A stretch of DNA of 64,000 nt from Halorussus rarus (GTDB taxonomy: Archaea; Halobacteriota; Halobacteria; Halobacteriales; Haladaptataceae), in contig NZ_QPMJ01000001.1 in assembly GCF_003369835.1 (NCBI RefSeq), positions 1,173,589 to 1,237,588 on the forward strand. Direction: 5' to 3'. Of this stretch, positions 1-64,000 are shown piece after piece (position 1 is the first letter of the stretch; every line of letters starts with the position of its first letter). The notes beneath the pieces were generated by a model. That model did not search any database. It was not told the origin of the DNA and worked only from the letters and a program-made list of their open reading frames with translations. The position numbers and the translations under genes were made by a program.

Positions 1-899
1 ACCTGGGCGGCGTCGGCGACCTCGCGCTGGGTCTTCTTCTCGTTGCAGAGCAGCGACGCCGCGTAGATCGCCGCGGCCGCGTAGCCCGTTGGGGACTTGC
101 CCGACAGCAACCCCTGCTCGACGGTGACGTCGATGATCTCGTTGGTCTTGGCCTCGACCTCCTCGGACAGGCCGATCTCCGAGCAGAACCGCGGGACGTA
201 CTGCTTGGGGTCGACGGGACGCATCTCCAGGCCGAGCTCCTGGGAGAGGTACCGGTAGGTCCGGCCGATCTCCTTGCGTTCGACCCGGGACACCTCCGCG
301 ACCTCCGCGAGCGAGCGGGGGATGCCCTCCTTCCGACAGGCCGCGTAGAGCGCGGCGGTCGACGTCCCCTCGATGGAGCGCCCGCGGATCATGTCCTCCT
401 TCAAGGCCCGGCGGTAGATGACGCACGCGACCTCGCGGACCGACCGCGGAACGCCCATCCCGGAGGCCATCCTGTCGATCTCGCCCAGCGCGAACTGGAG
501 GTTGCGCTCGCCCGCGTCCTTGGTCCGGAGTCGCTGCTGCCACTTGCGCAGGCGATGCATCTGGTTGCGCTTCTCCGAGGAGAGCGAGTTGCCGTAGGCG
601 TCCTTGTTCTTCCAGTCGATGGTGGTCGTCAGCCCCTTGTCGTGCATCGTCTGGGTGGTCGGGGCCCCGACGCGGGACTTGCTCTCGCGCTCCTGAGTGT
701 TGAACGCCCGCCACTCGGGCCCGCGGTCGATGGTCTCCTCCTCCAGGATGACGCCGCAGTCCTCGCAGGTGAGCTCCGTCTCGTCGGCGCTCTTGACGAG
801 TCCGGCGGAGTCGCACTCCGGGCACCGCCGCCGCCCTCCGGTTTCCTCGCTCTCCTCCTCGCGTTCGTCGCGCTCGTCTTGCCGACGGAGCCTCTCCAT
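1..899 (-). CDS. tfb: Transcription initiation factor TFB (TFIIB homologue), partial
   Basis: This is the archaeal TFIIB homologue that bridges TBP at the TATA box and RNA polymerase. Translation from the ATG at 899 gives an acidic, charged N-terminus and then a zinc ribbon (CPEC near residue 26, CEDC near 45). The B-reader/linker follows (DRGPEWRAF, KGLTTTIDW), then two cyclin-like repeats (SRVERKEIGRTYRYL, and TGYAAAAIYAASLLC in the second). About 299 residues are visible and the gene runs off the left edge, so the last ~20 residues and the stop are missing. Haloarchaea usually carry several TFB paralogues; I cannot tell which one this is. Nothing in the visible part looks damaged. Confidence 0.96.
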   Translation of the reverse strand, partial: MERLRRQDERDEREEESEETGGRRRCPECDSAGLVKSADETELTCEDCGVILEEETIDRGPEWRAFNTQERESKSRVGAPTTQTMHDKGLTTTIDWKNKDAYGNSLSSEKRNQMHRLRKWQQRLRTKDAGERNLQFALGEIDRMASGMGVPRSVREVACVIYRRALKEDMIRGRSIEGTSTAALYAACRKEGIPRSLAEVAEVSRVERKEIGRTYRYLSQELGLEMRPVDPKQYVPRFCSEIGLSEEVEAKTNEIIDVTVEQGLLSGKSPTGYAAAAIYAASLLCNEKKTQREVADAAQ

Positions 900-1017
900 A
901 CCACGGAGTTCGGTGCGTGCACGGGTAACAGTTGTGCAGGCGCGGACGTTCGTACACCGGAAGGCAAGTTTCCCGGTTGCCGTCCGAGTCCGACCTGTCC
1001 CATCGCCACCCGGACAA

Positions 1018-1025
1018 GATTAATC
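1018..1025 (+). promoter_or_regulatory. TATA-like element for the SDR gene
   Basis: GATTAATC sits about 26-33 bases before the ATG at 1051, the spacing expected for a leaderless haloarchaeal transcript. It was called from sequence alone. Confidence 0.45.
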
Positions 1026-1050
1026 ACGGGAGACCGTGGTATTGGGCCCC

Positions 1051-1815
1051 ATGCCAGATCGATTGGCTTCGAAAGTCGCCGTGGTCGTCGGCGCGTCCTC
1101 GGGCATCGGCCGCGGCGTCGCCACCCGGTTCGCCGACGCGGGCGCGACCGTCGCGGTCGGCGGCCTCCACCGGTCGCCGGAGGGCGGCGGTACCGCGACG
1201 CACGAAGCGATCTCTGAGCGCGGCGGCGACGCCGTCTTCGTCGAGTGCGACCTCACCGACCAGCGGTCCGTCGACAACGCCGTGGAAGCGACCGTCTCGG
1301 AGTTCGGCCGCGTCGACGTCGCGGTCAACTGCGCGGGGGCGATGACCCGCGGCCCGGTCACCGAGACCGCGGAGGAGGACATCCGGCAGGTCCTCGACGT
1401 GAACCTGACCGGCGCGATCCGCTTCGCGAAGGGGGTCCTGCCCGAACTGGTCGAGACCGACGGGACGCTGATCACCGTCTCCTCGGAGGCGGCCGAGCGC
1501 GGCATCGAGAGCCTGCCGGTGTACTGCGCGAGCAAGGGCGGCGTGAACGCGCTCACCCGGCAGCTCGCGGTCGAGTACGGCCCGCAGGGGGTCAACGTGA
1601 ACGCCATCGCGCCCGGCACGACGAAGACCGCCATCAACGAGGAGGTCCGCCGGGAGGACCCCGACTGGGTCGACGAGCGCGTCGCCGACATCCCCGTCGG
1701 CATGCTGAACGAACCGGAGGACGTCGCGGAGCTCGGCGTCTACCTCGCCTCGGACGCCGCGAAGAAGGTCAACGGGGAGATCGTGAACATCGACGGCGGG
1801 ACGACCGCGAAGTAG
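1051..1815 (+). CDS. Short-chain dehydrogenase/reductase (SDR, FabG-like)
   Basis: A 254-residue classical SDR that should use NAD(P)(H) to interconvert an alcohol and a carbonyl. The Rossmann motif GASSGIG lies near residue 15, NCAG near 91, the catalytic serine is in ITVSSEA near 140, and the YCASK catalytic pair is near residue 156. The C-terminus ends with the usual YLASDAA..VNGEIVNIDGG signature. An in-frame GTG at 1036 would add five residues. I prefer the ATG at 1051 because a TATA-like element lies about 26-33 bases upstream, which fits a leaderless transcript. The substrate is unknown. The neighbouring Ldh2-type dehydrogenase and sugar-type ABC importer suggest sugar or sugar-acid metabolism, but that is inference from position only. 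Confidence 0.93.
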   Translation: MPDRLASKVAVVVGASSGIGRGVATRFADAGATVAVGGLHRSPEGGGTATHEAISERGGDAVFVECDLTDQRSVDNAVEATVSEFGRVDVAVNCAGAMTRGPVTETAEEDIRQVLDVNLTGAIRFAKGVLPELVETDGTLITVSSEAAERGIESLPVYCASKGGVNALTRQLAVEYGPQGVNVNAIAPGTTKTAINEEVRREDPDWVDERVADIPVGMLNEPEDVAELGVYLASDAAKKVNGEIVNIDGGTTAK

Positions 1816-1915
1816 CCGGCAGGAGACCGGGAGGACCGACGCAGACGGTCCGAACCGTGACGAGGAGGGCCGACCGTCACGAACGCATATGGTGGTTCCG
1901 GCCGAGAGGGGTACC

Positions 1916-2989
1916 ATGGGTGGGGACGACAGCGGTTCGACAGTTCGCATCGACGACGGCGACCTCCGGCGGTTCGTCGGTCAGGTGCTCCGCGAGAGCG
2001 GCGTCGCGGACGACTGCGCCGACAGGGTCGCCGAGGGGCTCGTCCGGGCCGACCTCCGGGGCGTCAGCTCCCACGGGGTGGCCCGGCTCGAGGCCTACGT
2101 CGAGAACTTCGAGGCCGGCGGGTTCGACCCCGACCCGGACGTGGCCATCACCGCGCTGGGCGACGCGACGGCGGTCGTCGACGCGGACGACGGTCCCGGG
2201 CAGGTCGCGGCCCGCGCCGGGATGGAGACCGCGATGGAGCTCGCGACCGAGACCGGCGTGGGCGCCGTGACCGTCACGAACAGCAACCACTTCGGCACGG
2301 CGGCGGGGTACACCGAGTTCGCCTCGGAGAACGACTTCGTCGGCCTCGCGATGACGAACGTCGGGCCCGACGTCATCCCGTTCGGCGGCGCCGAACCGTT
2401 GCTCGGGACGAACCCCATCTCGTTCTCGGTCCCGACCGACCGGGAGTTCCCCGTCACGCTCGACATGGCGACCAGCGTCGTCGCCATGGGGAAGATCCAG
2501 GAGGTGGCCCGGCGGGAGGACGACGAGATTCCGGCCGAGTGGGCGGTCGACGCCGACGGCGAACCGACGACCGACCCGCACGAGGCCGTCGCGGTGCGAC
2601 CGCTGGGCGGACCGAAGGGGTACGGGCTCGGCATCGTGGTCGACGTGTTCTCCGGCCTCCTGTCGGGAGCGGGGCCGAGTCCCTCGGTGGGACCGCTCTA
2701 CGACGACTACGACGAACCGATGCGCCTCGGCCACTTCCTGGCCGCGGTCGACGTCGAGACGTTCCGGGACGTGGGGGCGTTCAAACGGGACGTCGGCGAC
2801 TACGTCGACCGACTGAAGGCGGTCGAACCTCGGGACGGGTTCGACGAGGTGCTGGTGCCCGGCGAGATCGAGGCGAGGAAGCTCCGGGAGCAGCGAGAAT
2901 ACGGCGTCGAACTCCGTCCCGGGGCGGTCGAGAGCCTCCGGTCGCTCGCCGAGACCTACGGCGTTCCGTTCCCCGAGGCGATCTCGTAG
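1916..2989 (+). CDS. Ldh2/malate-dehydrogenase family NAD(P)-dependent oxidoreductase
   Basis: A 357-residue member of the Ldh2 family, which is unrelated to Rossmann lactate/malate dehydrogenases and oxidises 2-hydroxyacids such as malate, L-lactate, ureidoglycolate or sulfolactate. Family hallmarks include the N-terminal helix with ADLRGVSSHGVARL, the catalytic histidine segment TVTNSNHFGTAAGY, LLGTNPISFSVP, and GGPKGYGLGIVVDVFSGLLSGA near residue 240. The length is normal. The ATG at 1916 was chosen; an in-frame ATG at 1889 would add nine residues. It follows the SDR gene by about 100 bases and precedes an ABC importer on the same strand. The substrate cannot be read from sequence; a sugar-acid or hydroxyacid catabolic role is inferred from context. 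Confidence 0.92.
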   Translation: MGGDDSGSTVRIDDGDLRRFVGQVLRESGVADDCADRVAEGLVRADLRGVSSHGVARLEAYVENFEAGGFDPDPDVAITALGDATAVVDADDGPGQVAARAGMETAMELATETGVGAVTVTNSNHFGTAAGYTEFASENDFVGLAMTNVGPDVIPFGGAEPLLGTNPISFSVPTDREFPVTLDMATSVVAMGKIQEVARREDDEIPAEWAVDADGEPTTDPHEAVAVRPLGGPKGYGLGIVVDVFSGLLSGAGPSPSVGPLYDDYDEPMRLGHFLAAVDVETFRDVGAFKRDVGDYVDRLKAVEPRDGFDEVLVPGEIEARKLREQREYGVELRPGAVESLRSLAETYGVPFPEAIS

Positions 2990-3071
2990 GAGCGCGCGAT
3001 GCCCGATGCGCCGCCTCTTCGGAAACCGACCGGGAAAAGAGCTATACGGGACCGGAGAGTGGGTTGGTAGC

Positions 3072-4160
3072 ATGACTCGCATCGAGGTCGAGTCGCTCAC
3101 GAAGCAGTTCGGCCCGGTGACGGCGGTCGACGGCATCAGCTTCGACGTCGAGGGCGAGGAGTTCCTCTCCATCGTCGGGCCGTCGGGGTGCGGGAAGACG
3201 ACGACGCTGCGGTGCATCGCGGGACTCGAGACGCCCTCCGGGGGGCGCATCCGGTACGACGGCGCTGACGTCACCGACGTCCCGGTGAACGAGCGCAACA
3301 TCGCGATGATGTTCCAGTCCATCGCGCTGTACCCCCACATGACGCTCCGGAACAACATCGGCTACCCGCTGAAGGTGAGCGGCGTTCCCCGGAACGAACT
3401 GAACGACGAGGTCGAGGCGGCCGCCGAGGTGATGCAGATCGACGAGGACCTGGACAAGTACCCGGGCGAACTGAGCGGCGGCCAGCAACAGCGCGTCGCG
3501 CTCGCCCGGACGGTCGTCGGCGACTCGGTGGCGCTGTTGATGGACGAGCCCCTGAGCGACCTCGACGCGAAGCTCAAGGTCGAGATCCGCAAGGAGATCC
3601 AGCGCATCCACGGGCGCATCGGCGAGCCGGCCATCTACGTCACCCACGACCAGGAGGAGGCGATGACGATGAGCGACCGCATCGTGGTGATGAACGAGGG
3701 CCGCATCGAGCAGATCGGCGACGTCGACGAGGTGTACGACTATCCGAACAACCGGTTCGTGGCCGAGTTCATCGGCAACCCCAGCATGAACTTCGTGACC
3801 GGGTCGCTGTCGGAGCTGTCGGACGCGACCGCGACCGTCGAGATCGAGGAGAACGAGATCGCGTTCGACGTCGAGCGACTCGCCGACGGGCGCGACGGCG
3901 GCGTCACGGTGGGCGTCCGGCCGCAGAACGTCTCGCTGTCCGGGGAGGGCGTTCGGGCGTTCGCCGGTACGATACGGTTGCTCGAACCCATCGGCGACCG
4001 CACGCTCGCGACCATCGACGGCCCGCAGGGGGAGCTCTCGGCGCTGATACCCCGGGACGCCCCGGTCGCCGAGGGCGAGGAGACCGAGATCTACTTCGAC
4101 AGCGCGGAGCTGTACCTGTTCGACCCCGAGAGCACGACGCTCATCGCGCGGAGCAGCTGA
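3072..4160 (+). CDS. Carbohydrate-type ABC transporter ATP-binding protein (MalK/UgpC-like)
   Basis: A 362-residue ATPase that should power the importer encoded just downstream. Walker A is GPSGCGKTT near residue 36, the Q-loop is in MMFQSIALYPHM, the signature is LSGGQQQR near 134, Walker B is LLMDEPLSDLDA, and the switch histidine is in VTHDQEEAM. Residues after ~235 form the TOBE-type regulatory domain typical of the MalK/UgpC/MsmX subfamily. The start is the ATG at 3072 (MTRIEVESLTK); an in-frame extension to 3006 has no family similarity. There is a 217-base gap before the binding-protein gene, which has its own promoter. Such ATPases can serve more than one importer, so exclusivity is not certain. 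Confidence 0.96.
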   Translation: MTRIEVESLTKQFGPVTAVDGISFDVEGEEFLSIVGPSGCGKTTTLRCIAGLETPSGGRIRYDGADVTDVPVNERNIAMMFQSIALYPHMTLRNNIGYPLKVSGVPRNELNDEVEAAAEVMQIDEDLDKYPGELSGGQQQRVALARTVVGDSVALLMDEPLSDLDAKLKVEIRKEIQRIHGRIGEPAIYVTHDQEEAMTMSDRIVVMNEGRIEQIGDVDEVYDYPNNRFVAEFIGNPSMNFVTGSLSELSDATATVEIEENEIAFDVERLADGRDGGVTVGVRPQNVSLSGEGVRAFAGTIRLLEPIGDRTLATIDGPQGELSALIPRDAPVAEGEETEIYFDSAELYLFDPESTTLIARSS

Positions 4161-4340
4161 GAGCGCCGCCGCGCTCGTCAGCCGGCCGTCGTCGACTCGG
4201 CTTCCGGACCCGGCGAGCGCCGGGCGGCCGACCCCGAACGACGTCGATGCTGACGACGACCGAGCAGTTGCCACCGAATGTCAGTTACTGTATAATGATG
4301 CCGAGAATATAGATACTGGGCGGACTGGTTACATCCCCTA

Positions 4341-4350
4341 GGTATATGTA
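4341..4350 (+). promoter_or_regulatory. TATA box for the binding-protein gene
   Basis: GGTATATGTA is centred about 32 bases before the ATG at 4378, which implies a leaderless or very short leader. It lies in an AT-rich patch (about 4285-4370) that stands out from the GC-rich surroundings, so the binding protein and permeases probably have their own promoter separate from the ATPase. Confidence 0.6.
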
Positions 4351-4377
4351 TCCCCGAATTGTGCGGTATGCCGTCAC

Positions 4378-5811
4378 ATGACGGGGGAACGTGACTCGGG
4401 AGACGACGCGAGAACGGGGGACGGAGAATCGGGCGCGACCGGGAGCGACCACAGTCGGCGGCGGGTGATGAAGCTGGTCGGCGCGAGTTCGGTCGCCGGC
4501 CTGTCCGGACTGTCGGGATACGCGGACCCGACCGCGGTGGCCCAGCAAACGACGACCCAGGGCGGCGACTGGCCCGACCTTAGCGGGACGGAGGTCCACT
4601 TCCTGACCGACGAGTCGAGCGAGGCGTTCACCAACTTCTTCCAGCGGGTCAAGAGCGACTTCGAGCGCGACACCGGCGCGACCGTCAACCTCGACCTGGT
4701 GAACCTCGGCGAGCAGGGCCAGCGGCTCGCCCAGCTGTTGCAGGCCGGCGACCCGCCGGACGTGATGCAGGCTGTCCAGACGCGGGTGGTCCAGCTCCAG
4801 CACCAGGGGGTCGCGGCGCCGGTCAACTCGGCGATGTCGGACATGCTCGACCGCTACGGCGAGCCCGTGGGCGGGACGCGGGTGCAGGTCGACGGCGACG
4901 ACTACGGCGTGCCGTGCTGGATCAACCCCTCGGGCCAGTGGTACCGCGAGGACATCTACAATCAGGAGCCGACCGACTGGGACACGATGCTGGCCCAGGC
5001 CGAGCAGGCCGACGACCCGAACGGGACGCGGGGCACGTCGATTCCGCTCGCGCCCGCGCTGTGCAACGACTCGTTCTTCCTGGCGTACCTCTACACCAAC
5101 GAGGGCCGGGTGTGTGCGCGCGACGACAACGGGCAGGTCCAGTGCGTCATGGACCAGGGGGACAACCGTCAGCGGTGGATCGAGACCCTGGAGTTCCTCG
5201 GGAACCTCTACCAGTACTCGCCGACCAACGCGAACGCCGGCTGCTCCCAGCAGGTGCAGGCGATTCCGACCGGGACGTCGGCGGAGGCGGGCTACGTCGG
5301 GGCCCGACCCAAGGTCCAGAGCGTCCAGCAGGACGTGCCGTTCGCCGACCAGGTCCGGGCGTCGTTCGTGCCGTCGAACCGGACGTCTCAGAGCCACGCG
5401 AACTCCATCGCGTACATGACGTTCCAGGGCGCGAACACGGAGGCGGCCAACACGTTCGTCAGCTACATGTTCCAGGAACGGTACTTCATCGACCTGCTGC
5501 TGCTGACGCCCATCCACAACAACCCCTCGTACCCGTCCATCCGGGAGAACCAGGCGTACCAGCAGGGACTGAACCAGCTCTCGGACGCCTGGACCGACCA
5601 GGACGTCGAGACCTCGCTCGCGTTCGCCGACGAGATACTGCCGTTCAGCCAGGAGACGTCGCCGCCGAACCCGTACGCGGGAACCATCTACAGCTCGAAG
5701 CTGCTGGTCGACATCCTGAACGACGCGACCATCAACGAGCGGGACCCGGCCGCCATCGTCGACGACTACGCCGGCCAGATCCAGTCCGTGATCGACCAGT
5801 CGCGGGGGTAG
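4378..5811 (+). CDS. ABC transporter extracellular solute-binding protein, Tat-exported
   Basis: A 477-residue cluster-1 (sugar-type) binding protein that should capture substrate outside the cell for the permeases that follow. A twin-arginine signal (SRRRVMKLVGAS, near residue 23) is followed by a weakly hydrophobic stretch and an Ala/Gln-rich hinge (TAVAQQTT). The mature part has the two-lobe binding-protein pattern (EVHFLTDES..., DTGATVNLDLVNL, LLQAGDPPDVM). Haloarchaeal Tat-exported binding proteins usually have a lipobox cysteine after the signal. None is present here, so the protein may be released or held in another way. Five cysteines occur in the mature region (about residues 180, 229, 246, 254 and 288), unusually many for a haloarchaeal secreted protein. 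The substrate is unknown. Confidence 0.93.
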   Translation: MTGERDSGDDARTGDGESGATGSDHSRRRVMKLVGASSVAGLSGLSGYADPTAVAQQTTTQGGDWPDLSGTEVHFLTDESSEAFTNFFQRVKSDFERDTGATVNLDLVNLGEQGQRLAQLLQAGDPPDVMQAVQTRVVQLQHQGVAAPVNSAMSDMLDRYGEPVGGTRVQVDGDDYGVPCWINPSGQWYREDIYNQEPTDWDTMLAQAEQADDPNGTRGTSIPLAPALCNDSFFLAYLYTNEGRVCARDDNGQVQCVMDQGDNRQRWIETLEFLGNLYQYSPTNANAGCSQQVQAIPTGTSAEAGYVGARPKVQSVQQDVPFADQVRASFVPSNRTSQSHANSIAYMTFQGANTEAANTFVSYMFQERYFIDLLLLTPIHNNPSYPSIRENQAYQQGLNQLSDAWTDQDVETSLAFADEILPFSQETSPPNPYAGTIYSSKLLVDILNDATINERDPAAIVDDYAGQIQSVIDQSRG

Positions 5812-5942
5812 CACGACCGGGCGCGGTTCCCGGCGGGGTCCGGTCTGCGACCGGGACCCAGTTCCCGCCGGGGACGTGATTGAACACCGCACGATACTTT
5901 CAGCGATACGACACCACTCGCCAGCATCCGACTCGACACAAC

Positions 5943-6902
5943 ATGGCTACCGATACACAGACCGAGGACCAGTCGCTCCGCGAACGGCGGCTCCGATACC
6001 GGAACTCGCTGTACGAGTTCCTCTCGCGGCGACGAGTCATGGCCGCCTTCACCATCCTGCCCGCGCTGCTGCTGTTCGTCTTCATCACGCTCGGGCCCAT
6101 CGTCTGGGCCGTCGCGGCGGGGTTCTACGAGATCCCGGTGTTCGTCCCGACGTGGGAGTTCGTCTGGTTCGACAACTACGTCGAGCTGCTCACCGAGGAG
6201 ACGTTCTGGATGACGGTCTGGCGGTCGGTCGTCTTCGCCGGCGGGTCGACCGCGTTCCAGCTCGTCGTCGGCACCGGCATCGCGCTGCTCGTCAACCGCC
6301 AGTTCCGGTTCTCGAACGTCGTCCAGGCCGTCGTCATCCTGCCGTACATGATTCCGACGGCCGTGCTCGGCTTCATGGCGCTGTGGATCGGCAACGCCCA
6401 GTGGGGCGTCCTCAACGGGGTGCTGATCGAACTGGGTCTCCTCGACAACCCGTTCAGCTGGTTCGGTAACCACAGCACGGCGATGCTGTCGGTTATCCTC
6501 ACGAGCAGCTGGAAGTTCACCATCTTCGTCACGATAATGGTGCTCGCCCGGCTCCAGAGCATCCCCCAGGACCACTACGAGGCCGCCCGGGTGGCGGGCG
6601 CCTCCTCCTACCAGGTGTTCCGGGACATCACACTGCCGAACCTCAAGAACGTCATCTTCATCGTCATCCTGCTCCGGGGCGTCTGGATGTTCAACAAGTT
6701 CGACATCGTCTACGTGCTGACCGGCGGCGGGCCGGGCGACGCGACCCGCACCGCGCCCATCTACGCCTACGAACTGGGCTTCGGACTCACCCGACTCGGG
6801 AAGGCGGCGGCGATGTCGACGCTCCTGTTCGTCTTCCTCGTCGCCGTCGCGCTCGTCTACTTCCGGGTGCTCGAACCCGCCGAGGGGGTGCGTACCGAAT
6901 GA
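5943..6902 (+). CDS. ABC transporter permease, MalF/UgpA type
   Basis: A 319-residue inner-membrane permease with about six hydrophobic segments after a basic cytoplasmic N-terminus. The EAA coupling loop is visible (YEAARVAGASSYQVFRDITLP, near residue 218), and the segment FDIVYVLTGGGPGDATRTAPIYAYE is typical of MalF/UgpA-type sugar permeases. I start at ATG 5943 (MATDTQTE); an upstream TTG at 5880 is in frame but unlikely. Its stop overlaps the start of the next permease in an ATGA arrangement, so the two are translationally coupled. It should form a heterodimer with that permease and work with the ATPase at 3072 and the binding protein at 4378. Confidence 0.94.
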   Translation: MATDTQTEDQSLRERRLRYRNSLYEFLSRRRVMAAFTILPALLLFVFITLGPIVWAVAAGFYEIPVFVPTWEFVWFDNYVELLTEETFWMTVWRSVVFAGGSTAFQLVVGTGIALLVNRQFRFSNVVQAVVILPYMIPTAVLGFMALWIGNAQWGVLNGVLIELGLLDNPFSWFGNHSTAMLSVILTSSWKFTIFVTIMVLARLQSIPQDHYEAARVAGASSYQVFRDITLPNLKNVIFIVILLRGVWMFNKFDIVYVLTGGGPGDATRTAPIYAYELGFGLTRLGKAAAMSTLLFVFLVAVALVYFRVLEPAEGVRTE

Positions 6903-7789
6903 GCAACCCGCCCGAGACGCCCGACGACGCCGCCAGCGCGGTGGCGACCGACGGCGCCCTGAGCTACCGCCAGATCCGGTTGCTGAAGCGGGCAGGCCTG
7001 GGCCTCGCGATCGCTCTCGTGCTGGCCGTCGTCCTCTTTCCGATCCTCTGGATGTTCCACACGTCGCTGCGCCCCCAGAGCCAGATATTCATCGAATCGG
7101 TCCCGCTGGTGCCGGAGGTGATCTCGCTGGTCCACTACCGGACGTTGCTGTTCGAGACCGAGTTCCCGCAGTTCTACGCCAACAGCATCGTCGTCTCGCT
7201 CGGGGTGGTCTCGCTGACCGTGGTGCTGTCGACGCTCGGGGGGTACGGGCTGGCCCGGCTGGACTTCCGGTTCAAGCGGAAGTTCGCCCGGCTCGTGCTG
7301 TTCGGGTACATGTTCCCGGCGATCCTGCTCTCGATTCCGATGTTCATCATCTGGACCGAGATCAACCTCACGAACAACCTGTTCGGACTGGTGTTGGCCG
7401 AGACGGCGCTCTCGCTGCCGTTCTCGCTCTGGCTGATGTGGCAGTTCTTCCAGACGGTCCCGCGGTCGCTGGAGGAGTCCGCCCGGACCGCGGGAGCGAC
7501 CCGGTTCCAGGCGTTCAAGGACGTCGCGATCCCGCTCGCCAAGCCCGGGATGATCGCGGTCGCGCTGTTCTCCTACGCGGTGTCGTGGAACGAGTACACG
7601 ATCCCGAAGGTGCTGATGTCCGACCGGAGCAAGTGGCCGCTGACGGTCGGCCTCTTCACACTGTCGGAGGGCCAGCGGGTCTTCTGGGGTCAGATCATGG
7701 CCGCCAGCATCATGATCGTCCTCCCGGCGTTCGTCTTCGTGATCGTGCTTCGGAAGTACCTCCTCGAGGGGTTCCGGACCGGGCTGTGA
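6899..7789 (+). CDS. ABC transporter permease, MalG/UgpE type
   Basis: A 296-residue partner permease. An acidic N-terminus precedes a first membrane helix (LGLAIALVLAVVLFPILWMF), and further helices are spaced as in MalG/UgpE proteins. The coupling loop reads EESARTAGATRFQAFKDVAIPL near residue 195, and the C-terminus ends with the usual short YLLEGFRTGL tail. It begins inside the last codons of the previous permease (4-base overlap). The importer is complete within 3072-7789. The class suggests mono-, di- or oligosaccharides or glycerol-phosphate-like compounds; nothing in the sequence fixes which. Confidence 0.94.
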   Translation: MSNPPETPDDAASAVATDGALSYRQIRLLKRAGLGLAIALVLAVVLFPILWMFHTSLRPQSQIFIESVPLVPEVISLVHYRTLLFETEFPQFYANSIVVSLGVVSLTVVLSTLGGYGLARLDFRFKRKFARLVLFGYMFPAILLSIPMFIIWTEINLTNNLFGLVLAETALSLPFSLWLMWQFFQTVPRSLEESARTAGATRFQAFKDVAIPLAKPGMIAVALFSYAVSWNEYTIPKVLMSDRSKWPLTVGLFTLSEGQRVFWGQIMAASIMIVLPAFVFVIVLRKYLLEGFRTGL

Positions 7790-7847
7790 CGCGACCGGCT
7801 CCCGCCGTCGGTCGAACGCCGGGACGACCCGGTGGCCCCGCGACTGG

Positions 7848-9548
7848 TCACCGGAAGTTGAGTTCGACCTCGTGGAAGTACCGCGGCCGGTCGGTGGTCT
7901 CGAGCCGGCGCGGCGTCGGCGGGACCGTCCGCTTGTGCCGGGTGTCGAGGTGCCATGCCGCGCACCGCCGGACCGGCTCGGGGTCGAGGTCGAGTGCGTC
8001 GGCGGTCCGGGCCACGCCGAGGTCGCCGTCGACAAGCCGGGCGAGCACCCGGTCGAGGGTCTCGTACGGAATCCCGAAGTCGCCCTCGTCGGTCTGGCCG
8101 GCGCGGAACCCGGCGGTCGGCGGCTGGTCGAGCACCTCGGCCGGGAGGTCGAGATACCGGCCGAGCGCGCTGACCTCCGTCTTGTAGCAGTTGCCCAGCG
8201 GCCGGAGATCGACCCCGCCGTCGCCGTACTTGGTGAAATAGCCCAGCAGCCGTTCGGTCCGGTTGGTCGTTCCCAGGACCAGCCGGGAGGTGGCGTTGGC
8301 GACGTAGTAGGCGCACGCCATCCGGAGGCGCGCGACGAGGTTGCCGAGTTCCCGGGTCCCGGCGGACCGGGTCACCTCGGTCGGCAGGCGGCGCTCGATC
8401 TCCGAGACCACCGGGTGGACGTTCACCCGGGCGTAGTCGATGCCCAGGTCGGTCGCCAGCGACCCCGGGTCGACCGTCGCGGCGTCGGTCCCCTTGTGAC
8501 AGGGGAGGTGGAGGACGTAGACCCTGTCGGGACCGAGCGCCTCGGCCGCGAGCGCGGCCGCCGCGCTCGAATCCAGCCCGCCGCTCATGTTGACGACGAC
8601 CCCGTCGGCGTCGGCGCGCTCGACGTACTCGCGGACGGACTCGGTCAGCCGGTCGGCGAGCCGGGCCGCCCCGGCCCGGTCGGACGCGAACGTCGGCCGG
8701 GGGTCGCCGGCCGCGGTCCGCCTGGTCGGCGTCGGCGGCCGCGAGCGCTTATGGGCGGTCCGGGCGACCGTGGCGGCGTACTGCCGGACCCGGCCCTCGT
8801 CGACGTCCCGCGCCCGGGCGGTTGCCGGAACGTCCCGGTCCTCGTCCACCAGCGACCGGAGCACGCCGTCGAGCGTCTCGTAGGGCGCGCCGAGCTCCGA
8901 CTCGTCGGTCTGGCCCGACCAGAACCCCGCAGTCGGGGGTTTCTCGATTACGTCGTCGGGAACCTCGAGGTCTCCAGCGAGTCGTCGGACCTCGGTCTTG
9001 TAGTAGTCGGCGAGCGGGAGGACGTCGGCGCCGCCGTCGCCGTACTTGGTGAAGTAGCCCAGCAACCGCTCGCTCCGGTTGCTCGTGCCGACCACGAGCC
9101 GGGAGGTGGCGTTGGCCACGAAGTAGGCGCACGCCATCCGCAGCCTGGCCGCGAGGTTCCCGACCGCGTACCGGTCGCCGCCGGGCGCGATCTTCGGCCC
9201 GACGCTCCGCTCGAAGGCGTCGAGCGCCGACTGGAGCGGCACGTGGTCGTACTCGACGCCCAGGTCGACCGCGAGCTGGCGGGCGTCCCGGGTGTTCGCC
9301 GCCCGGTTCTGTGCGGTCGGGAGCAACAGCCCCGACACCCGGTCCGCGCCGAGCGCGTCGGCCGCCAGCGCGGCCGTGGCCGAGGAGTCGACCCCGCCGC
9401 TCATGTTGACGACCACGCCCTCGGCGTCGGCGTCCTCGACCGTCTCGCGGAGGAGTGTCGCGGCGCGCTCCCGCAGTTCGTCCGGCGAGAGGCCGGTCCG
9501 GTCGCGGGGCGCGGTCGACTCGACCGGCGGGGACCGTCGCATCGCCAC
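7848..9548 (-). CDS. Tandem NAD synthetase protein (two fused NadE domains)
   Basis: A 566-residue protein made of two complete NH3-dependent NAD synthetase (NadE) modules, where the family norm is a single module of about 250-275 residues. Module 1 has the P-loop SGGVDSS (50-56), NLAARLRM, GTSNRSE, GYFTKYGDGGADVLPL, KPPTAGFWSGQTDE and PYETLDGVL. Module 2 repeats them: SGGLDSS (322-328), NLVARLRM, GTTNRTE, GYFTKYGDGGVDLRPL, QPPTAGFRAGQTDE and PYETLDRVL. Both keep the ATP-binding and catalytic glutamate/aspartate positions, so both could adenylate nicotinate adenine dinucleotide and amidate it with ammonia. The GTG at 9548 lies two bases after the upstream gene's stop and has GGAGGTGA six bases before it. 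The fusion could be a pseudo-dimer, since ordinary NadE is a homodimer. Another ammonia-using ATP-pyrophosphatase reaction remains possible. Confidence 0.9.
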   Translation of the reverse strand: MAMRRSPPVESTAPRDRTGLSPDELRERAATLLRETVEDADAEGVVVNMSGGVDSSATAALAADALGADRVSGLLLPTAQNRAANTRDARQLAVDLGVEYDHVPLQSALDAFERSVGPKIAPGGDRYAVGNLAARLRMACAYFVANATSRLVVGTSNRSERLLGYFTKYGDGGADVLPLADYYKTEVRRLAGDLEVPDDVIEKPPTAGFWSGQTDESELGAPYETLDGVLRSLVDEDRDVPATARARDVDEGRVRQYAATVARTAHKRSRPPTPTRRTAAGDPRPTFASDRAGAARLADRLTESVREYVERADADGVVVNMSGGLDSSAAAALAAEALGPDRVYVLHLPCHKGTDAATVDPGSLATDLGIDYARVNVHPVVSEIERRLPTEVTRSAGTRELGNLVARLRMACAYYVANATSRLVLGTTNRTERLLGYFTKYGDGGVDLRPLGNCYKTEVSALGRYLDLPAEVLDQPPTAGFRAGQTDEGDFGIPYETLDRVLARLVDGDLGVARTADALDLDPEPVRRCAAWHLDTRHKRTVPPTPRRLETTDRPRYFHEVELNFR

Positions 9549-9550
9549 CG

Positions 9551-10510
9551 TCAGTCACCTCCTCCGTCGGTCTCCCGCGGCTCCCCCGTCGCACGGGACG
9601 CGCTCGCCTCGCTCCGCCGGACCCGCCTGGCGTATCGGACCGCGATGCGGCCGACGAGCGCGGGCGCGATGTCGAGGGCCTCCGCGGTCTGCTCGATGCC
9701 GGCGCCGTCGTCGAGCAGCTTCCACAGGACGGCGTCGACCGTCTCCACGGTGAGCGCGGCGTCCGGGGTCGCGGTCGGCCCGAACCACCGCCTGTCGGCG
9801 TCAGGGCCGTCGGCGCGCGGGGTCGGCACGCCGAGGTGGCGGCCGAGCTCCCGGACCTCGGACAGGTAGAGGTCGCCGAGCGGGAGCAGGTCGGCGCCCG
9901 GGTCGCTCGCCCGGACGGGAGCGGCGCCGACCAGCGACGTCCGGGTGCCCGGACCGAGCACGAGCCGCGAGGCGGCGCTCGCCTCGACGGCGGCCGCGAG
10001 CTCGCCGAGACAGAGAGCGACGGCGCGGCGGACCGCCGGGGCGCGGTCGTCGGCGTCCGCGGCGTCACCGTCTTTGGCCGGCGAGGCTGCGCCGGTTCCC
10101 GGACGGTCCCCCACGAGGGCGGTCGCGTCGTCGGAGAACGTCCGGGCCAGAGCTTCGACGTACGGCGCGACGTCGAGCTGCCGCGCCGAGATGCCGAGCT
10201 CCGTCGCGGCGCGCCGACCGGGCGCGTCGTCGCCGAAGGCGTCCGCCTTCGGGTCTGCTCGGTCGGCGTCTCCGGCAGTCGTCGGGAGGAGACCCCGGAC
10301 CGACTCCCGGCCGAGCGCCTCCGCGGCCAGGGCGGCGACGACCGCCGAGTCGACGTCGCCGGTCAGGGCCACGACGACGCCGTCGGCGCCGGCGTCGGCG
10401 ACGGCGCGTTCGATGAACGCCCTCCGCTCGCGGGCGGTCGCCTGGGGGTCGTCGAGCGCGGGCTGATCGACGTCGGCGGACCAATCGAGATGCTGGGCTG
10501 TGCGTGACAT
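9551..10510 (-). CDS. Degenerate NAD-synthetase-like protein (likely pseudoenzyme)
   Basis: A 319-residue intact reading frame that aligns by eye with the NadE modules of the next gene but has lost most catalytic motifs. The P-loop is TGDVDSA (50-56) instead of SGGxDSS. The GTxNRxE glutamate is replaced (GPGTRTS), GYFTKYGDGG is absent (GAAPVRASDPGADLLPL), and the KPPTAG...GQTDE segment is gone (RRWFGPTATPDAALTVETVD). The structural core LLPLGDLYLSEVRELGRHLGVP and the C-terminal helix pattern remain. The acidic/Ala-rich stretch after ~130 is an insertion. The ATG at 10510 is used because the longer frame upstream has no similarity. It ends two bases before the tandem NadE gene and starts 115 bases after glnK. 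It may be a regulatory or scaffold subunit of the tandem enzyme; it is not obviously a pseudogene, since the frame is uninterrupted. Confidence 0.75.
   Translation of the reverse strand: MSRTAQHLDWSADVDQPALDDPQATARERRAFIERAVADAGADGVVVALTGDVDSAVVAALAAEALGRESVRGLLPTTAGDADRADPKADAFGDDAPGRRAATELGISARQLDVAPYVEALARTFSDDATALVGDRPGTGAASPAKDGDAADADDRAPAVRRAVALCLGELAAAVEASAASRLVLGPGTRTSLVGAAPVRASDPGADLLPLGDLYLSEVRELGRHLGVPTPRADGPDADRRWFGPTATPDAALTVETVDAVLWKLLDDGAGIEQTAEALDIAPALVGRIAVRYARRVRRSEASASRATGEPRETDGGGD
9555..9562 (-). promoter_or_regulatory. Strong Shine-Dalgarno deciding the GTG start of the tandem NadE gene
   Basis: On the minus strand GGAGGTGA ends six bases before GTG 9548 and twelve before ATG 9542, so the GTG is the better start. 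The site lies inside the last codons of the upstream NadE-like gene, which points to translational coupling. Confidence 0.7.
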
Positions 10511-10625
10511 TGGATGGACTACTGGTGTTGTTCGAGTGTTCCGAGAGAGCAATCGAATCGGCCGACCGCCGAGGTGGCCGGCCGGACGGGCGAACTGCGC
10601 GACGTCGGTCTCCCCCACAGTCACG

Positions 10626-10985
10626 TCAGACCGCGTCGACGCCGCTCTTGCCGGTGCGGACCTGGACCGCGTCCGACACGGGGAGGACGAATATCTTGCC
10701 GTCGCCGGGTTCGCCGGTGTTGGCCGCCTCCTGGATGGCGGCGACCACGTCCTCGGCGGGGACGTCGGCGACGACGCACTCGATCTTGACCTTCTGGTGG
10801 AGGTCGACCGTGTACTCCTCGCCGCGCCACTGCTCGGTCTTGGCGGGCTGGCTGCCCCGACCGCTGACGTCGGTGACGGTGAGGCTGGGCGCGCCGACCT
10901 CGGCGAGCGCGGCCTTGACGTCGCCGAGCCGGTCGGGCCTGACGATGGCCATCACGAGTTCGATGTCGCCGTCGGTCTCACTCAT
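10626..10985 (-). CDS. glnK: PII nitrogen-signalling protein (GlnB/GlnK family)
   Basis: A 119-residue PII trimer subunit that senses ATP/ADP and 2-oxoglutarate and typically plugs the Amt channel when nitrogen is sufficient. Seen are the N-terminal strand [19 protein letters not shown], the T-loop region [21 protein letters not shown] and the C-terminal nucleotide site [23 protein letters not shown]. Its start overlaps the end of amt, with GGAGGTGA six bases before the ATG, so the two are coupled as in the usual amt-glnK operon. The T-loop tyrosine (RGEEY) is kept. Nitrogen status probably controls this operon, but no specific operator could be recognised. Confidence 0.96.
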
Positions 10986-12366
10986 CCCGGCTCACCTCCG
11001 ACGCGCTGGCACCGCCGTCGGTGGCGACCGGACCGCTCTCGCCGGCACCGCTCGGGCGCCGGCCCGAATCGCTGGTCGTCCCCTCGACGAACTCGGGGTA
11101 GGCGGTGTAGCCGTGCTCGCTCCGGTCGAGGCCGAGCTGCTCGTCCTCGTCGTCGACGCGGAGCCCGACCGTCACGTCGGCCAGTTTGAACACCAGCCAC
11201 GTGGTGACGACGGTCCAGAGTGCGATGACGCCGATGCCGATGGCCTGCATCACGAACTGGATTGCCGAGAAGCCGCCGACCGCGAACACCGGGATGAGCA
11301 GGGTGCCGATGGCGCCCGCGCTGCCGTGGACCGCGAACACGCCGCAGACGTCGTCGATCTTGAGCGAGTCGACGACCCACCGGTAGACGAGCGGGGTCTG
11401 GACGCCGGCGATGACGCCGAGCGCGAGACCGCCCCACCACGTGACGTGGGGGACCGCGCCGGTGACGCCGACGAGACCCGCGAGCAGGCCGTTGGCCGTG
11501 AACAGCGGGTCGGGCTTGCCCTCGGTGTACACCGTGGTGAGGGCGGCCGCGACAGCGCCGCCGCCCATGCCGAGCGTGGTGTTGAGCGCGACCCGGCCCA
11601 GCGCGTCGCCCATGAAGGTGAGCCCGCCGTCCTCGACGGCGAGCACCGTCGCCTGGGTGCCGACGTTGAAGCCGTACCAGCCGAACGCCAGGATGAAGGT
11701 TCCGAGCACCGCGAACGTGATGGAGTGGCCGGGGATGGGGTTGCTCTCGCCCGTCTCGTCGAAGCGCCCGCGCCGCGGGCCGACCATCCACGCGCCGACG
11801 AGACCGGCGACCCCGCCCAGCATGTGGACGACCGTGGCGCCCGCGAAGTCGAGGTAGCCGACGCCGAGCGCCGAGCCGATGAAGCCGCTCGACGACAGCA
11901 GGCCGCCGCCCCAGGCGAAGCCCTGGACGACGGGGTAGATGACCGCGGTCAGGCCGATCGAGTAGAACACGTACGCCTTGAACTTGATGCGCTCTGCGAC
12001 CGCCCCGCTCACGATGGTGGCGGCGGTCATCGCGAACACCGCGCCGAACAGCCAGCTGACCCACGACCCGGAGTCGTTGATGTAGCTGAACGACGAGGCG
12101 AGTCCGGACGAGCCCGACGCCGTCAGCGTGGCGGCCACGCCCGCGATACCGAGTCCGACCAGGAAGTAGACGATGACGCCCATGCCCCAGTCCATCAGGT
12201 TCTTCATGAGGACGTTGGCGACGTTCTTCGCCCGGACCTGGCCGGCCTCCAGCAGCGCGAAGCCCGGCTGCATGAAGAAGATGAGGAACGACACGGTCAG
12301 CACCCAGACGGTGTTGACCCCGCTCGCGAGTTCGGTGAACTGCTGGAGTGCGGCGAGGTCAACCAT
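10978..12366 (-). CDS. amt: Ammonium transporter Amt
   Basis: A 462-residue Amt/Mep/Rh channel with eleven predicted membrane helices that brings ammonium into the cell. Family marks include [19 protein letters not shown] near the start, the aspartate/first pore histidine segment [15 protein letters not shown] near residue 170, [10 protein letters not shown] and the second pore histidine in [14 protein letters not shown]. The cytoplasmic tail beyond the last helix keeps the conserved [29 protein letters not shown] segment, then has a low-complexity Ser/Gly/Asp extension of about 40 residues. A GGAGGCGA ribosome site precedes the ATG by about five bases, and the start overlaps the end of the small acidic protein upstream. 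PII follows directly. Confidence 0.97.
10992..10999 (-). promoter_or_regulatory. Shine-Dalgarno of glnK
   Basis: GGAGGTGA on the minus strand, six bases before the glnK ATG and inside the 3' end of amt. Same motif and spacing as at 9555-9562, 28596-28603 and 32343-32350. Confidence 0.7.
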
Positions 12367-12685
12367 CGAGTTCGCCTCCCGTTACGGGGTGCTCGGCGTT
12401 GCGAGCCGCGAGGTCCCGCTCGCGGTCGACCGCCGAGCCGGTCTCGCCCGGGACGTCGGTCGGGTAGGTGACGTCCGACTGTATCCAGGCGTGGGTGCGG
12501 GTGCGGTCGTACACCACGACCGCGTCGTCCGCGAGATTCAGTTCGGCGTATCTCCCGTCGTCGGGGTCGGTCGCGTCGATCGTCGGTGGAGTGTCGTCCA
12601 TCGGTTTGTCAGCTCCGTCGGTATCGTTCGTGCGTTCGCTCGCAGCGGCGCCATCTTTCCCGGAATCGTTCGTGTACTTTTTCAT
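12359..12685 (-). CDS. Small acidic protein at the head of the amt-glnK operon
   Basis: About 108 residues from the ATG at 12685, or 80 from the alternative ATG at 12601; the family boundary is not certain. The N-terminal part is polar and low complexity (TNDSGKDGAAASERTND). The conserved-looking core is GRYAELNLADDAVVVYDRTRTHAWIQSDVTY, which resembles short uncharacterised haloarchaeal proteins (possibly DUF7331, recalled and not checked). There is no signal peptide or membrane helix. The stop overlaps the amt start by 8 bases, so the two are probably translated together. A link to ammonium transport is inferred from position only. Confidence 0.7.
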   Translation of the reverse strand: MKKYTNDSGKDGAAASERTNDTDGADKPMDDTPPTIDATDPDDGRYAELNLADDAVVVYDRTRTHAWIQSDVTYPTDVPGETGSAVDRERDLAARNAEHPVTGGELDG

Positions 12686-12793
12686 GAGATATTCTTCCGT
12701 TTGTCGTTCGTAATCGGTTCTGAAACCGTATCTAGTCCGCTTATCGGACACTCGTTCGACGTTCGTCCGTTCATCGTCTACACCGTCCGGCAA

Positions 12794-13139
12794 CAGCTAT
12801 CATTTACTAAAAGGTTTCGTACGGTTGCCTAATCCGAGATGGTATTGTTAACAGTATAAGGAATATATTAGGGCGAATAGGTTCGAAAACGGAGGCTGAG
12901 TCAAGATAGATACAATTTATTAAAATTCTGTGGGTGCAACCACCGCCTTTCCTCCTCCGAAGACGGGTACGAGCGAGTTGGACTGAGCCGGTTCAATCTG
13001 GACCGCATCAAGAATTACCTATTCGTCCAAAGTAGTAGTTGATAATGGTCGAACGTCAATTACTATCTGGAATCGGTTGTACTCCTCTAGGAGATACTAG
13101 GGAAGAGTTTACATTCTGTGTGGAAAACACTATCACGTT
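12794..13139. other. AT-rich intergenic region upstream of the amt operon
   Basis: No convincing gene. The stretch is clearly richer in A+T than the rest of the window, especially 12800-12925, with several TATA-like patches on both strands. It separates the leftward amt operon from the rightward zinc-ribbon gene and probably holds both promoters. No clear palindromic operator was recognised. Confidence 0.6.
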
Positions 13140-13286
13140 ATGGTTCAACACACCCCAGACACGGGCGTACCGACGAAACAGTACGAGTGCAGAGAGTGCC
13201 TGACGCGGGTCACCGCCGACGAACACCGGTCGACCTGCCCGGAGTGCCAGGGACAGCTCCGGAACGTCGCCGTCCCGCGCGAGTAG
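13140..13286 (+). CDS. Zinc-ribbon miniprotein (rubrerythrin-like domain type)
   Basis: A 48-residue protein with two CxxC knuckles, YECREC and CPECQG, about 14 residues apart, which together should bind one zinc. The pattern YECRECLTRVTADEHRSTCPECQG matches the small haloarchaeal proteins annotated as rubrerythrin-like domain or DUF7129 proteins. The role is unknown. The ATG at 13140 lies about 28-35 bases after a TATA-like GTTTACATT (about 13108), consistent with a leaderless transcript. An overlapping longer frame starting at 13118 reads through the same DNA without family features and was rejected. Confidence 0.8.
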   Translation: MVQHTPDTGVPTKQYECRECLTRVTADEHRSTCPECQGQLRNVAVPRE

Positions 13287-13403
13287 CCCCGGCAACCGCC
13301 CGACAGGCCGGCACGGGTCCGGGGCGCGAGGAATCGATTGTATTCTTATTACACCTAAATCTTGCATCGTCGTAATCCTTTTACGGGAGATTGTTGTCCT
13401 TCG

Positions 13404-13844
13404 ATGAAAATGTCTACCCAAGCCGTAACGTACGTCCAGAAGGCCTGCGCGTACATCACGCGCGGGGACGACGAACTGCTCGTGTTCGAGGGGCCGGAGC
13501 ACGACGGATTGCAGATTCCGAAGGGGACCATCGAGTCCGAGGAGAATCCGCGCACGGCGGTCTTTCGGGAGGTCGCCGAGGAGAGCGGGTTGGGCGCGGT
13601 CGGCCCGACCCGGCACCTGACGACCGACGTCTGGACCCGCCGGCGGTCCCCGCCCAAGCGGTACGTCCGTCACTTCTTCCACGCGAGCGTCCACGAACCG
13701 CGCGACAGCTGGACCCACACCGTCACCAGCGAGGGCGAGGAGCGGGGGTTGGAGTTCGAGTTCTCGTGGGTCGACCTGCCCGCCTCGGAGGAGTTCGCCC
13801 TGGAACTCGACGATTACGTCCACCTGCTCGGGGCCACCGCGTGA
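13404..13844 (+). CDS. NUDIX hydrolase
   Basis: A 146-residue NUDIX-fold hydrolase that should cleave a nucleoside diphosphate linked to another moiety. The NUDIX box is complete: it begins GTIESEENPRTAVF and continues REVAEESGL, fitting Gx5Ex7REUxEExGU, at about residues 45-67. The start at ATG 13404 (another ATG lies at 13410) was chosen because the upstream part of the frame is in AT-rich non-coding DNA with a TATA-like TTCTTATTAC near 13341. The C-terminal half (DLPASEEFALELDDYV) is acidic and ordinary for the family. Substrate unknown; neighbours do not restrict it. Confidence 0.92.
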   Translation: MKMSTQAVTYVQKACAYITRGDDELLVFEGPEHDGLQIPKGTIESEENPRTAVFREVAEESGLGAVGPTRHLTTDVWTRRRSPPKRYVRHFFHASVHEPRDSWTHTVTSEGEERGLEFEFSWVDLPASEEFALELDDYVHLLGATA

Positions 13845-13943
13845 ACAGTCACCGGTTCCGCAATTGTAGTTCGCATCCGAGCGTTACAAAGGACACTAGG
13901 TTAACGTCGGGCTCGTTCTTCCGGCGAACATTGGACGTTCGGC

Positions 13944-13953
13944 AAATTATAAA
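13944..13953 (+). promoter_or_regulatory. TATA box of the Lrp-type regulator gene
   Basis: AAATTATAAA is centred about 29 bases before the ATG at 13978, so the transcript is expected to be leaderless. Confidence 0.7.
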
Positions 13954-13977
13954 GCGTGCGGTGTGCTGTGACGGAGT

Positions 13978-14436
13978 ATGACGTACGAGAACCTCGACGT
14001 GGAACTCGTGAACGCCCTCCTCGACGACGGCCGGGCCAGCCTCCGGAACCTGGCCGAGCAGCTCGACGTGTCGGTGACCACCGTCTCGAACCACCTCTCC
14101 GACCTGGAGGACGCCGGCGTCGTGCAGGGGTACACCCCGCGAGTGGACTACGACGCGCTGGGCTACGACGTGACCGCCATCATCCAGCTCAAGGTCGAGG
14201 GCCACGCGCTCCCGGAGGTCACCGACCGGCTCCGGGACCACGACCGGATGATCAGCGTCTACGAGGTCACCGGCGACTACGACATCATCGCCGTCGGGAA
14301 GTTCGCCGACACCGACGGGATGAACGAGCAGATAAAGCTGCTGCTCAACGACGAGGACGTCAACGAGAGCAACACGAGCGTCGTGCTCGCAACCGCGAGC
14401 GAACACGACCAGTTCGCGCTCGACGTCGAGGACTGA
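13978..14436 (+). CDS. Lrp/AsnC family transcriptional regulator
   Basis: A 152-residue regulator with an N-terminal winged helix ([33 protein letters not shown], about residues 16-50) and a C-terminal RAM/ligand-sensing domain ([37 protein letters not shown]). Members bind DNA as oligomers and respond to amino acids; haloarchaeal ones often affect glutamine synthetase and nitrogen or redox genes. It lies 1.3 kb from the amt-glnK operon on the opposite strand, which makes a nitrogen role plausible but unproven. Its own promoter is likely at 13944-13953 and may be autoregulated, though no palindromic operator stands out. Confidence 0.95.
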
Positions 14437-15069
14437 GGCTGCAGTACGCGAAGTAGCGAGGGTCTCTGCGATCTCGAGAAGCGGGAGCTACGAATTGGGA
14501 CGGACGGTCGGACTGCTTCCGCCGGACGAGCGTGTCGCAGTACGACGCGGTCCGTCCCGACCGTGAGCGACGTGCGTCGGCGCTCTATCCGAAAATCTCC
14601 GAGGTGAATTACCCGAGGTAATCCGAGCCACGGGGAGTGTCGCTGATCTCGAATCCATGGTGACAGTAGCGGCGGACGGGCCGGTACGGAGCCGCGAGAT
14701 CAACGGTTACCGAACGGGATGCTCGCTACGCCGGACAGTGCGTCTGGTCACCTCCTTCCATACGGGTACGTCGTCCGGAAACCATAAAACAGTTTCTTAC
14801 AAGTAGTCAGTAGAATCGGCATCACCTAGCAGTATATTGTGTGTATTAGGTCGAAGAACACCATTCGTCTGCTTGAACTCAGTTTTTGTTTAGTTTCGTG
14901 GTGTAGGCTTATCCAGCTCGAACGTCGGAGATTCGGGACGTGTCGTCCTCCGTCCGCAACCGAATCCGTATCGCCAGCCATCCCCGGTGATCGTCGCGGA
15001 TTCTTTCACCTCGTGTCGTCGCGTGCGCATGGGAAGAACTGTTCTCTCGGCGGGGCGTTCGGACACGGG
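14437..15069. other. Intergenic region with an AT-rich core
   Basis: Frames crossing this stretch have no recognisable protein features. An AT-rich core lies at about 14780-14900. It contains a TATA-like GTATATTG near 14832 and a T-run TTTTTGTTT near 14883-14891 on the same strand, about 50 bases apart. That could mark a short transcript, but it is equally compatible with non-functional spacer DNA. The lipoprotein gene downstream begins at 15070. Confidence 0.4.
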
Positions 15070-16515
15070 ATGCGACATGACCTCGGAGCGTCACGCCGCG
15101 CGGCGGTCGCGCTCCTCGCGGTCGTCGCCGTCGCGTCGCTCGCGGGGTGTCTCGGCGGCACCGCGCCGAACGCGGACGCGACCGCGCGGACCGCGACCCA
15201 CGGGACTCCGCAGGCGGGCGACGACGGCGGGACCGGTAACCTCACACTCCACTTCATCCACGTCGGCCAGGGCGGCAGCGTCCTCGTGGTCGGCCCGACC
15301 GGCGAGACGCTGCTGTACGACACCGGCAACTGGAACGACGACGGCGAGCACGTCCTGGACTACCTCCGACGGCAGAACATCACCAGAATCGACTACCTCG
15401 TGACCTCCCACGCCGACGCCGACCACGTCGGCGGGCACGCCGCGGTCATCGACTACTTCGAGACCGAGGCCCGCGGCGTCGGCGCGGTGTACGACCCGGG
15501 CATCGCGGCGGCCTCCCGGACCTACGAGTCGTACCTCGACGCCGTCGAGGAGCACGACGTGACCCTCTACCGGGCCCGGGCCGGCGACCGGATTCCGCTG
15601 GCGGGCGCGTCGGTCCGGGTGCTCGGGCCGCCCGAGGGGTATCTCGCGGACCGGGACCGCAACGAGAACAGCCTCGTCCTGCGGGTCGCCCGTGGGAACG
15701 CGAGCGCGCTCCTGACCGGCGACGCCGAGCGCGAGGCCGAGGCGTACCTGACCGAACGCTACGACGCGCTGTTGAACGCCACGATACTGGCGGCCGGACA
15801 CCACGGGTCGAACACCAGCACCGGTCCCGCACTCCTCGCCGAAGTCACGCCGCGGGCGGCCGCCGTCCAGAGCGCCTACGACTCGCCGTACGGCCACCCG
15901 CACCGGGAGGTCCTCGAACGCCTCGCGGCGCGCGGCGTCCGGACCTACTGGACCGCGGTCCACGGAACCGTCGCGTTCGAGACCGACGGCGAGCGCGTCG
16001 CGGTCCGGACCCAGTCCGACGCGCCGACCGACCCGCTCGAACTCCGGCGCGCGGACCCCGTCGCCCCGAGCGCGGACGGTCCGCTCGAACGCCGCGCGGT
16101 GTTCCCGGTCGGCGACTTCGCTCCGCGGCCGACCGCAGTTGCGGACGGGGGAACGCAGACCGAGACCGGTGGGCCGACCGCCGCCCTCGAACTCGCCGGA
16201 GTCCACGCGGACGCGGCCGGCGACGAGTACGAGAACCTGAACGACGAGTACGTCGTCCTCAGGAACGACGGCGACCGTCCGCTCGACCTCTCGGGGTGGA
16301 CCGTCGCCGACGAGGCGGACCACGAGTACGCGTTCCCATCGGAGACGACGCTCGGGCCGGGCAAGACGCTGACGCTCCGAACGGGGAGCGGTCGGGACGA
16401 AGACGGGGAGTACCACTGGAACGCCGACGCGCCGGTCTGGAACAACGCGGGTGACACGGTTTTCGTCCGGACCGACGAAGGCCGACTCGTGCTGGAGGCC
16501 GAGTATGACGGGTGA
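15070..16515 (+). CDS. Secreted lipoprotein: ComEC-like metallo-beta-lactamase plus lamin-tail domain
   Basis: A 481-residue protein. Residues 1-27 form a signal with lipobox SLAGC, so the mature protein should be anchored outside by a lipid-modified cysteine. Residues ~55-320 form a metallo-beta-lactamase fold of the ComEC/Rec2 C-terminal type, with metal ligands in TSHADADHVGGH and LLTGDAE and a later AAGHHGSNTS segment. After a linker, residues ~370-480 match the lamin tail (LTD) fold (LNDEYVVLRNDGDRPLDLSGWTVAD, VWNNAGDTVFV). Likely an extracellular phosphodiesterase or nuclease-like enzyme, a function inferred from fold. The start at 15070 is fixed by the signal peptide. It overlaps the DUF3006 gene by 11 bases. 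Confidence 0.9.
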   Translation: MRHDLGASRRAAVALLAVVAVASLAGCLGGTAPNADATARTATHGTPQAGDDGGTGNLTLHFIHVGQGGSVLVVGPTGETLLYDTGNWNDDGEHVLDYLRRQNITRIDYLVTSHADADHVGGHAAVIDYFETEARGVGAVYDPGIAAASRTYESYLDAVEEHDVTLYRARAGDRIPLAGASVRVLGPPEGYLADRDRNENSLVLRVARGNASALLTGDAEREAEAYLTERYDALLNATILAAGHHGSNTSTGPALLAEVTPRAAAVQSAYDSPYGHPHREVLERLAARGVRTYWTAVHGTVAFETDGERVAVRTQSDAPTDPLELRRADPVAPSADGPLERRAVFPVGDFAPRPTAVADGGTQTETGGPTAALELAGVHADAAGDEYENLNDEYVVLRNDGDRPLDLSGWTVADEADHEYAFPSETTLGPGKTLTLRTGSGRDEDGEYHWNADAPVWNNAGDTVFVRTDEGRLVLEAEYDG

Positions 16516-16933
16516 CCGGAACGCTCCCGACCGCAGCCCCGTCCCGGACGGCGGCGGGTCCGAGCGCCGCGACGCGGTCCCAGACGGCCGGTACGTCGCG
16601 GTCCTCGACCGGTTCGAGGCGACCGACCCGGCCGACGACGGCCGGGAGCTGGCGGTCCTGCTGCTGGAATCCGGCGAGGAGGTCGTGGCCGAGCGAGCGA
16701 TCCCGGCGTGGCGGCTCCCCGAGGACGCGCGGCGACAGGACGCCGTTCTGGAACTCGCGGTGAGCAGCGGCCACGTCACCTCGCTGTCCTACGACCCCGA
16801 CGCGACCGAGCGGCGCGCCGACGGGGCCCAGTCGCGGTTCGACGCGCTCGCGGAGCGGCCCGAGTCCGACGCGGCGGGCGAGACGGACGAGAGCGCGGAC
16901 GGGTCGGACGAGAGCGCGGACGACGCGCAGTAG
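16505..16933 (+). CDS. DUF3006 family protein
   Basis: A 142-residue acidic protein. The middle (YVAVLDRFEAT...LAVLLLESGEEVVAERAIPAWRLPEDARRQDAVLELA) fits DUF3006, a small beta-rich domain frequently encoded next to ComEC-like metallo-beta-lactamases. There is no signal peptide, so it is probably cytoplasmic. The C-terminal 35 residues are a low-complexity Glu/Asp/Ser tail containing a short repeat (DESADGSDESAD). Its start lies inside the end of the metallo-beta-lactamase gene, so the two are translated together. The function is unknown; DUF3006 proteins may act as partners or inhibitors of the enzyme. Confidence 0.8.
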   Translation: MTGDRNAPDRSPVPDGGGSERRDAVPDGRYVAVLDRFEATDPADDGRELAVLLLESGEEVVAERAIPAWRLPEDARRQDAVLELAVSSGHVTSLSYDPDATERRADGAQSRFDALAERPESDAAGETDESADGSDESADDAQ

Positions 16934-16982
16934 CCCGCCTCTCGACAGAAAGTACTTGTCGGTCGTTCGAGCACTTCCGGAC

Positions 16983-18038
16983 GTGCCCTCCACCAGACGA
17001 CGTCGCTTCCTCCGGACGAGCGCCGCCGCCATCGCCGCGATGGGTCTCGCGGGCTGCACGGGCGGCGACGATTCGGACGAAGCGGCGACGCCGGACGCGA
17101 CCGTGACCGACCGCCAGGAACCCACCGAGACGACCGCTCTGACCCGTCAGGGAACCACGTCGAGCGACCCGCCCGACTCCGAGACGACGACCGACGGAGC
17201 CGACGCGTCGTTCGCGCTCCCCGAGTCGACGGTCGAGACCGTCGCCGACGCCCGTGTCGCGGTGGCCGACCCCGTCCGCCGGAGCGCGGTCGCCTACGAG
17301 TCCATCATGGGGTCGGGCGGCGTTCTCGCCCCGGACGGCGAGCAGTTCGTCGTCGCGGCCGTCCAGAGCGCGACCGACTCGGCTCCCGACGCGGCGGGAC
17401 CGCCGTCCTACGACGCCTTCGACCTCGTCGCCGGCGGAGACAGCTACCCCGCCCTCGCTATCGAAGCGCAGACGAAAGGTGCGTTCACCACGTCGCTCGC
17501 GGGCCGTGGCGACGTCAAGTACGACGACCCGTACGCGGACGGCCTGAACGGCGGCGTCGGCTGGATCGCCTTCGGGCTCCCCTCGCCGCTTACCGCGGAT
17601 ACGCCCGCGATTCGCTGTCGATACGGCGGCGAGACCGCGACCTGGTCGCTTCCCGAGGATGCCGCGACAGCCCTCGGCCGGTCGCCGCCGGACTTCGAAC
17701 TGCGGTCGTTCACGGCGACGAGGACCGACGACGGGGTCGAACTCTCGTTGACCGCCGAGAACGCGACCGACCGGGCCGGCGAGTTCCTCGCGGCGGTCTA
17801 CTGGCCGACGACCATCGCGGACGACGACGAGAGTCGCATCGTCCGGGAGCGTGTCGCCGCGCACGGCCGCGTCGACTGGTCGACGACGGTGAGCGCGAAG
17901 TACGCCGACGCGTCGGCGGGCGAGGCGACCGCGAGCGTCGAGGGGTGCGTCTCCGGCACGGCGACGGTTTCGCTCGCCGGAACGACCACCCGGTCGAACC
18001 GAGTCGCGGCGGTGAGGTCCGCCCGCCGACCGAGTTGA
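16983..18038 (+). CDS. Tat-dependent lipoprotein of unknown function
   Basis: A 351-residue secreted protein. The N-terminus has a twin-arginine signal and lipobox (RRRRFLRTSAAAIAAMGLAGC), so the start is most likely the GTG at 16983 rather than the TTG at 16956. A Thr/Asp-rich linker (residues ~25-75) precedes a folded region with strands such as DARVAVADPVRRSAVAYESI and the segment FELRSFTATRTDDGVELSLTAENATDRAGEFLAAVYWP, which resembles an extracellular beta-sandwich of the CARDB/FxLYD type. I do not recognise a specific family. It is followed by queD, with 35 bases between. Confidence 0.75.
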   Translation: MPSTRRRRFLRTSAAAIAAMGLAGCTGGDDSDEAATPDATVTDRQEPTETTALTRQGTTSSDPPDSETTTDGADASFALPESTVETVADARVAVADPVRRSAVAYESIMGSGGVLAPDGEQFVVAAVQSATDSAPDAAGPPSYDAFDLVAGGDSYPALAIEAQTKGAFTTSLAGRGDVKYDDPYADGLNGGVGWIAFGLPSPLTADTPAIRCRYGGETATWSLPEDAATALGRSPPDFELRSFTATRTDDGVELSLTAENATDRAGEFLAAVYWPTTIADDDESRIVRERVAAHGRVDWSTTVSAKYADASAGEATASVEGCVSGTATVSLAGTTTRSNRVAAVRSARRPS

Positions 18039-18073
18039 GGTGGAGTTAAGTGCTCGACGAATAATCTTCGGGT

Positions 18074-18526
18074 ATGTCTCGGCGAGTATTGCAGTCCTCC
18101 GTCGACGAGTCCGACGCGCGCACGCTCTACGTCGGTCGAGATCGGCCGATCCGAATCAGCGCCGGCCACCGCATCCTGCACCACGAGGGCAAGTGCAGCC
18201 GCCCCCACGGCCACAACTACGAGATCACCGTGAAGGTCGTCGGCGAACTGCGCGAGGAGGGGTGGGTCGTCGACAAGGGCGATATTACCTCGGTGCTCTC
18301 CGAGTGGGACCACAGGTTCCTGCTGGAGGCCGGCGACCCGCTGGTCGAGGCGTTCGAGGCGTCGGGCGACGACGACGCCGTGGTCGTGTTGGCGGACCCG
18401 CCGACCGCGGAGGTGATGAGCGCGGTGCTGGAGCGCCGGCTCGCGGAGGAACTGCCCGACACCGTCTCGGAGGTCGCGGTCCAGGTGAGCGAGACGGCCG
18501 AGCTCTGCGGCGGGGCGACGTTCTGA
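18074..18526 (+). CDS. queD: 6-carboxytetrahydropterin synthase QueD
   Basis: A 150-residue T-fold enzyme that converts 7,8-dihydroneopterin triphosphate to 6-carboxy-5,6,7,8-tetrahydropterin, the second step of preQ0 formation for archaeosine in tRNA. Zinc ligands are visible as the histidine in ISAGHRI and the pair in RPHGHNYEI. The catalytic cysteine lies in EGKCSRPHG, with WDHRFLLE and the C-terminal SETAELCGGATF also typical. It lies two bases before queE, so the two are co-transcribed. Upstream GTP cyclohydrolase is not in the window. Confidence 0.96.
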   Translation: MSRRVLQSSVDESDARTLYVGRDRPIRISAGHRILHHEGKCSRPHGHNYEITVKVVGELREEGWVVDKGDITSVLSEWDHRFLLEAGDPLVEAFEASGDDDAVVVLADPPTAEVMSAVLERRLAEELPDTVSEVAVQVSETAELCGGATF

Positions 18527-18528
18527 CG

Positions 18529-19308
18529 ATGCCGGTCTCCAGCGACGTGGTCGAGGCGGACGAGAGCGCGGACCGCGCGAGCGAGGGCGACGCTCTCCCG
18601 ATAAACGAACTGTTCGAGTCGCTCCAGGGCGAGGGCCGACTCGCGGGCGTCCCGAGCGTCTTCGTCCGCACCTCGGGCTGCAACCTCCGGTGCTGGTTCT
18701 GCGACTCCTACCTCACCTCGTGGGAGCCGACCCACGCGACGATGAGCGTCGACGAGGTCCTGGCCGAGGTCGAGTCCCGCGACGCCGACCACGTGGTCGT
18801 CACGGGCGGGGAACCCCTGCTCCACGACGAGGTCGTTTCGCTGCTCCGCGAACTCGACACCAGGGGTTACCATACCACCGTCGAGACCAACGGGACCATC
18901 CACCGGGACGCGCCAATCGACCTCGCCAGCATCAGCCCGAAGCTGGCGTCGAGCACGCCCACCGCCGAACGGGACCCGAAGGGAGCGGGCGAGTGGGCCG
19001 AGCGCCACGAGGAGCGCCGCGTCGACCTCGACGCGCTGACGGCGCTGGTGGAGTCGCACGACTTCCAGCTCAAGTTCGTCGTCAGCGAGCGCGACGACGT
19101 CGACGATATCACGGACTTGCTCGGCCGACTCCGCGAGGAAGCCGCCGTCGAGATCCGCGACACCGACGTCCTCGTGATGCCCGAAGGGGCGACTCGCGAA
19201 CGCATCGCCGAGACCCGACCGGTCGCTGCCGAACTCGCCCAGGAGTACGGCTTCCGGTACACGCCCCGCCTCCACGTCACCCTCTGGAACGACGCCCCGG
19301 AGACGTGA
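18529..19308 (+). CDS. queE: 7-carboxy-7-deazaguanine synthase QueE (radical SAM)
   Basis: A 259-residue radical SAM enzyme that contracts 6-carboxytetrahydropterin to 7-carboxy-7-deazaguanine. The [4Fe-4S]/SAM motif is CNLRCWFC near residue 55, preceded by the family start NELFESLQGEGRLAGVPSVFVRTSGCN. TGGEPLLH and VETNGT follow. The ATG at 18529 was chosen because it sits two bases after the queD stop; an ORF extension back to 18040 is the queD region in another frame. The archaeal-length insertion after residue ~145 (ERDPKGAGEWAERHEERR) is usual for haloarchaeal homologues. Confidence 0.95.
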   Translation: MPVSSDVVEADESADRASEGDALPINELFESLQGEGRLAGVPSVFVRTSGCNLRCWFCDSYLTSWEPTHATMSVDEVLAEVESRDADHVVVTGGEPLLHDEVVSLLRELDTRGYHTTVETNGTIHRDAPIDLASISPKLASSTPTAERDPKGAGEWAERHEERRVDLDALTALVESHDFQLKFVVSERDDVDDITDLLGRLREEAAVEIRDTDVLVMPEGATRERIAETRPVAAELAQEYGFRYTPRLHVTLWNDAPET

Positions 19309-19386
19309 CGCGCGAAGATGGCGGGGAGCGGTAGCTTTAATTGGACGTACCACACTCGCGACTAGTAACAGAGGAGATAGTTACTC

Positions 19387-19629
19387 GTGCCAGCCACATC
19401 CGGCGGCTCCCACTCGTTCTCGGCGTTCGCCAGCATGCTCACCGCGGCGGTCATCTCGAAGTTCGTCTGGCAGCACACCCCGTCGTTCGTCGAGGTGTCC
19501 CGGCGCGTCGGCAGCGTCCTCGTCGCCGCGACCGGCGTGGCGTTCTCCCCGCGGTTCGCGGGTACGCTGCTCATCGCGACCGCCCTGTCGTTCGTCTGGG
19601 GCGTCTGCTACCACGTCGCCCGGCACTGA
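19387..19629 (+). CDS. Small membrane protein between queE and queC
   Basis: An 80-residue protein starting at GTG 19387 with two hydrophobic segments (about residues 12-28 and 44-75), the second ending in VWGVCYHVARH. A GGAG site lies roughly 12 bases upstream and a TATA-like TTTAATT near 19336. It sits between queE and queC on the same strand. The family is unknown to me, and no enzymatic motif is visible. Composition and position argue for a real gene. Confidence 0.6.
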   Translation: MPATSGGSHSFSAFASMLTAAVISKFVWQHTPSFVEVSRRVGSVLVAATGVAFSPRFAGTLLIATALSFVWGVCYHVARH

Positions 19630-19671
19630 CCGGCCCGGTCCGTCGGACGGACTCGCCGGACCGCACGACTC

Positions 19672-20427
19672 ATGACGGCCCCGCACGAGTGGTCGGACGT
19701 GACCAGCACCGACGACTCCCGACCGACCGACGAACCGACCGAGGGGCGCGCGGTCGTCCTCGCATCCGGCGGGATGGACAGCGCCACCGCGGCCTACCTC
19801 GCCGACGAGGAGGGGTACGACCTCTACCTGCTCCACACCTCCTACGGCCAGCAGACCGAGGGCAAGGAGTACGAGTGCGCCCGGCGGCTCGCCGAGGAGA
19901 TCGACGCCGCCGACTTCCTCCGGGTCGAGACCGGCCACCTCGCCGCCATCGGGAACTCCAGCCTCACCGACGACGAGATGGACGTGGCCGACGCCGACCT
20001 CGACTCCGAGGAGGTCCCGACGTCGTACGTCCCGTTCCGGAACGCCAACCTGCTCGCGATGGCGACCTCCTACGCCGAGGCCAACGGCTGCGAGGCGGTC
20101 TTCATCGGCGCCCACAGCGAGGACTTCTCGGGGTACCCCGACTGCCGGCCGGCGTTCTTCGACGCGTTCCGGCGGGTCATCGACGCCGGCACGAAGGACG
20201 AGACCGACATCGAGCTCCGCGCGCCGTTCGTCGAGTGGTCGAAGACCGACATCGCCGAGCGCGGGACCGAACTCGGCGTCCCCTACGAGCACACCTGGAG
20301 CTGCTACCGGGCCGAGTCGCCGGCGTGCGGGACCTGCGACGCCTGCGCGTTCCGGCTCCAGGCGTTCCAGAACGTCGGCGTGCGCGACCCCATCGAGTAC
20401 GAGGAACGGCCGGAGTACGCGGACTGA
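19672..20427 (+). CDS. queC: 7-cyano-7-deazaguanine (preQ0) synthase QueC
   Basis: A 251-residue PP-loop ATPase that turns 7-carboxy-7-deazaguanine plus ammonia into preQ0. The ATP loop is LASGGMDSATAAYLA near residue 30. The family segments HTSYGQQTEGKEYECARRLAEE and VPFRNANLLAMA are present, and the zinc site is C...C..C..C in WSCYRAESPACGTCDACAFR. The first ~25 residues are a polar extension; the ATG at 19672 is the only good start. With queD and queE this completes GTP-derived preQ0 synthesis apart from the GTP cyclohydrolase. In archaea preQ0 is inserted at tRNA position 15 and becomes archaeosine. Confidence 0.97.
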   Translation: MTAPHEWSDVTSTDDSRPTDEPTEGRAVVLASGGMDSATAAYLADEEGYDLYLLHTSYGQQTEGKEYECARRLAEEIDAADFLRVETGHLAAIGNSSLTDDEMDVADADLDSEEVPTSYVPFRNANLLAMATSYAEANGCEAVFIGAHSEDFSGYPDCRPAFFDAFRRVIDAGTKDETDIELRAPFVEWSKTDIAERGTELGVPYEHTWSCYRAESPACGTCDACAFRLQAFQNVGVRDPIEYEERPEYAD

Positions 20428-20457
20428 GCCGAAGGCCCGAGTCCGGAAACGTGCGGT

Positions 20458-23400
20458 CTATCTCCGGTTTCTAAGTAGAAGCAGCGCCGCGACCAGCGCC
20501 GTCACCGCCGCGCCGACGCCGAAGCCGGGGATGGGCGCGCTCGGCGCCGATGAATTGCCGTCCCCGTTCTCCGCGGACTCGACCGCCAGCGACGCCGAGG
20601 CGTCGCCCACCTTCGCGGTGTAGTTTCCGGCGGCGTTGACCGACCGGACGAAGGTGACCCGCTCGGTCTCGTGGGCCGGCACGCGGACCGTCTTCGTCGC
20701 GATCTGCTCGCCGAACAGCGTCAGCGCGACCGTCCGCTCGCCCGGTTCGCTGCCGTCGTTGCGGACCGAGGCGGTGATCTCGACCCGCTCGCCCGCCGCG
20801 ATGGACGAGTCGTTGAGCGACACCTCGGCCACGCCGATGTCGGGGCCGGGGTCGGCCACCGTCGCGTCGCCGACCGAGGTGGAATCGAGCGCGATGCTGT
20901 GGGTCCCCGGGGACAGCGTCTGTTCGACCGTGACGTTCGTCGTCTCGCCCGCGGGCACTTCGACCGTCTTCGTCGCGACCACCTCGCCGTCGGCCGTGAG
21001 GTTCGCCCGGTACGGGACGGCCGTCTCGCCCTCGTTCCGGAGCGTCGCGGTGACGGAGACGGGTTCGTCGGCCGCGAGGCCGGTCGCGTCGAGCGTCGCG
21101 TCGGCGACCGTCACCGACCGATCGCCGCCGACCGCGATGGGGGCGAAGCCGTCGGTCTCGGCCCGGATGACGACGGTCTTCCCGCGCGAGGCGACCGTGG
21201 TGTTGACCGCCGTCCACTCGCCGCCGGTGCGCCGGTAGGCGGTCAGGTCCGCCGGCGCGAGCCCGGCGTCGGCGAGCCGGGAGCGCTCGACCGCCACCTC
21301 GTAGGCGACCCCGGTCACCTGTTCGGTCCGGAGGTACTTCGCGCCGACCGACAGCGACCCGAGCGTCACGTCGGCGGGGAGCGCGGCCGCGGTGACGCCC
21401 TCGGCGGGCCGCGACGTCTCGACCGCGAAGTGCGGGTCGTCGCTGTCCAGGTCGACCGCGACCTGTCGGAACGCGACGCCGGTTCGGGCGGCGACCTCGC
21501 TCTCGGGCAGGCCGGCCTCGACCGTCTCGTCGCTCCGGGCGTTCCGGACGTCGACGAGTCCCGCGTTCGGACCTTTCGACTCGACCTGCGTGACGACCGG
21601 CGGCGGGCCGTAGCTACCGCCTCCGCCGCCACCGCCACCGCCTCCGCCCCCGATACTCCCGCCGTCGCTGCCGCCGTCGTCCTTGTCATCCTTCGCCTGC
21701 CGGTTCTGGTCGACGCGGACCGAGACGCTCGCGGGGTCGGTGTTGTTGTCCTCGTCGGCGACGGTCACCGTGGCATCGTACGTGTCCGGCGTGTTGTACG
21801 TGTGCGTGACCGTCGCGTCGCCGGTGGTGTCGTCGACCTGACCGTCGCCGTCGAAGTCCCACCGGTACTCCTCGACACCGGTCCCGCTGTCGGACGACCC
21901 GCTCGCGTCGAACTCGACTTCCCTCCCCGTCTCGGTCTCGTTGGGTTCGACGGAGAGTGCGGCGTTCGGATCGGTCGTGTCGCGCTCCCGGACCTCGACG
22001 GTCACGTTCGCGCTGTCCTCGTTCCCGCCGGCGTCGACCACGGTCACGACCGCGTCGTAGGTGCCCGGCGAGTCGTACGCGCGGGTGACAGTCGCGTCGT
22101 CCGTTGTCTGCTCGGGGCCGCCCTCGCCGTCGAAGTTCCACCGGTACTCCTCGATGTTGGTCTGCTCGTCGCTCGAGTCACTCGCGTCGAACTGGACCTG
22201 GTCGTTCGCGGCGACGTCGGTCGGGTTCGCCTCGAGTGCGGCGCTGGGGTCCGTTTCGTCGGTCGGCCTGACGGAGACCTCGCTCTCCGCGGTGGCGTTG
22301 TTGTCGCCCTCGTCGACGACCTCCAACGTCACCGTGAACGTCCCGTTGCCATCGAAAGAGTGGGCGACCCGCTCGCCGGTCTCGGTATCCCCGCCCGCGA
22401 ACGTCCAGCGGTACTCCGCGATGCCGGTGTCGTCGGTCGACGCGCTCGCGTTGAAGACGACCTCCTGGCCTTCGACCGGAGTTTCGGGCGACTCGACCTG
22501 GATCACCGGTTCCGGGGGCTCGTCCTCGCCGACCGAGACGGTCCGGGACGCGGTCGCGTTCTGGCCCGCGGTGTCGACGACCGTCAGGCCGACCTCGTGG
22601 TCGCCGGCCTCCTCGTACGTGTAGCTGACCGTCGCGTCGCCGGTCGTCTCGTCGACCTCGCCGTCGCCGTCGAAGTCCCACCGGTACTCCTCGACGCCGC
22701 GGTCGTCGTCGGAGCCGGTGGCGTCGAAGCTGACCGGGAAGCCCTGGACCGCGCTGCCGTCGGTCCGGAACGCCGCCTCCGGCGGGTCGTCGGTCTCGAT
22801 CGTCACGCTGACCGCCGCGGTGTCGGCGTTCCCGGCCTCGTCGACGACGGTCACGGAGGCCTCGTAGGTGTCCGCCGCCTCGTACGTGTGCCGAATCGTC
22901 GGGTCGGTCGAGGTCTCGTCGACCTCGCCGTCGCCGTCGAAGTCCCACCGGAACTCCGCGATGGTGCGGTCGTCCGAGGAGTCGCCGGCGTCGAAGGTCA
23001 CGGGCGAGCCGACCACGCCGTCCTCTCCGTCGAGCGCCGCGCTCGGGGCGGTCTCGTCGGGGCCGCAGTGACCGGTCCGGACGGTGACGGGGGCACTCGC
23101 GTCGAGGTCGACCGCGCTCGGGTCGTCGATGCTGCCGGCGAGGAACTGCCACGCGTCGGTGTCCCCCGTCCGGTCGACCGGCTCGTCGTAGAGCGCGGCG
23201 TCCTCGTCGAACGCCGCCTCGACGGTGACCTCGGTGCCGTCGCGGTCGAGCCCCCGGAAGACCGCGCCGTCGGTCCGCTGGCCGGCCCACGACCAGTCGA
23301 TGCGGTCCCGGGCGAACCGGTCGTCCTGGCCCGGATAGCTGTCGTCATCGACGACCCACTCGCCGCCGCCCGGGAGGCCGTCGAACCGGAACGTGGCGGC

Positions 23401-23745
23401 GCTTCCGGCGCCGTCGCCGCCGTTCTCGTTGTGGACGATTACCAGGCTCACGCCGTCGGGACCCTCGTAGAGGAACAGTCGGCTGGCGTCGTCCCGCGTG
23501 AACCGGTCGGGCATGTTCGAACTGTACCACGCGGGAGAGCCGTCGGCGGTCCGGTAGTCGTAGAACGACACCGCGTCCTCGTCGCCCTGGAGCGGCGACA
23601 CCTCGTAACACTGGCTTCCCTGTTCGACGACGAAACTGTGTTCGGCGGCCGCCGCGGTCCCGACGGGAGCCGGGAGGGGCACCGCGGACGCGACGACCAG
23701 CAGGGCGATACCGACGATAGCGAGCCGCGATAGTGTCCGAGTCAT
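20458..23745 (-). CDS. Giant PKD-repeat surface protein with PGF-CTERM anchor (paralogue 1)
   Basis: A 1095-residue exported protein. A Sec-type signal (cleavage near GTAAAAE, residue 34) is followed by an unnamed domain of ~190 residues bounded by Cys46 and Cys227 and containing WSWAGQRTDGAVFRG. Five PKD domains follow (about 230-670; each has a YRWDFDGDGEVDET-type strand and a VTVVD turn). Next come a poly-Gly linker, a PGF-pre-PGF-like domain with AxxVTVADATLD, two CARDB-like repeats (ATKTVEVPAGETTNVT, ATKTVRVPAHETERVT) and the terminal PGFGVGAAVTALVAALLLL anchor, processed in haloarchaea by archaeosortase A. It is presumably an S-layer-associated adhesin or scaffold; the function is unknown. 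It is a paralogue of the gene at 24069-28589. Confidence 0.88.
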   Translation of the reverse strand: MTRTLSRLAIVGIALLVVASAVPLPAPVGTAAAAEHSFVVEQGSQCYEVSPLQGDEDAVSFYDYRTADGSPAWYSSNMPDRFTRDDASRLFLYEGPDGVSLVIVHNENGGDGAGSAATFRFDGLPGGGEWVVDDDSYPGQDDRFARDRIDWSWAGQRTDGAVFRGLDRDGTEVTVEAAFDEDAALYDEPVDRTGDTDAWQFLAGSIDDPSAVDLDASAPVTVRTGHCGPDETAPSAALDGEDGVVGSPVTFDAGDSSDDRTIAEFRWDFDGDGEVDETSTDPTIRHTYEAADTYEASVTVVDEAGNADTAAVSVTIETDDPPEAAFRTDGSAVQGFPVSFDATGSDDDRGVEEYRWDFDGDGEVDETTGDATVSYTYEEAGDHEVGLTVVDTAGQNATASRTVSVGEDEPPEPVIQVESPETPVEGQEVVFNASASTDDTGIAEYRWTFAGGDTETGERVAHSFDGNGTFTVTLEVVDEGDNNATAESEVSVRPTDETDPSAALEANPTDVAANDQVQFDASDSSDEQTNIEEYRWNFDGEGGPEQTTDDATVTRAYDSPGTYDAVVTVVDAGGNEDSANVTVEVRERDTTDPNAALSVEPNETETGREVEFDASGSSDSGTGVEEYRWDFDGDGQVDDTTGDATVTHTYNTPDTYDATVTVADEDNNTDPASVSVRVDQNRQAKDDKDDGGSDGGSIGGGGGGGGGGGGSYGPPPVVTQVESKGPNAGLVDVRNARSDETVEAGLPESEVAARTGVAFRQVAVDLDSDDPHFAVETSRPAEGVTAAALPADVTLGSLSVGAKYLRTEQVTGVAYEVAVERSRLADAGLAPADLTAYRRTGGEWTAVNTTVASRGKTVVIRAETDGFAPIAVGGDRSVTVADATLDATGLAADEPVSVTATLRNEGETAVPYRANLTADGEVVATKTVEVPAGETTNVTVEQTLSPGTHSIALDSTSVGDATVADPGPDIGVAEVSLNDSSIAAGERVEITASVRNDGSEPGERTVALTLFGEQIATKTVRVPAHETERVTFVRSVNAAGNYTAKVGDASASLAVESAENGDGNSSAPSAPIPGFGVGAAVTALVAALLLLRNRR

Positions 23746-23761
23746 GTGAAGCGGGGAATGG

Positions 23762-23778
23762 GGTGACGGGCAGTCACC
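23762..23778 (-). repeat. Hairpin in the 5' leader of surface-protein gene 1
   Basis: A perfect 6-bp inverted repeat (GGTGAC / GTCACC) with a 5-base loop, 17 bases upstream of the ATG at 23745. It could form a small stem in the mRNA leader. No ribosome site is visible between it and the start. Confidence 0.4.
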
Positions 23779-23821
23779 GCAATCGCTGTCCGTGAGTCGT
23801 TCTACCGCCCGTTAGCGGACG

Positions 23822-23868
23822 GTTCGGACCGATGTAACCCGGAGATGGCCTTTGTTATACGTCGGCTG
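23822..23868 (-). promoter_or_regulatory. Shared promoter blocks of surface-protein gene 1
   Basis: Two blocks recur upstream of the second surface-protein gene. Read on the minus strand, the distal block is CAGCCGACGTATAACAAAGG (23849-23868), containing a TATA-like element. The proximal block is at 23822-23844 on the + strand (begins GTTCGGACC, ends GTAACCCGGAG). At the other gene the corresponding blocks are at 28828-28851 and 28764-28786. The start codon is about 100 bases downstream, so the transcript should have a leader. Confidence 0.6.
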
Positions 23869-24035
23869 CGCGGCGATAACTTCGCCCCGACTTCGGCGGT
23901 CGTCGCCGCTTAACCGGCCGCAGTCGGGGCCTAGTCGGCCGCCGCCGGATGTCGATTCGCCGCGGTGTCAGAACAGCGACGCGGCTACGCGGGGGTCGGG
24001 GACGGGTCCGCCAGCGAGTGACCGTTCGCCAACGC

Positions 24036-24043
24036 AAAAAAAA
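24036..24043 (-). terminator. T-rich terminator after surface-protein gene 2
   Basis: Eight consecutive T on the minus strand, 25 bases past the stop at 24069. Such T-runs are sufficient for archaeal intrinsic termination, and it sits exactly between the two paralogues, so they are probably transcribed separately. Confidence 0.7.
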
Positions 24044-24068
24044 GGACGAAATCGAAAGCCGCGGTCGG

Positions 24069-27000
24069 TTACTGCCGCCGGAGGGCGAGGAGCGCGGCTG
24101 CGAGGAGCGCGACCAGCGAGACGCCCACGCCGAAGCCGGGGATGCCCGACGAGCTGTCGGACGTCGTCTCGGTGCCGGTCCGGTCGTCGGAGCCCTCCTC
24201 GGTCGCCGTCTCGGTCTCGATGCCCTTCACGACCACCTCGGCGCTGGCGTCGCCGACGCCGACCTCGTAGACGCCGCTCTCGTCGAACGTGCGGGTGAAG
24301 GTGACCTCGGTCGTGCCGTCGGCCTCGACCGAGACGGTCTTGGTGGCGACGACCTCGCCGCCGACGCTCAGCTCCACCTCGCGGGTGCCGTCGGCGTACC
24401 CGGTGTTCTCGATGGCCGCGGTCACGGTGACCTGCTGGCCGGGTTCGACGCGCTGGCTGTCGACCGACACGTCCGCGACGGACGTGACGGCCTCGCCGAC
24501 GCCGACCGCGTAGACGCCGTCGGAGACGTTCGCGCGGAACTTGAACGCGTCACCGGTCTCGTTGACCTGCGCGGTCTCGACAATGGTCCACGCGCCCTCG
24601 TCGTACCGGAACAGGCTCACCGCGTCGGCCGCGGCGTCGCTCGCCTGGAGCCGGGACTTCGAGATGGTGAACGTCGCCTGCTCCGCGCCGCTGACGTTCA
24701 GGTAGGAGATCGCCGCGAAGCCGTCCGCGGCGACCGTCGGCGCGGTGACGCCCGCGGGCGCCGTGTCGGTCACGTCGACCGCGGGGTCGGCGCTCGACCC
24801 GCTCGCGGTGACGACGACCTTGCCGATACGGCTGTCGGCGTCTCGCATCGGCGCGGAGACGGACTCGGTGTCGTCGGACGAGTCGTCGTTGTTGTTGCCG
24901 CCGGGGCTGGCTCCGCCGATGCTGCCGCTCCGGCTTCCGGTGTTGGGGCTGTTGTCTATCCCGCGCTCGTTGTCGTTGTCGTCACCGTCGGAACCACCGT
25001 CGTCCGCTGCCGTGACGGTGATCGTCACCGGGATAGTGTTCTGAACGCCGGCGCGGGTCTGCAGGACGAGCTCGACGGTGTGCTCGCCGGTCTCGTCGAA
25101 CGAGGTGGTCCACTCCGACGTCTCGTTCGGACTGGTCCGGTCGCCCGTCCGCCAGTAGACCTCGTGGAGGTTCTCGAACGACTGGTTCGGGTCGCTCGCG
25201 GTGAAGGTGACGTCTTCGCCGACTTCCACGGTCTCGTCGGACGCCGAGACGTCGGCCGTCGGCGTGACCTTCTCGATGTAGAACTTCACCGTGGCGGTGT
25301 CGGTCTGACCGCTGGCGTCCTCGACCGTCACGGACGCTTCGTGCCAGCCGGGTTCGTCGAAGCGCTTGTACGGCTTGAACGAGGTCGTATCGTTTTTGCC
25401 GTGGCTCGTCCACTCGACCGTCCCGTTGTTGTTGACGTCCCAGTGGTAGTGTTCGATACCGTTGTCGTCGGTCGACGCCGAGGCGTCGAGTTCGTAGAAC
25501 AGCAGGCTCATCTGGCCCTTCTCGGGCGCGGTGAGCTCGGCGACCGGCGGCTCGTCGGTGTCACCGGTCTCGCGCTGCTCGACGACCACGGTCGTCGACG
25601 CGGTGTCGGTCTGGCCCGACTCGTCGACGACCGTCACGGTGACCTCGTACGTCCCCGGCGACCGGTACACGTGGCCGATGGTCGCGTTGTCGGTGGTTGT
25701 GCGGTCGATCTCGTCGTCGGTGTCGAAGTCCCACCGGTACTCCGTCACGCTCGCGTCGTCGGACGAGCCCGAGGCGTCGAAGGTGACGGTCTCGTCGACT
25801 TTCACCGTGTTGGACTCGACGCTGAGGTCGGCGGTCGGCGGCATCTCGCCGTCCGCGATCTGGTCCGGCGTCGGACTCGTCGCGGTCGACGGGGTGTAGC
25901 CGAAGTTCGAGAGGTCCGTCCGCCAGACCAGGTTCGACTCGTTGGACTCGGGCGTCCACGTCGCCGTGAACGTGTTACGGCCCGGCGCGAACTGGGCCGG
26001 GGGCTGGTCCGAGGTGTTACCCGCGGTGAACGCGCTCTCCGAGGCGTTCATCGCGTGGTCGTTCGGGTTGACGTAGCCGAACGTGACCTCGTAGGTACCG
26101 TTGCCAGTCTCGTTCGCGCTATCGACGAAGGTGCTGACCTTCTCCGGCCGAACCTGGTCGAGCTGGCCGGCGAAGTCGGGGTTCTGCGAACTGAGCGTGG
26201 CGTCGTCGTCCGAGGCGTTCTCGTAGGCCGCTGCCTCCTTCGTGACTGGACCCCAGGCCGCGTCGACCGAGGGAGTCAGCAGCGTCTCGTTCGAGACGTT
26301 CTCGAAGGTGTGGGTCGTCGTCTGCTTCCCGTCGGCGGTGAACGACACCGTCGTCAGGTTCACCGCGGCGAAGTCGCCGGTCACCCGGACCGCCGACTCG
26401 TCGACGAACTCGATCTCGGGGCCGGTGCCGCCGTAGTCGGCTGCGGTCTCCGTCCGCGCGGTCGCGTCGGCCTGGCCGAAGGCGCTCCGGTTGAGCGTCC
26501 AGGCCGCGCTCTCGTCGTCGGCGTCGGGCGTCCACGTCACCGTGAAGTTGTGCTCGCCCGACTGGAACGTCTCGGGCGCGTCACCCGAGACGTTGCCCGA
26601 GAGCGTGCTGTTGGACATCGTCAGCGACTCGTCGTTCGGGTTCGCGTACCCGAACGCGACCTCGTAGACGCCGCCGTCGACCTCGGTGACGCTCTCGACC
26701 GAGGTGGTCACGGGCTGGGGTTTGATCTGCTCGGCGTAGCGCGAGAGGTTCGGGTGCTCCTTCCGGAGGCTGTCGCCCGCGGTGGAGTTGTCGACGTCGG
26801 CCTCGACCAGGTTGATGACCGTGCCGTTGACGCCACCCATGCCCTCGCTGGAGATGAGCGTCGACCCGGAGACGTTCGTCTTTCGAATCATCGACTGGCC
26901 GTAGCCGGACTGGTCGTAGAAGCCGACCGTGGCGTCGACCTGGTCGAAGGTGCCGTTCACCCAGACGTGGGTGGCGTCGACGTAGTTGATCTCGCCGTCG

Positions 27001-28589
27001 ACCGTGCCGACGTAGGTGGAGTCGGTCTGGCCGTCGGCGGCGTCGTCGCCGTCGCTGTCGGCGGCCTTCTGCAGCACTGCCGTGTAGCTACCGGACGACT
27101 CGACCGTGTGGTTCGCGGTGTATTCGACGGAGTCACCCGCGGGCGAACTGGTGAAGTTGCTCTCACCGAGTTCCTGGACGAGGTCCCCGGCGTCGTTCCG
27201 GAGTTCCACGCCGATGTCCGTGATCGAGGACGACCCGAGGAACGAGACCTGGACCGTCTTGTTCTCGGGGTTGGTGACCCGGAAGCTCTCGACGGTCGGC
27301 GAGGTGTCGCCGCCGTCGTCGGGCTTCACGGCCTCGATCTCGACCGTCTTCGTGCCGGTGTCACCGTCGGACTCGGTCCATGTGAGCGTCACGGTGTGGT
27401 TGCCGGCCTCGGTGTAGGTGTGCGAGACCGTGCTACCGGACTCGGTCGTGGAACCGAAGTCCCACTCGTAGCTCTCGACCTTGCTCTCGTCGCTCGCGCT
27501 GGCCGAGACCTCGAACGTCTCGCTGACGTTGACCGTGTCGGGCGCGGACACCTCGACCGTCGGGTCCGCGGTGTTCGACTCTTCGACCGTGACGTCCACA
27601 CTCGCGGAGTCTCTGTTCCCGGCCTCGTCGACGACAGTCACCGAGGCGGTGTACTCCCCGGTGGAGTCGTACGTGTGCGTGTCCGTCGGGCCCTCGGTGA
27701 CGTTGTCGATCTGGTCGTCACCGTCGAAGTCCCACCGGTACTCGGCGATGCCGGAGCCGCCGTCGTCGTCGGCGGAACCGCTCGCGTCGAACGAGACCGC
27801 CTCGTCGTTGGCGACTGTAGTTGACGATGCCGAGAGCGCCGCTTCCGGCGAGGTGGTGTCGGGGCAACTGCCCTTCTCGATGGTCAGGCTCGACTGCATG
27901 TCGAGCGAGACGTTCTCGCCACCATTGTCGAGGAGTCGCCACTCCTCGGTCTTGTTGGCGTCGTCACCGGCGTAGTCCCAGGAGGTCCAGTGAGAGGCCT
28001 CCTCGTTGAATCCGGGGTCGATGGTGATCGACTTGTCGCCGATGCCGCTGAACGCGCCGCCGTCGGTCCGGTGGGCCGCCCACATCCAGTCGACCTGGTG
28101 GTCGGAACCGTCGATGTTCCAGTTGTCGTCCTGGGGCTCGCCGTCGATGGTGTAGTTGTCGTCGCGGACCTTCCACTCCACGCCGCTCATGTTGGAGAAC
28201 GAGAACGTGATGGTGCTGGCGTTGGGACCAGCCTCATTGTCCTCATCGAGCTTGTCGTGGAGGAGGACGACGCTGTACCCGTCGGCTCCGTCGTAGAAGA
28301 ACAGGTTACTGACCTGATTCTTCTGGAACTTCTTGGTCCCGTGCGACGAATACGTGTAAACGTCGGGCTCCGTGTTGTTCGGTTTCCGGTAGTCGTAGAA
28401 CTCCTCGACGGTCTGGTCGCCGCTACCGTAGGCCGCTACCTGGTAGCAGTTACCGTTCTGCGCGATATGGAACGTTCCCGGCGAGGTGTTGGCCGGTGTA
28501 GCCGCAGCGGCCGCGCCGACGCCCACCGTGGAGAGCGTCGACACGACCAGCAGGAGGCTCAACAGGACGCTGCGCGCGCTGTCGCTCAC
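24069..28589 (-). CDS. Giant PKD-repeat surface protein with PGF-CTERM anchor (paralogue 2)
   Basis: A 1506-residue exported protein. After a Sec signal (residues 1-30) comes the same N-terminal domain as in its neighbour, between Cys48 and Cys242, including the motif WMWAAHRTDGGAFSG. Two PKD domains follow, then a unique centre with two tandem copies of a ~185-residue unit (about 530-720 and 722-902), then three more PKD-like domains. An Asp/Gly/Asn-rich linker, a PGF-pre-PGF-like domain, one CARDB-like repeat (ATKTVSVEADGTTEVT) and the PGFGVGVSLVALLAAALLAL anchor complete it. It has many N-glycosylation sequons (NxS/T). The GTG start at 28589 is supported by GGAGGTGA six bases upstream. Function unknown; a cell-surface structural or adhesive role is inferred. 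Confidence 0.88.
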   Translation of the reverse strand: MSDSARSVLLSLLLVVSTLSTVGVGAAAAATPANTSPGTFHIAQNGNCYQVAAYGSGDQTVEEFYDYRKPNNTEPDVYTYSSHGTKKFQKNQVSNLFFYDGADGYSVVLLHDKLDEDNEAGPNASTITFSFSNMSGVEWKVRDDNYTIDGEPQDDNWNIDGSDHQVDWMWAAHRTDGGAFSGIGDKSITIDPGFNEEASHWTSWDYAGDDANKTEEWRLLDNGGENVSLDMQSSLTIEKGSCPDTTSPEAALSASSTTVANDEAVSFDASGSADDDGGSGIAEYRWDFDGDDQIDNVTEGPTDTHTYDSTGEYTASVTVVDEAGNRDSASVDVTVEESNTADPTVEVSAPDTVNVSETFEVSASASDESKVESYEWDFGSTTESGSTVSHTYTEAGNHTVTLTWTESDGDTGTKTVEIEAVKPDDGGDTSPTVESFRVTNPENKTVQVSFLGSSSITDIGVELRNDAGDLVQELGESNFTSSPAGDSVEYTANHTVESSGSYTAVLQKAADSDGDDAADGQTDSTYVGTVDGEINYVDATHVWVNGTFDQVDATVGFYDQSGYGQSMIRKTNVSGSTLISSEGMGGVNGTVINLVEADVDNSTAGDSLRKEHPNLSRYAEQIKPQPVTTSVESVTEVDGGVYEVAFGYANPNDESLTMSNSTLSGNVSGDAPETFQSGEHNFTVTWTPDADDESAAWTLNRSAFGQADATARTETAADYGGTGPEIEFVDESAVRVTGDFAAVNLTTVSFTADGKQTTTHTFENVSNETLLTPSVDAAWGPVTKEAAAYENASDDDATLSSQNPDFAGQLDQVRPEKVSTFVDSANETGNGTYEVTFGYVNPNDHAMNASESAFTAGNTSDQPPAQFAPGRNTFTATWTPESNESNLVWRTDLSNFGYTPSTATSPTPDQIADGEMPPTADLSVESNTVKVDETVTFDASGSSDDASVTEYRWDFDTDDEIDRTTTDNATIGHVYRSPGTYEVTVTVVDESGQTDTASTTVVVEQRETGDTDEPPVAELTAPEKGQMSLLFYELDASASTDDNGIEHYHWDVNNNGTVEWTSHGKNDTTSFKPYKRFDEPGWHEASVTVEDASGQTDTATVKFYIEKVTPTADVSASDETVEVGEDVTFTASDPNQSFENLHEVYWRTGDRTSPNETSEWTTSFDETGEHTVELVLQTRAGVQNTIPVTITVTAADDGGSDGDDNDNERGIDNSPNTGSRSGSIGGASPGGNNNDDSSDDTESVSAPMRDADSRIGKVVVTASGSSADPAVDVTDTAPAGVTAPTVAADGFAAISYLNVSGAEQATFTISKSRLQASDAAADAVSLFRYDEGAWTIVETAQVNETGDAFKFRANVSDGVYAVGVGEAVTSVADVSVDSQRVEPGQQVTVTAAIENTGYADGTREVELSVGGEVVATKTVSVEADGTTEVTFTRTFDESGVYEVGVGDASAEVVVKGIETETATEEGSDDRTGTETTSDSSSGIPGFGVGVSLVALLAAALLALRRQ

Positions 28590-28595
28590 GCGGAC

Positions 28596-28603
28596 TCACC
28601 TCC
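28596..28603 (-). promoter_or_regulatory. Strong Shine-Dalgarno deciding the GTG start of surface-protein gene 2
   Basis: GGAGGTGA lies exactly six bases before GTG 28589. With the promoter blocks about 175-260 bases upstream, this marks a leadered transcript, unlike the many leaderless genes in the window. Confidence 0.75.
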
Positions 28604-28763
28604 GTGACGTCTCGGCCCGCGTCGACCGCGGGACGTTCCGGTCTGCTTATCGATGCTAGCGTACGGGTACCGCCGCGTCGACGGCGTTCCGTGGCGTTTT
28701 CTGGGGAGTTTCGCGTCGGGCATTCGTTTCGGATTTCGGGGGTAGTTTGGCGTTTACCGGTGC

Positions 28764-28851
28764 GTTCGGACCTTCGTAACCTGGAGGGCGTTCGTCAGAG
28801 CATCGTTAGCCCAGACTTCCGGGGGACTGGCCCTTTGTTATCCTTCGGCTG
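28764..28851 (-). promoter_or_regulatory. Shared promoter blocks of surface-protein gene 2
   Basis: On the minus strand CAGCCGAAGGATAACAAAGG begins at 28851 and matches 18 of 20 bases of the block upstream of paralogue 1. The second block (28764-28786; begins GTTCGGACC, ends GTAACCTGGAG on the + strand) matches 19 of 23. At paralogue 1 the blocks are nearly adjacent; here 41 bases separate them, so the leader has gained or lost DNA since duplication. Confidence 0.6.
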
Positions 28852-29065
28852 TAGAACCGGAACAGAGCGCCTGCACCGTTTGAAATCACCACCTATTCGG
28901 TCATATACCGACCACTATCGAGGACTGAAAGAAACGTTGGCGCCACCTGAATGAACATCGGCGAGCAACAGGCGGTGCCTACTCGGTGATAGACAGACTG
29001 ATACGCCCGATTTCGATGGGCCGACGATGCCCCGTCGAATCCGGTATCGGCGCCGGCCGCTCCCG

Positions 29066-29983
29066 TCAGCCGTCCCGGTCGGGGCGACCGGTCGCGGTGA
29101 CGTAGATGCCCGCGAGGACGACCGCGCCGCCCAGCACGGTGTACGCGTCGGGGATCTCGTCGAGCAGCACGAGCGCGAGCAGGGTCGACCCGACGGGCTC
29201 GCCGAGCAGGGTGACGCTGACGACGCTCGACTCGACGTACTTCAGCGCCCAGTTGATGACCGTGTGGCCGAAGACGCCCGGCCCGACCGCCATCCCGAGG
29301 AACAGCAGCCACTCCTCGGGCGGGTAGGCCGTCGGCGCGACCGTCGTCCCGTCGGCCAGCGCGACGCCCAGCAGCACGACCGCGCAAACCGAGTAGACCA
29401 CCGTGACGTACGGGACGAGCGCGACCCGCTGGCGGAGCGACCGGCCGGCCAGCACGTAGCCCGCGGCCATGAGGGCGCCGACCAGTGCGAGCGCGTCGCC
29501 GTAGAGCGGTCGGGCGCCGGCTAGCGCGGCCCCAGACAGCAGGCCGCCCAGCGACATGACCGCGACGCCCGCCACGGCGACCAGGATGCCCCCGACCATC
29601 CGGCGGTTGATGGCCTCGTCGAGCAGCACCGCCGCGCCGACCGCGACGAACAGCGGCTGGGACTGGACGAGCGTGACGCTGGCGGCGACGGTGGTCCACT
29701 CCAGGCTCTCGAACCACGTCGCGAAGTGGGCCGCGAGCGCGACGCCGGACACCACGGCGACGCCGGCGTCCCGGACCGACAGCGCCCGGAGGTCCTCTCG
29801 GTAGTGGGTACCCGCGAGTGGTGCGAGCAGCAGCGTGGTGAACACCACGCGGTACAGCGCTTTGACGACGCTCGGCGCGTCGCTGAACCGGACCAGGATG
29901 GCGCTGGTGCTGATAGCGACGACCGAGACCGCGAGGGCGGCCATCGGCGGGGTCCGCTCCTCGAGCGACGCCAGCCACGTCAT
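29066..29983 (-). CDS. EamA/DMT-family transporter
   Basis: A 305-residue membrane protein with ten predicted helices in two EamA repeats, typical of the drug/metabolite transporter superfamily. Repeat 1 ends with LFVAVGAAVLLDEAINRRMVGGILVAVAGV and repeat 2 with TLLALVLLDEIPDAYTVLGGAVVLAGIYV, the usual LGE/LDE..t....G...i..G pattern. The start at ATG 29983 (MTWLASLEER) is preferred over the upstream in-frame ATG at 30136, which adds an Arg/Pro-rich stretch and would overlap the divergent neighbour. Substrate unknown. The gene to its right is a second, divergently oriented EamA transporter. Confidence 0.9.
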   Translation of the reverse strand: MTWLASLEERTPPMAALAVSVVAISTSAILVRFSDAPSVVKALYRVVFTTLLLAPLAGTHYREDLRALSVRDAGVAVVSGVALAAHFATWFESLEWTTVAASVTLVQSQPLFVAVGAAVLLDEAINRRMVGGILVAVAGVAVMSLGGLLSGAALAGARPLYGDALALVGALMAAGYVLAGRSLRQRVALVPYVTVVYSVCAVVLLGVALADGTTVAPTAYPPEEWLLFLGMAVGPGVFGHTVINWALKYVESSVVSVTLLGEPVGSTLLALVLLDEIPDAYTVLGGAVVLAGIYVTATGRPDRDG

Positions 29984-30083
29984 CGTCCACGGAATCGGAC
30001 GGCGGCGGCTTAGGCGAACCGGTTCGGGTCGGCCCGGCGTCCGGCTCCGAACCGGTTTTCCGTCGCGCCTGCCAACCTCGGCC

Positions 30084-30944
30084 ATGGACAGGGTGGGCAC
30101 GGCGCTCGTGCTGACGTCGGCGGTCGGGTTCGGCACGCTCGGGATCTTCGGCGAGCTGGCCGCGGCCGCGGGGCTGTCGATTCCGACCGTGCTTGCCTAC
30201 CGGTTCGTGCTCGCGACGCTGTTCGTGTGGGTCGTGCTGGGCGTTCGCGGCGACCTGCGACGGCTTCGCGGCCGGGCGCTCGCGGTCGGGCTCGCGCTCG
30301 GCACGCTGGGTTACGCGGTCATGAGCGGCCTCTACTTCTGGGGGCTGGCGTTCATGACCGCCGGCCTGGTGGGCATCGTGCTCTACACCTACCCGGTCTT
30401 CGTCGTCGGTGCGGCGGCGCTCGGGCTGGACGAGCCGGTGACTCGGCGGACGGTCGCGGCGCTCGGGGCCGCGCTCGCGGGCGTCGCGCTCGTGACGGGC
30501 GCGGACCCGGTGGGCGCCGACCCCCGCGGTGTGGCTGTCGTGCTCGCGGCCGCGCTGGTGTACGCCGGCTACATCGCGGCGAGTCGGTCGGCTCTGGCGA
30601 CGGTGGACCCGCGGGTCCTGACCGCCCACGTCCTCCCGGCGGCTGCGGTGACCTACCTCGCGTTCGGGACCGCGACCGGCCGACTGGCCGTCCCGGCGAC
30701 CGGGTACGAGTGGGGACTGATCGCCGCCATCGCCGTCGTGGCGACCGCGCTCCCCATCTTCACCTTCTTCGCGGGCCTCCGCCGGATTGGCGCGAGCAGA
30801 GCCAGCATCGTCAGCACCGTCGAACCGGTGGTGACCCTCCTGCTCGGCGCGGCGGTGCTCGACGAACCGATCACGGTCGCGACGGTTGTCGGCGGCGCCC
30901 TGGTGCTCGGAGGTGTCCTGCTCGTCCAGATCGGCGATGCGTAG
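30084..30944 (+). CDS. EamA/DMT-family transporter, second copy
   Basis: A 286-residue ten-helix DMT permease. The N-terminus TALVLTSAVGFGTLGIFGELAAAAGLSIPTVLAYRF and the two ends-of-repeat signatures (VFVVGAAALGLDEPVTRRTVAALGAALAGVALV; LLLGAAVLDEPITVATVVGGALVLGGVLL) define the family. It begins 100 bases from the divergent EamA gene, so the two may share a promoter region. They are not close copies of each other, and different substrates are likely. No transported compound can be predicted. Confidence 0.93.
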   Translation: MDRVGTALVLTSAVGFGTLGIFGELAAAAGLSIPTVLAYRFVLATLFVWVVLGVRGDLRRLRGRALAVGLALGTLGYAVMSGLYFWGLAFMTAGLVGIVLYTYPVFVVGAAALGLDEPVTRRTVAALGAALAGVALVTGADPVGADPRGVAVVLAAALVYAGYIAASRSALATVDPRVLTAHVLPAAAVTYLAFGTATGRLAVPATGYEWGLIAAIAVVATALPIFTFFAGLRRIGASRASIVSTVEPVVTLLLGAAVLDEPITVATVVGGALVLGGVLLVQIGDA

Positions 30945-31145
30945 TCAGCGGTGTCGGTCTGGCGCAGCCCTCTCGGGGTAGTCGGACTGGCGGTCTCGGC
31001 AGGGCGAGCGGTTCGCTTCTCGGGGCAACGAACTGCGGGCGACCCGACCGAAACCGCGCGAGGCGTCCGGTCGGGAATCGTCCCGTCTTTCGGGATAAAC
31101 CCTCGTGCCAGTCGACACATCACTGTGTCTGAAATACAACAGCGT

Positions 31146-31340
31146 ATGGTGCCCGGCACTCGCGATGCGTTGCTGACCGCCCTCACCGCGGCGGCCCTGC
31201 TCGCCGGCACGGTCCTGGTGGTCCTTCCGGACTCCACCGCGACAGTCGTCGGCATCCTGCTGAGCGTCGTCGGTAGTCTCGTCTTCACCGTCGACGCGAA
31301 GGACCTGGTCGTCAAGACGGTCGAGAGCGTCCGTGAGTAG
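31146..31340 (+). CDS. Small two-helix membrane protein
   Basis: A 64-residue protein from the ATG at 31146 with two hydrophobic segments (about LLTALTAAALLAGTVLVVL and TVVGILLSVVGSLVFTV) and a short charged tail ending VESVRE. The larger in-frame extension back to 30951 is Arg-rich and unlikely to be translated. It lies just before the 3' end of corA, tail to tail (15 bases between stops). Family and role unknown. Confidence 0.55.
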   Translation: MVPGTRDALLTALTAAALLAGTVLVVLPDSTATVVGILLSVVGSLVFTVDAKDLVVKTVESVRE

Positions 31341-31355
31341 GCGTGCCGGTCCCGT

Positions 31356-32336
31356 TCAGATGAACTCCTCGTTCCGGAAGTACGCGACGAGGATGACCGT
31401 CACCGCGAGCATCCCGAGCATGACCGCGGGGTAGCCGAAGGTCCAGCCGAGTTCCGGCATGTTGTACGGGCTGTCCGAGAAGTTCATCCCGTAGACGCCC
31501 ACGACGAACGTCAGCGGGAGCACGATGGTTGCCACCACGGTCAGCTTCTTCATCACCTCGTTGGTCGACAGCGACAGCGAGTTGAGGTAGATGTCCCGCG
31601 CGCCGCTGGCGAGGTCGCGGTAGGTCTCGGTCAGGTCGACCAGCTGGACCAGGTGGTCGTACACGTCCCGGTAGTACTTCTCGGTGGCCTCGCGTATCTG
31701 CTCGGGGTCGCCGCGGGCGAGGTAGCCCACCGCCTCGCGGGAGGGCCACAGCAGCTTCCGGAACGAGAGCAGCTCCCGCCGGACGTTGTTGATGGTCTCC
31801 AGCGTCTCGACGTCGGTCGAGGTCGTGACGTCCTCCTCGACCGCCTCGATCTGGTCCTCGATGCGGTCGAGCACGTCGAAGTAGCTGTCGACGATGGCGT
31901 CGGCGACGCGGTAGGTCGCGAAGTCCGGGCCCTGACGGAGGATGCGGCCCTCCTCGCGGACGACCATCCCCCAGACGCGCTCGACCGCGTCGACCGGCTC
32001 GGTCGACATGGTGACCAGCCAGTCGTCCCCGACGAAGAAGCCGACCGAGCGCTTGCGGATCTCCTCCTCGAACGTCGTCTCGCCCCGTCGCAGGGTCGCG
32101 GTCTTCAATAGCACGAACACGTGGTCGTCGAACTCCTCGGTCTTGGGCCGGACCCCGTTGCTCACGTCCTCGACCGACAGCGGGTGGACGTCGAACGTCT
32201 CGGCGACCCGCTCCAGTTCGCTCTGGCTCGCGTTCGACGCCCGGACCCAGGTCGTGCCGGCCGCGTCGCGTGCCGACTGGAGGTCGGCGTACGTCGTCGT
32301 GCCGTCGGGCGAGTAGACGACCGCCTCGACGGTCAC
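31356..32336 (-). CDS. corA: CorA-family magnesium/cobalt transporter
   Basis: A 326-residue member of the CorA (2-TM-GxN) channel family: a large N-terminal cytoplasmic domain, long helices, then two C-terminal membrane helices with the signature YGMNF at about residue 290 in the loop. The first membrane helix follows EVMKKLTVVATIVLPLTFVVGVYGMNF. The C-terminus AYFRNEEFI is a typical short basic/acidic tail. It starts at GTG 32336, which overlaps the stop of a 53-residue membrane protein by four bases (GTGA) and has GGAGGTGA six bases upstream, so it depends on translation of the small gene. Confidence 0.95.
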   Translation of the reverse strand: MTVEAVVYSPDGTTTYADLQSARDAAGTTWVRASNASQSELERVAETFDVHPLSVEDVSNGVRPKTEEFDDHVFVLLKTATLRRGETTFEEEIRKRSVGFFVGDDWLVTMSTEPVDAVERVWGMVVREEGRILRQGPDFATYRVADAIVDSYFDVLDRIEDQIEAVEEDVTTSTDVETLETINNVRRELLSFRKLLWPSREAVGYLARGDPEQIREATEKYYRDVYDHLVQLVDLTETYRDLASGARDIYLNSLSLSTNEVMKKLTVVATIVLPLTFVVGVYGMNFSDSPYNMPELGWTFGYPAVMLGMLAVTVILVAYFRNEEFI

Positions 32337-32494
32337 GCCGACTCACCTCCCCGGCCGATGGCGAGCAGGGTGACCCCGACCATCACGCCGGTGACCGAGA
32401 ACGCCCGGCCCGGGTACGGCGCGACGACGCCGACCAGGTAGCCGACAAGTCCGGCGGCCGTGAGCGCGGCGCCGGCGGCCAACGGGGTATTCAT
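32333..32494 (-). CDS. 53-residue membrane protein translationally coupled to corA
   Basis: A small gene not obvious from length alone: ATG 32494 to TGA 32333, 54 codons with no break. Two hydrophobic stretches (AALTAAGLVGYLVGVVA and FSVTGVMVGVTLLAIG) separated by PYPGRA suggest a two-helix membrane peptide. Its stop overlaps the corA GTG start (GTGA), and the corA ribosome site is encoded in its last codons. The overlap supports the gene being real. It may modulate or assist CorA, but that is inference. Confidence 0.65.
   Translation of the reverse strand: MNTPLAAGAALTAAGLVGYLVGVVAPYPGRAFSVTGVMVGVTLLAIGRGGESA
32343..32350 (-). promoter_or_regulatory. Shine-Dalgarno of corA
   Basis: GGAGGTGA on the minus strand, six bases before the GTG start of corA and inside the end of the small upstream gene. 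Confidence 0.7.
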
Positions 32495-32581
32495 ATCCCC
32501 GGTGACACGCCCGACCGAGAAAAGCGTTGTCAGACGTCCGGCACCGGACGACGTCGGACGCGAGGTGCTGTCGGGCGTTCG

Positions 32582-33220
32582 CTACTTCGCGTGTTCGACG
32601 CCCCGGAGGAGCCGGTAGACCTTCTCGCTCTGACCCGGGAGCTTCTGGGGGTAGACTCCGAGCGCGACCACGACGTCGCCCTCGTGTTTCACCTTCGCGA
32701 CGTGGAGGTAGGCGTCGAACTGGATGCCGGCGGTCGTCGTCACGGTGGCCTCGAACCTCGAGACCTCGGTCGTCTTCCCGAGCATCGTCCGGTTCTGACC
32801 GCCGACCTTCCGAACGCCGCCGACGCTCCGGAGCTGAGAGGTGAACTGCCGGGCGAGCTGGCGGTCGTCGTACTTCGCGAGCGGGTTGAACGACTTGCCG
32901 AGCACGTTCACCTGCGGGCTGGAGAACGTCACGAACATCGCGACCTTACGCTCGCCGACGCCGGGCAGCCCGACCGACTGGTGATACTCCGAGATCCAGT
33001 TGGTCACCTCGACCTGCTTCTCCTGGCCGGCGGCCGAGAAGGTCCGCGTGACGTTCATCGCCCGCGTGCCGTTGTGTTCGTACCCCGTCTCTTCGAGCGC
33101 GGCGTCGCTCACCGTGGCCTGCGAGGCCGAGAACGAGACCGGCCCCGAGAGGAAGCCGGTGCACCCGCCGAGCACGAGGAGGACGGCGAGCGAGACGCCG
33201 GCGACTGCGCTGCGTGTCAT
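32582..33220 (-). CDS. Haloarchaeal lipoprotein, DUF6517-like
   Basis: A 212-residue protein with a signal ending in the lipobox VLGGC (residue 20), so it should be lipid-anchored outside the cell. The mature part starts TGFLSGPVSFSASQATVSDAALEETGYEHNGT and alternates strands and helices; it resembles the haloarchaeal family I know as DUF6517. Segment ERKVAMFVTFSSPQVNVLGKSFNPL is also characteristic. No catalytic motif is visible and the function is unknown. Convergent genes are absent; it lies between corA and cysS on the same strand but with its own spacing. Confidence 0.8.
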   Translation of the reverse strand: MTRSAVAGVSLAVLLVLGGCTGFLSGPVSFSASQATVSDAALEETGYEHNGTRAMNVTRTFSAAGQEKQVEVTNWISEYHQSVGLPGVGERKVAMFVTFSSPQVNVLGKSFNPLAKYDDRQLARQFTSQLRSVGGVRKVGGQNRTMLGKTTEVSRFEATVTTTAGIQFDAYLHVAKVKHEGDVVVALGVYPQKLPGQSEKVYRLLRGVEHAK

Positions 33221-33312
33221 GCTACTCGCGGCGTAGACAAGCAGGGGTTATCAATCTCGTGGCTTCGGAGAAAACGGCTCGTCAGGCGCTATCCGTTGGA
33301 AATCGAACCGTT

Positions 33313-34761
33313 TCACTCCAGCCGGAACTCGGCGCCGTCGTCGGTGTCCTGCACCTCGACGCCGAGCGACTGGAGGTCGTCCCGGAGTTCGTCGGCGCGC
33401 TCGTAGTTGCCCGCGTCTCGCTCCCGCTCGCGCACGTCGAGGACGAGTTCGACCAGTTCGTCCAGCAGTTCGACGTTGCCCCCGCTACTGCCGGCCAGCG
33501 CGAATCCGAGGACGCCCTCGCCGAGTTCCTCGAAGGTCTCGACGGCGTCGCGGAGCGCCCGGTAGTCGTACTCCTCGCGTGCGTCGACGTGCCTGTTGAC
33601 CGCGCTGACCAGTTCCAGCAGCGCGGTGATGGCCTCGCGGGTGTTGAAGTCGTCGTTCATCGCGTCGGCGAACGACTCCCGGGTTTCGGCCACCGCATTC
33701 CGGAGGTCGCCGTCCTCGACCTTCGTCCTGGCGGCCTCGCTGTCGGCGGCGTCGACGGCGGCCTCGTACCCCCGTTCGAGCCGCTCCCAGCGCTCGACCG
33801 CCTCGTCTAAGGTCGCCTCGCTGTAGGTCTGGCGGTTGTTGTACGCGGTCGACAGCAGGAACATCCGGACGGCGTTCGTGCCGAACTCCTCGACCGCGTT
33901 CCGGACCGTGAAGTAGTTCTGGAGGCTGGAGGACATCTTCTCGCCGCCGGTCTCAAGCAGCCGGACGTGGAGCCAGTAGTCGACGAACTGCTGGCCGGTC
34001 GCGGCCTCGCTCTGGGCGATCTCGTTCTCGTGGTGGGGGAAGACGAGGTCCTGCCCGCCGACGTGGAGGTCCAGCGTCTCGCCGAGGTGGGTCATGCTCA
34101 TCGCCGAGCACTCGATGTGCCACCCGGGCCGGCCCTCGCCCCACGGCGAGTCCCACGTCTCCCCGCCGGCGGGCGCGTCGTCCGGATGCGCTTCGCCGGC
34201 CTTCCACAGCGCGAAGTCCGCGGCGTGGCGCTTCTCCGCGCGCTCGTCCTCCTCACCTTGGGCCTCCATCTCCGCGACGTCCTGGTTCGAGAGCTTGCCG
34301 TACCCGTCGAACTCGGTCACGTCGAAGTAGACCGACCCGTTCGACTCGTAGGCGTACCCTTTCTCGACGAGGGTCTCCACGAGGTCGATGATCTCCGGGA
34401 CGTGCTCGCTGACCCGGGGGTAGACCTCCGCGCGCTGGAGGTTGAGCGACCGCATGTCCCGGATGACCTCCGAGACGAAGTGGCGCGCGACCTCGCCCTC
34501 GGAGTCGCCGAGGTCGTTCTCGCCGACGCGCGCGACGATCTTCTCGTTGACGTCGGTGAAGTTCTCGACGTGGCGCACGTCGTAGCCGAGGTGCTCGAGC
34601 CACCGGTGCATCGCGTCGACGTGGACCCACGACCGGGCGTGCCCGAGGTGGGCGAGGTCCGAGACCGTCAGCCCGCAGTAGTAGAGGAGCACGGAGTCGG
34701 GGTCCTGGGGCTCGAACGGTTCCCGCTCACCGGTGAGGGTGTTCGTCACGTGGAGCGTCAT
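33313..34761 (-). CDS. cysS: Cysteinyl-tRNA synthetase
   Basis: A 482-residue class I synthetase charging tRNA-Cys. The HIGH-type motif is HLGHARSW near residue 37, a zinc-binding Cys is at YYCGLTVSD, and the KMSKS loop is KMSSS near 278 (GGEKMSSSLQNYFTVRNAVEEFG). WDSPWGEGRPGWHIECSAMSMTHLGETLDLHVGGQDLVFPHHENEIAQSE is the highly conserved active-site block. The anticodon-binding C-terminal region is present (LLELVSAVNRHVDAREE). Normal length; the ATG at 34761 is well supported. Confidence 0.98.
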   Translation of the reverse strand: MTLHVTNTLTGEREPFEPQDPDSVLLYYCGLTVSDLAHLGHARSWVHVDAMHRWLEHLGYDVRHVENFTDVNEKIVARVGENDLGDSEGEVARHFVSEVIRDMRSLNLQRAEVYPRVSEHVPEIIDLVETLVEKGYAYESNGSVYFDVTEFDGYGKLSNQDVAEMEAQGEEDERAEKRHAADFALWKAGEAHPDDAPAGGETWDSPWGEGRPGWHIECSAMSMTHLGETLDLHVGGQDLVFPHHENEIAQSEAATGQQFVDYWLHVRLLETGGEKMSSSLQNYFTVRNAVEEFGTNAVRMFLLSTAYNNRQTYSEATLDEAVERWERLERGYEAAVDAADSEAARTKVEDGDLRNAVAETRESFADAMNDDFNTREAITALLELVSAVNRHVDAREEYDYRALRDAVETFEELGEGVLGFALAGSSGGNVELLDELVELVLDVRERERDAGNYERADELRDDLQSLGVEVQDTDDGAEFRLE

Positions 34762-34867
34762 TGCCGGCTAGTAGCCCCAGCACCCGTTTCAAAGCGTCGA
34801 AAGTCGCACTTGGCGCCGACGTCCGGCCGGCCCGTTCTTTGCCCGCCCGCGGTTCGGCGGGCCTGCC

Positions 34868-35362
34868 TCACTCGGCCGGCACCGCGTCCAGCGCGTCCTC
34901 CACGACCCGGACCGCGTCCGGCCCGTCGCGGCGCTCGACCGCGACCGCCAGGCCGTCGCCCGCGACGCCCGCTGCCCGGACGTCGACGCCGGCCGCGTCC
35001 AGACGCCAGAGGACGTGGGCCAGCGCACGCGCGTCCACGTCGCCGGTGGCGACCACGCCAGTCAGCGACCCCGCGTCGGGCGCCAGCGCGGTACCGCCGA
35101 CGGCGAGGAGCGCGTCCGCCGGCTCCTCGGTTTCGCCGAGGCCGCTCTTCATCGAGACCGCAGCGGTCCGCGATTCGGGGTCCGGGTCGGGAAGCGACTC
35201 GGCGAAGCGTCGGAGCGCGGTCGCAATCGACTCGATGTCGCCGTCGACGTCCCCGGAGAGGTACCGGGCGGCGGCGGTGTAGTTGACGACGCCCGCCCGG
35301 AGCGCGGCCAGGAGGAACGGCCGGCGCCGGGCCGTGTCGCGGGTGTCCTCGGCGAGTGACAT
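34868..35362 (-). CDS. Uncharacterised haloarchaeal protein
   Basis: A 164-residue protein from ATG 35362. The first ~70 residues form a helical start (RRRPFLLAALRAGVVNYTAAARYLSGDVDGDIESIATALRRFAES) that looks like a wHTH-type DNA-binding or protein-interaction module. The second half (VVATGDVDARALAHVLWRLDAAGVDVRAAGVAGDGLAVAVERRDGPDAVRVVEDALD) has an ACT-like beta-alpha-beta pattern, which could bind a small ligand. I do not recognise the family with confidence. The upstream frame extension to 35623 is Arg-rich shadow sequence and was rejected. Confidence 0.7.
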   Translation of the reverse strand: MSLAEDTRDTARRRPFLLAALRAGVVNYTAAARYLSGDVDGDIESIATALRRFAESLPDPDPESRTAAVSMKSGLGETEEPADALLAVGGTALAPDAGSLTGVVATGDVDARALAHVLWRLDAAGVDVRAAGVAGDGLAVAVERRDGPDAVRVVEDALDAVPAE

Positions 35363-35454
35363 GCGCGGAGCGTGGTCGGGGACCGGTAAAAGCGATGCGA
35401 AAGCCGGGACGCGGGAAGAGACGGGAGGCGATCGGGAAGCGGTGAGGACCGCGT

Positions 35455-36027
35455 CTACCGGACGAGCAGGTAGCCCGCGGCCGCCACGCTCCCGAGAACC
35501 ACAAGCGCGCCCAGCAGCACCGCCACGCTGCCCGAGAGGGTTGCCGACGCCGCCGCGACCGCGACCGCGAACACCCCGAGCGCCGCCAGGGGTGCGTTCT
35601 CGGCCAGCGAGAGGTCGGGCCACTCGACGCCCTCGTCATCGTCGTCGCTCTCGTCGCGGGGCGGGGCCGCGAACGACTCGTCGACGGCTACCGCGTCCTC
35701 GCGCTCCTCGGGTTCGACGACCTTCACCGTGACGTAGTCGGTCTCCGCGCCGTGGCCGGTGACGATCTTGAGTTGTCCTTCGACCGGCCGCGGGCCGTCC
35801 CCGACCTCGACGCCGATCTGCCTGGTCGAGTCGGCGTCGAGGAAGTGGTTGTTCGCCGGAATCGACGCCACCGACGAGAGCGCGTCGTCGAGGTGGAGGT
35901 GGACGTGGACCGGCGCGTCGCCGTTCTGCAGCAGAATGGGAAACGAGTCCGTCGCCTCGAAGGACGCGGGCGTCCTGATGTCGTGCAGGCTTTCCTCGTT
36001 GAGGTCGACGGGGAGACTGTCTTGCAC
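35455..36027 (-). CDS. Uncharacterised protein with C-terminal membrane helices
   Basis: About 190 residues from GTG 36027 (a TTG at 36045 is an alternative). An N-terminal beta-rich domain (TPASFEATDSFPILLQNGDAPVHVHLHLDDAL...RQIGVEVGDGPRPVEGQLKIVTGHGAETDYVTVKVVEP) looks like an immunoglobulin-type sandwich exposed at the membrane. It is followed by an acidic linker (ESDDDDEGVEWPD) and two C-terminal hydrophobic segments (APLAALGVFAVAVAAASATL, VAVLLGALVVLGSVAAAGYLLV). There is no obvious N-terminal signal, so topology is unclear. The function is unknown. Confidence 0.65.
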   Translation of the reverse strand: MQDSLPVDLNEESLHDIRTPASFEATDSFPILLQNGDAPVHVHLHLDDALSSVASIPANNHFLDADSTRQIGVEVGDGPRPVEGQLKIVTGHGAETDYVTVKVVEPEEREDAVAVDESFAAPPRDESDDDDEGVEWPDLSLAENAPLAALGVFAVAVAAASATLSGSVAVLLGALVVLGSVAAAGYLLVR

Positions 36028-36055
36028 GCTACCGTCACGCTCCAACCGAGGGTAG

Positions 36056-36061
36056 AAAAAA
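36056..36061 (-). terminator. T-run terminator after the Trm112-like gene
   Basis: Six T on the minus strand directly after the TAG stop at 36062-36064, a typical archaeal termination signal. Confidence 0.6.
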
Positions 36062-36253
36062 CTACGCCTCCGCGTCGCGCATGTCCGGCGGCAGCAAGTT
36101 CGGGATGCCGTCCTCGATGGGGTAGGTCTCGCCGCACTCGGTGCAGGTCAGCGTCCCGGACAGCACCTCCTCGTCGTCGGTCTCGGTCGCGTCGAGTTCG
36201 AGCTCCTGCTTGTCCAGCGGACAGCAGATGATGTCCATCAGCGACTGCTTCAT
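36062..36253 (-). CDS. Trm112-like zinc-binding protein
   Basis: A 63-residue protein with the Trm112 fold: MKQSLMDIICCPLDKQELEL at the start and a CTECGETYPIEDGIPNLLPPDMR core. The N-terminal CCP and the CTEC pair supply zinc ligands. In archaea and eukaryotes, Trm112 activates SAM methyltransferases that modify tRNA, rRNA and release factors. It is encoded 109 bases downstream of purA on the same strand. A T-run terminator follows. Confidence 0.92.
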   Translation of the reverse strand: MKQSLMDIICCPLDKQELELDATETDDEEVLSGTLTCTECGETYPIEDGIPNLLPPDMRDAEA

Positions 36254-36362
36254 GGTACTGGCTGCGAGCGGCCGGGCCAAAAACGTGACGGGTTCGGCGG
36301 CGACCCCGCGCGAGCCCCGCGGACGCCGCCGAGTCGGGGCGGGCGCTCGGTAGTCCTCGACC

Positions 36363-37727
36363 CTACTCGAAGGGGTCCTCGACGACGACCGACTCCTCGC
36401 GGTCGGGCCCGACGCCGACCGCGTAGATGTCGGCGTCGACCTCCTCGCTGACGTACTCGAGGTAGTCCCGGGCGTTCTCGGGGATGGCGTCGTACCCCTC
36501 ATCGGCGACGCGGCCCCAGTCGGTGTCCTCCCAGCCGTCGAACGTCCGGTAGTTGGGTTCGCAGGCGGCCCACCGCTCGGTGGTCGCGGGGACGGTGTAT
36601 ACCTCTTCCCCGTCCAGGTCGTAGCTGTGGCCCACCTTCACCTCGTCGAGGCCCGCGAGCACGTCGATGTGGTTCACCGCGATGCCGGTGAAGCCGTTCG
36701 CCCGCGCGGCGTGGCGGAGCATCGGTACGTCGAGCCACCCCACGCGCCGGGGGCGGCCGGTGACGGTGCCGTACTCGCCGCCCTCCTCGCGGATGTAAGT
36801 CGCCAGCTCCTCGTTGTCGCCCGCACCCTGCTCGTCGTAGCCGGGCGTGTCGCCGACCACGCCGCCGAGTTCGGTCGGCAGCGGGCCGCTTCCCACGCGC
36901 GTGAGGTACGCCTTCACGATACCGACGACCTCGCCGCCGCCGACGACGCCGGGACTGAGGCCGGTCCCCGTCGCGGCCCCGCCCGCCGTCGGGTTCGAGG
37001 ACGTGACGTAGGGGTAGTTGCCGTGGTCGATGTCGATGAGTGTGCCCTGCGCGCCCTCGAACATCACGTTCTGCCCGTCGGCGATGCGGTCGGCGAGGAA
37101 CTCGCCGGCGTCGACGGTCATCTCCTCCTCGGCGAGTCGCTCGCCGTAGCGGCGGTACTCCCCGTAGAGGCTGGCGATGTCGAACTCCTCGCCGGTCTCG
37201 ACGCCGAACACCTCCTCGGCGAGTCGCTGCTTCAGGGGCACGACGTACTCGAGCTTCTCGCGGAGCACGTCGGGGTCGAGCAGGTCGCCGACGCGGATGC
37301 CGCGCCGGCCCGCCTTGTCCTCGTAAGTGGGGCCGATGCCGCGGCCGGTCGTCCCCACCTCGGAGTCGGTGTCGCTCTTGGCCTCCTCCTCGATGCCGTC
37401 GAGCACCCGGTGGTACGGGAAGATGACGTGCGCCCGGCGCGCGACGCGCACGTCGGGGTCGAGCCCGCGGTCGCGCAGGTCGTCCATCTCCTCGAACAGC
37501 GTCGCGGGGTTGACGACGCAGCCGTTGCCGAGGACGCCGACCTTGCCGCGGACGGCGCCGCTGGGTACCAGCGAGAGCTTGTACTCGGTGCCGCCCTCGA
37601 CGACGGTGTGGCCGGCGTTGTCCCCGCCCTGGTAGCGGGCGACCACGTCGGCGGCGTCGCCCCAGAGGTCGACGACGCCGCCTTTCCCCTCGTCGCCGAG
37701 CTGCGAACCGACGATGGTTACGGTCAT
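36363..37727 (-). CDS. purA: Adenylosuccinate synthetase
   Basis: A 454-residue enzyme that joins IMP and aspartate with GTP to give adenylosuccinate, the first committed step to AMP. Conserved features include GDEGKGGVVDLWGD near the start, GGDNAGHTV, VGTTGRGIGPTYEDKAGRRGIRVGDL near residue 120, FEGAQGTLIDIDHGNYPYVTSSNPTAGG near 215, and the substrate loop GRPRRVGWLDVPMLRHAARANGFTGIAVNHIDVL. The ATG at 37727 is used because the extra 52 residues upstream in the same frame carry no family sequence. Haloarchaeal PurA sometimes has a longer C-terminus; here it ends GVGPDREESVVVEDPFE. Confidence 0.98.
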   Translation of the reverse strand: MTVTIVGSQLGDEGKGGVVDLWGDAADVVARYQGGDNAGHTVVEGGTEYKLSLVPSGAVRGKVGVLGNGCVVNPATLFEEMDDLRDRGLDPDVRVARRAHVIFPYHRVLDGIEEEAKSDTDSEVGTTGRGIGPTYEDKAGRRGIRVGDLLDPDVLREKLEYVVPLKQRLAEEVFGVETGEEFDIASLYGEYRRYGERLAEEEMTVDAGEFLADRIADGQNVMFEGAQGTLIDIDHGNYPYVTSSNPTAGGAATGTGLSPGVVGGGEVVGIVKAYLTRVGSGPLPTELGGVVGDTPGYDEQGAGDNEELATYIREEGGEYGTVTGRPRRVGWLDVPMLRHAARANGFTGIAVNHIDVLAGLDEVKVGHSYDLDGEEVYTVPATTERWAACEPNYRTFDGWEDTDWGRVADEGYDAIPENARDYLEYVSEEVDADIYAVGVGPDREESVVVEDPFE

Positions 37728-37966
37728 TACGCGGAACGGTTGTCGGGCGCTCGGTAAACCGATTACGGTCTTTCTCCCGATATGATGCACGTACGTGAAC
37801 ACATTCGAGCTGGTAGGGCGGGAGAGCCACCAGTATCGAGTACAACACCGACCGGGATCGCCGGGTCGACCGGGGACCGACAACGCTTTAGTGGTCGCCG
37901 CCTGACCTGCTAGCTAGTCGCATTACGCGATGTCTGAACGGGTCGGTCCGCCCGTGCGGACAGCAA

Positions 37967-37976
37967 CTTTTAAAAG
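37967..37976 (+). promoter_or_regulatory. TATA box for the small winged-helix gene
   Basis: CTTTTAAAAG, itself a perfect palindrome, lies about 30 bases before ATG 38002, fitting a leaderless transcript. Confidence 0.7.
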
Positions 37977-38001
37977 TCTCTAAGACAAGTTAACACGTGC
38001 C

Positions 38002-38307
38002 ATGATAGATAGACTGGAGAAGGAAGTCGATATGCTGGAGCGCCATCTGCAGGTCCTGAAGATGGTCATCGAGAGCGAACCGATCGGCATCGTCAAGATG
38101 TCCAACGAGACCGGCTACCCCCATCACAAGGTCCGGTACTCCCTCCGCGTTCTCGAAGAGGAGAACCTCATCGAGCCGTCGAGCCAGGGGGCCATCACCA
38201 CCGAGCGCACCCAGGAGTTCGTCGAGGAGCTCGACGGCAAGCTCGACGAGATCGGCGAGAAGCTCGACGAGATGAAGATCAGCGGAACCGCGGAAGCCGA
38301 GAGCTAG
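38002..38307 (+). CDS. Small winged-helix DNA-binding protein
   Basis: A 101-residue protein. The middle (LKMVIESEPIGIVKMSNETGYPHHKVRYSLRVLEEENLIEPSSQGAITTERTQEFVEEL) is a winged helix-turn-helix of the kind seen in small haloarchaeal transcriptional regulators. An N-terminal helix (RLEKEVDMLERHLQVLK) and a C-terminal helix (DGKLDEIGEKLDEMK) with heptad spacing probably form a dimer coiled coil. Target unknown. It ends by sharing its stop with the convergent gene: the two stop codons overlap in CTAG (38304-38307). Confidence 0.85.
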   Translation: MIDRLEKEVDMLERHLQVLKMVIESEPIGIVKMSNETGYPHHKVRYSLRVLEEENLIEPSSQGAITTERTQEFVEELDGKLDEIGEKLDEMKISGTAEAES

Positions 38308-40826
38308 AGCTCCGGCACGTTCAGATGGAAGCCGCCGCTGCGTGACTCCACGAGACAGAGGTGGTACCCCCGCTTGCGGGAGAGCTTGACGAAGCTCTGT
38401 CTCTTCTCGCGGCTCAAGAACCCGCCCGAAGTCGCCGACTCGGCGGTTTCGAGCGCCTCGGGTTCGAAGAAGCTCTCCGTGACCTGGAACGCCCCGGCGA
38501 GTTCGTCGTGGGCGTGGCCGACGCCGTCGGCGGCGTCGACCAGCGTCCCCATCATCTCGCCGGTCGTGGGGTCGCGCGACCCGTTGAGGTCCGCGAGCAG
38601 CAGCGGGTTGCCCATCCGGTCGCGCATGATGACGTCGAACGACTCCTGTCGCGTGTCGTCGTCGGTAGTTCCCGCGCTCACCGACCCGTGGAGGTCGACG
38701 CGGTCGACCTTCGGGATCGACTCGTAGAGGTCCTTCAGCGCGGTCCGGTGACCGGTGTCGCGGACCTCGTAGAGCAGTTCCTCGACGACCCACGAGACGA
38801 ACCGGTACTCGAACGAGTCGGTCAGGAACGACTCGAACGACTCGCCCGCGACCTCGACGTCGTCGGCCTCGAACTGGGTGTGGTGTTCGAGCCGGAGGTT
38901 GGCGTTGACCTCGGCGGCGTCGACCTTGCCCTCGGCCGCCTCGTCGAGCGTCGCCTTCCCCTTCGACTGGTACCGGACGAACAGGTTGGTCCCGTCGAAC
39001 GCCTGGGCCCGGTCGAGCTGGCGCTTCGCGCCGCCCGACCCGTTCGACCCGGCCGACTCGAGTTTGGCCTCGAGGCGCTCGACCTCCTGGCGCAGGGCGT
39101 CGCGCTCGCGCTTGTACTCGTTGCGCTCGGACTCGACGTTCGACAGCCGCTTCTTCAGCTGGCCGACCTGCTGCTCGCGCTGGTCGAGCTGCGATCGGAG
39201 CTCCCGGACGCGGGCGCCCGACTCGTCGCCGTCCCCGCCGGCCGCCCCGCCCGACGCGCCCGAGGAACGGTCGCGGCCGGAGCTCGTCTCCCCATCGGAC
39301 GCCGCGCCCGCCCCGGCCGATCCGGACCCGCCGGAGCCGGCCCGGCGATTCGACGCAACGGTCTGCTCCGCGGACCGGTGGGTCGCGCCGGCGTCGTCGC
39401 CGTCGTCGCCCCGCGCGCTCGGAGCGGTGCCGGTCCCCGAGTCCGCGGAACTCCCGCTCGTCGGCTCGGCCGCTGCCGTCGCGCCCAGCGACGGCCCGGT
39501 CTCGGACTCCGCCTCCGCTTCGTCGTCCGGCCCCTCGCTGAGGTCCGGGTCCAGCGACGGGATGGTGGTGGCTTCGCGCCACTCCTCCTCCTCGTCGAAC
39601 GCGCTCCCGGCGTTCTGGTCGTCCTCCTCGTCGCTCCGTTCGGGCCGGGAAACGTCCTGGCTCGGTTCGGACTGCACTGAGGCAGGGTCGTCACCGGCGC
39701 CCGCGTCCGCACGGTCGCTCTCGCGCGCAGTCGCGTCGGCGGTCGCCGCTTCGGACTGGACCGACTGTGTGTCGGCGGTCTGCGCGTTCTGTCGGGGCGA
39801 ACGCTCGCCGGCGTCGCTCCGTCCCGCGCCGACCTCGGCCTCGGTTTCGGCCTCGCCAGACTCGGGACGGGCGGAACCCGATTTCTCGGGTGCTCGACCC
39901 GCCCTCGGGCCGGACTCGGCGGGGCTGGTGGGCTCGGAGTCGCGTTCGGCGTCCCGTTCCGGCGTGGGCTCCGGGGCGGAGTCGGTCGCCGCCGCGCCGC
40001 CCGCCGGCGACTGGCTCACTGCCGATCCGGTGCCGGCGGTCGACTGCCCGCCTCCGGTCCCCTCGTTCGCCGATGCGGCGTCGGTCCCCGAGGAGTCGGG
40101 GGTCGGCGACCCGCCGCCGGACGTGCCGCCCGAACCCCCGGCCCCGGTCGACGCGCCCCCGCCGCCCGACTGCGCCGATCCGCTGGTAGCCTCGCCCGTT
40201 CCGCCGGAGACGCCGCCCGCATCGTCCGATGACGCCGATGCTCCCGCGCTCGCGCTTGCCCCCGCTGACGAGTCCTCCGGTTCGTCGGGTTCCGGGACGT
40301 CGGTGACTTCGATGTCGACGTCAGTGACCTCGTAGATGCCCACCTCGTCGTCGGCGCGCTCGAACGCCTCGTCGCCGGTCACGACCTGCTCGCTCGCGCC
40401 GACGAACGCGACGCTCATCGAGCGCCCGCCGTAGTACGCCACGTAGTAGTCACCGCTCAGGACGTTCTCGCTGAGTTCGATGAACCCCGTGAACTTCCCG
40501 CTCGTGAGCGTGGAGTCGACCTCCGACAGCGGCGTCTTGTTCGTGTAGTACTTTGCCTGTGTCTCGCCGCCGCGCTCCTGCATGCTGAACAGGAGCGGCA
40601 GCGACGGGTGTGGCGCGGCGTAGGCGGTGCCCTCGGCGTCCTCGAAGTCGTCGAGGCTCCCCTCGTAGACCCCGATTATTCGCCCGTTGAGCATGAACAG
40701 CCACGCGCCACCGGTCTTCACTGCCCCCGAGAACTCCCCGTCGGAGAGTTCGCGCAGGCCAGCGAACCCGTCCCGGAACGAACGGGATTGCCAACTTTCG
40801 ACCTGCTCGACCGTGCGCGTTTCCAT
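38304..40826 (-). CDS. 840-residue haloarchaeal protein with PATAN-like N-terminus and long disordered centre (DUF7527-type)
   Basis: Residues ~1-185 contain two copies of a PATAN/DUF4388-like unit (DGEFSGAVKTGGAWLFMLNGRIIGVYEG; GKFTGFIELSENVLSGDYYVAYYGGRSMSVAFVG). Residues ~195-560 are extremely low complexity (Ser, Gly, Ala, Asp, Glu), as expected for an unstructured tether. A coiled coil follows (~570-625, VRELRSQLDQREQQVGQLKKRLSNVE). A C-terminal ~200-residue domain contains ESFDVIMRDRMGNPLLLADLNGSRDP and KRGYHLCLVESRSGGFHLNVPEL, a layout recalling nuclease-like alpha/beta folds but without a clear PD-(D/E)xK triad. I recall similar proteins as DUF7527; not verified. Start ATG 40826. Signalling or envelope function is unknown. 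Confidence 0.75.
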   Translation of the reverse strand: METRTVEQVESWQSRSFRDGFAGLRELSDGEFSGAVKTGGAWLFMLNGRIIGVYEGSLDDFEDAEGTAYAAPHPSLPLLFSMQERGGETQAKYYTNKTPLSEVDSTLTSGKFTGFIELSENVLSGDYYVAYYGGRSMSVAFVGASEQVVTGDEAFERADDEVGIYEVTDVDIEVTDVPEPDEPEDSSAGASASAGASASSDDAGGVSGGTGEATSGSAQSGGGGASTGAGGSGGTSGGGSPTPDSSGTDAASANEGTGGGQSTAGTGSAVSQSPAGGAAATDSAPEPTPERDAERDSEPTSPAESGPRAGRAPEKSGSARPESGEAETEAEVGAGRSDAGERSPRQNAQTADTQSVQSEAATADATARESDRADAGAGDDPASVQSEPSQDVSRPERSDEEDDQNAGSAFDEEEEWREATTIPSLDPDLSEGPDDEAEAESETGPSLGATAAAEPTSGSSADSGTGTAPSARGDDGDDAGATHRSAEQTVASNRRAGSGGSGSAGAGAASDGETSSGRDRSSGASGGAAGGDGDESGARVRELRSQLDQREQQVGQLKKRLSNVESERNEYKRERDALRQEVERLEAKLESAGSNGSGGAKRQLDRAQAFDGTNLFVRYQSKGKATLDEAAEGKVDAAEVNANLRLEHHTQFEADDVEVAGESFESFLTDSFEYRFVSWVVEELLYEVRDTGHRTALKDLYESIPKVDRVDLHGSVSAGTTDDDTRQESFDVIMRDRMGNPLLLADLNGSRDPTTGEMMGTLVDAADGVGHAHDELAGAFQVTESFFEPEALETAESATSGGFLSREKRQSFVKLSRKRGYHLCLVESRSGGFHLNVPEL

Positions 40827-40880
40827 ATTACGAGGAAGCCACAAGCCTCTCAAATATCTTGCGGCCCAAACTTTTGCTGC

Positions 40881-41270
40881 GGTCGCGCCCCGAGAGGCGT
40901 TCCCTTGCAAAACTTTGATGAAAAACCGGCGTCACCCCCTCGTTCGGTCCTCGCTTCGCTCGGTCCTCACTCGAGGGTTCCTTGGTCCGCTCGCTCGGGC
41001 TTCGCCCTCGCTCGCGGTGGATTTCGGAGATCCCGTTCAGAGATTCACCGAGTTACGAGATGAGAGTGTCGGTTTCGATTACTACGACGGTTCACGCGGT
41101 GTACAAGGTGGTTCTACCGCGAGCGAACGCAGTGAGCGAGCGGCCCAAGTGAGGACCAACGAGACGACCGACGTGTCGTCGTGAGCGGAGCGAACGACGG
41201 CTCGTCAGAGCTTTGCTCTGACGGTGGTTTCGGTCGAGCTTTTGCAAGGGCGCGCCTCGTGGGGCGCGCC
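40881..41270. mobile_element. MITE-like element with long imperfect inverted ends
   Basis: About 390 bases without a gene. The left end (40881-40927) and the reverse complement of the right end (41226-41270) match over ~45 bases, sharing CGCGCCCC, GAGGCG and CCCTTGCAAAA in the same order. Nested inside is a second inverted pair (40962-41014 and 41113-41158; both begin GGTCCTCAC and end GCTCGCGGT). The interior also carries the palindromic repeat at 41199-41227 that recurs at 50435. This is the structure of a non-autonomous transposable element or a complex hairpin. A short target duplication (GCGG) may flank it but is too short to trust. Confidence 0.55.
41199..41227. repeat. Dispersed palindromic repeat, copy 1
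   Basis: The 29-base unit begins GGCTCGTCAGAGCT and ends GCTCTGACGGTGG, and contains the hairpin TCAGAGC-TTT-GCTCTGA. A second copy with two substitutions is at 50435-50463, about 9.2 kb away, also in non-coding DNA. Confidence 0.6.
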
Positions 41271-41286
41271 GCGGAACAGGTCGTTT

Positions 41287-41565
41287 CTATATCTTGGACT
41301 CGGCGTCGTCGGCGAGCTCCTGCATGCGCTTGCCGATGCGGCCCGCCTCACTGAACTCGTCGTCGCTCATGGCGGTGGCGAGCGCGTTGCCGAGGACGAA
41401 GACGGCGTGCTTGTGCTCGCTCTTGGACTTGTGGACGTGCGAGGGTTCGACGTCGAGTTCCTCGTAGGGGTCGAACAGTCCGTCGGTCACCCGCTCCTTG
41501 TCTTGGAAGTACTCCATGATGAGTACCATCTCCTCGTGGAGTTCTAGAAGCTCGTCCTTGTGCAT
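41287..41565 (-). CDS. UPF0058 family protein
   Basis: A 92-residue protein matching UPF0058: MHKDELLELHEEMVLIMEYFQDK at the start, ELDVEPSHVHKSKSEHKHAVFVLGNALATAMS in the middle. The conserved His/Glu residues may bind metal. Function unknown in all members. It has its own unit, preceded by a hairpin-like sequence at 41620-41635 and followed by the MITE-like element. The upstream in-frame extension (to 41611) is not needed. Confidence 0.88.
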   Translation of the reverse strand: MHKDELLELHEEMVLIMEYFQDKERVTDGLFDPYEELDVEPSHVHKSKSEHKHAVFVLGNALATAMSDDEFSEAGRIGKRMQELADDAESKI

Positions 41566-41619
41566 GGGCGTGGCTAGGGAGGTAAACCGATTTAAGGGTT
41601 TCTGAGAACACTTCGCACG

Positions 41620-41635
41620 CGCTCCGAAAAGAGCG
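41620..41635 (-). terminator. Possible hairpin terminator after the ribbon-helix-helix gene
   Basis: On the minus strand a 5-bp stem (CGCTC / GAGCG) with a loop containing TTTT directly follows the stop at 41638. It is short, so this is a weak call. Confidence 0.35.
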
Positions 41636-41637
41636 GA

Positions 41638-41856
41638 TTAGAAGACGTACTCGTCCTCGTGACCCATCATCCCTTCGTCCTCGATACCGGGCTCGCGGTC
41701 GTCGTCGTCCATCGGACCGCTGGTCTTGTAGGCCTTCAGTCCGGTGGAGAGGAGGTCCTCGATGGCCTCCTCCCGGTTGACGAACTCGCCCTGTTCGACC
41801 ATCTGGGCGATCTGCATTTCGAGATGTTCCGGAATAGTTATCTCTACCTTCGGCAT
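41638..41856 (-). CDS. Small ribbon-helix-helix DNA-binding protein (CopG-like)
   Basis: A 72-residue protein from ATG 41856. The first 45 residues fit a ribbon-helix-helix regulator: a beta strand (MPKVEITIPEHLEMQIAQMVEQGEFVNREEAIEDLLSTGLKAY) with two helices. The remainder is an acidic tail (DDDDREPGIEDEGMMGHEDEYVF). RHH proteins bind DNA as dimers through the paired strand. No toxin gene is adjacent, so it is probably a stand-alone regulator or adaptor. The frame upstream of 41856 is in non-coding DNA. Confidence 0.82.
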   Translation of the reverse strand: MPKVEITIPEHLEMQIAQMVEQGEFVNREEAIEDLLSTGLKAYKTSGPMDDDDREPGIEDEGMMGHEDEYVF

Positions 41857-42022
41857 TGGAACATTGGTGGCTTCGGGAGGGGTGTTCTTAAGTCTGACGG
41901 GGACGAGTACGGGAGACGGCGAACGATTTTGAATAAAACTCGAATTTTGATTCCGAGTGCGGGAACTGAAGCGGCTCATCTCGAAACAATAGTTTGCAGA
42001 GCTTGTGCGCAACTGCCGGCCG

Positions 42023-42028
42023 AAAAAA
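42023..42028 (-). terminator. T-run terminator
   Basis: Six T on the minus strand 24 bases after the stop of the small membrane protein at 42052. Confidence 0.5.
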
Positions 42029-42051
42029 CGTGTCGAGTCGCGGAGACGGTC

Positions 42052-42339
42052 TCAGCGGCTGCTGAGCATCTGCTCGATGGAGCTCACGATTCGGCCCGGA
42101 CCCATCGCGCCGAGCTTCTCCTCCATCCGCTTCTGGTTGAAGTAACTGGCGAACGCCAGGATGGTCGGCGGCCAAAGACCGATGAACAGCCCCTGCATCC
42201 GGTTCCCGCGACCGAAGAACTGGTACCACGACAGGGCGACCGACGCGGCCGACGCGAGGACGGCCAGGTCGGTCGTCGACTCCTCGGCGGCCTCCATCTT
42301 GGCCTTTCGTTCCACCGTCCGCTGATTTTCCATTGACAT
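42052..42339 (-). CDS. Small haloarchaeal membrane protein
   Basis: A 95-residue protein from ATG 42339 (another ATG lies at 42333). A charged N-terminal helix (MENQRTVERKAKMEAAEES) precedes two hydrophobic stretches (LAVLASAASVALSWYQFFG and LFIGLWPPTILAFASYF) and a basic tail (QKRMEEKLGAMGPGRIVSSIEQMLSSR). There are no enzymatic motifs. The family is one of many small uncharacterised haloarchaeal membrane proteins. It is followed by a T-run terminator. Confidence 0.8.
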   Translation of the reverse strand: MSMENQRTVERKAKMEAAEESTTDLAVLASAASVALSWYQFFGRGNRMQGLFIGLWPPTILAFASYFNQKRMEEKLGAMGPGRIVSSIEQMLSSR

Positions 42340-42561
42340 CGCGACTCCGACTAGGGACACGCCCTTCTTTGTTATTCAGTAGATGCCCGGGAGTATCGAC
42401 GATGCGTTGCGGGAGTTCATTCGGTTTTTCGGGGAATCGGCTCGTTACGGAGCCCGCACCGGTCCCACTACCCCGGGAAATCCCCGATTGAAACCGGCCG
42501 GACGGCGGAACGGTCGCGCGCAGTCGATACATCTACCTGCGTCCGCCGCCGATTCGTCTTC

Positions 42562-43158
42562 ATGAGCGTCACGGACGTGACCGACCTCTACGAGGAGTTC
42601 GACGGCGAACGGCTCCCGCCGGGCCAGCGGGAGACCGGCAAGTTCCCGGTCCTCTCGAAGAGCGGGACGCCCGACTGGGACCCCGAGACGTGGGAGTTCA
42701 CGGTCACCGGCGCGGTCGAGGAGGAGCTGTCGCTCTCGTGGGACGAGTTCCGGGAACTGCCGAGCGAGACCCAGAACCAGGACTTCCACTGCGTGACCGG
42801 GTGGAGCAAGTTCGACTGCGAGTTCACCGGCGTCACGTTCCCCGACCTGGCCGAGCTGGCCGGAGTCGAGGACGACGCGGTCCACGTCATGTTCTCGGCC
42901 CTCGACGGCTACACGACCAACCTGCCGCTCGAAGACTGCGTGCGCGAGGAGGTGCTGTTCACCTACGAGTTCGACGGCGAGTCGCTGCCCCGCGAGCACG
43001 GCGGCCCGCTCCGGGTGGTCACGCCTCACAAGTACGCCTACAAGGGCGCCAAGTGGGTCGACGGCGTGGAGTTCCTCACCGAGCCCGAGCGGGGCTACTG
43101 GGAGAAGCGCGGCTACTCCGACACCGCGAACCCCTGGAACGAGGAGCGGTACAGCTGA
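42562..43158 (+). CDS. Molybdopterin-dependent sulfite-oxidase-like oxidoreductase
   Basis: A 198-residue oxidoreductase of the sulfite oxidase/YedY molybdopterin-binding family. Conserved segments: PDWDPETWEFTVTGAVEEELSLSWDEFRELPS, the molybdenum-ligating cysteine region FHCVTGWSKFDCEFTGVTFPDLAELAG, and the substrate side GGPLRVVTPHKYAYKGAKWVDGVEFL. There is no signal peptide, so it works in the cytoplasm, unlike exported YedY. Physiological electron donor unknown. It precedes the menaquinone genes on the same strand but has no overlap with them. Confidence 0.93.
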   Translation: MSVTDVTDLYEEFDGERLPPGQRETGKFPVLSKSGTPDWDPETWEFTVTGAVEEELSLSWDEFRELPSETQNQDFHCVTGWSKFDCEFTGVTFPDLAELAGVEDDAVHVMFSALDGYTTNLPLEDCVREEVLFTYEFDGESLPREHGGPLRVVTPHKYAYKGAKWVDGVEFLTEPERGYWEKRGYSDTANPWNEERYS

Positions 43159-43215
43159 CGCCGTGGGATTCCGAGACAGTTAGACTAAAGGCTCCCGCCT
43201 CCCGACTTCGACTGA

Positions 43216-44589
43216 ATGGAGTCTCCGCCGCGCGACGGACAGGTGTCGGCCGAACAGACCGGCTCCAGCCTCGTGAGCCGGGCTACCGAACTACCGGACT
43301 GCGAGCCCCGGCGCTTCCTCGCCGGCCGGGACGCGCCCCGAACGTACTGGACCAGTCCTTACGGCCCGGAGTTCGCGGGCGGGGGCACGACGGCCCGCGT
43401 CGCGGCGGACGGCGACGACCGGTTCGCGGCGGTCGCGGACGCCGCGGACGACCTCTTCGACGGCCTCGACTACGTCGGTCCCGAGCAGGCCCGACCTCGC
43501 CTCTTTGGCGGCTTCTCGTTCCACGCCGACCACGACCCGGCCCCGCCGTGGCAGGGGTTCGGCGGCGCCGAGTTCGTCCTCCCCCGGACCCTGCTGACCC
43601 GCGCGAACGGCGAGACGTGGCTGACCGTCTCGGCGCTCGACGCTTCGCCCGACGCCGTCGAGCGCGAACTGGCGGAGGTCCGGGACGCGCTCGCCGATGC
43701 GATCGACGGCGGAGACGGCGACGCCGTACCTGGCGACGGCGCTGACGACGGCGGACCGCCGGGCGTGCTGGCCACGGAACCGACCACGACCCGCGAGGAG
43801 TGGGCCGAGCAGGTCGCGGCCGCCGTCTCGCGCATCGAGGCCGGCGAACTCCGGAAGGTCACGCTCGCCCAGTCGCTCCGGGTCGAACTCGCGGGCGACG
43901 TGTCGGTCCCCGACGCGCTCGCGCGCCTGGGCGAGTCGTACCCCGACTGCTTCCGATTCTGCTTCGAGCCGACCACCGAGGGCGCGTTCTTCGGCGCGAC
44001 CCCCGAGCGGCTCGCGACCCTCCGCGGTCGAACGGTCGAGGCCGACGGCCTCGCGGGGTCCATCGGGCGGGGGGCGACGCCCGAGGAGGACGCCGAGCTG
44101 GAGGCCAGCATCGAGAACAGCGAGAAGATGGCCCACGAGCACCAACTGGTCGTCGACACCATCCGGGACCAGCTCGCGCCCCTCGCGGGCGAGGTCCGGG
44201 TCGCCGACCGCCGAGTCCGGAAGCTGGCGACCATCCAGCACCTCTGGACCCCGATCGAGGCCGACCTGACCGAGAGCGACCACGTCCTCTCCATCGTCGA
44301 GGCGCTCCACCCGACCCCGGCGGTCGGGGGGCTCCCGCCCGAGACGGCCCTGCGGACCATCCGGGAGACCGAGACGTTCGATCGCGGCTGGTACGCCGCC
44401 CCGGTCGGCTGGTTCGACGCCGACGGCGACGGCACGTTCGCGGTCGGCCTCCGGTGTGCGGTCACCGGCGAGTCGTCGGCCACCCTCTACGCCGGCAACG
44501 GCATCGTCGCCGACAGCGACCCGGACGAGGAGTACGAGGAGGTTCAGCTGAAGTACCGGCCGATCCTCGACGAACTCGAAGATGAGTGA
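43216..44589 (+). CDS. menF: Isochorismate synthase MenF
   Basis: A 457-residue chorismate-utilising enzyme that makes isochorismate, the first step of menaquinone synthesis. The C-terminal half holds the conserved blocks LRKVTLAQSLRVEL, DCFRFCFEPTTEGAFFGATPERLA, ADGLAGSIGRGATPEEDAELEASIENSEKMAHEHQLVVDTI, IQHLWTPIEADL, LHPTPAVGGLP and YAAPVGWFDADGDGTFAVGLRCA. It overlaps menD by 8 bases, so both are co-translated. The N-terminal ~170 residues are more variable and include an acidic Asp/Gly insert (DGGDGDAVPGDGADDG). Confidence 0.96.
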   Translation: MESPPRDGQVSAEQTGSSLVSRATELPDCEPRRFLAGRDAPRTYWTSPYGPEFAGGGTTARVAADGDDRFAAVADAADDLFDGLDYVGPEQARPRLFGGFSFHADHDPAPPWQGFGGAEFVLPRTLLTRANGETWLTVSALDASPDAVERELAEVRDALADAIDGGDGDAVPGDGADDGGPPGVLATEPTTTREEWAEQVAAAVSRIEAGELRKVTLAQSLRVELAGDVSVPDALARLGESYPDCFRFCFEPTTEGAFFGATPERLATLRGRTVEADGLAGSIGRGATPEEDAELEASIENSEKMAHEHQLVVDTIRDQLAPLAGEVRVADRRVRKLATIQHLWTPIEADLTESDHVLSIVEALHPTPAVGGLPPETALRTIRETETFDRGWYAAPVGWFDADGDGTFAVGLRCAVTGESSATLYAGNGIVADSDPDEEYEEVQLKYRPILDELEDE

Positions 44590-46405
44590 CTCGCCCGCCC
44601 CGAACCGCAACACACTCTGGGCCCGGGGCCTCGTCGCGGAACTCGCCGCCGCCGGGGTCGAGGCGGTCTGCGTCGCGCCGGGCAGCCGCTCGACGCCCCT
44701 GACGGTCGCGTTCGCCGAACACCCGGACGTCCGCGTCTTCTCCCACCTCGACGAGCGCTCGGCCGCCTTCTTCGCGCTGGGCCGCGCCAAGCGCACCGGC
44801 GAGCCGACCCCGCTAGTGTGTACTTCGGGCACTGCGGCCGCGAACTTCCACCCCGCGGTCATCGAGGCGAACCGGGCCCGCGTCCCGATGCTCGTCCTCA
44901 CCGCCGACCGACCGCCGGAGCTCCGGGACTCGGGCGCCAACCAGACCGTCGACCAGGAGAAGCTCTACGGCGACGCCGTCCGGTGGTACGCCGACCTGCC
45001 GGAGCCCGAGCCCGAAGCGCGAAAACTCCGGTCGCTCCGGACGACCGCCGCCCGGGCGGTGGCCGAGTCGACCGGCGTGCCGCCGGGGCCGGTCCACCTC
45101 AACGTCCCGTTCCGCAAGCCCCTCGAACCGGTCGAGGTCGAGGGCGACGTGCCCGGCGATTTCGCCGGCGAAGCGCCCCTCGCGGCCGAGGGACGGGACG
45201 GTCCCTTCGTCGAGACGGCCCAGGGCCGACCGGAACTGGCCGACGCCGACCTCCGCCGCGTTCGACGGGCGGTCGAGAGCGCCGACCGGGGCCTCGTCGT
45301 CGCCGGTCCCGCGGACGCCCCGACGCCCGCCCGCGACGCCCTCGCCGACCTCGCCGACGCGACCGGCTTCCCGGTCCTCGCCGACCCGCTCTCGGGCCAC
45401 CGGTTCGGCCACGACGAGGCGCTCCTGCCGGATAACGGGGACGGAGTCGCCGCGGACGGACCGCTCGTCGTCGGCGGCTACGACGGCTACCTCGGCGCGG
45501 TCGGCGACGCGTGGCCCGACCCCGAAGTCGTCGTGCGGTTCGGCGCGTCGCCCACCTCGAAGGTCCTGCGCAACTACCTCGAAGCCGGCGACGCCCGGCA
45601 GTTCCTCGTCGACCCCGCGGCCGGGTGGCGCGAGGCGTCGTTCACCGCGACCGACCTCCTGGCGGCCGACCCGACCCGATTCGCCCGCAATCTGGCCGCT
45701 ACTGTCGGTGACGGAGCGGGCGACTCGGACGCGGCCGCGGCGTGGCGCGACCGGTTCGCCGACGCCGAGCGCCGGTACTGGGACCTCGTCGCCGAGGCGC
45801 GCGACGAGCGACTGTTCGAGGGGGGCGTGCTCTCGGCGGTCGCGGCCGAGGCGCCCGACCCCGCCACCGTGATGGTCTCGAACAGCATGCCGGTCCGGGA
45901 CCTCGACCGCTTCGCCGAACCCCGTGCGGCCGACCTGACGGTCCTCGGCAACCGGGGCGCCAGCGGCATCGACGGCATCACCAGCACCGGCCTCGGCGCC
46001 GGGAGCGCGACCGACGACCCCCTGGTGATCGTGACCGGCGACCTGGCGTACTACCACGACATGAACGGGCTGCTGGCGGTCGCGCGGTGCGGGGTCGACG
46101 CGACCGTCGTCGAAGTGAACAACGACGGCGGCGGCATCTTCCACATGCTCCCCATCGAGGAGTTCGACCCGCCGTTCACCGAGCAGTTCCGGACGCCCCA
46201 CGGCCTCGACTACGAACCGACCGGGGACCTCTACGGTCTCGACTTCGAACGAGCGGCCGACCTCGACGCGTTCCGGTCGGCGTTCCGCGAGTCGGTCGCC
46301 AGCGAGGGAACGCAGGTCGTCGAGGTACCGACGGACGCCGAAGCAAGCCACCGGTTCCGGGAGGAACTGGCCGAGCGCGCGGCCGACGTCCTTCGGTCGA
46401 ACTAA
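44582..46405 (+). CDS. menD: 2-succinyl-5-enolpyruvyl-6-hydroxy-3-cyclohexene-1-carboxylate synthase MenD
   Basis: A 607-residue thiamine-diphosphate enzyme that adds a decarboxylated 2-oxoglutarate unit to isochorismate. The N-terminal domain starts NRNTLWARGLVAELAAAGVEAVCVAPGSRSTPLTVAFAE; the conserved glutamate is at LDERSAAFFALG. The C-terminal ThDP/Mg site is TGDLAYYHDMNGLLAVARCGVDATVVEVNNDGGGIFHMLPI. The protein is of normal size and intact. It is directly coupled to menF. The second block of men genes (menB onward) is 4.3 kb downstream. Confidence 0.97.
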   Translation: MSDSPAPNRNTLWARGLVAELAAAGVEAVCVAPGSRSTPLTVAFAEHPDVRVFSHLDERSAAFFALGRAKRTGEPTPLVCTSGTAAANFHPAVIEANRARVPMLVLTADRPPELRDSGANQTVDQEKLYGDAVRWYADLPEPEPEARKLRSLRTTAARAVAESTGVPPGPVHLNVPFRKPLEPVEVEGDVPGDFAGEAPLAAEGRDGPFVETAQGRPELADADLRRVRRAVESADRGLVVAGPADAPTPARDALADLADATGFPVLADPLSGHRFGHDEALLPDNGDGVAADGPLVVGGYDGYLGAVGDAWPDPEVVVRFGASPTSKVLRNYLEAGDARQFLVDPAAGWREASFTATDLLAADPTRFARNLAATVGDGAGDSDAAAAWRDRFADAERRYWDLVAEARDERLFEGGVLSAVAAEAPDPATVMVSNSMPVRDLDRFAEPRAADLTVLGNRGASGIDGITSTGLGAGSATDDPLVIVTGDLAYYHDMNGLLAVARCGVDATVVEVNNDGGGIFHMLPIEEFDPPFTEQFRTPHGLDYEPTGDLYGLDFERAADLDAFRSAFRESVASEGTQVVEVPTDAEASHRFREELAERAADVLRSN

Positions 46406-46483
46406 GTTCGGAGACGGGCGTCTTCGAGGTCTCTCGGGTCGGCTTCCGATATCAGGAGTCGTTCTATCCTCTGATAACGAAAG

Positions 46484-46496
46484 GAATATTAATATC
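46484..46496 (+). promoter_or_regulatory. TATA box upstream of the 124-residue protein gene
   Basis: GAATATTAATATC is centred about 33 bases before ATG 46523, in a clearly AT-rich patch following menD. Confidence 0.65.
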
Positions 46497-46522
46497 TGAC
46501 GGGGCTGAACTCCATCTCGACA

Positions 46523-46897
46523 ATGACCGAGACGCCCTCCGAAGCGCTGACGGAGTTCCTTCGGGAGCGCGTCGGCGATCACATGCGGAGCGTCCTCACC
46601 TACGACGACGAGGGCGCGGAGTTGCTGTACGTCCGCGACGACGTCGCCGACCAGTACACCGACGAGGAGATGGCCCGGGTGGCCGACGACGTGCGGCTCG
46701 AAGCCGTCGCGAAACACCACCAGGAGGACCTCTACCGGCACGGCGAACTCAACGCCACGGTCCGGTGCTTCGACGACGCGGTCGAGATGCACTTCCCGCG
46801 CGACGAGACCAGCGGCACCGCGGTCGCGCTCGACGGCGAGGTGTTCGCCATCCACAACACGTTCCTCGGCCGGTGTCTGGAAGCGATGGAGCGGTAG
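46523..46897 (+). CDS. Uncharacterised haloarchaeal protein, 124 residues
   Basis: An acidic protein without signal or membrane segments: SEALTEFLRERVGDHMRSVLTYDDEGAELLYVRDDVADQYTDEEMARVADDVRLEAVAKHHQEDLYRHGELNATVRCFDDAVEMHFPRDETSGTAVALDGEVFAIHNTFLGRCLEAMER. The pattern of alternating helix and strand suggests a small sensory or regulatory fold. The family is common in haloarchaea but I cannot name it securely. It has its own TATA box and is followed by the convergent S9 peptidase gene (14 bases between stops). Confidence 0.8.
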   Translation: MTETPSEALTEFLRERVGDHMRSVLTYDDEGAELLYVRDDVADQYTDEEMARVADDVRLEAVAKHHQEDLYRHGELNATVRCFDDAVEMHFPRDETSGTAVALDGEVFAIHNTFLGRCLEAMER

Positions 46898-46911
46898 CCC
46901 CTTCCCCAGGC

Positions 46912-49008
46912 CTACTCTTCGGTCCCCTCGACCGCGGGGTCGTGGCGCTCGAACCAGTCGGTCAGCGTTCGGAGCCGGTGGATCGCCCGCTCGGGGTCGC
47001 CGACGTTGTGGTGCTCGCCGGGGTAGACCACGAGCTTCGACGGGACGCCGCGCTTCTTGAACCGGACGTAGAGCTGCTCGGCCTGCCACGGCGGACACCG
47101 CCAGTCCTCCTCGCCCGCGGTAATCAGCGCCGGCGTGTCGACCTCGTCGACGTCCTGGATGCTGGAGATGCGGCGGTAGTTCTCGGGCTCCTCCCACGGC
47201 AGGCCGAGGTCCGCGTCGTACCAGAGCTGCGTGTCGGCCGTGCCGTACAGCCCGTGGAAGTCGTAGATGCCGTGCTCGGGCGCGGCCGCCGCGAACTCGT
47301 CGGTCCGCGTGACGACGTAGAGCGTGTTGATAGCGCCCTGCGAGAACCCGGTGATGAACAGGCGGTCGGGGTCGGCCACGCCGCGGTCGACCAGTTCGCG
47401 CGCGCCCGAGACGATGTCGTCGCTCTCGCGGGGGCCCCAGTCGCCCCGGATCTGCTCGCTGAACGCCTGGCCGTAGGACGTACTCCCGCGGTAGTTCACT
47501 TCCAGCACCGCGTAGCCCTGCCCGGTCCAGTACGTCTCCGTGAAGCCGAACCCGGGCGTATCGTAGGACATCGGCCCGCCGTGCACGTTCACGACCAGCG
47601 GGAGCGGGTCGTCGGTCTCCGAATCGAAGTCTGCGGGCAGGTATGCGATGGCCTCGATCTCGTCGCCGTCGCCGTTCTCGAACCTGACGCGCTCGTACCG
47701 CGGCGTGTCGACGTCCGCGACGACGTCGGCGTTGAACCGGGAGAGCTTACGCGCTGGGTCCTCGTCGCCCGGCCCGGCGGCGATCTCCGAGACCGAGAGC
47801 GAGTACAGTTCCGAGGGCGAGTCCGCGGCCGAGCGCGTAATCGCGACGGTTCCGCCGGCCGCGTCGAAGCCGGTGAGCGTCCGGTCCTCCCCCTGGCCGT
47901 CGTAGACGCGCTCGGGGTCGCCGTCGACCCGGAACCGGGCCAGGCGCGTCCGGGCCTCGTCGGCGACCGGCGCGAGCAGGGTGTCGTCGCCCACCCACGC
48001 CGGCGTTCCTCCCCACGCGAGCTTCCGGTCCAGTCCGGCCGAGACGTCGGTCCAGTCGCCGCCGTCGGCGTCGCCCACGAGCAGGTCGGCGGTGTCGTAC
48101 CAGTTCGACGCCGTCCGGGCCACGAGCGCGAGCTTCTCGCCGTCGGGATGCCACCGGAAGTCGCGCACGAACAGGTCGCCCTCGGTGAGCTGCCGGAGGT
48201 CCGACCCGTCGGGCGCGATCGTGTAGACGTGCATCGCGCCCGAGTCGTCGGGGCGGTCGGTCCGGTTCGAGAGGAACGCGATGCGGTCGCCGTCGGGCGA
48301 CCACGCCGGACTGAGTCCGGTCCGGGGTTCCATCGCGCCGCCGCCGTAGGCGTCGTCGAGGCGGGTCGCTTCGCGGGACTCGCGGTCGACCACGAACAGG
48401 TACGAGGCCACGTCGTCGAGCCAGCCGTGGCCGTCGAACTTGTGCTGGAGGCGCTCGGTCTCTATCGGGCCCTCGTCGTCGCGCCGGGCGTCGAGGTACT
48501 CGCGCTGGTCGTCGGTCGGGTCCCGGGCCGCGACCACGAGGCGCTCGCCGTCGGGTCCCCAGTCGAAGCTCCGGACGCCCTCCTCGAAGTCGGTGAGCTG
48601 ACGGGCGTCGCCGCCGCGTTCGAGGTCGAACGCCCAGACCTGCGGGCGGTCCTCGCCGGTCTCGTCGCCGTCATCTTCCGTCTCCTCGTCCGTTTCTGCT
48701 CCGTCACCGTTCTCCCCCTCGTCTCTGCCGGCGCGAAAGTCCAGGTCTCGCTCGCGGTTCGCGACGAACGCGAGCGCGCTCCCGTCGGGGCTCCACTTCG
48801 GCGAGCTCGCGCCGGGAAGCCGGGTCAGTCGGTGGGGGTCCCGGCTCCCGTCGGTCGGCGCGACGAAGAGGCTGTTGTGCCAGGTGTCCTCGCCTTCGTC
48901 AGCCTCGGCGACGACGAACGCGACGCGCTCGCCATCCGGCGAGACGGTTGGGCTTCCGATCCGGCGCAGGTCGTAGAGGTCCGCGAGGTCGAGCGGGCGG
49001 TCTGCCAT
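46912..49008 (-). CDS. S9 family peptidase (acylaminoacyl-peptidase/prolyl-oligopeptidase type)
   Basis: A 698-residue protein with an N-terminal WD40/TolB-like beta-propeller (repeats such as SPTVSPDGERVAFV, SPKWSPDGSALAFVAN, SPAWSPDGDRIAFLSN, DFRWHPDGEKLALV) and a C-terminal alpha/beta-hydrolase. The nucleophile serine is in GFSQG, the aspartate near AGEEDWRCPPWQ and the histidine in YPGEHHN. An acidic, Asp/Glu-rich insert (~95-120, EGENGDGAETDEETEDDGDETGED) is typical halophilic low complexity. No signal peptide, so probably cytoplasmic peptide breakdown. It separates the two blocks of men genes on the opposite strand. Confidence 0.95.
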   Translation of the reverse strand: MADRPLDLADLYDLRRIGSPTVSPDGERVAFVVAEADEGEDTWHNSLFVAPTDGSRDPHRLTRLPGASSPKWSPDGSALAFVANRERDLDFRAGRDEGENGDGAETDEETEDDGDETGEDRPQVWAFDLERGGDARQLTDFEEGVRSFDWGPDGERLVVAARDPTDDQREYLDARRDDEGPIETERLQHKFDGHGWLDDVASYLFVVDRESREATRLDDAYGGGAMEPRTGLSPAWSPDGDRIAFLSNRTDRPDDSGAMHVYTIAPDGSDLRQLTEGDLFVRDFRWHPDGEKLALVARTASNWYDTADLLVGDADGGDWTDVSAGLDRKLAWGGTPAWVGDDTLLAPVADEARTRLARFRVDGDPERVYDGQGEDRTLTGFDAAGGTVAITRSAADSPSELYSLSVSEIAAGPGDEDPARKLSRFNADVVADVDTPRYERVRFENGDGDEIEAIAYLPADFDSETDDPLPLVVNVHGGPMSYDTPGFGFTETYWTGQGYAVLEVNYRGSTSYGQAFSEQIRGDWGPRESDDIVSGARELVDRGVADPDRLFITGFSQGAINTLYVVTRTDEFAAAAPEHGIYDFHGLYGTADTQLWYDADLGLPWEEPENYRRISSIQDVDEVDTPALITAGEEDWRCPPWQAEQLYVRFKKRGVPSKLVVYPGEHHNVGDPERAIHRLRTLTDWFERHDPAVEGTEE

Positions 49009-49087
49009 GGGGACGCCTTCAGACGCGTCCGGGATAACTCCTTACCTTCCGTGCGATCCAGCCACATACCGTCTGCGGCCTCGTTTC

Positions 49088-50287
49088 CTACGTCTCGTCG
49101 CGAACCATCCGCTCGATGCGGTCGAGGCCGGTCTCGATGCGGTCGAGGCTGTTGGCGAAGCTGATGCGGACGTAGCCCTCGCCGGCGTCGCCGAATCCGT
49201 CGCCCGGCGCCGTCACGACGCCGTACTCCGCGAGCAGGCGCTTCGCGACGTCGAAGCTCCCGCCCGGCAGGTCGCTCACGTCGAGGAGGGCGTAGAACGC
49301 GCCCTCCGGCCGGGGACAGGAGACGACCGGCATCTCGGCCACGCGGTCGACGACGAAGTCCCGTCGCTCGGCGAACGCGGCCTTCATCTCGGCGACCGGC
49401 TCCTGGGGTCCGGTCAGGGCCGCCAGCGCGGCCTGCTGGCTCACGCTCGACGGGCAGGCGGTCGTGCTCTCGCTGATCTGGGTCACAGCGTCGACCACCG
49501 GCTCGGGTCCGGCGAGCCAGCCGAGCCGCCACCCGGTCATGGCGTAGGTCTTCGAGCAGGAGTCGACCGTCAGTACGTTGTCGGCGTCGTCGACGTACGA
49601 CGCCGCGCCCCGGAAGTCCCGGTCGTAGGTGAGCCGGCCGTACACCTCGTCTGCGACCAGGTAGGCGTCGTGGGCCGCGGCGGCGTCGGCCACAGCGGCG
49701 ACTGCGTCCTCGTCGTACACTCGGCCAGTCGGGTTCGAGGGACTCGTCAGAATGACGGCCGCGGTGTCCTCGGTGACGTGGTCGGCGACCAGTTCCGGGT
49801 CGAGGTCGAACCCGGTCTCGGCCGGCAACGGGACCGTCACCGGGGTCGCACCGGCCAGCTGGACCTGGTTCACGTAGTTTGGCCACGCGGGCGTCGGGAC
49901 GACGACCTCGTCGCCCGGCCCCGCGAGCGCCATCATCGCCGTCGCGAGCGCATCCATCGCGCCGCTCTTGACGGTGACCCGCTCGGGTCCGACCTCGACG
50001 CCGCTCTCGCGGGCCATCGTGTCGGCGATGGCCTCCCGGAGGGGCTGGATGCCGGCGTTCTCGGTGTACTGGGTCGCGCCCTCGCGGGCGGCCTCCGCAG
50101 CGGCGTCGATGACGTGGTCCGGCGTGCCGAAGTCGGGTTCGCCGACCTCCAGGCGCACGATGTCCCGGTCGGACTCCCGCAGCGCCTCCTCGGCGAGCCC
50201 GAACATCACGCGGATCTTCGAGCGATCGAGGCTCGCGGTGCGGTCGGCCAGCCGCGCGGAGACGGCCCGCTGGCTCGTGTCTGTCAT
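49088..50287 (-). CDS. Class I/II aminotransferase (aspartate aminotransferase type)
   Basis: A 399-residue fold-type I PLP enzyme. The N-terminal segment VRLEVGEPDFGTPDHVIDAAAEA, the substrate site GATQYTENAGIQPLREAIA and the lysine box SCSKTYAMTGWRLGWLAG (lysine at the Schiff base) fix the family; a C-terminal RISFANSLDRIETGLDRI with the conserved arginine ends it. Likely an aspartate or aromatic-type aminotransferase; the exact amino acid is not deducible. The start is the ATG at 50287; the intergenic region beyond it holds a repeat. Confidence 0.95.
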   Translation of the reverse strand: MTDTSQRAVSARLADRTASLDRSKIRVMFGLAEEALRESDRDIVRLEVGEPDFGTPDHVIDAAAEAAREGATQYTENAGIQPLREAIADTMARESGVEVGPERVTVKSGAMDALATAMMALAGPGDEVVVPTPAWPNYVNQVQLAGATPVTVPLPAETGFDLDPELVADHVTEDTAAVILTSPSNPTGRVYDEDAVAAVADAAAAHDAYLVADEVYGRLTYDRDFRGAASYVDDADNVLTVDSCSKTYAMTGWRLGWLAGPEPVVDAVTQISESTTACPSSVSQQAALAALTGPQEPVAEMKAAFAERRDFVVDRVAEMPVVSCPRPEGAFYALLDVSDLPGGSFDVAKRLLAEYGVVTAPGDGFGDAGEGYVRISFANSLDRIETGLDRIERMVRDET

Positions 50288-50375
50288 GGCCTACGTCACG
50301 GACCACCGCGTGAAGTAAGTTCGTCTCGCGGAAGGCAACTGGCGCCCTGGGGGACTCCTGGAATTGGCGCGCGCT

Positions 50376-50398
50376 GGCGGGGTCCCCGTGACCCCGCC
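50376..50398. repeat. 9-bp perfect inverted repeat
   Basis: GGCGGGGTC, five-base loop, GACCCCGCC, in the divergent region between the aminotransferase and menB genes. A strong stem in RNA or a possible operator; it does not precede a T-run, so a terminator role is less likely. Confidence 0.4.
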
Positions 50399-50434
50399 GG
50401 TGCGTGCGAGGTCTGCGCGAGCGTGGCGAGCGCA

Positions 50435-50463
50435 GGCTCGTCAGAGCTCTGCTCTGAAGGTGG
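50435..50463. repeat. Dispersed palindromic repeat, copy 2
   Basis: Matches the unit at 41199-41227 in 27 of 29 positions, including the TCAGAGC / GCTCTGA stem. Flanks differ, so the unit itself recurs rather than a longer duplication. Confidence 0.6.
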
Positions 50464-50704
50464 ACGAGTAGCGCAACGAGGAGCGAAGCGACGACGCGAG
50501 CAACGCAGTCGGCTGGGGCGGGATGAGGCTCGCGGTCGCGGTGCGGGGCGGGACACAGGTGACGGCTGAAGCTAGCTGATCGCGGTCTTCGTTGTTCGAT
50601 CGGCCTCGATTCCACCAACCCCGTAGTCGATTGGTCGAGCCAATCCACGCCCCCGGAAATCCGAACGAGGAATCTTTTTGCGGAATCCGCCCCCACGCCG
50701 ACAC

Positions 50705-51598
50705 ATGGTATCCGAGATCTTCGACCCCGAGAAGTGGGAGGCCGCCGGTCCCGACTTCGACGACGTCACCTACCACCGCGCGGTCGACTCCGGGACCGTG
50801 CGCATCGCGTTCGACCGCCCCGGGGTCCGCAACGCCTTCCGCCCGAAGACCGTCGACGAACTCTACGACGCGCTCGACCACGCCAAACGCCAGACCGACG
50901 TGGGCTGCGTCCTGTTGACCGGCAACGGCCCGTCGCCGAAGGACGGCGGGTGGGCGTTCTGCGCGGGCGGCGACCAGACCGTCCGGGGCGAGGAGGGCTA
51001 CGAGTACCGGGGCGAAGATGGCGAGACCGACCGGGCCGCGAAGGGCGGCCGGCTCCACATCCTCGAAGTCCAGCGGCTCATCCGCCACATCCCCAAGCCG
51101 GTGCTCTGCGTGGTGCCCGGGTGGGCGGTCGGCGGCGGCCACAGCCTGCACGTAGTCTGCGACATGACCATCGCCAGCGAGGAGCACGCCGTCTTCAAGC
51201 AGACCGACCCCGACGTGGCGTCGTTCGACGGCGGGTTCGGGTCGGCGTACCTCGCCAAGCAGGTCGGCCAGAAGAAGGCCCGCGAGATATTCTTCCTCGG
51301 GAAGAACTACGACGCCGAGGAGGCCGCCGACATGGGCATGGTCAACGAGGTGGTGCCCCACGAGGACCTGGAGGACATCGCGCTGGAGTGGGCCGAGGAG
51401 ATGAACTCGAAGAGCCCGACGGCGATGCGGATGCTCAAGTACGCCTTCAACATGACCGACGACGGGATGGTCGGCCAACAGGTGTTCGCCGGCGAGGCCA
51501 CCCGACTGGGATACATGACCGACGAGGCGAAGGAGGGCCGCGACGCGTTCGTCGAGGGCCGAGAGCCCGACTTCGACGAGTTCGACTGGCACTACTAA
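50705..51598 (+). CDS. menB: 1,4-dihydroxy-2-naphthoyl-CoA synthase MenB
   Basis: A 297-residue crotonase-fold enzyme that cyclises O-succinylbenzoyl-CoA. Family blocks include IAFDRPGVRNAFRPKTVDELYDALDHAKRQ, CVLLTGNGPSPKDGGWAFCAGGDQ, the oxyanion region CVVPGWAVGGGHSLHVVCDMTIASEEHAVFKQTDPDVASFDGGFGSAYLAKQVGQKKAREI, and the C-terminal FNMTDDGMVGQQVFAGEATRLGYMTDEAKEGRDAF. This separates MenB from generic enoyl-CoA hydratases. The ATG at 50705 follows a TATA-like ATCTTTTTG. A T-run terminator lies at 51618. Confidence 0.97.
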   Translation: MVSEIFDPEKWEAAGPDFDDVTYHRAVDSGTVRIAFDRPGVRNAFRPKTVDELYDALDHAKRQTDVGCVLLTGNGPSPKDGGWAFCAGGDQTVRGEEGYEYRGEDGETDRAAKGGRLHILEVQRLIRHIPKPVLCVVPGWAVGGGHSLHVVCDMTIASEEHAVFKQTDPDVASFDGGFGSAYLAKQVGQKKAREIFFLGKNYDAEEAADMGMVNEVVPHEDLEDIALEWAEEMNSKSPTAMRMLKYAFNMTDDGMVGQQVFAGEATRLGYMTDEAKEGRDAFVEGREPDFDEFDWHY

Positions 51599-51617
51599 CG
51601 ACCTTTTGACTACCACC

Positions 51618-51626
51618 TTTTTTCTT
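51618..51626 (+). terminator. T-run terminator after menB
   Basis: TTTTTTCTT about 20 bases past the menB stop, so menB is probably a separate transcript from the genes after it. Confidence 0.6.
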
Positions 51627-51705
51627 CGTCGGGTGTCGAGGTCGAGACCTACTAACCGACCCCTGAACTCCATCCCTCCCGGCCGCCCTCGCCGTCGCCC
51701 GCCGA

Positions 51706-51713
51706 CTTAAGGC
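51706..51713 (+). promoter_or_regulatory. TATA-like element for the flavoprotein gene
   Basis: An AT-rich ACTTAAGG lies about 28 bases before ATG 51737, compatible with a leaderless transcript. Confidence 0.45.
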
Positions 51714-51736
51714 CGTCAGGTTCCTACTCCTACCCG

Positions 51737-52756
51737 ATGACTGACAACGTCCGGGAGTACGAGGTCGCGGTGGTCGGCGGCGGGCCCGCGGGGCTCACGA
51801 CCGCGCTGTACACCACCCGACTGAGCCACGACACGGTCGTCGTCAACCGGGGCGGCGGCCGGGCCGCCATGATGGCCGACACGCACAACGTCATCGGCAT
51901 CACGGAGGACGTCTCGGGCAACGAACTGCTCCGGACCGCGCGCGAGCAGATCCAGCACTACGGCGCCGACTACGTCCGAGGGTACGTCGAATCGGTCGAG
52001 CGTGCCGATGACGGCCGGTTCCGCCTGGGCACCGACGGCGACGAGTTCGTCGCGGAGAAGGTCGTCCTCGCGACGGGATTCAACGACGTCCGACCCGACC
52101 CGCCGCTGCCACCGACCGGTCGGGGCCTCCACTGGTGTCTCCACTGCGACGCCTACATGTTCGTCGACGAGCCGGTGTTCGTGATGGGGGCCGGCGAGTC
52201 GGCCGCCCACGTCGCGATGATCATGCTCAACTTCACCGACGAGGTCGACCTGCTCACACGGGGCGACGACCCGACGTGGAGCGAGGAGACCGACCGCCAG
52301 CTCCGCGCCCACCCCGTCGACATCGTCGACGACGAAGTCACCGGCATGGAGAAGGCCGACGACGGCTGGCTGGCGGGCTTCGAGTTCGAGGACGGCACCT
52401 TCCGGGAATACCGCGGCGGCTTCCCGATGTACGGCTCGGACTACAACGCCGAACTGGTCGACCAGCTCGGTCTGGAGCGCAACGACGACGAGACGGTGGC
52501 GGTCGGCGAGGCGGGCGAGACCAGCGTCGACGGCGTCTACGCGGTCGGCGACCTCACGCCGGGCCACAACCAGATTCCGGTCGCGATGGGCGAGGGCGCC
52601 AACGCCGGCATCGACATCCACTACGCCCTCCGGGAGTTCCCGAAGTCCGTCGAGGAGATCGAGGCCGAGGGAGAGGTGTCGGCCGACGAGGTGCCGGGCA
52701 TGTCCGACGAGCTGCGCGAGGCGGCCCGGGAGTTCAACGCGGCCGGCGACGACTGA
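51737..52756 (+). CDS. Thioredoxin-reductase-like flavoprotein
   Basis: A 339-residue FAD/NAD(P)-binding oxidoreductase. The FAD motif is VVGGGPAGLTTALYT near residue 10, a second dinucleotide-binding motif VMGAGESAAHVAMIM sits near 155, and a CxxC redox pair CLHCD lies in between near residue 134, as in thioredoxin reductases. GVYAVGDLTPGHNQIPVAMGEGANAGIDIHYAL is the typical C-terminal FAD-binding strand. A ~35-residue acidic extension follows it. Whether it reduces thioredoxin is unclear, since the NAD(P) motif departs from the usual GGGDSA. It lies among menaquinone genes; a redox link is possible but unproven. Confidence 0.9.
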   Translation: MTDNVREYEVAVVGGGPAGLTTALYTTRLSHDTVVVNRGGGRAAMMADTHNVIGITEDVSGNELLRTAREQIQHYGADYVRGYVESVERADDGRFRLGTDGDEFVAEKVVLATGFNDVRPDPPLPPTGRGLHWCLHCDAYMFVDEPVFVMGAGESAAHVAMIMLNFTDEVDLLTRGDDPTWSEETDRQLRAHPVDIVDDEVTGMEKADDGWLAGFEFEDGTFREYRGGFPMYGSDYNAELVDQLGLERNDDETVAVGEAGETSVDGVYAVGDLTPGHNQIPVAMGEGANAGIDIHYALREFPKSVEEIEAEGEVSADEVPGMSDELREAAREFNAAGDD

Positions 52757-52940
52757 GGTTTCGACGGGACGTCACCCCGCTTGCGGGTCGGCCGCGACCG
52801 CGATTTAAGTGGTTCTGGCGACAAGGGGTAGATACGGACGGAGAACGCTTCTCTCGGACATCCGATTCGGTAGCCGCGGTGCTCGCCGCCGCGCTCTCGA
52901 AACCGCAGACGCTATTGTTCACTCGCCGTAACCTCCGACA

Positions 52941-53882
52941 ATGAGCGACATGGCTACCGACCGCTCCCGCCGCGAGGCGTGGCTGATGGCCGCCCGGCCC
53001 CACACCCTCCCGGCGGCCGCCGCGCCCGTGGTCGTCGGCACCGGACTCGCGTTCGCCGTCGGCAAGTTCGCGCCGCTGCCCGCGCTGGCGGCGTTCGTCG
53101 GCGCGGCCCTCATCCAGATCGGCACCAACTTCGCCAACGACTACTACGACGCCGTGAAGGGCGTCGACACCGACGAGCGCGAGGGGTTCACCCGAGTCAC
53201 CCAGTCGGGGCTCATCGCCCCTCAGTCGGTCAAGCGCGCGATGTACGCCACGTTCGCCCTGGCGATACTCGTCGGCGTCTACCTGGTCTACGTGGGCGGC
53301 CTGCCCATCCTCGTCATCGGCCTCGCGAGCGTCGCCTCCGGCATCGCCTACGCGGGCGGGCCGTACCCGCTTGGCTCCCACGGCCTCGGTGACCTGTTCG
53401 TCTTCGTCTTCTTCGGCGTCGTGGCGGTGACGGGCACCTTCTACGTCCAGGCCGCCAGCCTGCTCGCCGGGCCCTTCCCGCTGGGAGTCCCGGAGGGCAC
53501 CGTCACGCTCGCGGCGTTCGCGGCCAGCCTCCCGGTCGCGGCCATCTCCACGGACATCCTGGTCGTGAACAACGTCCGGGACCTCGAGACCGACCGCGAG
53601 GCCGGCAAGCGCACCCTGGCGGTCATCCTCGGCTACCGCGCGAGCAGGGCCGAGTTCGTCGGGCTGCTCGCGCTCTCCTACGCCGTTCCGTTCTGGTTCT
53701 GGCTCGCCCGCGACTACTCCCCGGCTGTCCTGCTCCCGCTCGTGACGGTCCCGTACGCCGCCGACGTCACCCGGACAGTCCTGACGGACACCTCGGGCGA
53801 GGCGCTCAACCCCGCGCTGGCCCGGACCAGCAAACTGCTCGCGGCGTTCTCGGCGCTGTTCGCGCTGGGTCTGATAGTATGA
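52941..53882 (+). CDS. menA: 1,4-dihydroxy-2-naphthoate polyprenyltransferase MenA
   Basis: A 313-residue UbiA-superfamily membrane enzyme that attaches the polyprenyl side chain to dihydroxynaphthoate. The prenyl-diphosphate motif is NFANDYYDAVKGVDTDE near residue 70, and the second aspartate-rich motif is DILVVNNVRDLETDREAGKRTLAV near 212. About nine hydrophobic helices fill the rest, e.g. AWLMAARPHTLPAAAAPVVVGTGLAF at the N-terminus. It overlaps menC by four bases (ATGA), so menA-menC-menE form an operon. Confidence 0.96.
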   Translation: MSDMATDRSRREAWLMAARPHTLPAAAAPVVVGTGLAFAVGKFAPLPALAAFVGAALIQIGTNFANDYYDAVKGVDTDEREGFTRVTQSGLIAPQSVKRAMYATFALAILVGVYLVYVGGLPILVIGLASVASGIAYAGGPYPLGSHGLGDLFVFVFFGVVAVTGTFYVQAASLLAGPFPLGVPEGTVTLAAFAASLPVAAISTDILVVNNVRDLETDREAGKRTLAVILGYRASRAEFVGLLALSYAVPFWFWLARDYSPAVLLPLVTVPYAADVTRTVLTDTSGEALNPALARTSKLLAAFSALFALGLIV

Positions 53883-54910
53883 ACGCCGAGCTCCGCCCGT
53901 TCTCGCTCCCGCTGGCCGACCCCCTCGACACGGCCCGCGGCGCCGTCGAGCGCCGGGAGGGGCTCCTCCTGAGAATCGAGGCCGACGACGGCGCGGTCGG
54001 CGTCGGCGAGGCCGGCCCGCTGCCCGGGTGGACCGAGCACCACGACGAGTGCGAGTCGGTGCTGACCGACGCGGTCGACGCGATCGACACCGGCGAGGAC
54101 CCGGCCGACCTGCTCGCAGACCTCGATGCGACCCCGGCCGCGCGCCACGCCCTCGACCTCGCGCTGGCAGACATGGCGGCGTCCCGCGAGGGGGTTCCCC
54201 TGTACCGATATCTCGGCGCGGACGGCGCGGTCGAGAGCGTCCCGGTGAACGCGACGGTCGGCGACGCGCCGAAGGCCGAGACGGTCGGCGCGGCCGAGCG
54301 CGCCGCGACGGCCGGCTTCGACTGCCTGAAGCTCAAGGTGGGCGCCCGCTCGCTGTCTGCGGACATCGAGCGAGTCGAGGCCGTGAGCGACGCCCACAAT
54401 GACATCGAACTCCGGGCCGACGCCAACGCGGCGTGGGACCGCGGACAGGCCCAGCAGTTCCTCGACGCCGCGGGCGACCGCCTCGCGTACGTCGAGCAGC
54501 CCCTGCCGGCGACCGACCTCGCGGGCCTCGCGGCGCTCTCGGGCCCGGTCGCGCTCGACGAGACGCTGTCCGCGGTCGACTTCGACGACGCGCTCGACGC
54601 CGACCCCGAGGCGGTCGTCCTGAAGCCGATGGCGCTCGGCGGCCCCCACAGGGCGGCGGCGCTCGCCGAGCGCGCCCGCGAAGGAGGCGTCTCCCCGGTC
54701 GTGACGACGACCATCGACGCCGCGGTGGCCCGGACCGCCGCGGTCCACGTCGCGGCCGCGATCCCGTCGGTGCCGGCCTGCGGGCTCGCCACCGCGACGA
54801 TGCTGGAGGAGGACCTCGGACCGGACATCGCGCCGGTCGCGGACGGACGGGCGGTCGTTCCCCAGGGCACCGGTAACGGCACCGCGGACACGTGGGGGTA
54901 CCATGACTGA
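53879..54910 (+). CDS. menC: O-succinylbenzoate synthase MenC
   Basis: A 343-residue enolase-superfamily dehydratase forming O-succinylbenzoate. Visible marks: GVGEAGPLPGWTEHHDE in the capping domain, the catalytic lysine in CLKLKVGARS (KxK), metal ligands in the RADANAAWDRGQA and YVEQPLP segments, and the second-lysine region DADPEAVVLKPMALGG. It is of the archaeal MenC/OSBS length. Start overlaps menA, end overlaps menE by 8 bases, so the three are translationally linked. Confidence 0.93.
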   Translation: MNAELRPFSLPLADPLDTARGAVERREGLLLRIEADDGAVGVGEAGPLPGWTEHHDECESVLTDAVDAIDTGEDPADLLADLDATPAARHALDLALADMAASREGVPLYRYLGADGAVESVPVNATVGDAPKAETVGAAERAATAGFDCLKLKVGARSLSADIERVEAVSDAHNDIELRADANAAWDRGQAQQFLDAAGDRLAYVEQPLPATDLAGLAALSGPVALDETLSAVDFDDALDADPEAVVLKPMALGGPHRAAALAERAREGGVSPVVTTTIDAAVARTAAVHVAAAIPSVPACGLATATMLEEDLGPDIAPVADGRAVVPQGTGNGTADTWGYHD

Positions 54911-56546
54911 CGCGCCGGAGTCGGCGGATGCGGCGGGAGACGCGACCGCGCGGCGAGCGATCGACGCGCCGACCCGCGACTGGCTGGCCGACCGCGCGCG
55001 GGCCGCCCCGGAGTCGACGGCGCTGAACGAGGCCGACGGCGGAACTCGGTGGACGTACGCCGAACTCGACGACGCTGTCGACGAGACCGCGGGCCGACTC
55101 GCTGCGCTCGGTCTCGGAGAGGGCGACCACCTCGGCGTGCTGATGGAGACCCGGCTCGCGTTCGTCCGACTGGTCCACGCCGCGATGCGACTCGGCGCGG
55201 TGCTGGTCCCGCTGAACGCCCGGCTCACTCGCCCCGAGTTGGCCCGGCAGGCCGAGGTGGCCGACCTTGACCTGCTGATCTGCGAGGCCGACACGGAGAG
55301 CGAGGCGCTTTACGCCTCGGAGCAGCGAGCGGGGAGGGACGACCCGCGAGCAGACGCCGCGGCGATTGCGGACGTGCCGGTGGCGTCGGTCGACTCGCCT
55401 GCCCCTGCGGAGGGAGACGAGTCGGCGACCGCGCTTTCGGCGACCGACCCCGTCGACTTCTCGCCCGCCGAGTGGTCGCGGTCGGACCGCCAGGCTTTGC
55501 TCTTCACCTCCGGCACCACGGGCGACCCGAAGGCCGTGGACCTCTCGATGGGGAACTTCCTGGCCAGTGCCGTCACGTCGGCGTTCCGGCTGGGCGCGAC
55601 GCCGGACGACCGCTGGCTGCTCTGCCTGTCGATGTACCACATGGGCGGGCTGTCGGTCGCCCTCCGGTCGGCGCTCTACGGCGGGACCGTCGTCCTCCAG
55701 GAGGGCTTCGACGCGGGCGCCGCGGCCGACGCCATCGCGGAGTACGGCGCCACGGGCGTCTCGCTGGTGCCGACGATGCTCCGGCAGATGCTGGACGAGC
55801 GGGACGCGCTCGCCGGATCGCTCCGTTTCGTCCTGCTCGGCGGCGCGCCCGCCGGCGACGACCTGCTCGCGCGCTGCGAGGCCCGCGGCGTGCCGGTCCA
55901 CCCGACCTACGGCATGACCGAGACCGCCTCCCAGATCGCGACCGCGCGACCCCGTGAGGCGTTCGCCCACCGGGGGACCGTGGGCAGACCGCTGCTCTGG
56001 ACCGACCTGACCGCGGTCGACGACGGGGGCGACCCCGTTCCGGCGGGCGAGACAGGGGAGCTCGTGGTCTCGGGGCCGACGGTCGCCAGGGGGTACTACG
56101 ACGACCCCGAGGCGACCGAGGCGGCGTTCGGCGAGCGCGGACTCCACACCGGCGACGTGGGGTATCGCGACGAGGCGGGGCGGTTCTGGGTCCTGAACCG
56201 CCGAGAGGACCGCATCGTCACCGGCGGCGAGAACGTCCACCCCGGCGAGGTCGTCGAGGCGCTCCGCGAGCACCCCGCAATCCTCGATGCGGCGGTCGTG
56301 GGCCTCGACGACGAGGAGTGGGGCGAGCGCGTTGCGGCCCTCGTAGAGCCGGAATCGGATGCGGATGCCGACCTCTCGCCGGCGGAGATCGAGGCCCACT
56401 GCCAGGACCGCCTCGCCGGCTACAAGCGGCCCCGGACGGTCGCGTTCGCCGACGAACTCCCGCGGACCGCTTCCGGGACGGTCGAGCGCGAGGCTGTCCG
56501 GGAGCGACTCGGCAGTGCGAGTGGAGACGGCGCGGAGGAAACCTGA
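54903..56546 (+). CDS. menE: O-succinylbenzoate-CoA ligase MenE
   Basis: A 547-residue adenylate-forming ligase that activates O-succinylbenzoate with CoA. The AMP-binding motif is LLFTSGTTGDPKAVDLS near residue 200; HPTYGMTETASQIATARP and GLHTGDVGYRDEAGRFWVLNRREDRIVTGGENVHPGEVVEAL follow, and the C-terminal lysine segment is DELPRTASGTVEREAVRE. A low-complexity stretch (about 137-180) is an acidic insertion absent from most bacterial MenE proteins. No menH or menG is present here; MenG could be elsewhere. Confidence 0.95.
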   Translation: MTDAPESADAAGDATARRAIDAPTRDWLADRARAAPESTALNEADGGTRWTYAELDDAVDETAGRLAALGLGEGDHLGVLMETRLAFVRLVHAAMRLGAVLVPLNARLTRPELARQAEVADLDLLICEADTESEALYASEQRAGRDDPRADAAAIADVPVASVDSPAPAEGDESATALSATDPVDFSPAEWSRSDRQALLFTSGTTGDPKAVDLSMGNFLASAVTSAFRLGATPDDRWLLCLSMYHMGGLSVALRSALYGGTVVLQEGFDAGAAADAIAEYGATGVSLVPTMLRQMLDERDALAGSLRFVLLGGAPAGDDLLARCEARGVPVHPTYGMTETASQIATARPREAFAHRGTVGRPLLWTDLTAVDDGGDPVPAGETGELVVSGPTVARGYYDDPEATEAAFGERGLHTGDVGYRDEAGRFWVLNRREDRIVTGGENVHPGEVVEALREHPAILDAAVVGLDDEEWGERVAALVEPESDADADLSPAEIEAHCQDRLAGYKRPRTVAFADELPRTASGTVEREAVRERLGSASGDGAEET

Positions 56547-56684
56547 CGTCGCCAGCCGAGTACGGCGGCCCGTTCGACCGGCGTGCTCCGCGAACGGTTA
56601 TCGAACTCCGCCCCGGCCGGAGCGTATTCTGGGATCGAACCGACGGAACCACCGCGGACCGTTGGGCGACGAGCGATACCCGGG

Positions 56685-57560
56685 TCACGTCGTAACGCCG
56701 AGCGTCGACCTCGGCGCGGTGACGACCCACCGGCGGTACAGCACGACAAGTAGGCCGTAGCACACCGCCATCAACCCCCAATTTGGCCACGCGACCGACC
56801 CCCCAGCGACGAACAGCGGGGAGAAGTCGCCGATCCCGTGGAGGAACGCCACGAGATACAGATTCCGCGTCAGCGCGTAGATCGCTCCGAACGCCACTCC
56901 GCTGAGGGCGAGCAGCAGGAGCAGGCCGAGAACGCTCCCCAGCGTGGGGTCGTCGAGGATGAGGATCGTCGGGACGTGTATCAGCGAGAACGCGGTCGCT
57001 GCCGTGACGATTCCGACGACGATCTGAAGCCGGTCACTCCCGCGGTCGACCAGGGACGTCACCTTGTTCTGGAGGTAGCCGCGGAACGCCAGTTCCTCGG
57101 CCGGCCCGACGAAGAGGTAGTAATGGACGCCGCCAGCGACCGCGGCGGGCAGCGAGTAGTCGTACGGCGCGGAACGGGCGTGCGCGAAGAACCCGACCGA
57201 GAGCTCGTTCCCGCGGAGCACGACGAGACCGGCGGACAGCACGTTGAGCACCAGAACGAGACCGGCCGTCGCGACGAGCGCCGGATACAGCAGTCGGACG
57301 GCGAACCCGACGTCGCGGAGCCGAACCCCCTCGTACCGTAGGACGAGCACGGTAACGCCGAACTGGACGGCCGACGACGCGATACCGAACAGCTGTTCGG
57401 CGGCGACGCTGGACTCGGCGCCGAACAGACGCGCGAACAGGGCGTTCGAGGCGAGCGCCCAGACGGCGAAGAAGAGGAGCAACGCGACCGCCGGCCGGAC
57501 TCCGTGGCGAAACGACGGCGACCAGCCCGGGTCCGCCGACGGAGAGGACGTTGTCGACAT
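56685..57560 (-). CDS. CPBP-family intramembrane metalloprotease-like protein
   Basis: A 291-residue polytopic protein with roughly eight membrane helices. The CPBP/Abi motifs are EELAFRGYLQNKV (EExxxR) near residue 155 and FSLIHVPTI and FLHGIGDFS in the later helices, whose histidines complete the presumed zinc site. Members include CAAX-type prenyl proteases and bacteriocin self-immunity proteins; in haloarchaea the targets are unknown. Starts at ATG 57560. It is not an archaeosortase, so it does not process the PGF-CTERM proteins in this window. Confidence 0.9.
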   Translation of the reverse strand: MSTTSSPSADPGWSPSFRHGVRPAVALLLFFAVWALASNALFARLFGAESSVAAEQLFGIASSAVQFGVTVLVLRYEGVRLRDVGFAVRLLYPALVATAGLVLVLNVLSAGLVVLRGNELSVGFFAHARSAPYDYSLPAAVAGGVHYYLFVGPAEELAFRGYLQNKVTSLVDRGSDRLQIVVGIVTAATAFSLIHVPTILILDDPTLGSVLGLLLLLALSGVAFGAIYALTRNLYLVAFLHGIGDFSPLFVAGGSVAWPNWGLMAVCYGLLVVLYRRWVVTAPRSTLGVTT

Positions 57561-57677
57561 GCTCGACGTGACGAGCCGATGCCATTATTATCGTGACGAT
57601 ATCCGAGCGACCGGATGCGGTGGCGCGGTCGGGAGTCAGTCGAATCGGTTCCCCGTCGGGTCTAGCCGTGGTCGAGA

Positions 57678-57686
57678 GCTTTTAGC
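57678..57686 (+). promoter_or_regulatory. TATA-like element for the NRDE gene
   Basis: GCTTTTAGC about 28 bases before the GTG start at 57710. Confidence 0.5.
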
Positions 57687-57709
57687 ACCGCAGGTCCCTA
57701 CTTGCAGTC

Positions 57710-58519
57710 GTGTGCACTCTCATCCTGGCGTGGCAGGTGTTCGACGGGACGCCCGTCGCCGCCGCGGCCAATCGCGACGAGGCGACCGGTCGCCCCTCGC
57801 GGCCGCCCGGAGTCCTCGGAAGCGAAGCGACCGGGGGTTCCTCGGGGACTCGCTCCGACGGTGTACTCGACGACGCCCCGACCGTGATCGCGCCCCGGGA
57901 CGAGCGGGCCGGCGGGACGTGGATAGGGTACAACGACGCCGGCCTGTTCGTCGGCGTGACGAACCGCCGGGCCGACATCGAGGGCGAACGCTCGCGCGGG
58001 CTGCTGGTCCGCGACGCGCTGGCGAAGGAGAGCGCCTCCGACGCGGTCGCGCACGTCGAAGCAGAGCTCGCCGAGCGCGACTACGCCGGGTTCAATCTCG
58101 TCGTCGCCGACGCCGATCGGGCGGTCCTGCTGGAGTGGGACGGCGTGCTCCGGACGACCGCCCTCGACCCGGGCGTCCACGTCGTGGTCAACGAGGGGTA
58201 CGACGGCGAGGCCCCGAAGTCGGCCCGCATCCGCGAGGTGGTCCACCCCGTCGATGACGAGACCGCGACCGAGGCGTGGCTCGACCGGATGAAGGGCGTG
58301 CTGGCCGACCACGACCTCGGCGTCTGCGTCCACGGCGACGTCGCCGGGTCGCACCCGGCGGATCAGCCGGAATCCGCTGATTCCGGCGGAGGGTACGGCA
58401 CCCGGTCGTCGTCGCTCGTCGCGCTCGACGACTCGGGCGCGGGTCGCTACTGGTTCGCCGACGGGCGCCCCTGCGAGACCGACTACGCGGCGGTCGACGC
58501 CGCCGACGGTCAGATTTAA
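57710..58519 (+). CDS. NRDE-family protein (TANGO2-like)
   Basis: A 269-residue protein beginning MCTLILAWQVF with the motif VAAAANRDEATGRPS, which defines the NRDE/TANGO2 family. Cys2 at the N-terminus after initiator removal recalls Ntn-hydrolases, although the reaction is unknown. GGTWIGYNDAGLFVGVTNR, NLVVADADRAVLLEWD and GTRSSSLVALDDSG are further family blocks. The GTG at 57710 is the right start because the Cys must be second. It is followed by a winged-helix gene whose TATA box overlaps this gene's stop. Confidence 0.92.
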   Translation: MCTLILAWQVFDGTPVAAAANRDEATGRPSRPPGVLGSEATGGSSGTRSDGVLDDAPTVIAPRDERAGGTWIGYNDAGLFVGVTNRRADIEGERSRGLLVRDALAKESASDAVAHVEAELAERDYAGFNLVVADADRAVLLEWDGVLRTTALDPGVHVVVNEGYDGEAPKSARIREVVHPVDDETATEAWLDRMKGVLADHDLGVCVHGDVAGSHPADQPESADSGGGYGTRSSSLVALDDSGAGRYWFADGRPCETDYAAVDAADGQI

Positions 58520-58520
58520 A
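58513..58520 (+). promoter_or_regulatory. TATA box overlapping the NRDE stop codon
   Basis: GATTTAAA includes the TAA stop of the NRDE gene and lies about 29 bases before ATG 58546, so the next gene has its own leaderless transcript. Confidence 0.6.
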
Positions 58521-58545
58521 CCGTCCGCGGCCCGAGGGTTTCCAC

Positions 58546-58890
58546 ATGGCAGCATCCGAGGCCGACCTCACCGAGGAGGAGCGCGCGGGGCTGGAACTCG
58601 TCCGGAAGTCCGGCGGCATCCACCAGAGCGACTTCTGGAAGGAGCTCGGCGTCGACTCCCGGAAGGGCAGCCGCATCGTGGAGTCGCTCGACGAGAAGGG
58701 GCTGGTCCAGCGCGAGGAGACCGTCTACGACGGTCACAACACCTACCTCATCACGCCGGCGGCCCGCGATCTAGACTTCTCGCTGCTGATGGCCGGCGAC
58801 ATGCTCTCGCCGTTCATCGGCGAGGAGGAGGTCGACGCCGAGAGCGACGCCTTCTCGCAGTGGATCATGAACCTCGCCTACAGCGAGTAG
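58546..58890 (+). CDS. Winged-helix transcriptional regulator
   Basis: A 114-residue protein with a winged helix-turn-helix (ERAGLELVRKSGGIHQSDFWKELGVDSRKGSRIVESLDEKGLVQREETVYDGHNTYLITPAAR, residues ~12-80) of MarR/Lrp-like type. The remaining ~30 residues (MAGDMLSPFIGEEEVDAESDAFSQWIMNLAYSE) form an acidic helical tail, perhaps for dimerisation. Targets unknown; the following MOSC gene is a candidate by position only. Confidence 0.87.
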   Translation: MAASEADLTEEERAGLELVRKSGGIHQSDFWKELGVDSRKGSRIVESLDEKGLVQREETVYDGHNTYLITPAARDLDFSLLMAGDMLSPFIGEEEVDAESDAFSQWIMNLAYSE

Positions 58891-59036
58891 CGACGTTCCA
58901 CCTCGACGCGACCGACCCACATTCCCGACCGACCTCGCGTCTTAGACCGAGCCCGAGTGCCCGATTCGGTCCGGCGCAACGACGCGTTTCACCCCCTTCA
59001 GTGGCTTTTTGCCGGACACCGACGAATTCTCCGGCC

Positions 59037-59999
59037 ATGTCCGACTGGCACGGCGACCACCCCGTCGCCCGGCTCGACGACGCCGACCCGCACCTCGCGC
59101 ACCTCCAGTACTTCCCGGTCAAGTCGCTCGACTCCGAGCCCCGCGACCGGGCGACGCTCGCCACCGACGGGGCGCTCGCCGGCGACCGGGAGTGGGCGAT
59201 CCTGGACCGGCCCGCGGACGAGCCCTACGACCCCGCCGCGGCCGACGTCGGCGGGTCCGGCGACTACGTCAACGGGAAGAAGACCGACGCCGTCCACCGG
59301 CTCCGCTCGACGTTCCACCCCCGCGACGCAGACGGCGGTGACGATAGCGCCCGCGACGGTAGTGCCCGGGATTCGGGCGGACCGGCGGTCACGCTCCGCG
59401 AGCAGGGCGCCGGCGAGTCAGGAGCCCGGCGCTTCCCGCTCGCCGACGCCGGCGACGACGAGGCCGCGGTCCACGCCGACCTGAACGCCCGGCTCTCGGA
59501 GTTCTTCGGGCGCGAGGTCAGCGTTCGCCGCGACGACGCCGGCCAGCACGACGACCGGGAGCGCCACGGGCCGACCGTCGTCTCGACCGCCACCCTCCGG
59601 GAGGTCGCGGCGTGGTTCGACTTCGACCTCGAGTCGGCCCGGCGGCGGTTCCGGGCCAACCTCGAGATCGGCGGCGTCCCGCCGTTCTGGGAGGACAGAC
59701 TGTTCGCCGACGCGGGCGAGGTCGTCCGCTTCCGAATCGGGGACGCCGAACTCCTCGGCGTCCATCCCTGCCAGCGGTGCGTCGTTCCGGGTCGGGACCC
59801 CGACACGGGCGCGGAGACGGTCGATTTCCGCGAGACGTTCATCCGGCGCCGCGAGGAGACCACGCCCGAATGGACCGACAGCGACCGGTTCGACCACGCC
59901 TTCCGACTGATGGTCAACACTCGCGTCCCGGCGGCGTCGGCGGGCGAGCCCGTCGCCGTCGGGGAGCCGGTGGAGCGAATCGGCACGAAGACGGAGTGA
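59037..59999 (+). CDS. MOSC-domain protein, mARC/YcbX type
   Basis: A 320-residue molybdenum-cofactor-linked protein with the N-terminal beta-barrel (LQYFPVKSLDSEPRDRATLATDGALAGDREWAI) and a MOSC domain. Conserved FRANLEIGG...PFWEDRLF and the Cys-containing HPCQRCVVPGRDPDTG near residue 240 match mARC/YcbX proteins, which bind Moco through a cysteine and reduce N-hydroxylated compounds. A low-complexity Asp/Ser/Gly insert (~100-135) is a halophilic addition. The ATG at 59037 follows a TTTTTG TATA-like stretch. The redox partner is not in the window. Confidence 0.93.
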   Translation: MSDWHGDHPVARLDDADPHLAHLQYFPVKSLDSEPRDRATLATDGALAGDREWAILDRPADEPYDPAAADVGGSGDYVNGKKTDAVHRLRSTFHPRDADGGDDSARDGSARDSGGPAVTLREQGAGESGARRFPLADAGDDEAAVHADLNARLSEFFGREVSVRRDDAGQHDDRERHGPTVVSTATLREVAAWFDFDLESARRRFRANLEIGGVPPFWEDRLFADAGEVVRFRIGDAELLGVHPCQRCVVPGRDPDTGAETVDFRETFIRRREETTPEWTDSDRFDHAFRLMVNTRVPAASAGEPVAVGEPVERIGTKTE

Positions 60000-60035
60000 G
60001 CCCGCCGGGGATGCCGACCTGCGGCGAGCGACCGG

Positions 60036-60857
60036 CTATCGGTCCGGTCGGTCGTCGGGTGGCGTTGGTTCTCCGTCGGGTTCTGTGGCGTCGGCTTCCC
60101 GACGGTCCGCGACGTTCGCACCGTCACCGTCGTCGACTGCGGGCAGCCGTCGGACCACCAGGGCGGGCGTCACCGACTGGGACGCGACCTGCTCGGACAC
60201 CTCGCCGAAGAACAGTTCCCGGACCGAGGGCCTGCTCTCGCCCATCACGACGAGGTCCGCGTCGCTCGCGGCCGCGACGAGCGTCTTCCGGGGCGTCTCG
60301 GAGACGACGACCTCCTCGCGGAACCGGTCGGCGGCGACCCCGTCGGCGGCGAGCCGCTCGGCCGCCGCTTCCACGAGAGCTTGGCCCTCCCCTCGCTCAT
60401 CGTCCGTTTCGGCGACGTGGTAGAGGGTCGCCGTCGCGTCGGTGGCCTCGAGCACGGCGGCCACCAGCATCGCGATGCGCTCGACGTTGACCTCGCCGCG
60501 GAGCGGGACCAGCACGTCCTCGACGGCCTGGGCGGGGTTGTTCAGCAGGACGGCGTCGCAGGACTCCTCGACCGCGACGCGCTCGAACGTCTGGGTCGGC
60601 TCGTGGGTGAACACCATCCGGGTCTCGACCGTCCCGCCGGCGTCAGCGAACGCCGCCGCGAGGTCGTCGAGTTCGCCCTGCATGCGCTCCTCGAACTGCA
60701 TCCGGGCCTGTCCCGGCGGAGTCTGCTCCGGGAGCTCGTGGTAGCCGACCAGTTCGACTGAGACCCCCGACAGCGCCTCGATGAGCGCCGGGGCGAGGCT
60801 CTCGCCGTCGAGGACGGCCAGCGGGACCAGCACCGTCGGTTCGTCCGGGACGCTCAT
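60036..60857 (-). CDS. Universal stress protein (UspA), two-domain
   Basis: A 273-residue protein with two UspA-type Rossmann-like domains. Domain 1 starts [23 protein letters not shown]; domain 2 starts [22 protein letters not shown] and ends with [40 protein letters not shown], near the ATP-binding G-x2-G-x9 motif. A disordered tail ([21 protein letters not shown]) ends it. Its ATG overlaps the stop of the APC permease by four bases (ATGA); permease plus UspA pairs are common in haloarchaea, where the Usp is thought to regulate transport. Confidence 0.93.
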
Positions 60858-62296
60858 AGCGAACCCCGCAGTCGGACGTCGGCCGCGTACACGCGATACC
60901 AGACGGCCGCGCCGACCATGATACTGACGCCGACCACCTGCGAGAGCGGCTGCATGAACGCGACCAGACCGAAGCTGGCGACCGCCCCGAGCACCGGCAC
61001 CGCGGGGTAGCCCGGCACCGTGAACGACGGGTCGTACCACCCGGGGTCCGAGCGCCGGAGCCGCACCAGCGCGACGCAGGTCAGCCCGTACATCACGAGG
61101 TGGAGGAACGACGCCACCTCCGCCAGCACCTCGACCCGCCCGATGGCGACCAGCAGGAGCACCGGCCCGCCGGCCATGACCAGCGCGACGTGGGGCGTCC
61201 CCCACCGGAGGTTCACCTCGCTCACGCGCCGGGGAACGAGCGCGTCCCGGCTGAGCGCGTACAGCGCGCGCGAGGAGCTCAGGATGGAGGCGTTGGCGCT
61301 CGACAGGGTGGCCAGCAGGCCCGCGACGAGGATGGCCACGGCGCCGGTCGGCCCGAGCAGGTCGCGGGCCACCGCCACGATGGCCGTCTCGCCGAGTTCC
61401 GCGAGCCGGCCGCTCGACAGCGCGCTCGTCGCCACGAAGATGGTGACGACGTACAGCGTCCCGACCGCGAGGACCGACGCGACCATCGCCAGCGGGAGGT
61501 TCCGGGAGGGGTCCTTTATCTCGCCCGCCACCGTCGCCACCTGCGCGAATCCGAGGTAGGAGGTGAACACCAGCGCGGCAGTCGTCACCACCGGGAACGC
61601 CCCGTACGGCAGGAACCGCTCCGGGGCGGTCTCACGGCCGAACACGCCGAGCGCGTCGAAGACGCCGTAGGTCAGGAATCCGACCAGGACCACGATCAAC
61701 AGGCCGACGACGGCGTTCTGGAGCTTCGCGGCGTTCTCGGTCCCGGTGAGGCTGACCGCTGTCAGCAGGACGCCGAACAGCAGCGCCAGCGGCGTCACCG
61801 GACCGACGCCGCCGACCGAGACGCCGAGTTCGGCCAGCGCGGCCACGGCGTACTGGCCGAAGCCGACGAGGTAGAACGCCGAGGCGAACACCAGTCCGAG
61901 CCAGATGCTCAGGCCCACCACGGCGCCGAAGGCGGTCCCCATCGCCCGCGAGACGAAGTAGTAGCCACCGCCGCTCCGGGGCATCGCGGTCGCCAGTTCG
62001 GAGGTCGGCAGCGCGACGAGGAGCGCGATGACCGCCCCGATGGCGAACGAGAGGGCGGCCGCGGGGCCGGCCTCCCCGGCCGCGATTCCGGGGAAGACGA
62101 AGATGCCCGCGCCGATCATCGTCCCGACGCCGATGGCGACGCCCCCGCCGAGCCCGATAGTCCGCTCCAGTTCGACCCCGCCCTCGTGGACGGTGGCCTC
62201 CGCGGTCGTCTCGCCCTCGTCGGGGTGGACGCCTTCTCCCTCGGCTTCCTCCGGCGGAGGTGGTGCGCTAGACCCGGACTCGGCAGGGTCGCTCAT
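60854..62296 (-). CDS. APC-family amino acid/amine permease
   Basis: A 480-residue transporter with about twelve hydrophobic helices. The first helix carries the conserved [38 protein letters not shown], characteristic of APC (amino acid-polyamine-organocation) permeases. [29 protein letters not shown] is the second signature. The N-terminal ~40 residues are acidic and disordered. It is translationally coupled to the UspA gene downstream. Specific substrate unknown. Confidence 0.95.
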
Positions 62297-62478
62297 ACAA
62301 ACCCGTGACGGGCGAGCTACAAATGTCTATGTGCGAATCGGTTCCCGTATCGGACTCGGCCTCAGAGGTGCGTTCCGGAGGGCCGGTGAGTCGGGTGCCC
62401 GGAACCCCGACGCTGGACATCCCGCCATCGCCGAACTGCCATCTGACGAACGGAGTTGAGTCCGGCGGTTCGAGGGGT

Positions 62479-63411
62479 TCAATCATCGGACTCAGATTGC
62501 TGCGCCGGCTCGTCCACACTGTGGAGTCTCGACTTCCACAGTCTGAGGTCGTCGAAGTACATCTCGACGTCGTCCGGAGCCGAGTAGTCGCCGCCGTAGT
62601 AGACCGAGAACCAGAAGCCCTGGACCTTCAGCCGGTCGACGTCCCGGAACCGGACGTCGGTGACGTCGAGCGCCAGGTCGCCGTCGACCCACCCCTTCAC
62701 CACGCCGTCGTCCTCGCCCGGCGTGTTCAACTCGACGTAGTTGTCGATGCGGTACCACCGGTCGGCGTCGAGGAGTCCGTGGCCCCCGACGTCCCACTCG
62801 AAGTGCGTGCCGTACTCGCCGTCCATCTCGGCGTGGTAGACGTACGAGGCGAGCATGACGTGGCCGTCGTCGCCGTCGGGATCCCTGAAGTTCATCCGGG
62901 CCGACCAGCCGTCCGTCCCGTCCGAGGGTCGCCCGCCCCAGCCGGCCCTGCCGTAGGTGCCGGCCGGCCCGGGCAGTTTCCCGCTGTCGTCGTGGCCGAC
63001 GTCGGACTCCGAGGGGACGTACAGCATGTACCGGCTGTGGAGCCGTTCGGGCTCGGACTCGCCCGCCTCGGCGAACCGGTACCGCATCCGGGTGCCGTAG
63101 TGGTCGCCCTCGGGGACCGCGACCGACAGCGACTCCGAGGCGCCGTCCGGGCCGTCGACGATGCGGTTGTGGTCGGTCAGCTCCGCCGACGTGAATCGAT
63201 TGGCGTACCCCTCGCCGGCGAACGGAATCCGGACGTCGGGGTCGACCGGCGGCGACTCCGGGAGCCGGACCGGGGTCGAAAAGAGTGCGGTCGCCGCAAT
63301 GCCGGACGCGACGCCCTTCAGCAGGTCCCGGCGGTCGAACCCCCGACGCGTGCGTCGCTCGTCGTCGTTCGGGTGCGACTCGTCGACGGCCCCGTCGGCG
63401 TTCTCGGTCAT
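62479..63411 (-). CDS. Tat-exported polysaccharide-lyase-like protein
   Basis: A 310-residue protein beginning with a disordered acidic stretch and a twin-arginine signal (DRRDLLKGVASGIAATALF, ~residue 30) without a lipobox. The mature part resembles the jelly-roll fold of alginate/polysaccharide lyases (PL14 type): TRMRYRFAEAGESEPERLHSRYMLYVPSE, GTHFEWDVGGHGLLDADRWYRIDNYVELNTPG, VKGWVDGDLALDVTDVRFRDVDRLKVQGFWFSVYYGG, and a final metal-binding-like MYFDDLRLWKS strand. Lyase activity is inferred; the catalytic residues could not be verified. It may act on extracellular polysaccharides. Start ATG 63411. Confidence 0.6.
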   Translation of the reverse strand: MTENADGAVDESHPNDDERRTRRGFDRRDLLKGVASGIAATALFSTPVRLPESPPVDPDVRIPFAGEGYANRFTSAELTDHNRIVDGPDGASESLSVAVPEGDHYGTRMRYRFAEAGESEPERLHSRYMLYVPSESDVGHDDSGKLPGPAGTYGRAGWGGRPSDGTDGWSARMNFRDPDGDDGHVMLASYVYHAEMDGEYGTHFEWDVGGHGLLDADRWYRIDNYVELNTPGEDDGVVKGWVDGDLALDVTDVRFRDVDRLKVQGFWFSVYYGGDYSAPDDVEMYFDDLRLWKSRLHSVDEPAQQSESDD

Positions 63412-63517
63412 GGATCCCACGCTCACCCCGTTCCCCCGGCCGCCGCTCCGGGGCGTCAGCTGTGAACGGAGGTTGGAACGAGAAGCATATCAATTCCGCG
63501 GCCCGGGTCCGACCGCG

Positions 63518-64000
63518 TCAGTTCTCGACGGCGCTACCGACGCGGATGATGTCGGCCTCGCCGAACGCCGGGGCGATGAACTGGACGCCGACCGGGAGGC
63601 CGCCGTCAACCTCGCCGGCGGGCACCGAGATGGCCGGGAGGTCCGCCAGGTTCACCGGAACCGTGTTGGCGTCCGCGAGGTACATCTGGAGCGGGTCGTC
63701 GAGGCTGTCGCCGACCGCGAACGGCGGGGTCGGCATCGTGGGGCTCGCCAGCACGTCGACCGACTCGAACGCCTCGTCGAAGTCCTGCCGGACCCACGCC
63801 CGGGCGTCCTGGGCCTGCTTGTAGTACTTGTCGTGGTAGCCCGCCGAGAGCGCGTACGTCCCGAGCAGGATGCGGCGCTTGACCTCCTCGCCGAACGCCT
63901 CGCGGGAGTTCGAGAAGGCCTCGTTCCAGTTGCCCTCGAAGCCGCCGGACTCGCCGTAGCGCACGCCGTCGAAGCGCGCGAGGTTCGAGGAGGCCTCCGA
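63518..64000 (-). CDS. gatA: Glu-tRNA(Gln)/Asp-tRNA(Asn) amidotransferase subunit A, C-terminal part
   Basis: The visible 160 residues are the C-terminus of an amidase-signature protein, with [54 protein letters not shown] and [39 protein letters not shown] typical of GatA. The TGA stop is at 63518. The start and the catalytic Ser/Lys region lie outside the window to the right. GatA frees ammonia from glutamine for transamidation of mischarged tRNA. Confidence 0.94.

Follow-up and report, generated by a model that had tools for sequence, protein, structure and literature searches.

The locus studied here, part of a 64,000-nucleotide stretch of the Halorussus rarus genome (hereafter the window), raises the question what three NadE-type NAD synthetase units, one of them degenerate, are doing beside the genes for an ammonium transporter and a PII protein. 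Five genes follow one another on the minus strand, in the transcription order DUF7331-like small protein gene (12359..12751), amt (10978..12366), glnK (10626..10985), a gene for a degenerate NadE homologue, here called UP (9551..10510), and a gene for a tandem fused NadE (7848..9548). The 8-base overlap of the DUF7331-like gene with the start of amt is followed by an 8-base overlap of amt with glnK and then by about 115 bases from the end of glnK to the start of UP, so that the PII gene adjoins a nadE-type gene. Only 2 bases part UP from the tandem gene, its stop codon TGA being followed by CG and then by the GTG start, and GGAGGTGA ends 6 bases ahead of this GTG. The start of UP was taken to be the ATG at 10510, with an alternative GTG upstream at 10624, and the DUF7331-like frame may begin at 12793. 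An earlier note, made from the sequence alone, had described the overlapping amt and glnK, the sequence six bases before the GTG, the 566-residue double NadE with its P-loops and glutamate motifs and, two bases upstream, the intact 319-residue frame with its missing motifs, and every one of these features was found again where it had been placed. Because the gene spacing is tight, it suggests that the five genes make up one operon, presumably co-transcribed with the DUF7331-like gene as its first.

Amt (462 aa) matched PF00909 with 350 bits and scored above the cut-off of TIGR00836, while GlnK (119 aa) matched PF00543 with 101 bits and its T-loop, in an alignment, resembles that of other PII proteins from haloarchaea. 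Haloferax likewise has ammonium transporter and PII genes side by side, in amt-glnK pairs (PMC3831643), from which the present locus differs in that two NadE genes are added and in that the genome encodes, apart from it, an Amt-PII fusion of 592 aa, the C-terminal part of which is its second PII. The DUF7331-like frame matched PF24018 with E=0.005, which is below the family cut-off. Using a small HMM of the motif RYAxLxLxDDxVIVYDRxxTxAWIQSD we found matches here, in Haladaptatus pallidirubidus and in seven Halobaculum genomes, where the frame is the immediate upstream neighbour of the tandem NadE; a literature search of partial coverage returned no papers on DUF7331. A Methanosarcina mazei small protein described as inhibiting ammonium transport (PMC10714827) provides an analogy, by description only, for what the DUF7331-like protein might do.

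The candidate promoter and leader region (12752..12870, minus strand), which lies partly inside the longest DUF7331-like frame, resembles the sequence ahead of the H. pallidirubidus operon. In a two-sequence alignment the two upstream regions have in common the block CGAAAxCTTTTAGTxAAT, similar to an archaeal BRE/TATA element, and, about 30-40 bases downstream of it, the block ATGAxCGGACGAA. CGAAA...TTTAG-like elements were also noticed by eye upstream of several Halobaculum clusters.

The tandem protein scored 462.7 bits in Pfam and 525 bits with NF010587, and its two modules taken singly gave 246.6 and 220.7 bits against the NAD_synthase profile, the cut-off of which is 21. As seen in the motif table, both modules keep SGGxDS, GNxxAR, GTxNRxE, GYFTKYGDGG, PTAG..GQTDE and HKR, with the SGG.DSS P-loops at residues 50-56 and 322-328 and GT.NR.E at 154-160 and 426-432. 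Domain and motif tests thus agree in assigning the protein to the NadE family. Pfam gave no glutaminase domain in it, the matches being to NAD_synthase and, more weakly, to related PP-loop families. Both modules have the same fold and motif set as the single-domain type N NadE (M. jannaschii MJ1352, P. horikoshii 2e18), from which the protein differs by the fusion of its modules, a C-terminal tail of its own, the degenerate homologue adjoining it and its position in a separate haloarchaeal paralogue clade. The tail, YFHEVELNFR (7848..7880, minus strand), is of a (Y/F)FHE(L/I/V)EL type which with small variations ends 14 of 14 tandem proteins, those with a dead module 2 included; the single NadEs and upstream genes that were aligned do not show it, and no second FHExEL tail motif was found elsewhere in the genome. 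An AlphaFold2 model of the tandem protein (565 residues, pLDDT 82.9, pTM 0.85) has NH3-dependent NAD synthetases as its best PDB matches, with 2e18 reaching a TMt of 0.92 over one module. The model suggests that the two halves have a defined packing, and it fits a packed single-chain dimer whose interface is predicted on the strength of the pTM.

This enzyme is not the only NAD synthetase of its host. In the assembly of 4.37 Mb we found eight matches to the NAD_synthase profile, among them the two tandem modules, two pieces of the degenerate gene and, on another contig, one canonical single nadE with intact motifs (C2:1084710-1085435, 282.2 bits). The cluster is therefore additional, and the notion that it replaces the sole NAD synthetase was rejected.

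UP (319 aa, PF02540 66.8 bits) has lost its catalytic motifs. SGGxDS is replaced by TGDVDS and GTxNRxE by GPGTRTS, and both GYFTKYGDGG and GQTDE are absent. Its AlphaFold2 model (pLDDT 74.8, pTM 0.75) nevertheless matches solved NadE structures (2e18, E 5e-12). An orthologue with an intact frame, the motifs lost in it as well, is present in H. pallidirubidus, where RefSeq labels it '7-cyano-7-deazaguanine synthase' and the tandem protein 'NAD+ synthase', and the tight spacing to the tandem gene is kept in both genera. Between the window and H. pallidirubidus the two UP proteins are 42% identical, the tandem modules 67-68% and GlnK and Amt 83-85%. For the same genome pair the Nei-Gojobori dN/dS of UP is 0.24, against 0.13 for module 1 and 0.16 for module 2, all of them values read with dS saturated. 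UP is hence a pseudo-enzyme, with the fold of NadE, without its catalytic residues and kept under selection as far as a saturated dS can tell; the literature search, of partial coverage, returned no papers on a NadE pseudo-enzyme.

We then ask how far this arrangement extends beyond one genome. A full-length tandem NadE occurs in 13 of the 392 Halobacteriales genomes sampled and in 1 of the 18 sampled from the genus of the window, and since a single genome of that genus carries it, the tandem NadE is dispensable. The carriers include H. pallidirubidus (G005), several Halobaculum and Halocatena salina (G338), the replicon being in most cases one of 250-570 kb that is listed as a plasmid, and no other tandem NadE appeared at E 1e-90 in a phylum sample of 295 genomes, many of which are of the same order. 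Many other genomes have a single paralogue, NadE2, of about 300 aa and with roughly 45-55% identity to the tandem modules. H. pallidirubidus has the same five-gene order as the window, and the cluster is neither recent nor limited to a single genome.

The linkage to amt-glnK varies among the carriers. In the seven Halobaculum genomes whose context was examined the tandem gene follows directly on the end of a DUF7331-like frame and amt-glnK is absent, two further Halobaculum plasmids likewise show that frame directly upstream, and the Halobaculum tandem is accompanied by a converging TrmB-type regulator. Since the tandem genes of Halobaculum and of the Halocatena group stand apart from amt-glnK, the linkage is not obligatory. 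It is possible, if on the doubtful side, that the linkage seen in the window is a matter of operon hitch-hiking, that is, of nitrogen-regulated transcription without contact between GlnK and NadE, which would be compatible with the enzyme activity proposed below; the Halobaculum arrangement, with its own regulator and no amt-glnK, and the promoter-like sequence common to the two Haladaptataceae operons would both agree with it. The linkage is, however, seen in three distinct arrangements in different lineages. We found NadE beside amt-glnK again in three Haladaptatus genomes, where amt-glnK is divergent from a single NadE2, and in a genome of another family (G038), where glnA-amt-glnK-nadE lie on one strand. 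Altogether a PII gene lies within about 3 kb of NadE2 in 6 of 60 NadE2-bearing genomes. A rough binomial estimate, which assumes a rate of 0.5% per genome and treats related genomes as independent, which they are not, gives a probability of about 0.003 for at least three independent PII-NadE2 linkages by chance. Contact between PII and NadE has, moreover, been published in bacteria (PMC7196632).

The origin of the three NadE units was examined in a tree of 74 sequences, in which module 1 (97/96), module 2 (100/99) and canonical NadE (100/97) each form one clade, and the two modules show a similar internal order over the 14 tandem proteins. As each module is monophyletic, the fusion happened once, before the lineages split or the gene spread, and with the similar internal order this led us to reject a recent random duplication as its source. 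The earlier note had held that confinement to one genome without synteny, an unconstrained pseudo-protein or a recent random duplication would speak against its proposal; the shared five-gene order, the dN/dS of UP and the age of the module pair all came out otherwise. The dead pair of the window and H. pallidirubidus groups (100/89) with the third NadE of Halobacteriales archaeon YIM A00010 (G380), which retains the majority of the motifs and is encoded directly upstream of the tandem, and a fragment of a third-NadE-type gene remains upstream of the tandem in H. salina. This suggests an ancestral cluster that included a third NadE, with support weakened by long branches, and a clade of the G380 protein and the dead pair is likely; in trees without other UP rows neither the live G380 protein nor the dead pair was placed well. 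By the AU test module 1 (p 0.13) and the single Haladaptatus NadE2 (p 0.12) could each be the source of UP, and a derivation from module 2 of the same operon is disfavoured (p 0.044).

The branch between NadE2 and canonical NadE is long (1.04) and fully supported (100/100), which could mean that the NadE2 lineage has changed its substrate, for instance so as to amidate NaMN to NMN, or has taken up some other ammonia-consuming adenylation. The Francisella NMN synthetase 3fiu is indeed among the top structural matches of the tandem protein, and archaeal NadM can use NMN (PMC3376133). Against this, the NadE motifs that were checked are retained, the best structural match is not 3fiu but an archaeal protein whose annotation reads NH3-dependent NAD synthetase, and the sole archaeal NadE tested, the ammonia-dependent enzyme of M. 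jannaschii, makes NAD and not NMN (PMC3376133). We regard a changed substrate as distinctly unlikely, and the new ammonia-consuming reaction which the earlier note had offered as its second option found no positive support in a protein that retains the canonical motifs.

Loss of one NadE partner is not peculiar to the window. Module 1 is essentially intact in every one of the 14 tandem proteins, the GQTDE block being slightly altered in G226, G389 and G282. Module 2 has lost its P-loop and the motifs downstream of it in G226 and G389, of the Halocatena group, and in six of the seven sequences that represent Halobaculum in the tree. By eye, the module 2 of one Halobaculum plasmid (L123) is in an intermediate state, its P-loop kept and its GQTDE lost. 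Lone NadE2 proteins have lost the motifs in two Natrinema sequences (L116, L117) and in one of Halopiger (L119). Counted together with UP, whose motifs are gone in the window and in H. pallidirubidus, these cases amount on the tree to four separate losses, of which three fall in tandem-bearing clusters. A NadE partner has died on at least three independent occasions, namely UP, module 2 of Halobaculum and module 2 of the Halocatena group, module 1 staying intact. The dN/dS of the dead module 2 is 0.26-0.40 in Halobaculum and 0.28 for G226/G389, close to the 0.21-0.35 of module 1.

These values bear on a simple account of the locus, an accessory NAD synthetase beside a third NadE which is a slowly decaying relic without a function of its own. 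UP is lost or fragmentary in other lineages, with a fragment in G338 and none detected beside the Halobaculum tandems, it evolves faster than the neighbouring genes, and the genome already has a canonical nadE. On the other hand, its frame is intact in two genera, its dN/dS is low and its spacing to the tandem gene is kept, and dead partners arose independently elsewhere and were conserved up to the C-terminal tail past the dead module 2. The dN/dS of the dead copies and the retained tail argue against free decay, and we consider the relic account unlikely.

We favour, with modest confidence and as the most economical model, an accessory ammonia-dependent NAD synthetase which is controlled together with amt and glnK and uses a pseudo-enzyme partner. 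The two intact fused modules would most likely fold as the single-chain equivalent of a NadE homodimer and would amidate NaAD to NAD+ with ammonia and ATP in vivo. NadE is a homodimer in which NaAD is bound near the interface, and a dead protomer can therefore complete a live site or hold an allosteric position; UP may have been kept as such a partner, structural or regulatory, most simply if it paired with the tandem protein or relayed a GlnK or NAD+ signal. Shared expression with amt and glnK would tie the extra NAD-making capacity to nitrogen status, and GlnK may also act directly on the tandem NadE, as bacterial PII does on glutamine-dependent NadE. The binding of GlnK and the parts given to the dead subunit and the DUF7331-like protein are what we infer from the locus. 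A bolder form, which we put forward tentatively, is that the dead NadE is a dedicated regulatory subunit through which GlnK and Amt gate a single-chain NAD synthetase, that pairs of live and dead NadE evolved several times in haloarchaea, and that through a pseudo-enzyme the supply of ammonium determines NAD synthesis.

In bacteria, PII binds the dimer of a glutamine-dependent NadE and lifts the inhibition that NAD+ exerts on it, and of 1300 reported PII-nadE islands some are euryarchaeal and a few contain an ammonia-dependent NadE (PMC7196632). The present locus has in common with Azospirillum brasilense NadE2 and these islands (PMC7196632) the linkage of NAD synthetase and PII genes and the idea of a response to nitrogen status, and differs in having no glutaminase domain, in the tandem with its dead partner and in the linkage to amt and a DUF7331-like gene, any binding of PII here being conjectural. 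Because the tandem protein is without a glutaminase domain, it falls outside the published class of PII-regulated glutamine-dependent NadE, and it may work in a similar way. The best-supported reading is the first option of the earlier note, an ammonia-responsive module that makes NAD and has a regulatory pseudo-subunit, and it is strengthened by the intact tandem motifs, the recurring amt-glnK linkage and a dead partner conserved in two genera under purifying selection, with regulation by PII or by the pseudo-subunit as its conjectural part. The note's statement that no system of this form had been described has to be narrowed, given the published islands, euryarchaeal ones included, and the published PII control of glutamine-dependent NadE (PMC7196632): the PII-NAD synthetase linkage is already known, and the tandem with dead-partner arrangement is new.

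The repeated occurrence of a dead NadE beside a live one suggests that some NAD is made by a regulated side-route which is linked to the supply of nitrogen. How archaea regulate NAD synthetase, a central enzyme, is little known, and related haloarchaea are genetically tractable. The amt-glnK linkage would carry PII control of NAD synthesis from the bacterial glutamine-dependent enzyme to an archaeal ammonia-dependent one, and a conserved dead copy in a family of symmetric homodimers would be a natural test of the role of each half of the NadE dimer.

The tandem NadE gene of the window (7848-9548, minus strand) converges with an ABC transporter gene set (3006-7789, plus strand), in which an ATPase, a binding protein and two permeases were assigned by reading, and 58 bases separate the end of this set from the tandem gene. 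In the Halobaculum clusters viewed (L075, L079-L083, L123 and L124), the tandem NadE gene is followed at its 3' end by a conserved, oppositely oriented gene, which is annotated as a TrmB-family regulator in two Halobaculum plasmids. Upstream of the DUF7331-like gene, both in the window (12752-12870) and in several Halobaculum clusters, a start-like ATGAxCGGACGAA was observed ~30-40 bases 3' of a TATA-like element; it may be the start of a short leaderless ORF (M(S/N)GR...) preceding that gene.

Degenerate or apparently split NadE copies were also seen elsewhere. The degenerate NadE of H. pallidirubidus (L122:5072-5995) bears the RefSeq name '7-cyano-7-deazaguanine synthase', which is probably a misannotation. 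Three lone NadE2 copies without catalytic motifs, L116, L117 and L119 (Natrinema, Halopiger and one further Halobacteria archaeon), have SGGxDS replaced by DGGVET or DGSVET. The single NadE2 adjoining amt-glnK in the haloarchaeal genome G008 (L042:6366-7209) is apparently in two frames and its amt is likewise split, possibly owing to sequencing errors or frameshifts.

As for PII, a fragment resembling it and carrying an internal stop lies on an H. pallidirubidus plasmid (G005:C2:484405-484665); this plasmid also carries a second NadE2, a single one, ~6 kb away from the fragment. The second PII of the H. rarus genome (G000:C2, L097:3546-5324) forms the C-terminal part of an Amt fusion of 592 aa. 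Among 60 genomes of haloarchaea, most have their best PII within an open frame of ~550-760 aa; these frame lengths, with the fusion read directly only in H. rarus, suggest that an Amt-PII fusion is widespread.
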